A stretch of 64,000 nucleotides of DNA from Phytoseiulus persimilis (Eukaryota; Arthropoda; Arachnida; Mesostigmata; Phytoseiidae), in assembly GCA_037576195.1 (NCBI GenBank), contig CM075101.1, positions 12,338,001 through 12,402,000 on the forward strand, written 5' to 3'. A program made the position numbers and the translations under genes. This document shows positions 1 to 64,000 of the stretch, one piece after another (within the stretch, counting starts at the first letter, position 1; every line of letters starts with the position of its first letter). The notes under the pieces were generated by a model. It was not told the DNA's origin and made no database searches. It was given only the letters and a program-made list of their open reading frames with translations.

Positions 1-970
1 GTGTCCTCCTCCTCTTTCATTCCTCCCTCCGATCCGTCATGCTCTTCCTTGGGACCTCTCCTTCTCTCGAGTTCTCGCTATGGAAAGATATTACGATTAG
101 GAATATTTCCGCGCTCCCTCGGCGGCCGTGATGCATCAACCTCACGGAGAACAAACAGCAGCTCCAGGATGGATTCCAAAAGCTCACCTGTTTCCGTTGT
201 TGGATGATCTCGGTAATCGTCATTTCCGACTCCGGTTCTTCATCATCTGGAGGTCCTTCCAAGAGGAAAATCCGTGAACTGAAGCCGAACTTGATTTGAT
301 ATCCGACCCTCACTCTGTGATAACTCTTCGCATCCACCCGCTCTTTATTCAACTGCGTGCCATGAGTGGAGCCCAAATCATACAAGTAGAAACCTGGGGA
401 GACAACGCCGCAAGTTGAAATTTCGTCCAGGATTTTCAGCAGACCATCAGAAAAACTGGTCTTATATTGAGGTAATATAATCTTTGATCGGGAAAACCCA
501 CCTTTCAGCTTCTGAGCAGCCTCCGTTGCATCTGGTGGCGGTCGTCGGTACTGCAAAACGGCGTGAAACCTAGATATCGACGGGTGCTCCAAGATCATGT
601 CGCAGTCTTGGTGTCTGCCGATTATGAAGGAGCTTCTGTTGAGTTTCTTCTCCGTAACGATAACTCCATGACGTAGGACAACTACTTTGTAATAGGTTTC
701 AGGCGTACCCGCCCAATCTGGCTCTTCATATGGGCATTTTTGAGCAGGATAAAGTTTCGGAGATGGGGCCTTGGGACCCTCTTCATTCGGTGGTTCTTGT
801 TTTCCTGGCGCGTCGGGTTTTTTGAAGTTGGCATCATCTTCACGAATATCAGGATTCATTGGTTTTTGGAATTCGAGATCCCCATCGCTTGCTCTCGACT
901 TCTCGGGCACGGGCAGAAACGGTGTCTTGAACGTCGGTGCCGCGTCTTCACACTTCTGTTCGTCGGACAT
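1..970 (-). CDS. SLC4A1AP: Kanadaptin homologue (SLC4A1AP), 5' part, runs off window
   Basis: This is the N-terminal part of a kanadaptin, a nuclear FHA-domain protein whose human relative was first described as binding the anion exchanger kAE1. Exons read on the minus strand are 970-502, 393-188 and 77 to beyond position 1; phases agree (1, then 0). An acidic and proline-rich N-terminus of about 85 residues precedes the motif CPYEEPDW, then an FHA domain with FIIGR, HPSISRFHAVLQ and LYDLGSTHGTQLNK, the usual phosphothreonine-binding loops. After the FHA domain comes the ESEMTITEI..RKQ segment and then a charged stretch, as in the vertebrate protein. The intron 501-394 is 108 nt, a multiple of three and without stop codons, so its retention would add 36 residues inside the FHA domain. 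The ATG at 970 is the first in frame. The rest of the gene lies outside the window. Confidence 0.9.
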
Positions 971-1568
971 GCTCCCCTCTGGTTCGACTGCCTTGCCCTT
1001 CGATCGGACCAGACAACCGACAGCTTCGGAAAACTCTGAGAAACTTTATCACAGACACATGGAAGGTTGCGAATCCAACCTCAAAGCAAGTAGTCGCTTG
1101 AGACGTTCCGAATAACGTTATAGCAGGTTTTCGATGGAACTGTTGTGCTGAGGCCACTCAGAGTTGCCTTCACTGAGATCTGCACACACGTCGTGGTTTT
1201 GACACTTCCCCAATGATCGTTGAGCGAGCAGAAAAAAATCTTCAAGTACTCCGAAGAAACCAAACACTAACTCGCATCATGTGTTCGGAGAGGAACGATT
1301 CTCGTTCGGAGAAGTCGCAACAGCTCAACGTGTTCCGAGATTTTGGAGGGAGTCCGGCGGCGCTCGCTGCCAGAAGTGAGACAGCCGATTTACCTATTAG
1401 ACGGAGAGCTTCTGCAGCGAAAACTGCTACCTGACGTCAAGAGAGAAATGCGCGAACCTGATTGAAGACGTTTTTCTTCCGATTGCTTTCTGTTGTTCTC
1501 GTGTGAATACTGTGAGGAGCGATGCAGTGCCTCCAGATGTGAAATAGATACATTTCTTCGTACAAATT
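971..1568. promoter_or_regulatory. Divergent intergenic region between kanadaptin and oxt
   Basis: These 598 bp separate the start codons of two genes transcribed away from each other, so the segment must hold both 5' untranslated regions and both core promoters. I see no obvious TATA box. A shared bidirectional promoter is an inference from layout alone. Confidence 0.45.
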
Positions 1569-4500
1569 ATGTGCTTACTTCGCACAGTTCGAAATAGTTC
1601 GGCATGGGTTCCCCGGAAATATCTCCCATTCTTTCTGGTGGCATTGGCTATTCTTCTGTCACAAGGATTCCTGGCCTACTGTCTCTACGGTCTCCCGGAA
1701 TCGTTCAAGTATACGCACGAAGTAAGTGACTTGTTGCTCGATCTGCCTGTGACCAACAAAGGGGGCTCCAGAGATCGCTTAGTTATCAGCCATCGGAAAG
1801 GTCATCCGTTCCGGAAATCTGCTCCAAGTCCCAACGCTCCCGTTCCCTGGCATCGGGCACGGCGATTCCGCGGAACTGACCCTATGAACGGTTGAAGGAA
1901 TAATTAGGAGAAACACAATCAGTTGAATTTGTTTCAGTCTCCTGGAATCGACTCCAGCACAGAGGGAGCTTCCACAGATGGCGAGCACAAAGACGATGGG
2001 AAATCCAGGCAAGTGGGGGTCCAACTGGAATGTTCCATCGTCCACCTCATTGCAGACCTCCTTCGGGGGGAGGGGCCGAGAACTATAGCACTCATGTTTC
2101 ACGCTCGAACTTCCAGACATTTTGCGAGGACAACAACGCCTCTGCCGTTCAAACCGGCATGTGCTATAAACAATACCGACGTGCTCTCCGCTCTACGGCG
2201 CGCGAAAACGCTCGACTGTAAAAAACAATTCACAGAACTCCATTGCAAACAACAGAATAATCAGCTGTATCCAACTCGATTGTTCAGCACCTGTCCGCAA
2301 CACGGTGAGATTTCATACCCACGACTCAAAAACTGCTATGGCTGATCAGAGTCGCAATAAAAGGTGGCACCAAGTCAGCTCCTGGTTGCAGGTAAATCGG
2401 AACCATTGGGATGTTTCAAAAGTTCAAATCCCGATCTCTTACATTCCCCGCATTATTTCGCGAACGTATCGCTCAAAACTCAGGTGAGGAAACAAAGGGT
2501 CTCGAAGTTTTGTCTAGCCTTCATCTGAGTCCAGATTTGATACGTCTCGCCTTTTCGAGCATCTTTGACAGGGATGGTCAATCCGCGACACAATCTCATT
2601 GGTGAAGGTGAGCACATCGTATTCACCACACACTCTTGTGCCTTCGCAGCCACCAGTAGTTTACGAGGACTCTCAGAGTTGCATCTGGGCATGCTTTGGT
2701 ATAGGATCTCCGTTCGCAGTTTTTAATGCAGCCTTGCTACGGTGCCTGTGTTCAAACACGTCACTTGGCGAATGGAATCAGGATGGAGCCTGCGCCGACT
2801 GCAGCGGCTGTGATCAGGTTCATACGACGGGCTTACCCGCAGGTATGTTCTAATTCTCTAAACGATCCACAAGTTCGTAAGAGGCCGCGTGAGGGAATGG
2901 AGCAGTGCACCTTCGTGAAAATTTTTGTTCAAATCGTTCCCAATGCCCAACTATCTCCGGTTTCAGGTGCACATAGGACCCAGCTCATCGTACAAACTCA
3001 ACCGGACACGAAGCACGCGAAGATTGTGTTCCTCCTGACTGTGAATGGGCGGTCCGTCCGACAAATTCGTCGCCTCATCGCCGCTCTGAGAAACACATCA
3101 AAGCTCAATCACTATTTCTATATTCACGTGGATGAGGTAAGACTCCACCGTTTCCCATCCTCGGAGTAGACTCGGATTAAGCAAATGTCTCGGGACGATC
3201 TTCCGAGGGGCAAGCGACAGAATGTTTCTGGAAACGCTAATGCTCACATTCATGATTCAACAGAGACAAGATTATCTTTACCGCTCCATGAAAGAGTTGG
3301 AGGATCCCTCCTGGATCGTTGTTAGCTCGAAGAGATTCTCAACGATATGGGGAGGCGCCACTCTGCTAGAAATGCTGTTGACTTGCTTCGATACCTTACT
3401 CTCCATGAGCCATTGGCGATGGGACTACGTCATAAACTTGAGTGAAACGGATTTTCCGCTGAAGTGAGTGGCCCTTCGCTGGTTCAGCAGTTTTGTCTGT
3501 CAGTGATTATTCCTTCACCGCTATTAGAATCCGACGGCACACTGCATCTTCCAGGCGAGTGGAACTGCTGGAGCAATTTTTATACACAAACCTTGGACAG
3601 AATTTCGTTCGATCTCATGGCCAGGAAACTGCCAGGCAAGTTCTTTCTCCTCCTTCTTCCCGGTCTTGTCGGGAACATTTCGTCGGAACGCGACACAGAT
3701 CCCGTAAGAGGAATTCTGCCAGTCAGCCAGCTAGTCAATGCTCACCCAGAACATCTCTCCCTCTCAGATTCATCAGCAAACAGGCCCTGAGAAAAACCTT
3801 TCACGAGTGTGAAATGCGAATGTGGAAACTTGGCGACCGTCAACTACCCTCAGGAGTGCGTTTTGACGGTGGCTCTGACTGGATCTCACTCCATCGAGAC
3901 TTCGTAGACTGGCTCGTCATAAATAGATACTCGGACCCGTTGCTCGAAGGCTTGGAGAAGATTTATCGACAGACTCTGCTTCCAGCCGAGAGTTATTTTC
4001 ATACGGTGCGGATTAACTCGGAAATTCCTCGAGGAGGTTTTAAGAACACAATCAGATTTCTCTTGTTTGCGATCTCTAAGTCGACCGTTTCTCCTCTGTG
4101 TCGCACAGGTTTTGCAGAACTCAGTACATTGCACAAAGTTCGTCGATAATAACCTGCGCTTCGTCAATTGGAGGCGGAAGCAAGGTTGCAAATGCCAATA
4201 TAAGCACATTGTTGATTGGTGCGGGTGCTCGCCCAATGTTTTCCTCGAGGACGATCACGACAAGTTGGTTTCTCTGCAGAAGAAACCCATATTTTTTGGC
4301 AGGAAGTTTGAACCTGTGATTTCCCAAAGCATTTTGAATCTCGTCGAGGTACAACTAGGAATAAAACCAAAGACTTCAAGTGAGTACAACGGTCCTCTGT
4401 CCGCGATTTTATGCGACCACTGGTTTCCTGTAATCTAGCTCATCGCTAGCTCGGAATCCCCAAATACTGGTTTTTGCTAAAAACTGATCCCAAACAGCGC

Positions 4501-6000
4501 ACTTGAAGAGCCTCTCTTCGTATTGGCAAAATGAATACCACCACTTGGACCGTTCGCCACCAGTCGATCAAGGACGACTCTCGGCTTGGACCTCACTGGC
4601 GCGACTCGCACTCCATCATGCTGCCAGCCTAGGGAGTCATTGTGTGCTGCGCTCTGCTAGAGTTCTCGAAACCTGGCTCTATTTTGAGGAAGATAACTTC
4701 GAAGGTACAGCGGAGCCGCCCGTGAAGTTCTGGTATCGATTGGCCATCTCGCCCTCCTGCTGAGTTTAGATCCAACAACGATCCTGATTGCAGGAGTGGT
4801 CATACAATTCGAAGCGCACGCCGAGCACATACCGGAGCCAGTGAGGAGCGAAGCGTTTTTCAAACGCGTAGACGCTTTCAAACGTTCCGGGAAATTCCAA
4901 AACGATCGATTCGCTGATCGCCTGAGAGGCCTGGAAATTTCCACCGACTTCGATCTGAAAGAACTTCTTGCGCGAAATTTCGGCAACATAATTGGTTAGA
5001 ATGGGCTTCCTGCTCAATGAGGATTGGTTTAAACGAGACGCATCACCTACCCTGGATCGATGACAGGAAGCTGATCCTTCTTGATTCTCTCCAGGACCTT
5101 ACAGCGAGCCGGGTGTGATCCAGGAGTGGGATGCTGGGCCTCAAGGAGCAATCACATTCGTTTGGATCGATCCAGCCGAGGTTGTTGCCGGCTCGTACGA
5201 AATTCATGTGAGCTGAACTATTCGAAACTCGGATACTAATGAGAAATTCCTCCACGAAAGCTCTCCTTATTCCTTGATTCCAGGTTACTCGCTCAGAACA
5301 AATCCAGCACCATAAGCCCCCACTGGAGAAGCCTCTCCGGCCGGGCAATTGGCAGCTGAAAGTCTACAAAGACTGGGTCCTCATGGCGGAAACAACATTT
5401 TTGGGTTCGTTCAGACTTGCTGGCGCAATGAATAGTAGCAGGAGAGGGGTTTGAGAGGGACCGAGTCTCGTGAGAGATTGTGGTTGCAAAGATGATCATG
5501 AAAGATCTTCCTTTCGCAGTGCAACCTCAGACTTTTCACAACAACGTGCATATCAGAAACGCTAGTGTTTCTCAAGTTATCAATGGCGGACCTGCAAGCG
5601 GTTACACAGACACCGATTTGACGGCTGTTGAGAGATTCCTCGGTTTCAAGAAAGCCGATATCGGAATCATGATTGAGAAGGTACGCTACGGACCTTCTTC
5701 CGGCAAAATGAGACAAGTACTTCATGATGGAGCTCCCCTTAGCATGTTGAGCACCACGGCTACCGAAAATTAACTGAATAATTCATACTCCAGGCGGATA
5801 TCAAAAGTAAATGGACATCAGCGAAACTCGACGAGTGGGCAGATACTCTCACTTGGCCTCGTTGGACGCTGGAGGGATTATGTTTCGTTGCCGATCCGCT
5901 GCACCGAACGGGTGGCGTCTTTTGTCCTCAACTGCCTCTGGAGTCATGTAAATACATGCACTGGAGCTCCTTACATCCAGACGAAAAGAGCAATACTTGA
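1569..6000 (+). CDS. oxt: Peptide O-xylosyltransferase, complete, 17 exons
   Basis: Golgi type II enzyme that transfers xylose from UDP-xylose to serine of proteoglycan core proteins, the first step of heparan and chondroitin sulfate linkers. Exons: 1569-1721, 1938-2008, 2117-2304, 2392-2483, 2572-2607, 2650-2842, 2967-3136, 3264-3463, 3555-3635, 3768-4005, 4109-4379, 4498-4704, 4794-4994, 5095-5207, 5284-5404, 5520-5680, 5794-6000. All phases close, giving 2,703 nt (900 aa), close to the fly and human enzymes. Visible in order: short cytoplasmic tail and signal anchor (about residues 20-41), stem, a pre-WSC motif (LSALRRAKTLDC), a WSC domain with its cysteines, then the glycosyltransferase core: KIVFLLTVNGR, YIHVDE, TIWGGA, MWKLGDR, DGGSDW, LLPAESYFHTV, CKCQYKHIVDWCGCSPN, and the C-terminal XylT domain (FVWIDP, PLRPGNWQLKVY). 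Two introns (2009-2116 and 3636-3767) use GC donors, and intron 2608-2649 is only 42 nt. The donor at 5405 (GTTCGT) is weak but phase and homology require it. Confidence 0.95.
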
Positions 6001-6157
6001 CACTTGAAATCTTCATCGCGTCACTGGACAGTCATCCCCATAATTTCTGGTTATCTCCACAACTCTAGTGTACATAACTATGTGCTTTCTTTCTCGAAAG
6101 AAAAAAGAGGAATTTCAACCTGCAAACAAGCTTTGTTCTCAATGTTATAGCTCTAAG

Positions 6158-6297
6158 ATTCCGAGGACATCCTCGATCCTCTGGCGATTCCCGCTTTCCT
6201 GGAGCTGCGAACGTATGGTATAATGATGCGCATTCAAGGTTTGCAAGCAGCGGGGAGCTGCGTTTCCAAAGTGGGATCGACACAGCTCTGTCTCTCA
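6158..6297 (+). pseudogene. 5' half of an insulin-receptor-like exon, cut by the copia insertion
   Basis: An open frame following a possible acceptor (CTCTAAG) runs up to the left target-site duplication and continues in the same frame across the insertion into 15466-15520. It resembles the last strands of a receptor L domain: a leucine pattern (FLELRTYGI), then LCLS immediately before the insertion and DVHWDIV immediately after. That is the place where insulin receptors have a Leu-Cys followed by a conserved Trp. The oxt stop codon is only 157 bp upstream, so there is no room for the usual signal peptide and first half of an L1 domain. Either the receptor copy is 5'-truncated, or its 5' end is unconventional. 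The domain assignment is an inference from a few residues. Confidence 0.4.
6293..6297. repeat. Left target-site duplication TCTCA
   Basis: The five bases TCTCA directly before the LTR at 6298 are repeated directly after the other LTR at 15461-15465. Five-bp duplications are standard for copia integrases. Removing the element and one copy restores a continuous reading frame. Confidence 0.93.
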
Positions 6298-6628
6298 TGT
6301 CGAAGATTCCGTGCACTTTAAACTTAATCTGAATGATGAGAGCCTCTGGTTCCGAATACTCGAAGAGTCGTAAGCACCGTTCTTCAGAAAGCGGACTGAG
6401 AACTGGTACAGCGTCGGCGTAGCATACGCGACGATTACGACGACTACAGCGATAGATAGAATACGACATTTATTGAAGTAAAGTATGCTGCTTATATATC
6501 CTATGGATCAGGGTTACATGAGAGGGTAACTATAGACGAGCGCTTCCGTCAGGGACGCCGTACCATGGCCATCGGCTCGTCAGCCGATGCCGCTGTATGC
6601 TTGGCCGTCTGAGCGAAATATTACAACA
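6298..6628 (-). repeat. Copia 3' LTR
   Basis: The 331-bp repeat matches 15130-15460. In element orientation it carries a TATATAAG box (6498-6491) and an AATAAA signal (6474-6469), which in this 3' copy should direct polyadenylation of the genomic RNA. The AATAAA overlaps an ATG (AATAAATG) that opens a short frame in both LTRs. Confidence 0.95.
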
Positions 6629-6642
6629 AAGCCCCCCATTTC
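6629..6642 (-). promoter_or_regulatory. Polypurine tract of the copia element
   Basis: In element orientation the sequence GAAATGGGGGGCTTT lies directly against the 3' LTR. A purine run in this position primes plus-strand DNA synthesis. The 12-mer GAAATGGGGGGC recurs at 7392-7381. Confidence 0.8.
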
Positions 6643-6895
6643 AAGCAGGCGGGCAAGAATGCATATAGACGAAATTCGTAATAATCAAAATGAACCTTAT
6701 CCAAAAATATGTCGCCTAGAATTCTATACTATGATTCGTATCATATGTTCACATTCCAGAGCATGAGGCTGATTCGGGAGATTCCTTGAATGTTGGTTCT
6801 TGTTGTTTGATCTCCTCGCTTATGTCACCAGACTCCCTTAGTTCGATGTTGAGTCTGTCGAGTTTCATATTGTCTTGAAATCTCGAGCTCTGAAG
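6643..6895. other. Spacer between polypurine tract and first antisense gene
   Basis: About 250 bp with no supported frame. If the antisense frames are transcribed, their promoter should lie here or in the adjoining LTR. I recognise no specific element. Confidence 0.3.
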
Positions 6896-7353
6896 ATGTC
6901 TTCGTTGATTGCGCGTCTTACTCGATTTCGACGTTTTCGTGGCTCCTATGGTGTTGCTCAAGCTGAGCAACACGAAATGAGTGAGGTCAATCTTGCTGGT
7001 GATTTGGAGCCTCGTTATGTTCCGGACGTGATTGTTTCGGATCCTGTTTCCTGTTGTACACGTCCGCTCCTTCTGTTGCTCGTCCTTTGCCTATTGTCAT
7101 TTGCTGGGAATGTGACAATGTTGGCCTGGATCACTGAGCGTTAGTATCGTCGATATTTTGATGCATATAATTTCATGCCTTTCTGATGTTTGATATATCG
7201 ACCATATTTGCAGATCCTACTTATCCTCATGGTGATGGCGTATCGTCAGCTCATCTGTTGAAGGAACTCGGGTCTGCTCCAACGAATCTGTCCGTTTTGC
7301 TTTTTCCGGATGGATCTTGTTTGTGTTCGTTGGCGGCGAGCGTTGATGTTTAA
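6896..7353 (+). CDS. Antisense two-exon membrane protein inside the copia element
   Basis: On the strand opposite to gag-pol, exons 6896-7139 and 7214-7353 join with matching phase (1) through a 74-nt intron with a GTTAGT donor and a TTTGCAG acceptor. The predicted product has 127 residues: a basic N-terminus (LTRFRRFRG), an acidic stretch, one hydrophobic span at about residues 57-79 (a leucine run followed by a VTMLAWI segment), and a short C-terminal domain with two cysteines. I do not recognise the family. The first ATG at 6896 has a purine at -3. The clean splice pair is the best sign of coding; the reading frame alone would be too short to be convincing. It overlaps the next frame (7310) in a different frame. 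Confidence 0.45.
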
Positions 7354-8212
7354 TGGCAGGGCTGTAGAGAACATCACACGGCCCCCCATTTCGAGGAATG
7401 TCTCGATTGGATTGTCGGCGTCCGGGGCAATTGAACTGGATGCTTCTGGGGAAACCACTCCAGAATACATCCCCGCACAAACGAACGCTTCTGTTGATGT
7501 TACGGAAACGACTTCCTCTCCTTCGCCGATTTTGTTGAATGTTGATGGCGCGTGGACGTCTGCTTCGGATCACTCTCTCCCCGTCGGTGGCGGAACACGT
7601 GTTGTAGAGCAGTCTGTAACGGTTCCGCAGTCGGCCGATCCAGCTTTGATTTCGGCTAGTGATCGTGTTGTTTCCATCGCGGTGCCTGCTTCTAATAGAT
7701 CGATCGAGGTTCCAATCGTCGTGAATCAGGCAGGCAATTCTGTTGAGCGTCGTCTTGAGGATTCGCTAATTGACAACACTCGCTCGACTACAATTCGACC
7801 GGAGTCGGAGATTTCAACAATAATCGCCGACGTCATCCACCCGCATCGTTCTCCAACACAAGAAGTTACTGCTGCACAATCGGAGAGACCAATGATTGTT
7901 TCGGCTATGCTCAAGATCAAAGAGCTGATGAAAGATCTGAAGAATCGTCCGCACAAATACTACTATAGACCAAACAAATTTGTGTGCTGGCATAGATCTC
8001 ATAATCTCTCCGTATGTGTTTCTACTGCAGACTTTATCTGCCTGATACAGCCTACTCGATATGACTCCAGCGGTCGACCCAATCCTCTTAGGGTCTCTGA
8101 GTCGCTGAAAGTAGCAAAGCTATCTGAGTCAGATCGAGCGTCTTTTGAGAAGCTGTACGGGACGATACCGAGGTGCAGAAATTTTTCTTGGTACATTGGA
8201 ATATTTCTCTGA
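7310..8212 (+). CDS. Antisense 300-aa Ser/Thr-rich, sequon-rich protein
   Basis: An uninterrupted frame of 300 codons starts at ATG 7310 (frame open from 7262) and is followed 9 bp after the stop by AATAAA (8222-8227), which supports a real plus-strand transcript end. The first two thirds are rich in Ser, Thr, Val and Pro and contain several N-glycosylation sequons (NIT, NVS, NAS, NRS); further sequons (NLS, NFS) lie near the end. The last third is basic then Cys-containing (KIKELMKDLKNRPHKYYY, FVCWHR, FICLIQ). Composition suggests an exposed ectodomain, yet the frame itself has no signal peptide or membrane span. One possibility is that the membrane exon at 6896-7139 is spliced onto it through a weak acceptor near 7340. 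No family recognised. Confidence 0.5.
   Translation: MDLVCVRWRRALMFNGRAVENITRPPISRNVSIGLSASGAIELDASGETTPEYIPAQTNASVDVTETTSSPSPILLNVDGAWTSASDHSLPVGGGTRVVEQSVTVPQSADPALISASDRVVSIAVPASNRSIEVPIVVNQAGNSVERRLEDSLIDNTRSTTIRPESEISTIIADVIHPHRSPTQEVTAAQSERPMIVSAMLKIKELMKDLKNRPHKYYYRPNKFVCWHRSHNLSVCVSTADFICLIQPTRYDSSGRPNPLRVSESLKVAKLSESDRASFEKLYGTIPRCRNFSWYIGIFL
7381..7392 (-). repeat. Second copy of the polypurine-tract 12-mer
   Basis: GAAATGGGGGGC in element orientation is identical to the 12-mer at 6642-6631 next to the 3' LTR. Retroviruses and some retrotransposons use a second internal purine tract for plus-strand priming. Whether this copy is used cannot be told from sequence. Confidence 0.45.
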
Positions 8213-8525
8213 TTGATTCCGAATAAATCACTTCAACTGTACTTATCATGCATCCTCTCTTTTATCGTGGTATATCGTCCTGCGTTTCTGCATACATTTT
8301 ATGCTCCGTATGCTTTGAGAAATTGTGGTTTCTTGTCCCTATAAAATGGCCTGACTCTTCTCCATTGGTGTGCCGAGTCTTTTCTCAGCCAAATAAGGAA
8401 GTTCGTCAAACGAAGAGAAAAGGAAACTTCCATCCGAAAGTTGACTGTAGGTTTTGTCCGACCTGTTTTTCTCTTTGTCATATGGGCAAGTTCTTGGTTC
8501 TGAATTTGTCCCTTTACACACACAG
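8213..8525. other. Antisense intergenic stretch with AATAAA and a 3' splice site
   Basis: It begins with an AATAAA (8222-8227) just after the 7310-8212 frame. It ends with a pyrimidine-containing CACACACAG that abuts the ATG of the next frame, which could be an acceptor for an upstream untranslated exon. Short frames in between look like noise. Confidence 0.3.
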
Positions 8526-9092
8526 ATGCATTCGGGAGATCGCGATATCGTCGAGAGTTCGCTGTCGTCGAGCGCCGTCGACCCTACGTATCAGACGCTG
8601 CATGATTTCGGTGGTATCCGGAGGTTGAGAAACCCTGGTCGCTATCGGCTGGCAGCGATCGTGGCGCTCTGCACCTTCCTGTATGTGACGATTCCCGGCG
8701 TTGCATTTGAGGTCGCCCAACGCGCGGACCCGTTTGCCAGCCCTGTATATACCGAAGTCACCCGTCCTCTCCCACCGGCCCTGCACACCATCAAGGGTCC
8801 GGTGGTGACGACGGGTGTGGGGACATCATCACCCACCGACATATTTCATCTCATTTCATCCGAAGGACGCTCCATTGATATTCATACTTCATATTTCATT
8901 TGTCGCTCATATTCAAAATTCAAAATTTGTGTGGATGGCTATCAGAATGCATGTGTGGTGCGACCAAATTCAAATTCTACTCTAAAAATCATCACTGCTC
9001 ATCAACTCATCATCAAAAAGGACGTGTTCGCACACACAGTTCTAGTAACTGATGTGTGCGAAAATAAACGAAAACTCATAAGTCGATCCTGA
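8526..9092 (+). CDS. Antisense type II membrane protein inside the copia element
   Basis: The ATG at 8526 follows a possible splice acceptor directly. The 188-residue product has a hydrophilic N-terminus of about 40 residues ending in positively charged residues (IRRLRNPGRYR), then a hydrophobic span at about 42-61 (AAIVALCTFLYVTIPGVAF) and a lumenal or extracellular C-terminal part. That part begins Pro-rich and contains three cysteines and a sequon. Charge distribution predicts N-in, C-out (type II) topology. No family recognised. The DNA in the second half is more AT-rich than the first half. Confidence 0.45.
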   Translation: MHSGDRDIVESSLSSSAVDPTYQTLHDFGGIRRLRNPGRYRLAAIVALCTFLYVTIPGVAFEVAQRADPFASPVYTEVTRPLPPALHTIKGPVVTTGVGTSSPTDIFHLISSEGRSIDIHTSYFICRSYSKFKICVDGYQNACVVRPNSNSTLKIITAHQLIIKKDVFAHTVLVTDVCENKRKLISRS

Positions 9093-9431
9093 GAGAACGT
9101 GTCGTCAATTTTCCCGCCTGTGTACTCAAGCTCTAGATGCCATCCGATGCTCGGATGATGCTGCAGTTATTTTCGGAGCTTTGAAGCGGTACAGCCATTC
9201 GGATTCCTAAGTGGTTCTCGAGTTGCTTGTTAGTGATTGATTTCTTCGGCTAAACATTCTTTAGTGAGCATCTGGGGTCAAGCCATCCCTGTTTCGTAGC
9301 TTTCCCTCTCTCGGATCCTTCCCCTCGCTTTGTGGTTCGGGTCATCGCCTTAAAAGATGTTTCCGACGTTTCGGAGTTCACAACGCTTTTTGTGTGCTTC
9401 GTCTCAGTGTCTTTCAACTTCATCGACAAAC
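9093..9431. other. Spacer between antisense frames
   Basis: About 340 bp without a supported frame. It presumably holds the end of one antisense unit and the 5' region of the next. No defined signal seen. Confidence 0.3.
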
Positions 9432-10035
9432 ATGTCCGCGATCAGGCCCGATGCATGCCCGTGCTGCGGGTACAAAGGCCCGTCCCCAGTGACCAGACAA
9501 ACGGTCACCTGGGATGATGTCGACGATCCGAGCTGTGACATGGCCTCGTGGAAATCGCTGCCACGAATCTGCCACTGCTCGGTAGCGGATTGCTGGTGTG
9601 AACACCAGCACTCGTTGCTCAGGTTCAACCACCTGGGCCGAGACTTCGAGGGACTGCGGTTCCTCGACATTCTTCAGATGCCGAGCGATGTCTATTCTGC
9701 CGTGGAAAAAAGCCAGGATCCATCTCCAAATGGATCGCTTCCCAGCTCCGTCGAGGCGCGGATTCGACGAATTCAACAGTCTGATCCGCGACACCTTCGG
9801 CGATCATCAGCGTCGCATCCCAGCTTCGCTGATCGTCGCCGAGTGGGAGGCGAGGACCCCAGAATACCGGGGTCGCCTGGAAGACCTGGCGGCGAACCGC
9901 GTCATCGTGGAGGAGGTGAAGAAGATCCGCACCCACCTCTACGCAAATCCGGATCTCTGGCCGAGAGGCCTAACGGAAAATGCCTTCACAAGCTGGTTCA
10001 ACTCCGGCTGTGATTTTATCATTCCTCCTTGTTAA
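9432..10035 (+). CDS. Antisense Cys/His-rich protein split by a frame change at an A6 run
   Basis: The frame from ATG 9432 encodes an N-terminal cysteine-rich region (CPCCGYKG, later CHC..DCWCEHQH) that looks like a zinc-binding module, then a stretch ending DILQMPSDVY. At 9706-9711 lies AAAAAA. Beyond it the original frame becomes low-complexity and Arg/Gly/Pro-rich (stop at 10011-10013). The +1 frame instead gives well-balanced protein sequence (GFDEFNSLIRDTFGDHQ, ASLIVAEWEART, EEVKKIRTHLYANPDLWP) ending at 10033-10035. An AATAAA overlaps that stop. Either a one-base indel in a homopolymer (mutation or sequencing) or programmed frameshifting would explain this. Function unknown; the N-terminus suggests metal binding. 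Confidence 0.45.
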
Positions 10036-10179
10036 TAAATTGTTATATGTATCTCATGTGATTCTTCTCTGAGTTAGTCTGGCAGGTATGTTACTCACTC
10101 ATCTCATGTTTTTCTTTTTCTCTACGTAAGCCTGACTATTTACTTTGCTGACTAGTCAGTCTTCTCTCGCCTTCAAAGC
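10036..10179. other. Convergent gap between antisense cluster and membrane-protein frame
   Basis: These 144 bp separate the stop of the plus-strand Cys/His frame from the stop of the minus-strand membrane-protein frame. The AATAAA for the plus-strand unit lies at 10034-10039. Confidence 0.4.
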
Positions 10180-10731
10180 TTATTCTGAAGGGGGAGACTG
10201 CTGTCGCTCGATCCCGCTGCCGGAGGCTTCGTCAATGCTTTGAACGGTTGTTCTGTACGGCATGGTTGGATCGTCTACTATAGAAGTGTCCACTGGCTCG
10301 TAAGACAAACGAGCTCTGAACTTCAGTAGTTTGAGCATCACAATTCCCGAAAGCGTACTGAGTGACACTAGCCCTTGAATGGCGGATAGGTACTTCCAGA
10401 AATTGCAGTTCGGTGTTTGTGGAATTGGTGGACATGGCTTAACAGTCGGCTTTGGTGGCAGAGTTCGATTTCGATACTCGGGCCACAGTCTGAGTCCTCC
10501 TGAGGTTGGAGAAGACTCTTTAATACAGGGAGCGTATTCACTGGTGTGTAGTTCACACAATGCCAGTGGTGTACAAAATGATGAGAATCTACCAGAATCC
10601 AGTTTAACTAACATACATGGAGAGTTTCGTGTTATGCATTTGGCGTCGCAGTCTGAGTAGCTAAAGTATTGGTTAGAGGGGATTATGAATATTGTTACTG
10701 CTACGAATACCTGCTGCATTACTGACGCCAT
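10180..10731 (-). CDS. Env-like small type I membrane protein of the copia element
   Basis: A 183-residue frame in the sense direction of the element. Its ATG (10731) overlaps the pol stop by 13 nt in another frame. It has a hydrophobic N-terminal signal (about residues 5-18), an ectodomain with eight cysteines and one sequon (NRT at 88), a Pro-rich stalk, a membrane span at about 113-134, and a 45-residue tail that includes YEPV. This is the layout of a small type I surface protein. A candidate acceptor (CAATCAG at about 10761-10755) just upstream and the leader donor at 15096 would allow a spliced mRNA. It is far shorter than retroviral Env and I see no fusion peptide or furin site, so 'env-like' refers to position and topology only, not to demonstrated fusion activity. 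Confidence 0.6.
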   Translation of the reverse strand: MASVMQQVFVAVTIFIIPSNQYFSYSDCDAKCITRNSPCMLVKLDSGRFSSFCTPLALCELHTSEYAPCIKESSPTSGGLRLWPEYRNRTLPPKPTVKPCPPIPQTPNCNFWKYLSAIQGLVSLSTLSGIVMLKLLKFRARLSYEPVDTSIVDDPTMPYRTTVQSIDEASGSGIERQQSPPSE

Positions 10732-13700
10732 CTCTCAAGTCCTGACAGTTCTCTCTGATTGAGGAATACTGACTTTACACAGGGCTTGGTTAAGTAGTCC
10801 GCTCTTTGATTGGCGCTTCCAACGTGCTCGATCCCAATTTCTTGATTCGAGTAGAGCTGTCGAATGTAATGAAATCTGAGTTCCATATGCTTAGCTCTCC
10901 GATAGTGTCTGGCATTCTTGAGCAATTGAATGGCTGACATCGAATCTATCTGGATGATCGGCTTTTCTGGGATACCCAATTCTCCCAGAAGGTTGCGAAG
11001 CCAGAGCGCTGACTTGATGCATTCTGTGGATGCCACGAACTCTGATTCCATGGAGGAAAGCGAAATGTTCGCTTGTTTCGTGGAGCTCCAAATAATTGGG
11101 CCCCCTTGTCTGAGTATCAGACATCCTGAAGTAGACTTGCGATCCTCAATGGATCCAGCGAAGTCTGAATCGCTGAAGTACAGCGTGCCTTGGGTGTCAT
11201 CACTTCTGTACGTGATGCCCAGATCTGAGGTTGTCTTCAAGTATCTCAGAACTCTCAAGCCAGCCTGGAAATGCTGAGGAGTTGATTTGTCCATATATCT
11301 TGATAGGTAGGAAGTGACGAAAGAAATGTCAACTCTCGTACCGCAAGCCAAATATAGGAGAGCTCCTATCAGAGAACGATATTCGGTATTAGAGCACGGA
11401 CCGTTGGTCTCGATAGAGTATATCGAATTGTCACATGGGGTGACTGCTCCTTTTGAATCTGACATACCGAATCTCTGTACCAACTCGTCCACGAATTTCT
11501 TTTGATGAATGTGGACCGAGAAGTCGCTGCCTCTTTCGATCTGAAGACCTAGAAAGTATCTAAGACCAGAAGTAGTGATCTCGAATTCTTTCCTGAGGGA
11601 AGTTATGAATTCCTCCGCCTGTCTTTCAGTCTTCGTTGCAAGTATGGCATCATCGACCCATATGCACAAGAGCATGCGATTTTCTCCATTCTTGAAGAAG
11701 ATACAGCTGTCAGTTTTGCTCTGTTGAAGTCCTCTGGACAGAAGGATCTTCGTTAGCTTATCAAAGAAATTTCGGCTTGACTGCTTGAGGCCATATATGC
11801 TTCTCAGTAGTTTCAATACCTTGTTGGCCTGTACTCCTCTTACGCCTTCAGGCACCTCAAGATAGAGGTCTTCCTCGAGTTCTGCTTGAAGAAAAGCTGC
11901 GCGTACATCAAACTGATTTAAGAAAAGTTTTTCCTGCGCTGCTAGACTGAGGATCGTTCTGATTCCTTCAGCTCGGGATACGGGGCTGTATATCTTGTCT
12001 GCAAAGAAGTCTATTTCTTTCTTCTGCGAATATCCCTTCGCAACTACTCGAGCCTTGTAACGTCCTGAGCCATCTGGGTTAGCCTTGTACTTGAATACCC
12101 ATTTGGAGCCAATGGCCTTACGTCCAGGTGGTAGTGTTGCGGGAGTCCACACCTTCATGTCAGCCATTGCCTGAAGTTCTTCTTCAACGGCCATCGTCCA
12201 TTGGACGCGATCGGGGCTTGCCATTGCTTCTTGATAAGTCATTGGCGTTTGGCTTTTTGGCTGAACGGTGTCGGCTGCTGCCCTTTCCTTTTCCGATATC
12301 CCACTAAGATGGTTGAGGTCAGCCACAATCTGCAGTCTTTCCGTACGTTTCTTGTTCGCCTTGGGATTAATGCGTACGAAACCTTCTTCGTCGCTTTCGT
12401 AATCGCTTGAGGCGCTTTCGTACATGGGTGCTGCTGGCTTTGGTGAATTTATTCTTGAACCTGTGACCTCCGTATCGTGATTGGCTTCTTTCGCAATGTG
12501 CGCTGCTTCCGCAGTATTTTCCGAAGCACTTGTTTTTCCACTTGCCTTGGTTCTGCCAGAACCTTGCCTTTTAGTGGAAGCGATCTTCGCGAATGTTACG
12601 TCCTTCGATCGCATGATAATTCGTTTCTCTGGGATATAGACACGAAATCCAAGATCGTAGTCTAGGTACCCAACGAATATCCCCGCGATTCCGCGGTCAT
12701 CCAGCTTCCCATTTGGGTTCTTGTTGTGTACGTAGCACGGTGTGCCAAATGCGTACATTCTGCTGGTGAATGGCTTTCGCTTGTATATCATCTCGAAAGG
12801 CGACTGTAGAGTCTTTTCATTTATCAGTACTTGGTTCAAAACTTGAACACAGAAAAGGATCGCCTGGTCCCAAAGGAACTTCTTATTTTCGAGGCCTGCT
12901 CCGATCAACACTGATCGAGCTAGATTCACGAGAGTTCTGTTTCCTCTCTCTGCTTTTCCTGTCAAACGGGGTTGTCCCGGAGGGGCGAACGTTTGTTCTG
13001 CTCCGATCCTTTCCAGGATCTTCTTAACCTTTTGGTTTCTGAACTCCGTTCCGTTGTCACTGTGCAACCTCTGAATGTTTTCGCCAACTACGTTTCTGAA
13101 CCATTTTACGTAGGAGGCAACGTATCGATAAGTGTCGCTCTTTTTCTGGAGAAACTCGACCTTTCGATAGCTGGTTGCTTCGTCAGTGAATAGAAGGAAA
13201 TGGTTTGCTTTTTCTATTGACTCTACATTAGGCGAACAAAGGTCTGCCGTTATGATGCCCGGCTTCTGAGCTTTCGCCTGATCAGGGCGGCTCCTGTACG
13301 TGATTCGGGTGAGCTTCCCCTTCAGACAGGCGTCACATTGGTCTAGATCATCAATGTACTTGATACCCTGCTGGTTCAAATATTTAATCACGTACTGCCT
13401 ATTAACATGGGCGAACTTTTCATGCAGGCTTCTAAGGCTCTGCGTCTGTGCACTCATCGTCTTTTCTGAGCCAATGGCGCTCATCACTTGGCTTTCAGAC
13501 GGAATATCATGATTCATGTCGTCAAGATCGCTGTCTGCGTCTTGGTCTACGGATTCTTGATCGCTTGCCTGATCTTGTAGTAATCCGATCTCCGAGTCCA
13601 TTCTTAATCTGTAGAGGCCTTCTATCTTGGGTACTCGGATCCTCATATCGTTTCTCGAAATTATGAGGTGATTCCTTTTGAACGTCACTTCGAAATCATC

Positions 13701-15032
13701 ATCTGTCAATTGACTCACAGAGAGGAGATTCTTTCGAACTGAGGGGACAAGTAAAACATTTTTAAGCTCTAAAGCTATTCGCTGCTTAGACTCTCCGACA
13801 GTCAGCTCGGCTGTGCCAGAAGCGGTGACACGCAGTTTCTGGTTGCTTGCTAAGGTGACGGCGCGCATGTCGGTTTGTTGGTCAAAGCTAGTGAACCACT
13901 TTCTTGAACTACTGCAATGGTGCGACGCGCCGGAATCTACGAGGAACTCATCGGTTTCGCTCGTGTCATACTTGACGTGAGCTAGGAGTGCGACGGCAGT
14001 GCTTGCTCGAGCATGCGATCTATGCTGTCCGCTTCCTCCTTGATAACCTTGATCTCGCCGAGGGCGGGTACACTGGGACTTGAAATGTCCTGTTGCACCG
14101 CAGTTGTAACACTTTACTTGTCTTCTGTTTGGTCTATTACTCTGGTGGCGTGAACGGTTCTGTTGACCATAGCCACTGCTGCTGGATCCTTGTGAATGAT
14201 GGCTGGGGGCATTTCTTCGATGAGAACGATTTTGGAATCTACGTTTTGGTGCAAACCTGCGACCAACTCTCATCTGAGAAAGCATAGCAGTCGCCTGATC
14301 CAATTCCTTGGATGGTCTTTGGCGAATTGCTTCATTCTTGATAATTTCCATCAGACTGGAGACATCCCTATCGCCTTCTGGTCGGGCTGAGAAAGCCATA
14401 CGAAGGGGTTCCCAGCTATGTGGCAGAGCATTGAGCAGTTGTTCAACCTGAACCTTCTGATCGATCTCAATTCCAGAATCCGTGAGTTCGGCTTGAAGAT
14501 CGCGGAACCTATCCAGGTTCTGGTCAGCAGTCTTGCTCTTATTGAACTTGAACTGCATCAATTTCGCGATGGCCGAACCTTGCCGCAGAGCGGCTCGGAC
14601 TCCAAACTTGCTTGCGATCTGGGACCAGATATCCGCTGCTCTGACATCCTGAGTTTGTCCGTAAAACATTTGGACAATCAGTTTGTCGTTGATCGAAGAG
14701 AACAATTGGAGTCTTGCTTTTCGATTTGCTCTATCATACCGAACCTTGACTTTCTTTTGATCATCATTAAGCTCGGTGGCTGGTTCGGTTGGGATTGGTT
14801 CAACTAGGTCTCCTTTCACGACTTCCCAAACATCTACGGTTTGTTGTAGGAAGATGGGCATTAAGGATTTCCAACTCAAATAGTTTTGTCCAAACAGACC
14901 TAGGGTCACTGGGCATGGGGCAAGCCTGGTATAGTTCGAGTCGGATGGACGGGGCTCTGAATCGTCCTTCTTTAGCGCGGCAGGTTCATCTTCCTGCGCA
15001 GCCAGATCGTATTGGTAGTCGTCGTCTGCCAT
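10719..15032 (-). CDS. Copia gag-pol polyprotein, intact
   Basis: One uninterrupted frame of 1,437 codons from ATG 15032; the frame is open further upstream, but only a GTG precedes. Domains in copia order: gag of the UBN2 type in the first 250 residues, a basic Arg-rich region, a CCHC zinc knuckle (CYNCGATGHFKSQC, about 308-321), aspartic protease with VDSGASHH (about 366), integrase with HHCC zinc finger (about 537-570) and catalytic DDE core (TADLC, HSDNGTEF, KAERGNRT), reverse transcriptase with WVFKYK, QFDVRAAFL, YGLKQSSR and active site WVDD (about 1125; most copia have YVDD), then RNase H (YFSDSDFAGS, SSMESEF). Integrase preceding reverse transcriptase assigns it to Ty1/copia. No stops or frameshifts, so it is potentially autonomous. 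Confidence 0.96.
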   Translation of the reverse strand: MADDDYQYDLAAQEDEPAALKKDDSEPRPSDSNYTRLAPCPVTLGLFGQNYLSWKSLMPIFLQQTVDVWEVVKGDLVEPIPTEPATELNDDQKKVKVRYDRANRKARLQLFSSINDKLIVQMFYGQTQDVRAADIWSQIASKFGVRAALRQGSAIAKLMQFKFNKSKTADQNLDRFRDLQAELTDSGIEIDQKVQVEQLLNALPHSWEPLRMAFSARPEGDRDVSSLMEIIKNEAIRQRPSKELDQATAMLSQMRVGRRFAPKRRFQNRSHRRNAPSHHSQGSSSSGYGQQNRSRHQSNRPNRRQVKCYNCGATGHFKSQCTRPRRDQGYQGGSGQHRSHARASTAVALLAHVKYDTSETDEFLVDSGASHHCSSSRKWFTSFDQQTDMRAVTLASNQKLRVTASGTAELTVGESKQRIALELKNVLLVPSVRKNLLSVSQLTDDDFEVTFKRNHLIISRNDMRIRVPKIEGLYRLRMDSEIGLLQDQASDQESVDQDADSDLDDMNHDIPSESQVMSAIGSEKTMSAQTQSLRSLHEKFAHVNRQYVIKYLNQQGIKYIDDLDQCDACLKGKLTRITYRSRPDQAKAQKPGIITADLCSPNVESIEKANHFLLFTDEATSYRKVEFLQKKSDTYRYVASYVKWFRNVVGENIQRLHSDNGTEFRNQKVKKILERIGAEQTFAPPGQPRLTGKAERGNRTLVNLARSVLIGAGLENKKFLWDQAILFCVQVLNQVLINEKTLQSPFEMIYKRKPFTSRMYAFGTPCYVHNKNPNGKLDDRGIAGIFVGYLDYDLGFRVYIPEKRIIMRSKDVTFAKIASTKRQGSGRTKASGKTSASENTAEAAHIAKEANHDTEVTGSRINSPKPAAPMYESASSDYESDEEGFVRINPKANKKRTERLQIVADLNHLSGISEKERAAADTVQPKSQTPMTYQEAMASPDRVQWTMAVEEELQAMADMKVWTPATLPPGRKAIGSKWVFKYKANPDGSGRYKARVVAKGYSQKKEIDFFADKIYSPVSRAEGIRTILSLAAQEKLFLNQFDVRAAFLQAELEEDLYLEVPEGVRGVQANKVLKLLRSIYGLKQSSRNFFDKLTKILLSRGLQQSKTDSCIFFKNGENRMLLCIWVDDAILATKTERQAEEFITSLRKEFEITTSGLRYFLGLQIERGSDFSVHIHQKKFVDELVQRFGMSDSKGAVTPCDNSIYSIETNGPCSNTEYRSLIGALLYLACGTRVDISFVTSYLSRYMDKSTPQHFQAGLRVLRYLKTTSDLGITYRSDDTQGTLYFSDSDFAGSIEDRKSTSGCLILRQGGPIIWSSTKQANISLSSMESEFVASTECIKSALWLRNLLGELGIPEKPIIQIDSMSAIQLLKNARHYRRAKHMELRFHYIRQLYSNQEIGIEHVGSANQRADYLTKPCVKSVFLNQRELSGLERWRQ

Positions 15033-15090
15033 GGCCCTAGGTAGGTCACTCCAAGTGGGACCGATGTCAAAAGGAAGTAATTGCACTTAT

Positions 15091-15097
15091 ACTTACT
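15091..15097 (-). promoter_or_regulatory. Consensus 5' splice site in copia leader
   Basis: In element orientation GAGA is followed by GTAAGTAT, a near-perfect donor, between the primer-binding region and the gag ATG. Its place matches the major splice donor of retroviruses. Use is inferred, not shown. Confidence 0.5.
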
Positions 15098-15111
15098 CTC
15101 AGGTACTCTGG

Positions 15112-15129
15112 AGTATCGTGCTGATAACG
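15112..15129 (-). promoter_or_regulatory. Candidate primer-binding site
   Basis: The bases directly after the 5' LTR read CGTTATCAGCACG in element orientation. The complement (CGTGCTGATAACG) resembles an anticodon stem-loop rather than a tRNA 3' end. Copia elements often prime from an internal tRNA fragment, so this would fit a half-tRNA primer; an isoleucine-type tRNA is the nearest I can think of. No tRNA database was searched. Confidence 0.45.
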
Positions 15130-15460
15130 TGTCGAAGATTCCGTGCACTTTAAACTTAATCTGAATGATGAGAGCCTCTGGTTCCGAATACTCGAAGAGT
15201 CGTAAGCACCGTTCTTCAGAAAGCGGACTGAGAACTGGTACAGCGTCGGCGTAGCATACGCGACGATTACGACGACTACAGCGATAGATAGAATACGACA
15301 TTTATTGAAGTAAAGTATGCTGCTTATATATCCTATGGATCAGGGTTACATGAGAGGGTAACTATAGACGAGCGCTTCCGTCAGGGACGCCGTACCATGG
15401 CCATCGGCTCGTCAGCCGATGCCGCTGTATGCTTGGCCGTCTGAGCGAAATATTACAACA
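15130..15460 (-). repeat. Copia 5' LTR with promoter elements
   Basis: The 331-bp repeat matches 6298-6628 along its full length. A TATATAAG box at 15330-15323 predicts transcription start near 15297. AATAAATG at 15306-15299 joins a poly(A) signal to the ATG of a 109-codon frame (15301-14972). That frame leaves the LTR, crosses the leader and overlaps the gag start codon in another frame. Confidence 0.95.
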
Positions 15461-15465
15461 TCTCA
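15461..15465. repeat. Right target-site duplication TCTCA
   Basis: Matches 6293-6297 and directly abuts the 5' LTR end. Confidence 0.93.
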
Positions 15466-17522
15466 GATGTCCATTGGGACATCGTCATGGAACTCCCCGG
15501 AATGAAGAACCGGGTTTCGCGTAAGATTGCGCATTCTCATTTCGCCAGTCTGCCGCGTGGACCACCTTGGAAGTCTCTCGTTGTATGTGAGCGGGGCGAA
15601 TGGATTTTTTCATTCGCCGCAGCTAGGAGTAGAAGAGGAGGTGTTCGCGACTACGAGACTCCACTACGTCTACTGCCTGATAAAGTAGCCTTTCGATAGC
15701 GGTTCAGAAGGACCAACAGGAGTTCTCTCACAAATAGCATCTTCTCATGAAACAACGACACAATTACCACAGAAGTCTTGGATCCGTCTCTAGAAACGAT
15801 GTGGTGTCGGCACTGGCTGGGGTCAAGGTTGTTCATGGTACAGATGATTCGCTCCGAGAATAGGAGGGCCTCCTCGAAATACAAACACTCCGAGTCTCGA
15901 GAAAGCGCTAATGCGTGAGAGAGAGAGGCAACAGTCGAGTTCTTCGCTGAGCACTCGCGCCGTTCTTTCATTCGAGAGACTTGAAACCTCTCACGTGGCC
16001 GAGTGAATAACGGCAGAGACAGCGCTTCAGAACAATGGATATCCTTATCTAAGTATGACTTGTTTCCAGTCAGAAAGATTTACGACTGGGTTTTCGGGAA
16101 CGCTGCTTTTGACAATGAGTGTCAAAGTCACGAAAGTTTCAGGTCGGACACACTTGCACACCGTTCCTAGTTAAACATGGTGCCCTCCAGGGTTCTCGTC
16201 AGTTGCTTGATGGTGAGCCATTGATTCCAATAGAGTGGAATATCGAGGAATACTCCGGGCCTAGTTGCGTTTCGTTCTGGAACTTGCGAAGAGTGTCGCG
16301 AAACTTCTATCATGAAGAATATGTGAGCCTGTGCTACTCGATGATCTCAGGCGACAGAATGGAACTAATATGGAACATCTGTCAGGTCGTCTCCACATGG
16401 GTAACTCATGTAGCACCTCTCGCCGAACAAGCTGTGGACGCGAACTCAGCGTCGGAACTACGGATCGTAGCATTGCGAGCGACGAAAGACTACACGTTTG
16501 TCGTCTTCCAACCACCAACTGCCGTGAAGGTCAGTTCGCGGAGTACGACATTGCTGAACCTCAATAGCTGGCTCAGAGAATCCCAATGATGGGAAACTTT
16601 GTTTTCAGAAAGACGAAGAGGGAAAACCTTTGCTAGAGGTTCAGATTTACAAGGCGAACGATTCAAGCTCTGATAGCTCTCCCACAACCGCCAAGGATCT
16701 GGAGGGACCATACATTGATTTTGAGAGTAAACACTTCGAGCGTTTCGAAGACTACGTGATCAAGGTGGTGGAGAAGAAAGCCACAGAAACTGCTCCAGCG
16801 CCCCATCTACTTTTGGAAGGATTCAAGAGCTCACCCGGGACGCCTTCGCCTGTTGTTCTACCTGACTGGGAAATGGTGGACTCCTCGAAAGCGCGTTTAC
16901 ATTGGGATAAACCATCAGAGCCCAAAGGCCCTATCGATGGGTACTTTCGTCAGAATATCCTAAGAACGCGCGCTCAAATCGATTCCCACGATAGGAGCCT
17001 ACTGTTACATTCGAATGATTTCTTGTGGCACGTTCCAGGTACGAGATCGTGAATTGTCATCGCGGTATCATAAACATAGACCAGCGAGACGGCGAGGGAA
17101 CCAAAGGAATAGGCGAGGAGTGCGAAAAACACGTGACACGTGACACCAAAATTGAGATTGAAGTCCAGCGGGGTAGACGCCATAACACGACGATTCGAGC
17201 TTTCAATACAGTTGAGGCAGAATTTGGTGAATCGGGTTTGACGAAGCTCTATAGCGAACCCTGTTTCCTTTATCCCACCAACGGTGAGCGCACTCCCCAC
17301 CTTTTCAAAGAGGCAAACCTTCGACATTCGCTCACGATTCCTTGTTCCGAATAAAAACTCTCAAAACGTTCTTTTCCTCCTCGACCTCGGCATCCAGACA
17401 AGACCCTCCCTGAAGGTGGCAACAATGCGGCGGTCGCTGTTCTCATCGTGATTTCAGTGCTGCTTTCCCTTGTCATCGTGGGTTACGCTGGCTACAAGTA
17501 CTACCGAAAGAACTACAACTGA
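15466..17522 (+). CDS. Insulin-receptor-like ectodomain protein without kinase (decoy-type), 5' part interrupted
   Basis: Supported 3' exons: 16609-16940, 17039-17283 and 17398-17522, with agreeing phases, plus an exon ending 16529 (open from about 16191) and one ending 15520. Exons between 15521 and 16190 are unresolved; the stretch around 16060-16130 encodes KIYDWVFGN, like the Trp segment at the end of an L2 domain. The following exons give fibronectin type III sequence: LRIVALRATKDYTFVVF, then an acidic insert containing FEDYVIKVV (insulin receptors have a similar FEDY motif near their cleavage region), then LHWDKPSEPKGPIDGYEIV and SGLTKLYSEPCFLY. The last exon encodes a single membrane span and a tail of about nine residues (YKYYRKNYN) before the stop. 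There is no tyrosine kinase. Kinase-less insulin receptor homologues (decoy receptors) are known in arthropods. The cysteine-rich region is not visible, and the copia insertion cuts the upstream exon, so this copy is probably not functional. Confidence 0.5.
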
Positions 17523-18355
17523 CTCTCCGGGTCACAAGTGGAAATGTGTCGTGTTCGCATGCGAGTTGACGGAGTGCCATACTGCAGAATCCCAGGAAGG
17601 TGTAGACTCCCATCGAGCGCTCGGCTTCAGCTCATCTGACTCGGAAATAAATTACTCGAACGCTTCGATTGCCATAGAACCAAAAATATTGTGTTCTTTG
17701 ATATCGGCGCTTCCCAGGAAATTCCGGCCACGCTCCAAAACAGAGATGTCCCCGAAATAGTGCAGTGATCAGCGAGAACTCGAAAGACTAGCCCTCCATG
17801 TGTCCCTGGCACGAGACGGCCACGACCGAGTTCCTTTGATGTGCAGCACCTTGCACAAGCAACTTATTATCGAAGTTCTCGTTGTGATAGACATGAATTA
17901 TGGAATGGTTGGAAGAGCGAGCGATCATGCTGAGAGCCTGGACTCACTCGCCGAGCGATCGAGCATCATTTTCTGACCTTACCTGGAATAGTGGCGGGGA
18001 ACGAAGCAGTCAGAATCCAGCACCTGCGGCTGAATCATCGAGCAGCCAGACCCCCTCGTCACGGCACAACTGGTGCCGCCACCGGGCTCCATTTGCCTCC
18101 ATAGGTGGCTGAAAGGCCGGTGCCGATAGATGATGTCGATTAATTCGAGCATTCTTGTCAGGGGTCGCATATCGGATTGTCTTCATTCGTTCGCGGTTTC
18201 TCGTGTCTGCTGGAAGGCAAACGGAGCCGGTGCTTCTGTATCCACAAGCTTCTCAGTTTGGAGCTTGTTCAACACGCTGGGAGTCGAGCCTTGTGTGTGT
18301 TTCTAGCGGGAAAGAGGAATCCGGCCGCTTCGAGTTGCTGTGAACATGACATCTC

Positions 18356-18523
18356 GCGGTCAGCTCTTCCGGCATTGTGGTCGAGTCGGAACCCTCGACC
18401 GACAACGAGGTGGTTGTTTTATACTTGTCGGGGAGCGGCGACCACATTCCTGATGAATTATTTCAACATTCTTCTGCGTTGTCCGGGCATTTGGAGAATT
18501 TCAGAGTGGCAGCGGAGAATTAG
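18356..18523 (+). CDS. Possible leucine-rich-repeat exon fragment
   Basis: A short open frame reads VVVLYLSGSGDHIPDELFQH followed by HLENFRVA, close to the LxxLxLSxNxI..IP.xLF pattern of extracellular leucine-rich repeats. A CAG acceptor (18361-18363) lies near its start. The frame stops at 18521-18523, and I cannot connect it to other exons; a nearby frame (about 18528-18587) is also weakly repeat-like. It may be a piece of a multi-exon gene or a decayed copy. Confidence 0.25.
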   Translation, partial: AVSSSGIVVESEPSTDNEVVVLYLSGSGDHIPDELFQHSSALSGHLENFRVAAEN

Positions 18524-21500
18524 GAGGAACTATTGTTCTTCGCATTCCCCCCGCACCGGTTCCGTTTCTGACCTTGCTTCGTCCTGTGAGATTCAGCGGC
18601 ACTATCTGAGCATGAGCGATCACTCGAACAGGTGCGTTGTCGACGAACTCGCACAGCTCCATCAGCGAAGTTTTGTTTCCAGGTGCTACGAGGTTCTTCC
18701 GCTTACCGTTCCGCGTTGATTCTCCACCTTCAAAAAATTCATCCCCTGTCTTAGATGTTCAACACTCAACCCGTATCAAAACCGGCTGAGGGAAAAGTTC
18801 CTCTGTTCTCTTGAGGATTCTCGTTAAACGATCAACTTCCCGTTCAGACGGACCGTCACAGGGCTCGAACTCTCCCAGACCTAGGAGAGCAGCGGTGGCA
18901 GCAGCAATGGACTGATGGCAGCCTTCCCGCTGCATAGGACAGCTATCCGTGGAGGGAGGAAATGAAGAAGGAGCGGGCGAGACTTGCAGCCGAAAGAAAA
19001 AAGAGACCCAAGAGAGACGTTCGAACTAACCTGAGGGCCGAGCAGCGTTGGTTCCCGGCGAGCGCGAGCGGGACGAGGCGAACGAACGAAGTAATTAATG
19101 AAAACAAATGAGCGACCCAGAGAGCGGAAGAGACGGAATGGAAATTAGCGGCGAATACACTTGAGCAACCTCCACGATGGAAATTTACTTCCCGTAGACA
19201 TCTCGAGACGAAACTAGAGCCAATATCAATGTGGACGAATGTTGCTCTTGACCTCATCGAGTGGTCGCAGCTCCAAGCACAGTGTCTTCTACCGTGACTC
19301 GAGAAAGTTTTCGAGAAAGACTTTCGTTCGTCGCTGTGAAAGTGCTCCGCTGAAGTTTGTGTTCGCGGGCAATGCGCTATAGCGGGGCTCTCGTCTTCCT
19401 GACTTTATCGCTCGAACAGGGACGAAATTTCCTCGAGCCCTTTAAAGGAAGGAGTGAAAGGACATTTGAGGACTCGGAGAATGGGTCGATGTCCGTCGTT
19501 AGAGGGAACCTGTGAAAGATGGGGGAAGAGAGGAAATGGGTGGGATCGTACCCAGAGAAAGCTTAGCAGACAAAAATCATTTCGTTATTGAGCTGAACTT
19601 CCTTCTTCGTCGATTCTTCCGGCGACGGTGGCACACATCACTTCTCTTTCTTCCTTTCTTCTGCATGATAATAATATAGGTCGTGTCCGATATCATCGAA
19701 AGAGTTCAACTTTTTAGAAGAGTTGGTCTTTTGGTCGGTCGGGTGGCTGGTTGACTCATGCCTGCCTGCCAGCTTTCCTGTCTGATCGACTTTAAACGAC
19801 GTAGGTGTCGTCTAACGTTGGCGACCCGCGATGACGATCTCCAAGCGCCAGGTTGCAGGGTTTCTCTCCCAGTGCTCTCTCGCCGTATGCAAAAACTCCG
19901 CCACGAGGAGGTCTACCCTGAACCTGATCATAAAACGGTGCTCTTCCCCGATCCGATTTGGGATAAACTGATGGACGTGCAGATACAAAGGCAGAGAGAT
20001 TCCGCTCAGGATATTAAATGGTAGCGTTCCTCGGCCCCGCAATTGGCGGCGCCGGCGCATCGACAGGGTTCTCGCGCCGACTCCGCCATTCAAACTGAGC
20101 TCAACGGTACAAAAAGTTCAGAAGTCGGGGAAATCACACTGCCTGGTGTGACGTCAGTTCAGCTTCTTGTCCATGTGTCCGTTCTCAACCATTAGAATCT
20201 AAATCCCCGAGATCCCATGTCCGAGAAAAACATCATCTGTTAGTTGCCACGATCTGTGAACGCTTTTCGAGGAGTCTGGCTGGCCCGCGCCCCTTGCTGC
20301 ATGCCCACCTACTCTATGCTGTGAATCACTGATTTCAACGCTTCGGAGTATCAGCCCCGAGGAGAACATCGCATCGAGGAGTGCGATTTGCGGGCAGATT
20401 GGATTCCATAACAACATCTTGACGCGGATACCTCGGTAAACAAGATTAGCTCCGCAGAGAGACGAGGTTCTATTCTCACTCGAACCCTGGATCTACGGGT
20501 GTCATCACTTCAAGGCGCATTCGTGGGTGCGGAGATTCCCTAACGGCTGCCGACGAGAGCGAGGTCGAATGTTTGCCCATCGCTTTACAGATATAACCGA
20601 TACAGCGGGAGACGCCGCCGACAGACGCGGAGAGACTCAGTCAACAATGAGACATAGCCAACCTTATGATTGCACAGCGCACACCATCAGACCGGATGAA
20701 ATGGATTCGATACCATGCTCGGAGCGTAGAAAACGCCGGGAAGGTAAACTTTGTGCGAAGTTCATCAAACCGATACCTAATCGATATCCGAGGGAGCGTT
20801 CTCGATATCTCAGAACTCTCACAAAGTTTCCGAGGTTCGAACAGGAGACCCACTGTGACTGGGGGACTCGCAACGCGGGCTCCGAGTAGAAGGCTATAAT
20901 TTATCGAGGTATCCTTTGCAACGGAGGGAGCCGAGGGGGTATTCCCTCACTCGCTGTCACTCCCACCCGAATTAGCACGTCCCAGCGAAGTTAATGGAAG
21001 CGCAAATGAAACGAGCGGCTCATCCTCATGGATACTCGTCTTCCGAGAAGCGAATCATGTGTCGAATTCACATGCGTGCTCTGCTTGATGGAGGACGCCT
21101 TGAAGGAAAATATAGAATCCCGTGGCAGGGGATATCTGTTGAGTTCGCCGGGAAGCGAATCATCCGACGACCACTTTAATTTGGTCGAAAGTTGGAGCTG
21201 AGGAAGAGGTTCGATATTTTCCCGCCGCTTTCAGGAGAACCCAGCGGGCCCCCGGAGCAGAGAGAGAGAAAAAATGGTTGCGGGGCGGACGACGCTATTC
21301 TCTAAACGAGGACAACAGAGCGGAGCGCCGCAAGCCGAGTTGGCTTCCCGTAGCCTGAATTCCAACTTCTCTTCGTTCTTCTATGGCGATAAGATTAGAG
21401 CAAGTGCTGCTGCTGCTTTCACGCTATGTTGGATTTTCTCCTTGCTCGTCTCGTCTGGACTGAAAGGATTGCCACAGTTGGCTTTGGCGAAGGCTTTAAG

Positions 21501-21829
21501 GGGAGCTTACTCCATTTATCTTCATCATCATACTTGATACGCTGCGCGGGGACTTGAAACGAATTCGTTGGACCATCTTCAGCCGCGCTGTTTGTTGTTC
21601 CGGCGGGGCATCCCTGTCCACGAGAGATGAAGAGTTCTGATGAGTTCTTGATATGGAATCGGGTACCGGCGTTGCATCAGGATCAAAGAGGTGAGTTTGG
21701 GAAGAGCTCGCGATCCGTCAGCTTCCATCCCTGGGAGTATTGTGAGTGGGCAGACTGGATTCAGAACGAGTTTCCCTGTTTAGGTTCTCTGAGTTGCATT
21801 CCCATTCCCTAAGTTTTCTAGAGCACACT

Positions 21830-21875
21830 GGAGGAAAGGGTAACAGATGCCAGATATCGGATATACTATACGATT
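21830..21875 (+). repeat. Dispersed 46-bp repeat, copy 1
   Basis: Shares GGAGGAAAGGGTAACAGATG and then CAGATATCGGATATA with copy 2 at 23161-23206, differing at only a few positions. The 3' part is an imperfect palindrome. Confidence 0.6.
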
Positions 21876-23160
21876 CCTTCGTTTTCTGAACCTGACCCGG
21901 GGTCTTTGGTATGAAGACATGCTCAACCGCGCTCACGGTGTGAGAGAAAGAGAGAATAATGCACCGCGCGTCGACAACAAGCAAATTGTGATTCGAAGGT
22001 GAAGCAAAGTGATATCAAATCACTCATCTCTCCCCGGGCCTCGAAAAATTGCATCGAGATTGATCAAGCGATGCAACGGGGTACTCACTGCAATCGCGTT
22101 AGTGAACGAACAGCGTTCGACTTCGTATCCGAACGAAAACGAGCCTGCGCTCCCTCGTGCCGGGAAGCTTGGAAAAAGGTTGATCGGGCGATTCGGGGCC
22201 CAGACTTCGACTCGTTCGGAAAGCATCACATAACCCGAATCACAGCGTGACCGAGTTAGGAAATGCTGTTTCGTGTCAAGAGCTGACGTCTTCCGAACAT
22301 CTCCCATCATCAGAAGAGGAATATTAACATCCGCAAACGTCCGAGATCATTATTGTCCTTGTTGTGTTGTCGAGAGAAACTGTTCCTGCAGTAGGTGAGA
22401 AGGCGAGTGCGAACATGACGCCGCTCTCCATTAGCGACTGGAGCGTCCTGCGTCTCCTGAGACTCTGCTGGAGGAGGCTACATTATGCAAAGCAGCAACT
22501 ACAGCGTTTTTACATCAGAGTGAAGAGTAAGAAGAGCTTTCTGCATACGAAATGCACCTCTGCTCCCTCGTTTTCGTCGCGTTCCTCTTTTACCCGCAAC
22601 CTCCCCAGGCCAGCCAGCCAGCCAGCTAGTCAGGCAGCGAGACACCGAGCCGACCCCCGAGCAACGGATGGAACGTATAACAATACGCAAAACGCTCTTT
22701 TTGTTGAGCTGCGCTCGAGCACCAACATGAAAGATTCACTGATTGTAGAGCAGCACCCCCAGGAACGGGTTGGAAAAACGTTTTTTTCTCGCTCGTGCGC
22801 GTTCGCACACGTTCAGGTCGTAAGGCATCAACTCCAGCCCATATTCCATTTGGAACTCACGAAAGTCCCAGCGTGCCCAGGAGAGAAACTGTGGGTAAAC
22901 AAGAAGTCAGAATAAACACAACCGATGGCGCTCTTTACTGCGATGCCTGAGATTCAGAGTTTGCCTATCCCTCCCTTCCCGCAGTCGCGCATTAGCTTCG
23001 TAGCCGTCTCCATCCTCGATGACAGAGACGGCCATGACGCGGAGAAAATGTTTTCAGTCTGAATGGCGGTGGTGGCCGTATCACACATCAATGATTGATT
23101 ACGTGCCGAGCATACGGAAGACGATCTCGAGATCGGGCTCGCTCACTTGGGAAAGCTGAC

Positions 23161-23206
23161 GGGAGGAAAGGGTAACAGATGGCAGATATCGGATATATTA
23201 TCCGAT
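23161..23206 (+). repeat. Dispersed 46-bp repeat, copy 2, with perfect hairpin
   Basis: Same orientation as copy 1. It ends in ATCGGATA, a TAT loop and TATCCGAT, an 8-bp perfect inverted repeat. Confidence 0.6.
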
Positions 23207-26200
23207 CCACGGAAGAAGAAAGCGACCAATAAAGAAAACTGCCGATTTCGGTAAGCACAAAAATAATGAGAAGGGTTCGCGATCCCCTGGGTACGACCTC
23301 CCTTCGTCGACGGAGAAAGTCTCCCGAGCAGTGCTTCAAGTGTGAGTCGATGTTATCCTTGAGTTTTTATTCCGGCGAGGCGCTCGGCCAGAATGCCCAC
23401 TTCCCTCCCCTGTTACTGGTGATGAATAGACGGCACGAATCTCCAGGCCACCATTCGCTTCGGTTGCAATCTGCGCCAACCCTGAATATAGTAGATGTAA
23501 AACAATTCCTGCTCCGGTACACGGTTCCGAGAATATTGCCGCATACATCTCGAGGCAGAGATATTACTGCGCACATGATTCCAAACAGCAGTTTCTCATG
23601 ACATTCCTCAGCTCTGCGCGAACATCGGGGATCTTGTGACATCACGAACCCCGAAATCCGAACATCAGCATTGAGGAAATCACAGAACAACCGTCGCCGA
23701 GCTCTCTGAGCGGCCGAATGCGAACGAATGAATTGAGCGCCGACTCCGAGCGGAGTGTGTTTGCATAGCCTCGGATTATTAGTTTGTTTTTCAACTTTCA
23801 TTGTTTGCCCTTCCCTATCCTAATACACCTTTGGCGTTCTCGTGAGAATTTTTTCGGAGCGGATCGTGCAACCTCGACGACTCCGTGCAGAGAAGATGTG
23901 TTCCATGAAGAGCTTGTGCGGGCGGGGCTCTCTGGCTCATGGGAAAGCCTGAATGCGGGTACTCGGCTCGCATGTTCGCGGACTGATCGGAGGTTCGCCT
24001 CGAGGAGAGTGTTCCACATCAGCTATTCGCCTGCGTCATATTCATCCTCCTGACATGTACCCTTTCCGACGTATCTCTGCGAAAAACGTTCTCATTAGAT
24101 TTCATTCCTGGAGAGCGCCGCAATGTTGTGCTCAAGGGACTTCGCAGACGCGAAGTCTAACTTTATTCGGAGATCTCGCTTTCGCTTCACTAGACGTCGG
24201 CTGCCGCAAAAAAATACTCTAACATCGTCCCCGATTCCCATCTGATCAGCGTCGGATCTTGAGAATGAGAGTGAAACGGTGGATGTAATTCTTTCCAGCG
24301 AGATCTGGTGTCGTCAGGACTCGACTCTGCCGTTTTCCACCGAGCGGAAACGTGCTGACCATTGATTCGAGTTCTTCCCAACAACCTAAAACTCCAGGAC
24401 CTCCAAATCAACTGCCAAGGCTGGAACCGATCTTCGGCGATGCTACTGCATGGAGTCTGTCTTGGACTCGTCTGCTTCGTCACGGCGACTAATGTGATTG
24501 ATTCCAGTCTGCGTTCAAGCACCAGTATGAGCCTTACCGTATTTTTGCCCGGAACACACTGGAGTTGATCTACTGCAGCTCTTCGAGTGGCGACACAGGA
24601 CGAATGTCTGGGAAAAACGATTTCTTCCGATCAGGGAGAGGGGCTCACTTCTGGCAACACGACAAGTTAGAGGCGTTTGCGAGTTCGTCCTAAACATGGT
24701 GGATACGTTGTGGCGATGAAAATCCAGGGCGGCCTCCTGTAAGCAACCAAGATGATTGATTATCATCGCATGTTATCTTTTGAGTCCCGCCAATGTCTCT
24801 GTAGTTAATGATATTCTGCGGGCGTCTTTATCTTCAGCCGCTCATTAAGTATTCCATGGGTGGAACACGGGTGGGACGCTGATACGCCGCGAATAAAACT
24901 TTCGCGGACGTGGTGATATCGACAGTCATGCTTAATAATTAAGTGGCGAGAAATATTTTGAATAAATCCAATTTCGGTCACAGGCTCTCCATTTTGAAGC
25001 AAACGAGGGAACCTGGAGCTCTTTGCCCGCATAGTTTGAATGACTTGACGGATGGTCCTTCATGGTGCTCCGCAATGTTCGTATGGACGGGAGACTGCTC
25101 GTCGATCCCCCAATGTCAGAAGCTCGAATTCTCGCACATTCTCCCCCGTTTTCACTCCGTTGTAAAGAAACCGCCTCAAGGCGAATCTCGGATGGCCGAA
25201 GCCATGGTGAACATCCCGCGAGTTATCCGGTTGATTCGCTCCATTTGTGCATCCGCTGGACTGTTGGAGACGTATCCACAGGCAGCGAGTGGTTCGCTGA
25301 CCACTAACACGCTGGTTCAGCACGGGATGTCCGTATACGTGCCAGGCTCGCGAGGGCTGTGTGCTGATAACGAATGGTTGCACATTTGTGAGTCGCGATC
25401 ACACCAAAATTTCCATAAACGTCCAAGAGGTGTAGCACGGATTTACGGACGTCCGATGGAACGTTGCGGCCCGCGAATGTATTCCATGAGCGCTCCGGGC
25501 CGTTCGGTATGGTGACTTCGCCCGCTTCGGGAAACGTAGTTTATCTTCTTGTAGTTCGTTGCTCGAATGACAACATGCCAACTCTTGTTCATCGCATAAA
25601 CTCAGCTAATCATGACACTACGAGCGCTAACGAGCTAAGCGAATCCAGATGAGGTGCTTGCATTCATTACTGTCTCGGGTTATGTTACTTTGGATGGGAG
25701 CAGAACTGACGGGACGCTGATGCAGGACGTGGTTAAAATGCCGATGGTAAGTCGAGATGCCACATCGAGCCTGCGCTACGAGGATTGGATTTCCTGCTGA
25801 ACATCAAAGGAGCACGATAACGACGCATTCCATGAGGCGGTAGCGGAGGACTCTCGATTCACCGCGCTCTGACATTCATCGTTTCCTGGATACAAAGAGC
25901 ACATTACGTCATCCACTAACACTGCTCCAGCACCCTTTCCGGTGTGAAGTCAAGCCCCATGCAGTCCGATTAGGCTCGTCCACGGGATGGGAATCAGAGA
26001 GATGAGGCACGTCTTTCGGGGCGACGACGTGCGCCACGTAGCCGGATAGCGATCCACGGTAAGAAGCGTGTCGAGGGCCATTGCGAGGTCCGGACTGTCA
26101 CGGAGATCCAATGTGAATGTGACGATCCGCGGCCCAGTATCGGTCGATAGCCGTTCGGTTTCTTGATTCTGGTAGAATATCGCAAGGCTTTTCGATTCGC

Positions 26201-27681
26201 TTGACTGCATTCTGTTTCCCATGGTGGGATCCCTTGAGTCAGGTGTGATTTCTTCGGAGTTCGCCTTCCGAAAGCTTCTAATGTCAAGACGCCCGATGTC
26301 GACTGAGGACCCGAGATCAGTATCACCGGGAGAAGATGGGCAGCCTCATATTTTCTCTGATCGGGGCTGAACGCGAACCAAATTACTGCCTAACGTGAGC
26401 CGGTGCGTTCGCAGCGAGGCTGTCGCGTTTTATGGTTCTCCGGATGGAAGGAGGAAGGACACTTGCGAGCTTATTGAAGCGTTCACTGCTGCAGCTGCCA
26501 AGCTACAATAGCCACCAAACGAGCGAGAGATCCCTCGGTCTCGAAGCCGGGAGTAGACGAACGACAATCTCTGTTTCCCGTTCGGTCATTATCGATAATA
26601 TCAGCGGAACGGTAATGCGGTCCATTTACCCGTCATTCCGAGCGGTAGATTTTCGAAAACAGATGCTATCTGAGGGAAGAGATTCTCCTCAAAGTCCCTT
26701 CTCCGGCGAAACTTCCGAGCGTTCCGTCACGGTCAACGCTTCTCATTTGAGAAGACGAGGGGCACAGACTCGGAGATCCGAGCCTGTGCCCCCCGGAGTC
26801 CTGTTCCTTGAGAGTTTTTTGCTTGACTGGCGAGAATCTCAGGGTGGGGCACAAGTGCACAAGTGTTCAGAGAGTCTGATTCACAGGAGAACTTTCGAAA
26901 ACGGAGGCCATGATTCAATGGGGGTAACAAAGGACTATGGTCACTGAACTATACCCCCCATCCCGCGGAGGTTGTTCATTGTATGGAATCTCTGTCAGTT
27001 GCGGAAGCTCCCCGAGGGGGGTCGGAGTCTCGCAAGGGACAGCTCGAGAAAAAAGAAGCTTTCTCGAACACTCTCTTGAAATTAATCGCTCGAGTATCGG
27101 TTCTGTTTCAAAAAGTCTTTCAGCCGCCTTCGGGTGTGGGAGTCGCGTCGTCCCATAAGAGTAGAACTTTATCATACTTCCGAGTGCGCAGCCGAGAAAC
27201 TTCTCTCCTCTGCAATGAATATAAACGACACCATTATTTTCGTTCTGCCAAACCTAACAGCCACCAGGCAACCAAACGACGGACCGGTCGTGCGGGCAGT
27301 CGGCTGCTCGCCCAAGCCACCAACCAGCCAACGAATCGCTTTTTCGCGGCTTTGTCAAGCACGCCTTGCGGATTCTGCCTCCCTTCCGAAGAGAAACATC
27401 CTCTGACGCGCACGGGTGAGGGCTTCCCTCCTATTCGGAGCACTCGCACATACCAGAGGCACTCCGCTAAAAGCGGTTACCTCATCCTGATGCGCATCAG
27501 CGGCCAGAACCCGCTCCTGAGGGCTTCGTTCTCCTGATGAGGTCGAATCGACTCGAGAAGCCCGTTTTGTTTTTCCCGCTCGGCCAAGAGGGAGGCAGTT
27601 GGGAGCTTGCAGATATCTTACAACGAGTATGAGGCATCGTTTCCCTGGGATCCACAACGCAAGGTCGTGCACGTTGGCGAT

Positions 27682-27698
27682 CCCCCCCCCCCCCCCCC
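27682..27698 (+). repeat. C17 homopolymer
   Basis: Seventeen consecutive C residues. Its length is likely unreliable in sequencing. No coding context seen. Confidence 0.9.
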
Positions 27699-30693
27699 GC
27701 GCACCAGGCGAGTCCTTCTTCGGAACTCTGGCTCCTTGTGAGTTCTCTCAATCGTGATTCGGCTTATTGAGGAAAAATTGGTTGACGCGCCCGACCGAGC
27801 GGGATTGAGGTTCGTGCTGTTGCTCACAGTATTGCCGGATTCGCGGAGTCTGTCGGAAACTTGAAATACACATACAATGCAGCTCCCCACACAGCAGGTG
27901 CAAGCGTACTCAGCGGATGCCCGTTAATTTGTTCTGGGGAACGTTTCGAGTTTCGCTCACCACTGCATGCCAGTTCTCCCGTTTCGGTCGTAACGCAACT
28001 CGCATCGACCGGAAACAGCCACCTCGATGCGAGCAGAGAGCTGACCGCGACCTTCGTCCGAGTGCAGCGTGTGGCTTCCGCGCTCAGTTGGTCAACATTG
28101 GGTCGAATCTTCGATGTGCCTCGGGAACTCGACCGGTACCGACGTGTTCAGGTGCGACTTTCCATCTAGAGGCGTTCGCAGCTGAACGTCGGATCCTGCG
28201 AGGAATGAAGACCATCCCACGGGAATCTCACGGAATGACTCCCGGCCACCGAAGAGACAAGAGCGGAAAGTGTGTTCAGGGTTGACTTAATTCGGTTCAG
28301 GGTAACGGAACCATTTGCGGCCTCTAGTCGTGCTCTACAAAACACGTCAGCTCAGCGAGCTACGGATAGAAAGTGGAGAAAAGCGTCTACTGCAATCAAG
28401 GGAACGTAATCGAAAACCAGAGCGAAGGAGACGAAAGAGGACGGGTCGACATTATGGGAAATCGATTTTTCCAAGGGAAAAATAACAACACCATCACCGC
28501 CGCGTCGCCCACGCTCTAAAGGGAAATTGAGTTTCAGGAGAACGAGTGAGTGAGAGCCGACCTCTGTAAAATGACATTGACTGACTGGATGTTCAGCTGA
28601 GCGAGCGGCTGATCGGGTAGAGGTTTTCCGCTGATGAAATTTTTATTGAGGACATCATGAGCCAGCGGAAAGCGCTTTCGAAACCCTGAAACGACTCGCA
28701 CCCCGAGGATCGAACCTCTGAGTCGGAACCTCAGAATGGTTTCGCAGCATCAACGATATCGCTGAGCAGTCCGCAGGCTCGCACATCGAGGTGAGTCAGG
28801 TTCGAATCTCTAGCCCAGCCGACTCCACTGGAGAAGGAGAAATAGGTCGAGCAGGCGGTCATGACGGAACCAAATGGATTCTGAGAGACGCGCGAGCTCT
28901 GGGGGTGATGAATTCTCTGGGACTCGACGGCCTGAATGACAACAGGAGTCAAACCGATGCGGCGAAGTTTTGACCAACTTGGAGAATTGCTTTTCGCGTG
29001 ACCGAGGCGACGCCGCTTTCCGTAGCGCACGCGTAGGTTTGCTGGGACGCAACATTGGAAAGCCTCGTGCGGGAAGTAGGACCTACGCGCGGGGTTTACT
29101 CGCAATCTCCGGCACTCCAGCTCCGTGTTACCAAACGGAGTGTTCAGCAGGCGACGTGGGGAGGTCGGCGATCAAGCGGAAGCCTTGAGAAGAAGACAGC
29201 GGATGAAACCTGGTCATGCTCAAACGAAGCCGCAAACTGACATTGATGAAAACTTGACGAAATTTCATTCGAATCATCACATACCAATGGGAAACGAGCG
29301 TCGAGGTCAAAGCATAGAAGCGGACGAGGTGACGCCACGAGTCGCAGCTTCCTTCGCTATGCTATACTTGATCGAACTCGTAGAAAGGGGGTCTTGGTTC
29401 AGGTTCTTCTCAGTCAAATGCCGTGATCTGACCCACGTGCTAGCTCCGCGAAGGATCAGGGGGGCCAGCGGGAAATTAAAGATCCGCGTTTGGTTATTTG
29501 AGTATGAAACGATGCCAATGCGAGACCTCGAGGTTCGACTCACAGGAATTGTTTGTACAGATATGCACTTATTCTCGGTATCGTCCCCTCTGGCTTCAGC
29601 GAAGACCTCAGGAAGATGAGATGCATAAGGACTCAACTCGCAATCCAACTCGAAGTCATTCAGGGCCCTCGGGCGTGATTTCCAAGTCACGCACGCGGAT
29701 AATTGCGTGTACCTCACACATCTGTCTTGGCATATCCACATGGTCGTGGAGCAACTGTATTCCTAATAAGGGCTTAACGTCAATTGCAACAAAGCTACGC
29801 GCAAATAGGGAATGAGGCTCCTCTTAATCCCTGATTAACGCTTTGCTTTGGCCGGGCAAACGACACACACAATAAGGGGCTCCGGCTAAATGTATAACAT
29901 CCGCCACATAGTCCATGTTTGGAAGAGTTCAAGGACGCAATCTCTTGGAATCGGCGTCCTACGGTGGACACGATGGCGGTCCATAGTCGCCCATAACACC
30001 ATGGGTCGCATTGCATCAAAAACCAAAATGCATTGCTAGACGTCAGCGCGGTACCCATCCGGGAAGCGGGTCAAAGCTCGGTTTTGAGGGGGAAGAATTG
30101 CTCCGAAGAGGTGAGGCCTCCGCCGAGATCGCATGGAGGATTTTCAGGAGTCCGAAGCCGCGAGATGTAGCAGCCAAAATCCCAGGAGCGGAACGATGCT
30201 TCGTGGTTTTTCATAGGCCAAGCAGCTGAGGCCATCAGCTCGAGGTTTAGGAATTCAAATCCATTGCCCGGCGGAGCCAGTCGCGAAGGTTTTCCTCTCA
30301 ACGGGGCCTGTGGATAATTTCCTTGAGCTCGGCTCTTCATGGCGGAGGATAAGGAGCACAGGGAAAATAGCCGTTCTGCTTCCCGGAAAACCCTAATCAC
30401 GTATATTCCCCACCACATCTATCGAGTGTTTTGCTGAGGATGAGCGCATTTTCGAAGATGGAAGCGATGATCGTAAGGGGCTGCCGGCAAGTTTCCTTTG
30501 AGTATTATGTCGCTTGTCAACGCCTGGATTCACTATTTATGGGAGGGGATAGCTGAGGATCTCCCTTAAATATTTATAACCTTCAGAGCGGGACCCGTCG
30601 GGATATCTTAATTCCACCCTCGGCTGACACCACAGAGCACAGCATTCAAGAACTCTTTCAAAAAATCCACGAGGGCATTCAGGTGTGAGATTT

Positions 30694-30733
30694 GATCGAC
30701 AGAGGTGAGCTTAGATCGACAGAGGTGAGCTTA
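30694..30733 (+). repeat. Two-copy 20-bp tandem repeat
   Basis: The unit GATCGACAGAGGTGAGCTTA occurs twice in perfect tandem. Each copy contains a donor-like AGGTGAGC. Confidence 0.9.
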
Positions 30734-33700
30734 GTCCGCCGATTCGAAAATCTGTTGGCTAGGAACGCTTCCCGAAGCGAACGAAAATCGTTCATCCAAT
30801 CAACCACATCATAATCGTTTGCATCTAGCTTGCCAACCAACGTTGGGTGCAGTCAGCTGGGTGGAAGCCAACATTGAAGCAAACGGCATCTGAACAGTTA
30901 CTGTCGCAAATCGCACCGTAGCGAAAAATCTGGAGCGTATCCCATTGCGCATTTGGTCGACGCATCAGGCGCCTTTGTGGCGTCTCTCGATGAAATATGG
31001 TAAACTGAGTTCAAAGTTCAGATTGACGATCTACGTCTTGGAAAAAACCGAAAAAGAAAGCATTGGGCCTTTTGAAGCGATTGAATGCGAAGCAGAGTGA
31101 AAACTTCCCTGATGCTTGGTTCTTGTATTTGATCAACCAGCTAGCCGAGATGAAGCCACCAGATAGGACTCGGAGGGAAAAACACCATGAAATCGCGCTG
31201 CGGGGCGCCGTGATGGCAAGTACCCGCTTGGAAGACACTTTCCAGTGGAGCGAGGAAACTGATGAAGCCTTTGGAAGCGACAGTTTTTACTTCCTTTCTC
31301 TTGGAGGACGGAGAAGATCACTGTGCGTGTTAATCCATTCTCCAAGGTGTCACGGAAAGGAAACAAATGGAGGAGTGCCATGGGTGTCGAGGGACGTTCG
31401 AAACTGCTGGATCCGTCAAGGCAGGCGAATCGCTCGGAATAAAGTGGAAGAGTGAACTTCCACGCCGATCCGGACTCAATGGAGGGATCCTGTGCCGGAA
31501 CATGGGCCAAGTCGGTAGAGGATGCCAGAAAAGTCCTTCCCCATGAAACCGAACCTGTCTCGCGGTGAAGCGACAGCGCTTTGAAGAGGATACCCGTTCC
31601 TTAAACTCGCCTCATTCCTGTTTTCTCGACAGGAAGATCTGAAACAGAGATCCCGATCAGAACTATCTCTGGCTTCCGTTCGTTCGGGAACTTCTCGCGA
31701 CAAAGCGGTCGGAAGCGAATCGAAGGGCGCGCGAAAACTTGGAAGTAGCCACTCCAGTGAGTGCCGCCTCTTAGCTCGACCCGAACTGTTTTCCCACAAA
31801 CGTGAGCGTTGCCTTCCCCATGACGTGACCAGGCGACCTAAGTGGCGACTTTTTGTCAGCTTTCCAAGTCATAGCAGCATGAGGACATCAGGTGGCACAT
31901 GCAGCTGCCACTGCGTCAAAAGCTGGATCCGGCTGTGCTCATCCCTGCGCAGGGCATCTGGTGCGATGAAACGTGTTCTGGCCAAATGTGACCAAGTGTG
32001 CGTAGAAAGGGAGGACCAAAACTGCGGCAAGAGTGTGCAGCACTGGTTTTCGCGTCGAGGCCTCTCATGAGCCGCTCAAAGTTCTGGACACATTACCTGC
32101 AGCTTGTCCGAGGCAATTGGCGCCCAGCTCTACCGATCGGGCGACCCTGAGATTTCCTGAATGTAACTGCCTTCAATGAGTCCGCGGTGACGTGTCGGCA
32201 AACACGAAACCCGCCTCGCATTTAATCTAGCCAGTCCAACGCACGAGATGGTCAAGTGATCTGCACGCCACGTGCAGATCCGAAAGTTGTACCACGGCCT
32301 TGTTGACCTTCGATGCCCCATTCTCGTCACACAGGCCAGCAAGACCTCCTGTGAGGCCGAGGAAGAAGAGAATTCATTCTGTATCGAGCTCCCGTTCGTT
32401 CTGCAACCTGTTTGACTTCGCGCCCATTTTTCGAACAAATATTTCGATGCAGGATCATTACCCAGAGTGCCCTGAGCGGTATAAAACGGTTCGAATAGGA
32501 ACGACGACAACCGAGAAAAAAAGTCGTGCCTTCGCGCCTGAACAAACTATGATACCCCACTCGGTAGCATAAAAACCAATGCAGTTGCACGGAGCCTCTT
32601 TAATCCTGCGGAGTACACGCGCGCTCGTCGGATGTACGAGAGCAACATTGAATAACGCGGCGTACTAGATGAATATCGAAAACTGAGACCCGTTGTCGGC
32701 GTAGTGCACAAGCATCGGAACGTGATTCTCGCTTGATTCCGATGAAGACGGCTCGAGGTCGGAATTCGAGGCAGGAAACATCCTCGATAACGAGCTCTTA
32801 CCCGAGCTCGCTGTTGACATCGAATCTCCAGGATGCACGGGACTTCCGGGATCCCATTCTAGCGGAATCCTTCAGGGAGCTGACGAACCGAGTCGAGAGC
32901 ACGGTGCCCTACTCGAACTCCTCCTCTTTGAGCGTCGACAGCGAAGAAATGAGGCAACTATCCCCTATCCTGATAGGCAAACCAATCCCTTGCCTCCATT
33001 TTAATTTTCGCTCGCACCTGGATAGCGACTCTCCGAAATTCTATCGTGGGTGAGGTGTTCGGAGCAATATGGAAACCGGAATCGACCAGCACGGAGTGCA
33101 GATGATCTCGTTATTGGTTGAGTGTCAGTCTTCCGTTTGCCTGCCGTTTCGCTCGCTGGACTCGTTGTCGTGCTGAGTGAGGCAAAGGTATTAGAGATAT
33201 TGCCACTGTCCACGACTCACCGAGCTCGTGCGACCGGACAAACTGACGGGCTGATCGCCGAAGGAACCACGGGCGAACGAGAGGAACACAAAGGAATACC
33301 TGCTGTGCCAGTTATCGAGCGACGTCCCCCCGATTGCGTAGCGATTTGATGAAAGAGAGCAACTTCTTACTTAGAGCAGGACATCCAGTGTTCGAGAAAC
33401 TTTCCCGACCGCCAGCCGATTCCACCGGTCATTAATGTATATAGAGCTCGATTTTCGTCGAATCAGGGAAGCTCCCGCAACAAAAAACCCAGATCCGAAT
33501 ACGCGACTGCGAGCACAGAACTTCAGCTTCGACGGACACGCTCGCGCAGTCCTCGGGGCGGCCTTCGTCAGAGAGATGTGTCAATCCCTCGGTGCAGTAC
33601 CTGACGAGAATAGTTTTCATCCGTCCCGGAACCGTTGTGAGGATTGCTGCAAACAAAGCCTGATTAGGACAATTCAGACCTACTCTGCTGTCGGCAAGAC

Positions 33701-36527
33701 ATTCATTAGCTGGTGCAATGGCCTTTGGTATCATCTATCTCATTACGAGTCTGTTTCGTTTCTCCCTGGCCGCCTGTCTCCTGCTCGGACGGGATGACTG
33801 AGGTTTGCTGAGACGATCACGCTGTCGGTGATCATTACGGCGATGCAGAGCAAATGCATCCCTAACAACTAGAGGACCAGTCACGCGGTCACTGACCGTG
33901 GTCAAATTATCCATGGGCACACACGCAGAGCTATCGAATGGAGCTCCTCGGAGTCTGACTCGCTGCCGGTATCCGTGTTTCCGGGATCCACACCATGGTT
34001 TGAGCCTCCGCCACAGAAAGCGGATTCACGTCTTCCAACTCCGATATTTCGAAAGCGGCTTTTCCACAGAACTAGCCATGTTCAGTGCCTCGGATGCATT
34101 TCACGACATTCTCTGACCTGCTTCTCCTGTAGATCGATTCAGACAAAAGCGCATCGACGGGAGGTAGCATCGCTAGACGTAGGAGCCAAAGTCGGAAGGA
34201 GCGAAACAGACACTGGCAAGGCATCACTTTCAGGACATTCGAGGAAAATGTCCCCTTTTCGCTCTCTGGGCCGTGGTTTCTCGCTGTGGTGAGCATTCGT
34301 CGGCTGGGAATTTCGTTCCCAGGCAAGGAATCTCGCCTGATCAATGATCTGGCGTCCTTTCGCGATGTGTGGAATCTTCACATCACTCATTTGCTGGTGG
34401 GACAGACGGTATAGGGGCAAGGGCGACATTGGTAAATCTTGAATTCGTCTCGAAGAAAGTCACGGGATTTCCCCACGCAGGGTCGCGACCGTTCCTACAA
34501 CCACGACTTCGTCCCCTAGACAACCGCCTCTGAAACAGCGGCGCGACAAACGCTGACTCGAAAATCTAAGCCTGGTAATAACTAGCTCGGAGAACCTGGA
34601 ATGACTTTTTTGTTGCGCGAAACATTCATATCGATTGATTGGATTCATCTCGCCGCCGCCGCCGCACATGGAATTCCATCGTCAACCTTCACTCGCGGAA
34701 TCGGTTCGTCAGAAAAACAAGCTCGCAAAGGAAATTCGATCACCAGCTGCGACGAGTTTTTCTCCGGGAAATTCTATTGATTTCCTCAGAGATGTTGGAA
34801 GATGTTACGGCGTCGTAGCGCGCGGACCCGCGGCTGCTTTCCTTGTTTTGAAAGTTTCAGCACGAAACTTTACAGCGGATTCAGTCAGTGAAGAAAGAGC
34901 TCCGTCGGCAGCTGCGCAACGGTCCTCTCACTTGGAGTTCATTACGTGAGTAAAGCGTGGTAAGGGGGGATCTTATCAGCGGTTGTGATCCGGGCGCTGT
35001 TGCCGCAAGCTGCGGAGTTCAGTTCGAGTTCGGGTTTTCGTCGAAGGCCCACTGTATTGCAAAGTCGTGGGACATCTCTGCGGTTGCTCAACCTCCAAGC
35101 CGAAACTTTTATGGCAACAAAATATCCTTATCCCATCGGGGCCTCACATTGTAATCGGCTCAACTCCAGCATGCACTTCGTTATTTCTCTATTCGGACGT
35201 CACGTATGGACCTCTCGAGCCTTCAGATATGTCATTTCTGAGGCTGTCCGAACTCCGCGCCTGGGGTTCGATCCTAGAATCGAGTGCCGAACAAAGGCGA
35301 GTTCAGCCAGCTGACGAATTAGTGAGTTTCTCTCCCCGAGAAACTTCAGGCAGGAGAAACATCCGGAGTCGGGGTCGTGACCTGTGGAACGTTATTCATC
35401 ACAGCCAGAGAGGACAGCTCCTGGGAATGGAGTTCCGTGAGCGAGTCGATTCGATTCAGACGTGAGACCTGAACAAAATTTCTAGAATTTTGAAATTGAG
35501 AAGGAGGAGCCGCACACAATCGAGGAGATAATATCCTGCGCTCGGGCGGACATCCTCCCTCCACTATGGTTCAAGAAGAATTCTTTGTATGCTCCGAGTT
35601 TTATTCCAAATACAGCAGCCTCAGCGCTCTACCCACCGCTCGGTGGTCCAACACGATCTGCTCTCTGAAGGGGCTCATATTGATATTAGAATTCAATTCA
35701 GACAGACTTTGCACGAGCCGCTGAACCTTACCCTTCCTCGAGAACAGAGCTCTCCTCTCAAATCAGCTGCCTCAAACAAATAGGAGGAAACGTTCGTCCC
35801 AGCAGCCTGCCCTCATCTTAGGTGTTCACGAGCGGATCGCACAACCAGATCCAGAGAAACATTGCGTTGTTCCCCGATCACAAATGAGAACGAGCTTCGA
35901 ACTTCGTTCATCAAATTTTACATACAATTACAAAGTTTATTCAGTTTTTCACATCAACATACAAGGTGGAAACCCAACTGCCTCCACTTTTCGCATTCAT
36001 TAATTCCGAGGTCGTTTCGATCCGTACCCGCCCCCCTTCCCCCACTCAACAAACCAGTCGATCTCTCCTCCCAATGAGAACTCCCGGGATAGCATGCCTT
36101 TCGAATGAAGCATCTGTTATACTGAAGACCAGTTCTCGAATCGCTAAATGTGTTTCATAAGATAACCTGACGTCGCTCAGATGATATATTACACTGATGA
36201 ACGGGCAGATCCTTTGCACAGCGCTGTCGGCGATGCCCGCCCCGTCTTGCTCAGTCTTGCTTGCCGGTGGAGAGGAAATGTGGACGGCAAATACCGAGAT
36301 GTGTTCGGCCGCTGCGGCATGTCTGTGGTGGGTTCGATTCGATGGGAGGACACCGATCCGTTCGGCCATCGCTTTCAGTGGTGGCTCGTTAAATCTCATC
36401 TATTATTCCATTCATTCGTCTGTTGCTGGAGTTTTCTTTCAGCGATCGCGGGGGAGCAGGTACTTTGAGACGACACTCAGAATCCTCGAGTAGCCGCAGT
36501 GTCTTTATGTTTGCACTTGTCACAGAA

Positions 36528-39500
36528 TTACACCGGTGATCCCAAGTCCCAGTCTCCCCACGAGTCTCGGTTTTTCTCGGCGGGACTCTGCTTTTGCATA
36601 TACGAGGGCCATCTGCGAAGTCGGGATGAGAGGATTTTTATAGTCAGCCGGCCGAGTATCCTTGGTCCGAAACTTGCCAGAGCGGTGGCGAGCTTACCTG
36701 CAGATTGGGCAGACGTGATGATCGCGTGTCAGCCAGTTGAGCACACAATGTGCATGGAATGTGTGACCGCAAGGTAGTCCACACAGAGTGTCTCCGCCGT
36801 TTTTTCCCGCCGGCTTGTTGCGAGGTTTTTGTCTGTCGTTAGGCTCGTCGTTGTTATAGTTGTTGTTGTTGGCGCTATGGTTGTTATTGTTGTTCATGCG
36901 GTTGTCGGTACTGCTGCCGCTGGGACTGCTCTCGTTAGAGTCGTCCCTCTCACTGTGGTAGCGCTCCAAACAAATGCTACAAATTAAGGAGGGCAGCATT
37001 CCTGCGGGGAACTTGGCGTACTGCAGCAAAACAGCTTCGTTCTCTTCTGAGCCTGGAACGGGTTATTTCAGGAGTAATTTACGCACGTACTCGGGCCTCG
37101 GACCCAGGATCTTATTGTCAGTTAGGCGGCTCCAAGTGCCATTTCGTCGTGTCGCTCGGGCAAAAACTAAATATGCATGCGCTACCACTCCGGCGGGCTC
37201 TTGAAGCCGCTTCTCAAAGCTCGTCTCTCGAAATGAACGGAGCCGCGGCGTTCGCTCCGGAGCTCATAACGGCCGACTGCGACTCACCTTCAACGGTCAG
37301 CGATGATTGAGACGCGCTGGATAAGTTGTGGGCCTCATCAACGTTGGTAAACTCGAATCGCCATTTGGGGAGCTGTGATATGTAGTCAAGTGAGACTCCT
37401 AACGGGAGCCAAGCGGCATCCGAAGTAAGATGCATAAAGTGGCTGGGGTCGCCGCTTGAAATATGGCCCCCAACGTCCGCAACTAGGTCCTCTCTCGCGT
37501 CGGCTGACTGCGGTACTGACGTGCGTTGCAACGAAACAACTTGACCAAACAGCTGATTGAGCAAAACGACCGAGCGAGCCCCGCTGCCGCGTTCGATCCA
37601 CGACAGCTGTCTGTGGGGTGTCGAGTAGTGATGATGGAACGGAGGGAATTCCGCCGCTGCCGACCCCAACAAAGGAGTGGTGAATACGTCACCGTTCTGA
37701 GACGACGAGAACCGGGGCAGCAGGGACGACGACGAGGAAGACGGCGGTGGGGACGACGACGAGGACGTCGTTCGTGGACGGATCTGCCACCAAAGGACGG
37801 CGACCGTAGACCCGAACAGGAACACACTCACTGCGAGCACTCGGAAGCAGCTGATGAAGGGCCACTGCGATCTCAGAAGACACCCGATGTACGAACCGTT
37901 GAAGAGCTTCTGCGCTACGACCGTGAGAGCGCGTTCCGTGATTTCGTCGATACAGCGGAGCCGCGACTGCATCAGCGCGATGACACACAACCACACAAGT
38001 AGCAGTACGGCATTGTACTTCAGAACACGCGATAACCAAGACAACATGTGTCTTATGAGACGCGGCGAGCTAAGCAGGAATATTTCGATGCACAGCAACA
38101 GGTTCACCAGCGCCAAGGTGACCGTGAAGATGCTCCGGGCTTCGGGAACCATGAAGTTCAAGAAAATTTCCATGCGGCGAAAGTTGAGGGCCTCGCCGGC
38201 CCGCTCCCCGTAGACGACCATGCCGGCTAGCGGGGTCAAAACGATATACGAGGTCGAAGGGGGTAGCGATATCAGCTGATTGATCGGTCCCAGAAGCGAC
38301 GATATCTCTGCCATATAGGCCATATCAATTATTCCCACGTCGATGCGACCTGGAAGAAGGAATCGGCTTTTTGAGGAGTCGCTTCATCCTAGAGCGCGCG
38401 GCTCTCTTCTAATGAGCCGCCCGCTCCAACGACCATCGAACGCGACGGGCGGAAAGACTCCGTCGAACTTGCGTCGTCATCGAGATCCGACTCAAAATCA
38501 GAAGGGTATTTACTGCTGAAGCGGACGGCGATTGCAGAGAGAAACAGCGGCGGCTGCTCGGCCCTCGAGACGAGAATTATGCGGAGTTTGTGGCTCGTTT
38601 CCAGTCCCGAGTCGAATTTCCTCCACGCAGCCAGGTCACCTGCGTGGGTTTCGAGAGACGTCCGTTTTTATTCCTCAGATTCTCAAGTATCGTTCGAACG
38701 ACTCCGCTCGATTAGTGGGGTCGGAGTTCTCTGATTCGGAAGAGATGTTCGTCAGGGAGCTCACCCGGTCGAAGCCTATGCACTTGGTTTGCGAGTTGTC
38801 GTGCCACCCAATTGACAACTTGACAGGATTTGTGCAGGTTGTACGAGTAGTGCCAGAGTAACTCTTTCTTGTGCTTCATGAGTTTGTTCGTTGAATTCGC
38901 ATGATTTTCGGGCAACGTCAGGATGAGTTGTGGGACGACCCAGTTCCGTCGATCGCAAGTCCTTCGGAGAACAACATTGTTCAGATATTCTGTCGCGCAA
39001 ACTCCGCGAGTCGAGCTGCAAAACAAATACGCGCATCGACTCACCATCGATCTCTGGTGCAATCGAAAACAGCGGTCCTGATGCCGAAGCGCGAAACCGC
39101 TTCGATGACCTCTTGCCAGGAGGCTTGGTCGAGGAGTGAGGCCCCGCCGCGCAGGCGAACGAGGATCAACCATGAGGCGTCCTTCGTTCTGTCCTCGATC
39201 TCTTCCAATAGATCCGCGCCAGAATCCAGTGTTCTCCAGAGGCCTGCGTAGTCCTTGACATTGTCTCGGCTCCGGGATCCACGATGTTCGGATCCGAGAT
39301 TTATGAGACTGCCAACGGATGTCGACAGTTTCTCGTTGTTCCACTCGTGGAGCAACAAGCTATCCAGGTCTAGAATTTCTTCGACGCGCACCGAGCCTGA
39401 AAGCAGGAGAAGACAAGAAACTGTGGGAGAGGGTTTGTTTTCTGAAGCTGCGTTCATCCACCGGGCTGTCCGATCGCAGCATCGAAAAGACAAGCGGACA

Positions 39501-40235
39501 GCAACGAGCACTCGACGCTGATGAAACCTCCAACCCCAAAAAGGATAAGAGTTCGGGGGGAAATCCAATTTCGTACTCGACTGCCTCGGGGATGCTTCAA
39601 CTTGCTTAACCTCTTTGTAACCGTGTTCTCCATTTTTCCTCTGCTCTCATCCGAATCGTTACAGCGGCACTCAAATGGAGCCTGATTCGCTGGGTTGCGG
39701 AATCGAATGTCAACATCGTCGCTAACGACAAAGTTGAAAACAATCACTTCAGACTGATGACAGCATCGAGTTCGTCGGGGGCCAAGGATGGAAAACCTCC
39801 CCCTCCTCAGTTTTGTTCCCTTCCCCAAAAGAGATTCCTCATGACGATGGGAAAAACGGAAATATTCAGAGGAACCTCGAACGGAGGCGATTTCGACTCA
39901 CCGGTGAGCTCTACGAGTTGAATCACGTGTTTTCTGTGATGCTGACGCTGATGGATGCCGTGATGGCTCCTATTACTGAGCTGGGACACCGTTGTAGAAT
40001 CTTGATAATGCAGGAAGTGATGGGAGTTGTGTGCCGTCGAGGAGGGTACTCCCCTCTGTTGTAGAATAGACTCGAGAGTTTCTGTGGCGAGCGACTTGAC
40101 GTCGACATCGTTGACTGCAGACGACGACGTAACGAAACTCATGTTGTACAGACGCACGACATCACTCAACACCGCAACAAAGATGATCAGTACCAGGTAG
40201 AGTATCAGCAGAGCCAATTTCAGCAAGCACAACAT
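36528..40235 (-). CDS. RNF103: RNF103-type membrane RING E3 ubiquitin ligase, complete, 7 exons
   Basis: Endoplasmic-reticulum E3 ligase homologous to human RNF103 (KF-1), which acts in ER-associated degradation. Exons on the minus strand: 40235-39902, 39396-39045, 39015-38765, 38639-38514, 38349-37288, 37052-36698, 36612-36528. All phases close, giving 2,565 nt (854 aa; human is 685). Seen in order: N-terminal membrane anchor (MLCLLKLALLILYLVLIIFV), the thioredoxin-like region with VSRFGIRTAVFDC (human VSRFGIRTGTFNC) and EQPPLFLSAIAVRFSS (human DQPPAFFSALSIKFTG), three or more central membrane spans, a Ser-rich cytoplasmic loop, the ISQLPKWRFEF motif (human IKNLPMWRFKC), and a C-terminal RING-H2 (CSIC...CGLPCGHTFHAHC...CPIC) ending RWPSY. 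The extra length comes mainly from low-complexity Ser and Asn runs, including about 60 residues inside the RING. The ATG at 40235 is chosen because it starts the anchor as in RNF103. Confidence 0.93.
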
Positions 40236-40666
40236 GATGACATAGTACGCCAAGTACTGCCTGGTGATTTCTGTGGCCGAACCGAGCCCGCGCTCGAATT
40301 GATTCAAGCGAGCAGCCCGCCTGGGTGTCCTAAGTGAATTTCCCTGACAAGGACCTCAACCGTATTTCTCAGTTAGCTGGAGCGGTCAGGTATCTGTAAC
40401 GAGCTCTCCGATTGGGTCCTTCGGGGTATCCCAACTGACCGCAGGATAGCAAGGTCTTACACCGCTCCGGGAAACCGACTTCGGAAGCTGCTGCGAGTTG
40501 TGCTTCAAGTTCGCTCCGCCACCAGCGGAGTCTGGTCTTCACTGGGAGCTTGGTGGTGTTTCACTGAGTTTATAATAGACGGAGGAGACTTAGCAAGCAG
40601 TCGACTGACGTTGCAGCGTTGGTCGGTCGGTCGTCGGAGACTTAATCCTCAGTGGTCTTCTCCCGG

Positions 40667-40682
40667 CACACACACACACACA
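40667..40682 (+). repeat. (CA)8 microsatellite
   Basis: Eight CA units upstream of the RNF103 start, probably in its promoter or 5' untranslated region. Confidence 0.9.
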
Positions 40683-43600
40683 GAGATCCACGTTGGCCCG
40701 TCGCACCCAGTCCGAGCTGCCAACGCTTTGTAGGTAAGCTGCTTAACACGGTGGACACAGATGATGCACCTTACGTATGGGACACCGTCTCTTCCGTGCG
40801 TTGAGGCAAGCCGGGAGATATAATCAGTCAGATTAGGAGGCCGATGATGATGGTGACGTGAATCTCCGACCGTCGTCGGCGGGTCTGCGGCGATGCTGAA
40901 GGACGACACTCGAGCCCTAGTTTTCGATTCTCCAAGTGTCAATCAACAAACCGCTCGTTGAGCTCGATGACTGTTCCCGAGGAGCAACGGGGGACGCGGA
41001 TTTTCCTCGGAGAGAGAAAGTCGGGAGCAAGACGCCCTCGATAGGCAGCAGTAGTAGTTTCCCGCTGACGGCGATCAAGTTGACGTAGAAGTCCGCGTGT
41101 TTGCCGCGTAGAAACAGCCCGAGGCGAGTGAGGCCCCCCCTATTTTTCTCATGGAAAACTTGTTCTCGACTCTCTCTGCGCAGCCAACTCGACCTGCGGT
41201 CGCTTCATTCAATTTGGACAGAAATTTCAGGCTTCCTCTTACCTCCCTCAATTTCCTCCTCTGGAGACCGGCAGAAGAGAACAAGATTGTTTCCTCCGCG
41301 CCATTGATTGCCCGGGCGAAATGTTCAGACTCGGCGCCCGATTCCAAATCTATCTGTTTTTAATTTGGATTCTTGCGACATGATTTGTCGGGATGGTAGA
41401 GCACGTCTTCCACACGGGCTTGCCGAGGGTCTCGGCTTTGGATCCGGTTTTAGCGCTCTCGGCTTTGACAAAGGAGCTCGGAAGGGCAGTAAGTCAGCCA
41501 GACAGGCGGGTGAGCGGCTATATCACGAGGAGGGAGTCCTCTTCTTTATCCTCTCCTCATTCTCTCTTCTGTCTCTCCATTTATTCCGCACGTTCGTTCA
41601 TTTGGTGGTACGCTCACTCGCTTGTCTTGGAGCCCTGTTTTAAATTCCACAGAGCTCGATCTGTCTGTCGTTTAGTCGACGTTTCAGTTGGGTCTTCCCT
41701 GCCTTATCTTTCGCACTTGTATATTCTCAGCACGGCGTCCATGATTCTGTGGCTTGAATTCAGCTTGTTCCTCCCCATGAAAAATGTTTGTTCTCCTCCG
41801 CTTTGTCTTGAGTATGTACGTATGTATGCCGCTATCTTCGAAAGCCCTCACTCATACAACAAAGAAATGGACGGAATATTTCAATGTTGCGCCTACTCCG
41901 GAGAAATAAATATATGTGGACGGACAAGAGCACCTAGCTGGCGTCTTCACTGGAAATAATGGACGAGGTTGTTCGTTCAGCTTGTCCTGACAGAATATTT
42001 GAACGGCCGGGTCAAGATGGCTTGTCTTGACGAAAAAATCGGGAGCTCCAGTCTACTCTTCTGTCATCATGAAGAACTCGGGCGGGAGAAGCAAGATATT
42101 TTGTCGCAACGATCGGTCCGGAGTCGTTTCCTAGGGAGAGTCGTGTCAAAACTCCGGGGATCCGATTGGTTTTCCTCTATCACAACTTGACCTAGTGACA
42201 CGGGAGCGAAAACGCTTCAAGATATGGACGGATCACTGATATGCTATAGAGGCGTTTTCACATCAGCCTGACCTGGGGATCCTCCCCTCCAGATAGACGC
42301 TCCGAATCTCTGCGGTGGCTGTGATCGTTGTCATCTGCACCATACCCGAGGATCTTGCGCGTCTGAAGGGAAGGAATAAATCGCGGAAATAGGTTCTTCT
42401 CAATGTACAATCAATTCACAAGGGCCCTTCACTTCTTTGTTCTTCTTTCTTCTGCTTCTCGTTGAGTGCAATGAGCTGTCACGAGAAAACCCTCATTGAA
42501 CGACTTTGGACGGATTCATTCTGGGGCTTCACTTCAGCGCTTTCTAAGCTCGTCACCTACGACTGGGCAAGTGTCACTCGCCGTACCATACTTCCGGTAA
42601 TGTACACCTTTGGACGTCGATCCTCGCTGGTCTATTATGTACATAGTTCATTTTCCACAACGTTCCACTGTTGAAACTCACTCATCACTCTCTTTCCGAA
42701 CACTCGGTGAAATAGTTCGAGGTCGAAACGACCCGGCCATGTGAGGACTCAAGTCATATTGCTGCCGGCGCCAGTATCCGGAAGCAGGTATTCCATCACA
42801 AACTGTTTTCGCATGCGGCGGAGAATTCCGAGAGTTTGAAAGTTTTTGTTGCCAGTGCACTCATTTTGGAGGACAACACTTCTCTGGTTCAGAGCGAATG
42901 CCTGACAACGTTGTACGACCAGCACACTCAGGAACGGTCAACGTACACAACCTCAATTGAGGGGAATCAACACGTTGCACGTGCTCAATGTGGAAATGCT
43001 CGCGGTCGACCGTCTAGGCCGTCTCCACGTCAAACGGAAACTACTCTCGCAGACTCCCACCACGCAACGTTGCTCTCGCTCAAACCGAGAGGCGGGCTGG
43101 TGGGAGAGAACAGCGTGTGCTCTGCGCGCGCACTCTCTGCACGTCGGGAACCAAACCCCATCAGGTCCGATCAGTTTACTCGCAGCCTCGGACATTTGTA
43201 CTCTCAGAAATTTATCCGAGGATAGGGGGATTGAGCTCTAGCGGCATGCGGACATCTTCCGGACTATTGCTGAGAGGTTTGAGTACTTGCGTTCTCCAGA
43301 TAGCGTCCTAACCTGTTGAGCTCAAATTGGCGAGCGGAGTCTGCGGTCCACATCGCATGCGATAATATAATCGGCATGTTGACGCTACGATGGGCGAGAG
43401 GTCAGGACGCTCTGACTGCGAGAATGAGCTACCTGGATCCATCTCCTGTCGGGCAACGAACGGCGTCAATCTCCCAGATGATGGCCGATTAAGCCCCTTT
43501 ACCTGGGACCGACGCCGGGGAGGGAATCTCTTGCGGGAAGAAACGGGTCGCGGTATCGAAGAAAAATCTGCCGTGGGAACACTGATCGTAATTCACCAAT

Positions 43601-46600
43601 TATTTATCTATGGGATTACAGCCTCGGAGAAACCTCCCGTGATTGTGGCATGGATTTATGAGATTTTCATCTTCTTCCAAGGTACGGGGAAACGATATCA
43701 AAGCGCGACTTCTTGCATTCTATTGGTGGAGGTTCTTGTTTTCACTGAGCTCTGACAGAGACGGCCGAGCTGTTACCCTATGTGCGTGACTGAATGAGTG
43801 GGCTTGAGGACTAAGTGCATGACAGACCCCGGGAGCGTAATCTTGGCTTTGAGGGCCTTCGAGCTGGCTATTACCTTGCTGTGCACGCTGCATGTGACCT
43901 TTGGCATTGGGGGAGCTTTGATTTTGAAGGAATTACATCCTGTTCCCCGCTCTCGTCATGCGACGACGGTTCTGTCACACTCTCTCCGGTTGTGTCTGAG
44001 ATCCGCGGCTTCGCGTTTTTCTAATAGATAATCGCCCTCGCCACATCCTCAGAGCTTTTGGATTTCGATAACGCCAATATCTCTGAACCTGGTCGCCCCA
44101 TCCAACTCGCCCACCTCCTGAGAGATCTCTTGACATAAGCGGTTCTAAGTCATCCTCTGATTCCGAAGTTGGGCTTACTCATATTTGAAAATACATAGAT
44201 CAATATGCTCGCTTTCATCAGCAGTGCTTTTTTACGTCTCGGTGGGCTCATTGAACAAAGGATTCGGTGAGTGATCGACTGTGACGGAGTGACCTTGCCT
44301 CTTTCCTTTTTTTCCTCTTTGGGATCATCTCTAATTTGAATCATCTGTGATGTCTAGGAGCAGCACAATTTGGATTCTGATCTTTGGAGTGGCGTTGGAA
44401 ACAATTCGGGCTGCTTTTCCCTGTAGCTAGAAGCAGACTGATGTGCTGCCTGGAGTGCGGCTATGTATTGGATAATCGACACGATCAGGGAACAGTCTTC
44501 CATCTTCACGAGGTCCATGCAGCTCTCAACCTCCAACATTCATGCGGGATCATGTTCCAGACGGGATCTTCGAGCAAGATGAGCTGTATGGTCACTTTTT
44601 CAGGAGACTCTGATCTCCATCAGCTAAGAGTTCGTTTCAAAATGAATTATCTGACGTCCCGTTCGTGGATTTCGGGAACTTGATCCTGTTCTCACCGTTC
44701 ATCTTTTCTCAGCAACGTCAAAGATGAGTCTCCTTTTCTCTAAAACCGGGATCCCCTCGCAATAAAGTTAACGACATTCATCTCCTTTTGTCAAAATGCC
44801 AATAAATCGCTCAGATTCAAATAAGACCAGAAGTGGCGCCTCGTCCGCATCGGACTCCAGAGAGCAGCGGGCTGAAGAAGGTCGTCAGGGAGTTCACCTG
44901 AACGCCTCAAGCGTGTCCTGCTGATAGAACCATCGCAAAGCGCCCAGAGAGGAATTTGCCCAGTTCGGTCCAGTGTTGAGGAAGTTTGTTGAGACCCCGT
45001 CCGCGTGTCTGATCGTCACCGTCGCCCGTTGCGGGCTGATTGACCTCGTGCGAATATCTACAAAAACGTTAATCTCTGGCACGTCTGCGCAAGGGGAGTC
45101 GAGTCGACGACTGAGAGATTACAGTTTGAGAGAAACTAATCACCCGAACAATCTCCGGTGAGGAAAAAACTGCCGAGTAACAATCTATGTGTCGAGCGCT
45201 CAGAGGAAACATTCTAATCCATGTCATCGTGTCGGCCTTTGAGAACCTCTGTCTGAACCGGAGAGATTGAGACGTGCGAAACTCGACCGCCAAAGAGCAG
45301 CCATTTTGCGGGTCTCCTGAGAGGAATTAGTACTTGACTTGACAGCGCACCTGAGCCTTTCGAAACTTTTCCCTTCGGACCAAACTCGACAACTCGGAGG
45401 TCATCGCGTGTCTTCGTCATGGGATCCCGAGATGAGGTGGATTCAGATGAGGAGCGTTTATCCGAAATTGATTCGACTCCGGTGCTAAACCGACGTCAGA
45501 TGTGATGCGAGAGTGCTCCAGGAAAACGGAGAGATTTCCATCGAAGGTTTCCTTGAAGTTTATCGAAGATGTTTATTGAAAAAAAAATCACAACCAGGCT
45601 CGAGCTGACATCATTGTGAGGTTTCCAGTCTCGTAAATTATCGACTTCAATGATCCCCTCCATAGGGGGCGTATAGCGGTCGCTTGCGGATGTGATCCGT
45701 GGTAGGAGGTTTCAAGAAATGGCGCCTCAGCGACTTCAACACCAACCTCCAGATATAAAGTAGGTACGCACACATATAGTAGTCGCATACACGACCGGAT
45801 ACGGAAATCTGTTTTGTTTCCTTTCGTTGCTCGCTTGGTTGTCTCGTGCTCTTCGGTGCCGCCCTAGATGGCCATCGTGCTGCTGTTTTTCTTCCCACTC
45901 GAGGCTCCGGAAGTCTTACAGGAAATGAGGCGAAGGGAACACACCAAACCTACCGCAGCTCGTAGATGAACAGGAACGGAGCCGACAGAAGCTAATTTCC
46001 ACTATTTATTCCTCGTCAAAACTCTGATAGTGGGAGCGTGGCGGCGTGTTGAGAGTGCCCCGAGGCTCCTTGACCGGAAGTGCGCGACACGAGAGCTAAG
46101 TTAGCCTTATGGTGGTTATTATTTCGTGAAAACCAGCTCACAAGATCTCCGATTGGATGACCCCAGCTCCCAGCCAGCGAGATCCAGCGGTGTCATGGCC
46201 TGGATGAGAATTAACGTTTCAGTCCACACCTTCCTCGACTTCAACCTCTGATCGAACGTCAACGAGAGCGACTCCGCACTTCTCCGTGATTGAACTATTG
46301 TATGCGTATGTCAGCTCTTATTTGACAGGCGGGCGTCCGCAGGTGAGTGTTCTACGTACCGGCGGCGGCCGATGAGAGCAGGCCTCCCCGGAGTGGGACA
46401 CACGGCTCACCGACGGCTGGTGGGGCGAATCAGGTGGGTGATGGAGCTTTGGGTACAATTCATGCTATCGGACTCCCTTTCGCTGACTCTCAGATATCTC
46501 TATGAAGCGCAGCTCGGCGAAGCCCGGCCCCATGCAAAGAGCATAGACGATCAGCAATCGAAACTGCTGGGGCCAGTGAGTTCTGGGATTCTCGAGCACC

Positions 46601-49600
46601 TCAATGGGGCACAGAAGCAGCATCAAGGGATTCAAACTCCTGGTTGTTGTTGTTCCTCCTCACAGCCGACATGCGAGCTCGATCGAAGTGGGGTATGGTA
46701 GTCCTCGGCAGTCATGAGATAACCGCACGGAGTGGAGCCAATGCCACAGTTAAACCACTCGAATCCCCTGGAAGTTATCTGCTACTAGAGCCATCTTCAT
46801 TGAGGTTTCTTCTCGTCGATCACTGTTGCGTGGAGCAACGTTCCGGGAACAGTCCCGCTCCCGCGTCGGTTCGATCTCAGGATCTCGCTCCGGTATCATG
46901 CAAAATGAGGCTTCCTTCCCTGTATCATGATTAATTCGGAGTGCCCACCAGACGCGGGTTATGTGGCCCCTTTCACCGGATCGTGTAGTTTTCTCGAGCC
47001 CTCCGACCGACCCCTCGTTATCCATTATTACGCTCTCACCGCTCGCCCAACATCTCCGCGCGACCGTTTCTGCTATTCTCAGGTCGTCGGAAAAATCTCG
47101 GCAGCCATCAAAACCACTCGACTGGAATATTATTCCGTCATAAAATGCCGGAAGCTTCACTGAGGGAGGCTGAAAAGCTCTACACTACATCTCAATCCCG
47201 GAGCCTGTTGTGGACTGTTTCGACAAACATCTCTCGCGAACGACACGAGTTCCTTGCCAACATCATTTCGTTATCTCGCAACCCGGAGGAAAAAATGGAG
47301 GAACAAAGCTCCGCGTTTGCTCTACTCCGCTATTTGAGCCAAAACAGCCGATTGTTGATATAGTAGCTCCCTTGCCAAGCTTCCTTCCTCAACAATGGCT
47401 CTCTTGTTGAACATTACATCGGCGCATTGATCGACCCGGATGTGTCTGTCCAACTTGTTCTCGCTACGGGATCGAAAGTTACCGTAAGTGCAACTCTGTG
47501 TTCCGTTTGAGTTTTTCTCTCGACCGGTCGTCGCGGCTGCGATCGGAGTTGACGGTAACTTCGAGACGCGCCGGAGTCGAACCATCCAATTTTCGACTCC
47601 CTGTTTTGTCTTGAGCGGGGAAGCGTTCGATGACTTGCGTTTCTCAGACATGTCGATGCTCTTGGTCCGCTAGTGTTGGGTCGAAGGAATTCCAGGTGTC
47701 ACCGGCTCGCATGAGTGCTGCCGCACTGGGCGGCGGCGGCCGTTTTGCTTCCAACGATCTTGGGTGGGACTCTCGACCCGTAATGGATCCGACTCGGCGG
47801 AAGACTGTAGTAGTCTCTCAGGGAGCACGTTTCGAGGGAACGAATATTCTCGATGGATCTTTGTGTGGATTCAGAGGAAGGCGAATCGCCAACTGATGCG
47901 AAAATAATCACTACGAGGGATACCATTACCCGCGAAAGTGCGGGACAATGCAATGAATTCGTGGATAATCGACATACACATCGACGTACGGTCCCGTACC
48001 CCTCATTTAGATCGATCGGTGGATGGATCGACAGCTGACTTGAACCGAGGAGCCAAAGCAGCACATTTCGAGACTGCCGCGTGCGTGTGATGATGGCCGT
48101 TAGAATAATTATCATTTCGCCTTCTAGGAGTCGATGGACTCGTTCGATATGAAATGAGCCATCGAAAACTTCGGCCTGGTTCCGGATAATGGTTCGGACC
48201 TGGGAATGTCCTCCCGGGAATCAACGATGTAAATGGAGTTCCTTCCCTTCGAGTCTCCCGGAAGCATAGGCGGAATTTCCATCTGCAAAGTGATATTAGC
48301 ACAACCCGTGGCAGGGCAGGCACGACAACTGAGTGCAATTTTAAGGTGTGAATCCCTCCCGCGGAGTGAGCCGCCGTTCGAAGGGATAATGAAACGTTCC
48401 TCCGATCCGAGCCAGCCCGCTAGCTGGTGGCATCGAAGCGGGGAAAAATGAGGCTTGATGACACCCGATCTAGTAGATTGCAAAAAGGAAGATCGATGCT
48501 CGATAAAGCAAATAGAGTTTCCTTCATCAAAGCCTAGTCACTGCTGTCATCATTGTTGCCGCTTCTATCGACTGCGATTGTTTGAGAGTAAGATTTGCTA
48601 GAGGGAACATCGTCCGTGGTCGCGGCGAACACACTGAACTCTTTGACCCTTTTATTCCCTTCGCTCACTGAGTTATTGTGGATGCATCGAAAAGTGGGAA
48701 AATTGACCACGCTAATCATCACTGCTCATGAGAGGGAGAGCAATCCCTGTGCATGGTCGTTGGGAGGGAAACGAATTTCTCTTTCCGTTGCTCCTTCGGC
48801 ACGCACACCTTAGGCCTTCCTGACCTGTGTTTTGGAAAATAGCTTCCAGGAGTCTCTCCGGCGGCTGCCTCGACAGAGTGGGAACCCTCACTCAACAGAA
48901 CGACTGGCAGTCGAGGTCCGGAAGACCAGACTCCATGCAACACTGCGATTGGGTTCTCCACCTGGCGTGCAGACCGCTGTACTTGGACCGGACCGATCGG
49001 CCATCTCGTCGGTTGAACGTGAACCAACATGACTCATGAGCCCGGCCCGCGGTCATATCCAACGTCCCCGGCTCCGAAGAACTCCCTCCAGTGAAAAGTT
49101 TGCCGCCGTCGCTCAATTTGGTCCAGATACCAATGCGAACGAAGGTTCGAGAATCAATTCGTCGTACCCATCGATCGGACAATGCGATTCAAACAGAACG
49201 ACATACGCTCATCATGTGGATTCTCTTGGATGGAACCGGTGCAGGCGAACATGTTTGAGGCGATGATGGCTGATGGCGGCCGGAGGCGGACAGCGCAGAT
49301 CGGAATCCTCGGCACCGAACAGGCGCCGGCCGCTGAGCACGATAAGAGCTGCCGTCCAGCAGGACATGGATGCAATAAAATTGATAGGAACCACTCTCGA
49401 ATAGGCCGTCGCCTTGAGCGTTCAACTTTGTATTCCGCGATTCGAAACGATGACTGTCCTGTTCGAGACTGCCGACGTCCCCGTCAGAGTCATTCACATC
49501 GAATCGGCAAAAAAATCCGAGCTCTGGGCTCGAACCGCGAATTTGCAACACGAAATTCCAGCCCGGGATTTCGGCAGGTCTTGCGAGCGAATTTTCGGTT

Positions 49601-52179
49601 CTCTGGAAGGACGCCTCGTTGTTCTTTATTTGTTCCGTGTTATAAGTAGCGTCGACTGTGACTGCACGGCAAGCATGCGAGGCGCCGACAGGGCTTCTGA
49701 CTCCGTTCTCGTCTTTTAAGCTGGAGTCTTCGCGATCTTCGTGGGGAACTCCCCGGGCGCATAAGATTATCTAAACAAAACAACCAGCTGGAGTGAACAC
49801 CACTGAATTAGCATAAACGGTGACACGCCATAAAGAAAGCGCGTCAGTCGGAAAGCTGCGAGCGCAAAGTTAAATGCAAAGCTGAAAATACACAAGCTCA
49901 TCGTCGAGCGGCTTCTACTCACTTTTATCCCCGCGCCGATAAATCCGATGCGCTGGGGTAACGAAGCTCCCCGAGAATCCGCGCAGAGCTGAATTCGGGC
50001 ACAGTCAGATCGTCAACAGCTCAACCTAAATTCCAGAATGTTTCCACTCACGCAGCTGGGAGTCGTTCAGAGGAGCCGTTCGTGCTCCCGGTCTGGAAAC
50101 TTTTTGGAGAATCGTCGGACCACAAAGTGATTGCAGTTGGACGTGGACCATCCACCGGAAAGTAGGTGACGAAATGATTACCATCTTCTCCAATTGACCG
50201 ACCAACCAACCAACCTCTAACTCCAGCAAGTCGTTGATCGACCTCCTGTGAGTTCTCTATTTGACCACTTCCTCGGGGAGCGGCCGAGGTCCAATAATGA
50301 CTCGGTCCACACACGCGACCGAGTCCGATTCAAACTGTTGTAACCAAGCTTGCGCTGCTTGGCGATTCCACGCGCAGTCGAAAAGGGATCGCAATCATGG
50401 TATCAAACTTCGGCTTCCTGTACTCGACTGAAATGAGCCTTATCAGCGCGGGTCGATGGTGAGCAGCAGGAAGCTCGTTCGAGCTAATGTGAATCATACT
50501 CCTTCGAACTCGAGGCTCGGACGCTTCGGAGAATCAGATTCCGGGCAACCTCCGATCCTTCGTAGCGACCATGGACACCCGAACGGGAATTCGTGGAATC
50601 CCTGGATACCCTTGACGGAGCTCCGGTACGGCATCGTTCCGTCTGTCTGCGACTCTGCACGATGTCTCTGCCGTTGCACGAGGTTTCAGGCAGACTGGGT
50701 CACTCCGGTACGAAGGCTTCTCGGATCGAATTAATCCACCTCGAAAGCAGTCCCAAAGATTTTTCTCGTGAATATCAAGCAGGAGAAGCAGTTGCAGCTG
50801 CAGATCCAAATGACTAGGGAGCGCAGGTAGGAAGACTGTGCTGTGCGAAGGAGCAGTGACTCCTGCTCTTCGGGCTTCGTTCGATTCCAATCGGTCTCGA
50901 GTCTAATGATAGCGATGATCTTGTTATTCCTTGAACGAATCTCTTCATTTCACGCTTCGATAGCGCTCCCGACAGAAAAAAAACGCCCTCGGGTCTCTCC
51001 CTCTCCGAACCATGACATCTCGTTCTCGTTTCCGTCCATCTTTGACGTCGGGTCCCCTGAGAATGGGAGAGATTTATGCGTACTTCTGCCGGCAACCCTA
51101 TCTTTCGCGGGGATGTCCTCCGTGATTCTCATGTGCGGAAGAAATCGGTGACGTTCGTGATCAGAATCCCCCCTCCTCCCCCCAATGTGTGCTCTCCGAC
51201 TGGTAATCAGTTCCGTCCATGTGCAGCCTCTCCAGCTGGCAATGATGCGGCAGCTGGCTTTGCGACTGTTCTTATACATTGGCGTACGATATGAGAGTAT
51301 AAACGAGTGCAGGGCCAAAGATAAAACACGGCTGCGTTCTTGCGCCCAGGAGGAGCAGAGCCAGTCAGGATGGTGAAGGAAGAGGATCAAGGCCACAAAT
51401 CACGAGACTATGGACCTCCGATTCCCCGACCTGTATCGCCAGAAGCCCTCAGTGCGAAATCATCCCATCCACTTCGCACGAAGTCCGCGCAATGCCGAAT
51501 AAGCCGAGACCCATCCCAGCAGTTTTCTGGTGTCCGGTGACGGTTTTGCAACTCGAGTAAGATGTCAGATAACCGAGATGATTTGAGAGGATATCCGCTG
51601 AAAGGACCCTCGACTCCGTCACGGGCTAGGGTAGCTTGGTTCGTCTAAGAGCAGTTGTCGAGCTCCCAATATTAGAGACGTTTAGGGACGGCTCCCAATA
51701 TAAGATGTCAGAATTCGAGCGCACGGCGAAGGATTCCACATGATGCAGGCTTCAAGAGTGGTCTGGGTTCCAGCTCGCGACTCACGAGGAATACGCACAA
51801 TTTCAATATCAATCTCGTCAACTGAGCTCGGAGGAAGTCACAGTTCCCATTCTCTGGAACTGGGAATACGCTCTAGAGAATCCGAGTTCCTGCAGGAGAA
51901 CGCCTTGTTCCTAGCGATTTCGGATCCCTCAGTGCCAAAATACAGTGCTCACAACCCTCTTCGAGCTTTGTCGACACCGACACTGATGCATTATTCATGC
52001 ATAATGATTCCAGCAGGGGGACCTCTAACACTATGGGGTTGCAGATCAGGCATCTCCCGATGAGCGCATCGCTTCGTCGCATGACCGTGGCAGTCGATTT
52101 CCTGCTTCTCGTGATCACTGACTACCTACCGATGCGAATAAGCGATTCAGTGTCTCAGGTCGATGGCAATTCGACAAAC

Positions 52180-52214
52180 GGATTACTTCTTCGTCACTCA
52201 GGAGGAAGTAATCC
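52180..52214. repeat. Inverted repeat, 10-bp stem
   Basis: GGATTACTTC and GAAGTAATCC separated by 15 nt. In 64 kb one such hairpin is expected by chance, so no function is claimed. Confidence 0.6.
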
Positions 52215-55200
52215 GTCAGGGCTCCTCAACTGCGTGGGCGTCATCCTGGCAACGGGATGGAAGCTGAACGATGAGTATCTTGAGTACTTGGACCCGGGTC
52301 TGCCGCGGGATGTCGTCGCTTGGAGCCGTCAGATGGCGTTTTGTGCGACTTCGACGGTGCGGCAGATGCTAGACGGAATATTCTCTTGAGTTCCGGAACC
52401 AGCGCCTGAGAAACGGAGTGTATCTCCCAGCCAGCGAACAGAGAGCTAAGCAGGCGTGAAGGAACAGCTCAAGAAAGCTTTTAACAGTCGCTGCTGCAGC
52501 GTCGGCACGACACCCAGAGCGGCATTTCCACCTAGCATTCAACCGATTGCCCGCTCCTGCTGTTGTCGATATTTATTGAGAGAAATTGTTATTGACAGAA
52601 AGTCGGCAATCGGCGGGACAGTCCGGCGAACGTCCGCTCCTTTTTTTCCCCATCTCCGTTTATTGGTTTCCTTTTTTCCAGTTGCAAACAATCGCAACGT
52701 TTGCAACTAACGCCCAACGGGACGCAGGTTGCTGACAACGACCGGCGGCTCTTCGATCGATTGCGTTAAACAGTTATCCGAATGTGTTTCTGAACACTTC
52801 CGAGCCGAAAAGTGTCAGCTCGATACCGGGCAAGTAAATCTCCGTCCCCGTGGAGCTTGAGTCCGTACGTTCACTTGAACTCGTTTCCTTCTCCCTCTGC
52901 GGCCCCGGCGGGGGGCGTTTCGGCCGTTCCGACGGGGTCGCATCAATGTTTTATGTGTGTGATCTGTATGATAATCAGAGCTCCTTCCTGCATCAACAAG
53001 GGCCCGCTTCGACAGGTAGTCGATCGGAGTAGTAGTTTTTGATTCATATGTTTCCAAAGTAGTCGTCATCGCCGTCGTCCCGGTCGACATCCGAGCCGTT
53101 TCCGTTTCCGTCATTGCACCGATCAAGGCCCTCCCGAACATCAAATTCACCTCTTTTTTCGTCGAAAGGAGGGATGAGAAATGAGTTCTCGGGAGAGTTA
53201 TTCGACGACGGAAATCGACAGCGAACACGGAAATCATCCGTTCTGAAGTCTTCCGCATCATCTATCCACGCGCTGCTCTGATTTCGAGAAGGCACTGCGA
53301 CGCTCATTGCGATGCGATTTGGAGAGGGAAAACAAGTTCTTGGAAAGTTATTCGAACCCCTTAGTGTTCGAAGAGGACACTCCATGAGACTACTCCGGAA
53401 AATTGACCGAGAGGTATGCCAGAGCAGATGTGACCTTCTTCGTATCGTATCCAACTGGCCGGAGTAACTCCTCTAGAACATCTACGCTGAGATTGAATCA
53501 GCCTTCCGCGATTCTCGTTAACCCTAACGGGGCTTTTATTGAGCTCTCTGCTCCTTGCTTCTGCTCCAGACGATTCGTTATATGGAGATGCTGCGCGTTT
53601 TATGGCTGACTCCCCTAGCAGCGAAGCAATCAGGCGTTCGGTGAGTTTATTTCGTACTGTTGACCGGAGCTGCTTGGAGGTGCTGCCTCGTAAAACAACG
53701 GTCGTGAGTGATCCGCAGAGTCGCCACACTCACGAAGCTCCAGGCCAGGGATCTATCATTATTCACGATATCAAGGGAGGCGCTCACATCCACGCATGAG
53801 CCCCAGCCTGTCGGACAAGCTTCTCCTTTCAGTCCAATGTTTCGTCAGACCGAAAACCTTTTTCCCGACATGTATGGACATGTCGCGGCCGTATGCGGAG
53901 ATCGGAACCCATATCCAGCACCTGTCACATATCGACCGCGGAGGTTCTTCGACGGAACTCGTGCGACGCACTCGATAGCAAAAGTGGAAGTCGAGTTTAT
54001 TGTGACTTTCACCACGGTATCTGGGCTTTGAAAGCCTCTTCCGTTCGTTTCCTGGCTGAAGTCGAATACAATGAGAACTACGTCCCCACAGAACCGAACT
54101 GCCGCCGATGTAGGAAGAGGTAGTAACCTTCGGCTTGGAGGCGACATCAAGAGTGAGAGGTCTCGGGCTTTGACATCTGTGTCAACAAACCCTTGCGAGA
54201 TGCGCGTGAAGTAGCACGAAACAGCCGGAAAATTATTGTTGATCTCTGTCAAGTTGTCATTGACATTCCCGCGGGAGAACTTGGCAGCGCCCGCAAGCTT
54301 TCACGCAGACGAAGAATGTTCAAGCGGAAACGCACAGCCCTCGAAACCGAAAAACAGCCGTTCGATCACTCATCGTCAGCTCGAAATCGTTGCGTTACGG
54401 TGGGTTCTGGTCGGGGTTGAGACCGCTGAACTCCGATGGTCAAAAACAAGTCAGAACCTTTTGTTCTCCCTGTAACGCGCTCCACTTCGCGGCTTCCCGT
54501 TGTTTGTTCGTAGACTTTTGTTTCAGAGCCTGATAAGGCTGCTTGAAGCAGATCCGTTCGGCGCCACGCTACCTGTCTCTTGACTCTTGCTTGCTGAAAT
54601 ATGAAGGGAATGAGGGATTGATTAGAATCACAAAAGAGACGAGGGAGAAGTGAGAAGGCCAGCTGAGAAAGGCTGTCATGTCTCTAGGGACCGACTTGAT
54701 TAGAACGTGGAGGAGGAGGAGGGTGAATGGCGGTGGGCTTACCATCGCTAAGGGCTCGATTCTCCGGCTCTTCGCGATAGAGCTGGAATCTTCCCTCTGA
54801 ATGAGAACGTCTCAATCCGTTTCTAATAGAGGAAATGAGAATTTTCATCCTGGTCGCTGCGAGCTAGCGGCCCCTATTCGACTCACCATCACCGAAAGTG
54901 TGTTTCGGTTCCGCTCCCGTGGTTTAAGGGCGAGGCGTCGCTAATTGGAATCTGTTCAGCAGAACGGAAACGGAGTTTGCGGCACCGCGCATATTAAGGG
55001 CGAAATCGGTTATATGGCGGAGGAGCCGCCGTTCGCAGTCAAGAAAAAAAGTTGAAGCCTGATCCGAGAGACGATGGGGACACGAGCTGAGGAATACGCG
55101 TGTTCGACAGTCCTTTCGACTCTGTTCCATTTATTGATCTCGGAAAACGATGTCCTCGTTCGATACATTTGTTCATTTAAGAATTGTCGAGGTTCTGAGA

Positions 55201-55328
55201 TCGATTTCCATCAAATTAATTCTCGCTCAAACATCGAACGGCCTCGTTTCACTGAGGAGGAGGAAAAGGAAAATCTTGCAGGGCAGATGATGAAGGGAGC
55301 TGCACTCAGAATGTGGGAGTCCTGGGTG

Positions 55329-56269
55329 TCAGTTGACACCGCGATGCAAATTGTCGATTTTGTTGCGGTTCTCAGCGCAATACGCGAACGACTCGCAGCA
55401 GTACGTGCAGATTTCGGTGTCCATGGCGTAACCGCTTTGTATGCAATTCAGCTCGCAAGTATCAGCGCATTTCCTTGAAAAACTCGTTAAAACCCCATTC
55501 AGGCGGGTCACTTCGGCCTGAAAAAGCGTCGTTTGTATTCAGGCCGGTGCGCTGCAGCTTCACAGCTCCCAATCCGAATGGGATTCTCACAGAGGGATTT
55601 AGACGCACCACCTGCTCACTGCCAATGCAGTTGGAGCTCTGATTAGAACTGGCTGACGTGGTTAAAATAGCAATTCTTCGAAGAGAACTCACCAAGCAAT
55701 ACCTCGAGTTCTGACTACACTGAGCTATCCCGCGCTCTCGCTCTTTCGGATCAGAGGGTCCAGCGAGACAGCTGTGGTTATGCGCATACTTTTCCGCGTT
55801 GAACGTGAAGTCAGCATCACATTGAAAACATCCTACGCGCTTACCTTGGTATTTCCCACCACCGCCTGAATTCAAGACAAGGAGTTCTATTCAGATTCTG
55901 AGATCTGGTGAATAAGGTGATTAGAATCAGGAAAAAAGGCTTCTCTCGAGCTTCGATGGCGTGGAGCGACCGAACCTCGACAGGGGAATCGGAGAGACTA
56001 GACAGGCAAACTATGCCATGAAGTAACGGTCGTGCTGATAACGTTGGAGAATGTTTGCTCTACTTGAACCAATGCAGCATACGGACGACTGTACGAGAAC
56101 CCTTCGTTTGGGAGCTTGGCCGCGGCTATACTTTGAAACTCCTCTTCGAGTTTGAGGGAGGTCAAAGGTCCGGTGAGCAGAAACGATTCCGAAAAATTCA
56201 CTCACGTTGAGCGGCCTCGGGCGAGAACAAAAGCGCAGTCACAAACAGCACTAGCGTCCTGACCATCAT
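55329..56269 (-). CDS. Secreted Ly6/uPAR-type cysteine-rich protein, 3 exons
   Basis: Exons on the minus strand: 56269-56206, 55865-55693 and 55517-55329, with phases 1 and 0, total 426 nt (141 aa). The first exon is a signal peptide (MMVRTLVLFVTALLFSPEAA). The mature part opens with CFQCDADF, continues through SC, QC and YC positions, then KCADTCELNC, CTYCCES and YC, 12 cysteines in the spacing of the three-finger Ly6 fold found in many arthropod secreted or tethered proteins. Introns at the signal-peptide boundary and in mid-domain are typical of the family. The C-terminus (NKIDNLHRGVN) has no hydrophobic tail, so GPI anchoring is unlikely and secretion is expected. No specific orthologue can be named and the ligand is unknown. 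Confidence 0.85.
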
Positions 56270-59200
56270 TGGACTTCAGGTTGAACAAAAAATAATCCAG
56301 TTTACACTTTCAAACCACAACGGCGAATGCAGCAGTGGAGCCCCGCAGCTTGATAGCGCCGTTGTGAAGTCACCCAGCGCCGTTGTACGATTCCAGGTGC
56401 TTTGTTGTCTGAGGTTGAGAGGCTTCACTGTAGGGGGACGAGGAGGGAAGGCGACGCAAATTCTCGTGTTCGTTGCGGTGGAAACCCAACGCTCGTTCGT
56501 TAGTTTCTTGATTAACACAGGAGGCGAAATCAATTCACGACTGTAGCTCATCAAAAAGGAAAGATGACTAAGCTCGGACTAGCCGTCTGCTACGAGTATG
56601 AGCAGAAGTATACTCTCAGGGGATATTGAAGCACCCGAGACTCGTCAAGCGTGGAAGAAGCCTTCAAGCGTGAAGTGCATTTCAGGCGACCAGTTTCCCA
56701 TAGTGGTCGGCAGAGCCGAGTCCACGAGGTCACCGTAGCTGATTGACTGCATTCATTATGTACATTTTATTCAGATCAGGTCAACCGTGCGGTTTATATG
56801 TCTCAGTTGACAACAACCATGGAGGCCAGGAGGAATTCGAGCTACGATCGCAATGCTGTGGTGGTGAACGGAATCGGATTTAGCGTATCGGTGTTCGCCG
56901 AATTGGGGGCTCGAGGAGAGGTTCCATCTCTTGATTATTTTGACACGGTAGCGATTTCCTCATCGCAGACCCTGGAACCCGAGCGGACGCTGCAGACCTT
57001 TAACATTGGTTATCGTTTTTTCGTTTACAGTCATGATCGTGGGGGGCTCCACCGAAGTTCCTACCTTGGTTTCGTCACATAACCCGCCGTCCTCGCTCAG
57101 AGCAACCGAGCATTTTGAAGATTTGAGCGACGAGTGAAGCAGTCGATATACTGGCTTCGGTTCAAAAATTCAGGGGCGGACCCGGATGTCTCAGCAGAAC
57201 GAAGTTTCGATCTAGAGAAAAAACTCCCTCTGTCTAAGATAGTCCCCTCGACTCAAGATTCCGCCTGGGTATCGGCAAACATCCGAAGGGCTCAGTGTCG
57301 TCCTCAAACAGTCCTGGCTCGTGAGACAACCGAGATACTTTCGATATTTCAGATGAAAATCGATAAGACGAAGTGCGAACTATCCTATTCCTTCACCCGA
57401 CAACTTTCCGAATCGGTTTCTATTGTTCTCGGACCTGAAGTCCCCACAGGGCGAACAGAGTCCGCTCTCCGGAACCGCGAACTAAATGAGAGTTGTTTTG
57501 GACCGCGAATGGAAGCAGAGCCCTCTCACAGTTGGAGCATGAGTCGAAATTATAGTTCGCTACTTAATAAATTGGAACACTCGACGGAACAATTTGTTCC
57601 GAACTCTTCTCCAGCGCACGCTTCTCAGTCGACAGCATCAGCCGTGGAAGAGCGGCGAGAGTGTTATCCTCTTCTCGAACGTCTTGGCCAACGCGTCAGC
57701 GCACCCGTGCGGAAATCGGAGAGAGGAACAATGAAGGCGGGAGCCAGTGTGGAAATGCTGCTTCCAGAGGCGTAATTATTCGGATCGAACGACCCGTACA
57801 TTAAACTTGATGAGACAGGAGATAGGTATCACTCCCTGCAGGAAAAAAATGGGCAAGGCGGCCAGCTCTCAGCCTAGCGCGCGGGCCGTCCGTGGGTTCG
57901 ACGGAATTCGCTGAAATGAACCTCCAGATAACTTCTCGCCGAGGTCGGGGAAGAACACGGAGATAGAGAGACGGGGACGTTCCGAGTCTCGGCTGCAGCT
58001 GCTGCTGCGGCCGCCGCCGCTCTTTCTGCAATGGAGTCCCTGTGAGTTTGTGCTCTGCCGCGCTCGAGGAGCCCCTCGTGAGGCCCCCGTTCGGATCTCC
58101 ACTCTCACCCCAGTCGGAGAGCCCGCTGCCCCTCCGCCTTTTCTGCGATTTTCCTGCTCCGCGTTTTTTTATCTAGCTTTGGGTGGATTAATCTAGAGCG
58201 TGCTTTTGCTTTTATCTGAGGGAAACGATGAGGACGAGTAGCAGGCAAATCACGTCGGCCTCCTTCTCCCTCGTCTCGTGTCTAGCCAGCCAGCCAGTTA
58301 GCGAGCCAGTCAGTCAAGCCGCCTCACTTCGAAATCGTTCTCGGGAAGAGATCCATTGTTACAGCGAATCAAGCGATTCGTGAGACCGCGTTCCCGGCGG
58401 CTGAGCTGATTCCGACCTCATTTTTCGTCCATGCTCTCATTAGGCTTGACTCTGTTTCTCTGCTGAACGTGGATGTGATTCCATCTTGGCCCGACGACGA
58501 TAACTTGGTTCTGGACCAATGACCGCCGCTGGGACCTGTCCTCGTTGAAGCCCCTGTTGAAGTCTGATCATTCTTGTAGATGGCGCTCTCTGGTCATGTG
58601 TGCCGTGATGCCGGTCCTCGATTCGAACGAAAGAATCAGACCTTTGCGGCCTCAAGTTCAGATGGCGGGGAAATTTCTCTACAATCCATTCTGGCTTGTT
58701 TGATTCCAAAGCTTCTCTGGATACCGAGCCACGAATACGTGTCATGCACCACATGAGAGCTCCGATGAAATGTTCAGATCTTCGGACGGGTTCTTGAAAA
58801 AACTGTCGAAAAAACGTTGAATGCGTCCCCACCCAGGAGAGAGTGGAGCGCCATGTCTACTCTACGTGCCTTGGAAAATCGACGAATTCGCCATTCAGGA
58901 CATTGAATGGCTCGACGTTCCTGTTTGTCGCTCTGGTATTTCTTTTCTATCACAAAGGCCGGGTCGTTTGGTGGTTTAGTTGCAACAGTGGTCGTGGCCA
59001 CGGCAGCGACTGCCTCTATTCGACAAGATAAACTGCACCTGCGTACAACATAACAACTAGTGTGCGGTGCCATTCGCTATGCACTGCGTGTTCAGCTGGC
59101 GCAGTATGAAAACGGTGAGCAGACGATAAATTCCGGTGGCCCATTGCGGCTGCCCTCTCTACGACAGGGTGAAGTTGCCGCTTTGGTCGTCATGCGGGTA

Positions 59201-62200
59201 ATGACAATTGTCTCTCCCGTACCGGACCGAACCGCATCGTCGGCGATCGGAACGTTGACGCCCAAGTTCAAGTTCTTGTCATTCATTCGAATGAGAGATG
59301 ATGCTCCCTGGGTCGTCACTTCGACTGCCTCGAGGATCAGGCGGAGGTCATCGAATCAATCAAGAAAACCCTCAACGGTGTGTTTCGGTGGACTGCTCCG
59401 AGGAATGGGAATATATTTTTCTAGCCGGAAAATTTGGTCGCCCAGATCGCGACTCTAGTGATGATATTTCAAAGTTCAGCTGTTCCTCGAAGAGCTTCCC
59501 CGGGCCATAAACGAAAACAGTGTCATATCGATGGACTTTAGAGTATCCGATACTTCAGCCTCGCGGTTTTCGGCGACGTGTAGCTAATATCGTTCCCCGA
59601 TTTTCTCCGATTCTTCTTTTCGAGCTCTCGGGAATTCGGAGGGAGAAAACTCGACCTCATTGAGAACGGGCCATTGATAACGTTGGAAACGACCGATGTC
59701 GCAGACCTGACCCGTCGCGTATGCTGATTTTTCAGAGGTCGAGAACAATCCGTCTTCACTATTCGTGAACGTCATCAGGCGAGAACCGTGAAGGGAACAC
59801 ACTTCAAATCAGTCAAGTGATCGCTGATAAGACGGAAAGCTGCTAACGGGATTCCCAGTTGAATCACTCTTCGAAACGGTGGATCTCAGAGTTGTGCACC
59901 TGCACAGATATAAGAGAAGATCGATGCACCAAATATTCTCGCAAAACTGCGATGCTTAGGACAGTTCTTTCGCAGCACTGGAAGATCTCCATCGCCGTAG
60001 AATACGGAAAATTCGGAGACGATGCTGACTCTTATTTTTCTCGTCAACTTCCCGGGGCATCGGCTCGGAAAATACTCAAAAAATTTCGAGGGAAAGGACG
60101 AACCCCGGAATTGCGTCGTCCCACGACAAGTGGACAGATTGCGGAGTTAACCCAGCTGTTTCCTCTATCCACACTCATGGTGTTTTTTTCTCAATCTCAT
60201 TTGAATATGATCTTCCATCAGCTCTGCCGCGATCAGCATCATCCGTAGTTATTAGCCACTCTCACTTACCTCGGGGCTTGTGAGCTTGGCCCGCTAAAGC
60301 GAAGCGCCGTCCGGGCGGAAGCTGGAGTTTCCGGGAGACGATGTCTCTTTCGACCTCCATCGATCCAGAGAGGCAGCCAAAAAACAGTTCTGCGCATCTC
60401 AGGCTGCTGGATTGCCGCCTGGGGCGGACCGGCCCCCTGCCCCACTGATTCACCGCCTGTGACGCAGTTTTAGCTCGCAGAACGCTCCGCAACCCGAGAG
60501 GAAGAGGATTAGGATGCCTTCAAACGTCGAGATATGTAGCTGGGGAGGAGGTTAGGAAAAATAAGGCTCTCTCCTTCTCGTCTGGGGATGTTTGGCAAAC
60601 ACAAAATGAGTTGCCGCATGTTCATGTCGATGAGGGACACAGGGAGCGTGTCCCGCTGTTTCGCCGTTCCCTTGTTCGTGAGCCGAACCTGGCGCGAGGA
60701 GCATGTTTGGTGGCGTCGGAGATATCCTCGCGGGGTGGCGTCCAGTACGACGGTGCGATGTGGCTCCCGCCTCCCGCCAATGAGCTCTGATTGGATTCGG
60801 GTTACATCAACAGTCCGACGTTCCAGAGAAAGATGGGTGAACTATACGATGTACAAAGTACTTCGCCGGTTTCCCGACTTTCGCTAATTACATTCGATCT
60901 TCGGTTATCGACACCGTGCGGTGTCCAGTCGCGTGCAAACGTTGGGTCGTAGCAAGCGGCTCGCCTCAGGTGGCTTCTTCCTCGAGGCGGTGGAAGGGCT
61001 AGTTAGAACTGTGATCATAAGCGCAAAAAAGTGAGCCAGGCTCAGCAGACGGTGTGCTCGGTGCTTCACCGAAGTATTGGGACACGAGCTGATTGCTATC
61101 CAGGACAGGAATCGCAGAGAACCGTGATCGAAACCCCTGCAGCACTCGAGTCGTCGCTTTCGCCGTGGGATCCTCCTCAACCAAGAGGGGAAAATCTCGA
61201 CAATTGCGCGGATTCCACGGGCGCAGGTTTGCAGTGGAGTAGGCGGCTGAGCGTTGTCTCCAATCTCGAGCTGCTCGCGTCCCTAATCGTCAAATGATTT
61301 CAACGATTCCCATTCTCTTCGGGCGAAGGGTCTCGCTGGTCACTGAGACCGGAAGCGCACCTGCTCGCAGCACCGAAGCCCCGTGCCGAAAAGAATCCTC
61401 TATGGAGAACGAGAGAGAGAGAGAAAGAAAATATTAAGGAAGAGTAGCCGGCGGGTAGGTGTGGCGGAGGTCCTTCCTTTGCCATCTCCGAGTCGAGGTT
61501 GAGCATCGGAGCATCTATCGTGGATCCCTCAAGGACTATAAAGTGTAAGGCAGCCCCCTCTTGAGCTATGTCGGCTCCCTCAGCTCCGCTGTGAGGCAGA
61601 CGACTACTATGAGCCGGAGACCGCGGGAGGCGCAGTATTATTTTGCGTAGTCGCTCGAGGTGCCCCCGTAGTTCGCGTTGCTATTCGGGAGGAAACGGTT
61701 GCAACCTTTAACGAGAAGCCTTCTGAGTAAGGTATGTGACTTGAAGAACAAGGCAGGTCGGTGCTCCTGGCGAAGCGACGAAAATGAAATGCTGCCGTGA
61801 GTCTGACGTCGAGGACGAGTTTCTTCATCGGTAGCAGCGCCACGTCTCCCTCCCCATTTCCAGAGCGAGATGCCCATCGGCATGCCATCGCCTCAAGGGG
61901 ACTCCCCCTGGAGATGTTTGCATCGATCGTGCCGCGGAGCCATACGAATCGCTCATACGCGCCTCACGGGTGGCTCTTCGTAGGCCACGCTCGAGTCCCA
62001 TCGTCAAGTTTTAACCTTCGTCATAGCTTCTGAGAAGGACGTTCTCCTGGAAGGAAAGCTGCGAAGAGCGCCCCGCGAATAACACTCAAGGCGTGCAGCA
62101 AAGAACTGTCGAGGGGTTGTGTTCGAGGTCCAAGAAGGTTGCTGAACTGATTTTCTCCGGCTGCACCCTCCCGGCGACAATAAGTGGTTTCGCATGGGGA

Positions 62201-64000
62201 AATTGGGACAGTCTTATCGCCTCCTGAACTGGAGATGTTGGAGCAGGAACGCGATAACATGGGACCTGAGAAGCACGGTCTTGATGCAGACACGCTGATC
62301 ACCTTTTCTCGGTCGTGTCTCAACTCGAAATATTTCTCGAAAGAAAACAAAGGGAGTGTGACTAAAGCCGGTTCAAGGAAGGATTTTTATGAGAGTGACT
62401 TCGCTGCCTCCTCCCGTCCTCCGGCTGTCAGTGATGGCTCAAGAGATCTAAAAACTTCACAGAACGCCCATCAGGGTTAATTGGGCTTTCTCCTCACTTC
62501 TACCCGTGCGCTCCATTGGCGAATCGAGGAAATTTTTCGCGTCGGAACCTGCCCAGGCGTTTGCTCAGCTGGCGATCGACCGGCAGAACCAACTAACGGG
62601 CTACCGAAGAGCTGCTCGGAAAGTTCTAAGAAGGCCCCGAATCCATTACAAAATTAACTAACGCTCCCGGTTTTCGTTGGTTTAGTGATTCGATTCGGGT
62701 TCTGTTCCTGTTTATCGGAGGGAGGCACACAGTCTGCGCGAGGAACCTCCGCTAGACGATTCACCCGAGACGTTCTGGCTGTTGGAAAATGTGTGACTGA
62801 GGAGTTCAGACATTACGGCGCCCGATACTGCTAGTGGAGGAAGTTCTCATGGGCCCTCTCGCTGTGATTGGACTCGATGCTCGCGAGTCGGGAATTCCAA
62901 ACTCACGGGAATCTCCCGTGCACTTTCGATATTTTCCTGCGGCGAAAGTCGCGCTCGGAATCCTCTCTCGGAATGAGAACCCATCGGAACGGAAACTAAA
63001 CTCGAGGGATTGAGCGAACGCATCTCCGTTCGCTGCATAAAGAGCCCGATCGGTTTTCGGAGTGCAGGTGAATTCAGCCTGCTTCCCCGACAGTCGCGGC
63101 TAGCTGAGGCGGGATCTGTCCTGTCCTGCGGTTGTGCAATGTTGCAGCTATCAGGAACCGTGTGTTGATGATTTCAGGAAAAATTCACGAGGCAAAAGGA
63201 ATCACTTTCGAATCGTATCTCGGGGTGAGAGCATCCCTTGCACGGAAAACATGGCTCTTACAGGAAACAAAAAGCACTCCTCATCAAAGTGCCATCCGTA
63301 TCTTTTGCTCGCTGTCCAAACGTCTCAAATCCGTGACTGGAATGGACTTGGTCATACGGGAGAAATTCCCGGCATGGAGTTGTACTTCATGCCGGGGGAA
63401 GCCGTCATAAATTTCTGCGGCACCCCCTGGAAGTGCTGACACGTAAGATTTACAACATTACACTGCCAACGAGCCGGAGAATTAACGGCCGTGACAAACG
63501 GCTGGTAGTGGTGGTGCACCGGGTATTGTGTTGTACTATTAGACGTCACTTGGCCGTCTGATGTTCTCACCGCCTCTCTCTCTTCTGCTTATCCATTTAT
63601 CCACCGACCCGCCGTCGGATCCTGCGAGAAAGATGGCTTCAAGTCCGTTGCCGAAACACCTCGAGCCGTACAGCTCTCGGGAAGTCCGAATTAGTGAATA
63701 CGATCGAGGAGTTCCGTTTGCGGAGCAAACGAGTTTCTCGTTCTCGGAGCCTGCTCCGTGGCGGAAGAGTTGCGGTCCGACGCGGAATCGGTGGGTCACA
63801 GCAGCTTTGATATTGGACGGAAGCAGAAACACGGCTTAGTCGGAAAAGCCGCCTCGCTCGATACCCCTTCCATTGTTTTGTTGGAAGCGGGCGTTGGGAA
63901 TAGATTATCGACTTGCGGCCATTTGAAAGGATCACGAAAAGTCCATTCCCGAACTTCGTTGATCGGTAAATTCTTTCCTCACGTCAGACGCTCCGTGGCT
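56270..64000. other. 7.7-kb stretch with no supported gene
   Basis: It includes the Ly6 promoter at the left. The longest frame (57134-57775, plus, 213 codons) is hydrophilic, lacks domain signatures, and starts and ends without splice or poly(A) cues. Other frames overlap on opposite strands and look like noise. A run of CCAG-like tetranucleotides lies near 58287-58318 and an (AG)-rich run near 61411-61426. Confidence 0.45.
63368..63396. repeat. Inverted repeat, 9-bp GC-rich stem
   Basis: CCCGGCATG and CATGCCGGG around an 11-nt loop. A few such hairpins are expected by chance in a window this size. Confidence 0.6.

Follow-up and report, generated by a model that had tools for sequence, protein, structure and literature searches.

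A conserved cluster of antisense genes between pol and the 3' LTR in a Ty1/copia retrotransposon lineage of an arthropod genome

The window analysed here, a stretch of 64,000 nucleotides, holds at 6298-15460 on the minus strand a young, recently moved Ty1/copia element that belongs to a large lineage. Between pol and the 3' LTR, its accessory region has ORF2 on the sense strand and the three genes A, B and C on the antisense strand. We interpret this as a Ty1/copia lineage with an accessory module made up of separate antisense genes and the sense ORF2, and we give the explanation as a whole a probability of about 0.6; that the conserved antisense gene cluster is real, we regard as highly probable. 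Animal copia elements are usually regarded as gag-pol only, and a limited literature search found no precedent for an animal copia element with antisense genes. An earlier sequence-only reading had assigned the element to an arthropod, which agrees with 112 matches over the cut-off to a single family, Chitin_bind_4 (cuticle protein), as compared with 0 in 14 control genomes. The features of the element are as follows.

15130..15460, minus strand: 5' LTR, 331 bp, identical to 6298-6628, TG..CA, TGAGA flank
10719..15032, minus strand: gag-pol, a single 1437-aa copia polyprotein (Pfam domains; PDB integrase match)
10180..10731, minus strand: ORF2, 183 aa, hydrophobic N-terminus, one TM-like segment, PYxPT tail (PYRTT here)
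9432..10035, plus strand: gene A, CxC..CxC-type protein of ~200 aa, frame-broken in the window copy
10034..10039, plus strand: AATAAA of gene A
8526..9092, plus strand: gene B, predicted 188-aa type II membrane protein, four-Cys ectodomain, hypervariable between copies
9063..9068, plus strand: AATAAA at the end of gene B
6896..7139, plus strand: gene C exon 1, cytoplasmic part and TM (predicted), pN/pS 0.34
7140..7213, plus strand: predicted 74-nt phase-1 intron of gene C, weak donor GTTAGT, acceptor TTTGCAG
7214..8212, plus strand: gene C exon 2, Ser/Thr-rich stalk and four-Cys domain, pN/pS 0.36
8222..8227, plus strand: AATAAA of gene C
6631..6641, minus strand: polypurine-tract-like stretch adjoining the 3' LTR, recognized by eye
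6298..6628, minus strand: 3' LTR, 331 bp, identical to 15130-15460

The two LTRs start with TG, end with CA and are identical over 331 bp, with TGAGA outside both ends of the element. A 5-bp target duplication was readable in seven of nine further stretches viewed with their flanks (at L033 with one base of slack) and not readable in the other two, L036 and L037. As the sequence-only reading had it, gag-pol is intact: the 1437-aa ORF contains Retrotran_gag_2, a zinc knuckle, Pol_BBD, rve and RVT_2 in the copia order (Pfam). RVT_2 was matched at residues 960-1200 with 1e-54 and Retrotran_gag_2 at 66-241, and rve at 592-688 scored 32.2 bits, slightly below the cut-off of 32.6. Against the PDB, gag-pol matched the integrase of entry 7z0h (E 1.3e-20), which we take to be that of Ty1. 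The integrase ahead of the reverse transcriptase, RVT_2 together with a copia-type gag, TG..CA LTRs and the 5-bp target duplication are those of Ty1/copia elements (Pseudoviridae).

On the antisense (plus) strand, ORFs lie at 6896-7144, 7310-8212, 8248-8628, 8526-9092, 9357-10013 and 9688-10035. Stop-free runs of at least 180 aa in 6629-10179 number three antisense and one sense; when the antisense strand was simulated 500 times with a first-order Markov model, such runs averaged 0.1 and never exceeded 2. At least four antisense frames had been proposed from the sequence, and as ORFs they are present. The genes, however, number three, because 8248-8628 is unconserved, 7310-8212 is chiefly the second exon of C, and 9357-10013 breaks midway, the remainder of its gene running on in 9688-10035. 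Two of the window frames had therefore been misread, A and C being broken in the window copy (C in exon 2, for which open copies exist), while the proposed numbers were right: three predicted membrane proteins, which are ORF2, B and C, and a single Cys-rich one, A. In a nine-copy alignment, which excludes L036 and L040, the antisense ORF 8248-8628 was stopped in six copies and the sense ORF 9404-9670 in eight, and both were rejected as genes. ORF2 and B are each intact in eight of the nine copies, as compared with four for pol. Both C exons are open in four copies and full-length A in only one (L034), yet five 207-aa stop-free A frames occur among the matches listed. Since the copies are open-frame only in part, a moving copy need not have every gene intact.

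For five antisense segments, the proposed frame had the lowest pN/pS (0.19-0.36, with 0.29 and 0.19 for the two parts of A) and 0-2 stops over eight copies, whereas all other frames had a pN/pS of at least 0.6 or at least 10 stops over the eight copies. L033, which has many small indels, was excluded from the rate counts. The pN/pS of ORF2 was 0.21. The frames are thus not broken at random, as noise would be, and ORF2, A, B and C are under frame-specific purifying selection.

Genes on both strands are typical of nesting, and L041 carries a nested Ty3-type element, so a one-off insertion of a foreign segment, with passive frames and confined to the window copy, has to be considered. The copies refute it. 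Accessory DNA was found within 0.6 kb of 19 of 22 near-full-length pol 3' copies (tested with 44 of 70 accessory matches and nine protein-level places), the other three having remnants or distant pieces; the region adjoins pol and is not absent from other copies. Among the matches listed, an ORF2 match stood just downstream of the pol C-terminal match in 106 of 145 entered (five pieces were left out), and by pol identity ORF2 was present in 22 of 23 at 90% or more and in 11 of 29 at 30-37%; the ORF2 matches used for this were nearly those of the layout count given next. Antisense matches were downstream of and opposite an ORF2 in 128 of 173 entered, again among the matches listed, and the ORF2-to-antisense spacing clusters near 151, 1095, 1974, 95 and 245 nt. 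This layout count was entered by hand from ORF2 (145/152), A (37/55), B (43/54) and C (37/53) matches and from three more antisense match lists (4/42, 45/59 and 7/8), omitting weak pieces, the second piece wherever a gene gave two, and most units of tandem arrays. Within the same genome, diverged copia lineages keep ORF2 facing antisense B/C-type genes, which, together with the purifying selection, makes a nested insertion hardly credible.

The cluster could instead consist of captured host genes that travel as cargo and are of use to the host, or to nobody, but not to the element. Predicted introns and AATAAA signals are host-gene features, and 33 of the 173 entered antisense homologues had no ORF2 in reach, among them the A homologue of L044, where 5 kb of sequence showed no ORF2, and three weak A homologues at C2:5.27-5.35 Mb. 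Several of the 33, however, are fragments of the window family, and diverged lineages retain the order in which ORF2 and the antisense genes stand. We consider host cargo rather improbable and prefer a module that belongs to the element.

ORF2 has the same sense as gag-pol, and its start overlaps the pol stop. Six Cys are invariant in 10 ORF2s of relatives, and its TM-like segments are unexceptional by hydropathy (107 of 1000 shuffles). A search of 5.8 billion proteins at E 0.01 found only ORF2 itself, and one viral_contigs scan returned no relatives. None of A, B, C and ORF2 matched a Pfam family at cut-off or a PDB entry below E 0.3, the PDB comparison of ORF2 and of B/C being made with profiles, so that the functional reading is drawn from the layout. 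These searches showed no relationship by sequence of ORF2, B or C to a fusion glycoprotein such as retroviral Env. Homologues of A were found in three of 10 relatives, and tblastn found none in the regions of the other seven. L045 and L044 carry relatives of A, with a frame of 250 aa in L044. The A profile retrieved one protein from the 5.8 billion at E 0.01, 94% identical to the profile's first sequence. An HMG-box protein, suggested by the pattern of A, was rejected, with neither Pfam nor PDB support.

Judged from their sequences, B and C are predicted to be paralogous type II membrane proteins sharing a four-Cys ectodomain. The four Cys are invariant across 12 B/C domains, and TM-like segments lie at residues 42-60 of B and 58-76 of C exon 1, matched by hydropathy in 46 and five of 1000 shuffles, respectively. 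The C intron was scored in L031, L034 and L038, and its splice-site letters are identical across eight aligned copies. The window-family donor scores weakly (-2.5), and L034 and L038 have another, higher-scoring candidate. The position and phase are those of the relatives' predicted introns, which occur in eight of 11 B/C genes scanned, all in phase 1 and 0-6 residues past the TM; each was matched by 0 or 1 of 2000 shuffles. No candidate was seen in the other three (L041 C, L042 B and L050 C) or in B of the window family. AATAAA stands at 14 of 17 antisense stops, as compared with a background of 0-10%. Spliced antisense mRNAs are probable. The antisense transcripts might act as RNA, for example in double-stranded RNA regulation of the element, with the frames as leftovers. 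For other retroelements, excerpts of PMC7264820 report non-coding transcripts from the antisense strand, and several copies have broken frames for A and C. Frame-specific selection, Cys invariance in 12 diverged genes and predicted introns that restore the frame argue for translation instead, and we regard an RNA role as very unlikely and the genes as probably protein-coding.

The divergence between copies is concentrated in B. In 24 of 28 copy pairs, synonymous divergence was 0.08-0.82 in B as compared with 0.020-0.054 in pol, and in C exon 2, beside B, it was 0.009-0.116. Of the remaining four pairs, three are near-identical and the fourth is L037/L038. Distances in pol and B are correlated (rho 0.65, the pairs not being independent), and they conflict at L037/L038 and L035/L039. 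Fast protein change was rejected as the cause of the B divergence, the pooled ratio being 0.31 and the synonymous sites equally old. Recombination with older elements, by gene conversion or template switching and with no selection for diversity, would fit our main reading in everything but the role of B. The two conflicts show recombination, and the ratio is purifying over the whole of B. Against it stands the peak in the same gene in 24 pairs while the adjoining C exon 2 remains low. We put recombination as the whole cause at slightly under even odds.

How might such a module work? The antisense genes would be separate host-style transcription units, and their backward orientation may be explained by the fact that sense-strand introns would be spliced out of the genomic RNA and a sense AATAAA would shorten it. 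ORF2 may serve as env or sORF2 do, helping in assembly or the passage of particles between cells. B and C would be surface proteins and A a cytoplasmic partner; four A-B fused frames of 322 aa stand in tandem in one array, in L036. A role at membranes or in transfer is a tentative proposal, with somewhat less than an even chance. B and C with A might set the compatibility of cells or co-resident elements. Specificity would reside in B, since its alleles are old, divergent and retained among copies whose pol hardly varies; their diversity would then determine with which cells or co-resident elements ORF2 is compatible. Such a compatibility or exclusion role of B is unlikely. A shade less likely is the full scheme, in which B/C surface receptors, the partner A and the transfer protein ORF2 would amount to a locus for superinfection exclusion or self-recognition within a retrotransposon. 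With this layout, a retroelement could carry ordinary nuclear genes and leave its genomic RNA unharmed. Should the proteins act at membranes, copia would offer a testable example of spread without an envelope, and the island of diversity in B would be a natural experiment in specificity among co-resident elements.

Comparable arrangements are known from other elements. According to excerpts of PMC7264820 and PMC11963269, the plant Ty3/gypsy elements Grande, RIRE2 and Retand carry additional antisense ORFs of unknown function; those of Retand are conserved, with TRP28 in 97% of clusters, and about half of the Retand elements have tandem repeats between pol and the 3' LTR. A long region between pol and the 3' LTR with conserved antisense ORFs is common to them and the window element. 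The latter, in contrast, has a Ty1/copia pol in an arthropod genome, and its antisense products would be membrane proteins and a CxC protein instead of TRP28 (PF04195), which was not among the Pfam matches of A, B and C. It also has several antisense genes in a row with AATAAA and predicted introns; the word intron does not occur in PMC7264820 or PMC11963269. The sORF2 of Drosophila MDG1-group retrotransposons (FAST-like) is, in the excerpted text of PMC11952523, a short same-sense membrane protein of 63-107 aa with a ~30-residue ectodomain and an N-myristoylation motif, which lies downstream of pol in some Lepidoptera; all candidates are forward-oriented, and antisense genes are not mentioned in that text. 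ORF2 resembles it as a same-sense, probably membrane-bound product of an LTR element, but was rejected as a member: it is 183 aa long, starts with MASVMQ rather than MGxxxS/T, has a hydrophobic N-terminus and a six-Cys ectodomain, lacks the defining features and belongs to Ty1/copia. Bdelloid rotifer LTR elements, likewise animal elements with extra ORFs, gained varied ORF3 genes, some with TM domains, but are of retrovirus-like lineages, and excerpts of PMC5408684 mention no antisense gene cluster. Deltaretroviruses express the antisense proteins HBZ and APH-2 from 3' LTR promoters (excerpts of PMC10186651 and PMC11963269). These are nuclear proteins, whereas the window copy has three antisense genes, each ending in AATAAA, two of them for predicted membrane proteins. 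HBZ-like genes have a spliced transcript; the window element has a predicted intron in C alone.

The stretch at 6298-15460 of the window is a single minus-strand LTR retrotransposon. Two identical LTRs of 331 bp bound it, and the duplication TGAGA flanks it on both sides; therefore the insertion is young. The polyprotein is a single frame in the order gag, integrase, reverse transcriptase, which is the copia order, and the integrase matched PDB entry 7z0h, which we take to be the Ty1 integrase. The membrane-protein gene ORF2 lies in the same sense directly after pol, its start overlapping the pol stop. Beyond ORF2, about 3.5 kb carries genes on the opposite strand: A, rich in CxC motifs, and B and C, paralogous type II membrane proteins with a four-cysteine ectodomain. 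One further site was placed by position:

15080-15130, minus strand, sequence past the 5' LTR, expected tRNA primer site

An FHA-domain open frame at 17-1045 (minus strand) probably belongs to a host gene, as one of its exons.

The accessory DNA between pol and the 3' LTR belongs to the element. We searched the host assembly (G000; 181 Mb, 127 contigs), taking stretches from four contigs of 28-55 Mb. Matches above the cut-off to the cuticle-protein family Chitin_bind_4 numbered 112 in this assembly and zero in 14 control genomes; so large a family is indicative of an arthropod. The LTR had at least 40 matches, and the accessory DNA had 13 spanning at least 90% of its length, together with many fragments. 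The last 1.5 kb of pol had 36 matches, 22 of them spanning nearly all of the query. The sequence-only reading had assigned the region to the element, and other copies bear this out: accessory DNA begins within 0.6 kb in 19 of these 22, the other three having only pieces 8.8-9.6 kb off or protein-level remnants.

Nine LTR-bounded copies were aligned, including the window copy, which served as the reference for divergence. Divergence was 0.1-1.8% for pol, 0-3.3% for ORF2, 0.7-2.7% for the gene C stretch 7310-8212 (most of it absent from L039), up to 9.8% for the gene A stretch 9354-10035, and up to 24% for gene B, which is gap-free except in the indel-rich copy L033. With L033 left out, the pooled pS and pN/pS over eight copies were 0.031 and 0.22 for pol, 0.064 and 0.21 for ORF2, 0.29 and 0.31 for B, 0.082 and 0.34 for C exon 1, 0.033 and 0.42 for C exon 2 (0.36 with window coordinates), 0.144 and 0.29 for the N part of A, and 0.138 and 0.11 for its C part (0.19 in the six-frame comparison below). 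The genes are under selection. To control for frame, all six frames were compared for five antisense segments in the eight copies. The proposed frame had the lowest ratio in all five, with 0, 1, 2, 0 and 0 stops, which upholds the constraint expected of these frames. The sense frame with coinciding third positions also gave low ratios (0.26-0.47) but carried 10-65 stops, and another sense frame of the A N part had a single stop yet a ratio of 1.15.

Full-length frames were found in four of the nine copies for pol and in eight each for ORF2 and B. Both C exons are open in four copies (L031, L032, L034, L038), whereas only L034 has A at full length; genome-wide, five A matches sit in stop-free 207-aa frames. 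Gene A thus either decays fastest or is dispensable in many copies, although the pattern of its substitutions still suggests constraint. Neither C nor A is intact in the window copy. The ORF at 7310-8212 is mainly the second exon of C, exon 1 being 6896-7139.

Protein searches of the genome turned up homologues of all four accessory genes (ORF2, A, B and C), the most distant at about 30% identity, and ten regions of diverged relatives (L041-L050) were examined. ORF2 was found in all of these but L044, the B/C cysteine domain in seven (L041, L042, L043, L046, L047, L049, L050), and gene A in three (L041, L044, L045). Four cysteines are invariant across 12 B/C domains and six across 10 ORF2s. 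The orientation is conserved as well: 128 of the 173 antisense matches entered lie within 9 kb downstream of an ORF2 and are read from the other strand, 12 are placed differently, and for 33 there is no ORF2 within range. ORF2 follows 106 of 145 pol C-terminal matches entered, the share falling from 22/23 at 90% or higher pol identity to 11/29 at 30-37%. In L048, an unrelated 457-aa antisense frame (834-2204) stands beside the ORF2 homologue in place of a B/C-type or A gene.

Several side observations concern these loci. Short repeats form a long array at L048:2231-4001, where several frames are open. Two A homologues with 250-aa frames, L044:1369-2118 (minus strand) and C3:37332047-37332358 (assembly coordinates), are separated by about 10 kb, lack an ORF2 match within 9 kb, and possibly represent a host gene or another element. 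A gag-pol element, presumably Ty3-type from its motifs, is nested at L041:1481-5253 between antisense B-like and C-like genes. About two dozen ORF2s of the L046 type among the matches listed (for example C4:545312-545809) have frames of about 184 aa interrupted by a single in-frame TGA, either an inherited stop or a readthrough codon.

Of 17 antisense genes with located ends (from the window and L041-L047, L049, L050, the end of L045 A being taken at its last coding word), 14 have an AATAAA between 40 nt before and 80 nt after the stop, against 0-10% of equal windows at the same loci. It is missing near the stop of C in L041, L042 and L047. Scanning from the membrane segment to the cysteine domain gave a candidate intron in 8 of 11 B/C genes of the relatives. 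The eight best candidates all lie in phase 1, measure 61-98 nt and fall 0-6 residues past the membrane segment, and the exon frames differ across the predicted intron in seven. Shuffled stretches between the anchors reached the intron score in 0, 0, 1, 0, 0, 1, 1 and 0 of 2000 trials. The eight cannot be counted as independent: L042 is closely related to L043, and L046 to L050. The anchors were chosen with the candidates already known. In the window family, C has a weak-donor candidate matching these in position and phase (L031, L034, L038); two of the three copies also gave a higher-scoring one. The C splice-site letters are identical in eight aligned copies. The AATAAA at stops and the predicted introns are signs of what may be separate antisense transcription units.

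On the sense strand, introns would be spliced out of the genomic RNA and poly(A) signals would end it, which would explain the antisense placement; genes bearing both could ride in a retroelement only backwards. In the window family B has no intron, as might be expected if a spliced antisense mRNA had been copied back into the element. Antisense ORFs are described in plant Grande, RIRE2 and Retand, all Ty3/gypsy, in PMC7264820 and PMC11963269, the main texts of which do not contain the word 'intron'. A limited search of open-licence literature, by titles and abstract openings, found no report of antisense genes in animal copia. ORF2 may serve like env or like the sORF2 used by Drosophila MDG1 elements for cell-to-cell passage (PMC11952523). 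Varied ORF3s are reported in bdelloid LTR elements (PMC5408684), and TE shares in a phytoseiid mite genome are treated in PMC6902594.

Gene B is an island of diversity. In 24 of 28 copy pairs its synonymous divergence was 0.08-0.82 versus 0.020-0.054 for pol; the other four are three near-identical pairs and L037/L038. In L037/L038, B is nearly the same (0.023) and pol as different as in other pairs (0.041), whereas in L035/L039 pol is close (0.020) and B distant (0.297). These conflicts indicate that the region recombines and that B carries old alleles. Over copy pairs, which are not independent, pol and B distances were correlated (rho 0.65), and pol-ORF2 and pol-A distances were not (0.07 and 0.18). 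Inside B, the cysteine domain (0.18) and the membrane segment (0.20) have the lowest ratios, and the cytoplasmic end has the highest (0.59). Most speculatively, B might set compatibility. At L036:3095-8226 (C2:5591913-5601116), four complete 322-aa A-B fusion frames stand in tandem units of about 1389 bp, and they hint that A might work under B at the membrane, the fusions counting as one amplified event rather than independent evidence. Matches at C2:5663-5678 kb point to arrays of a similar kind there.
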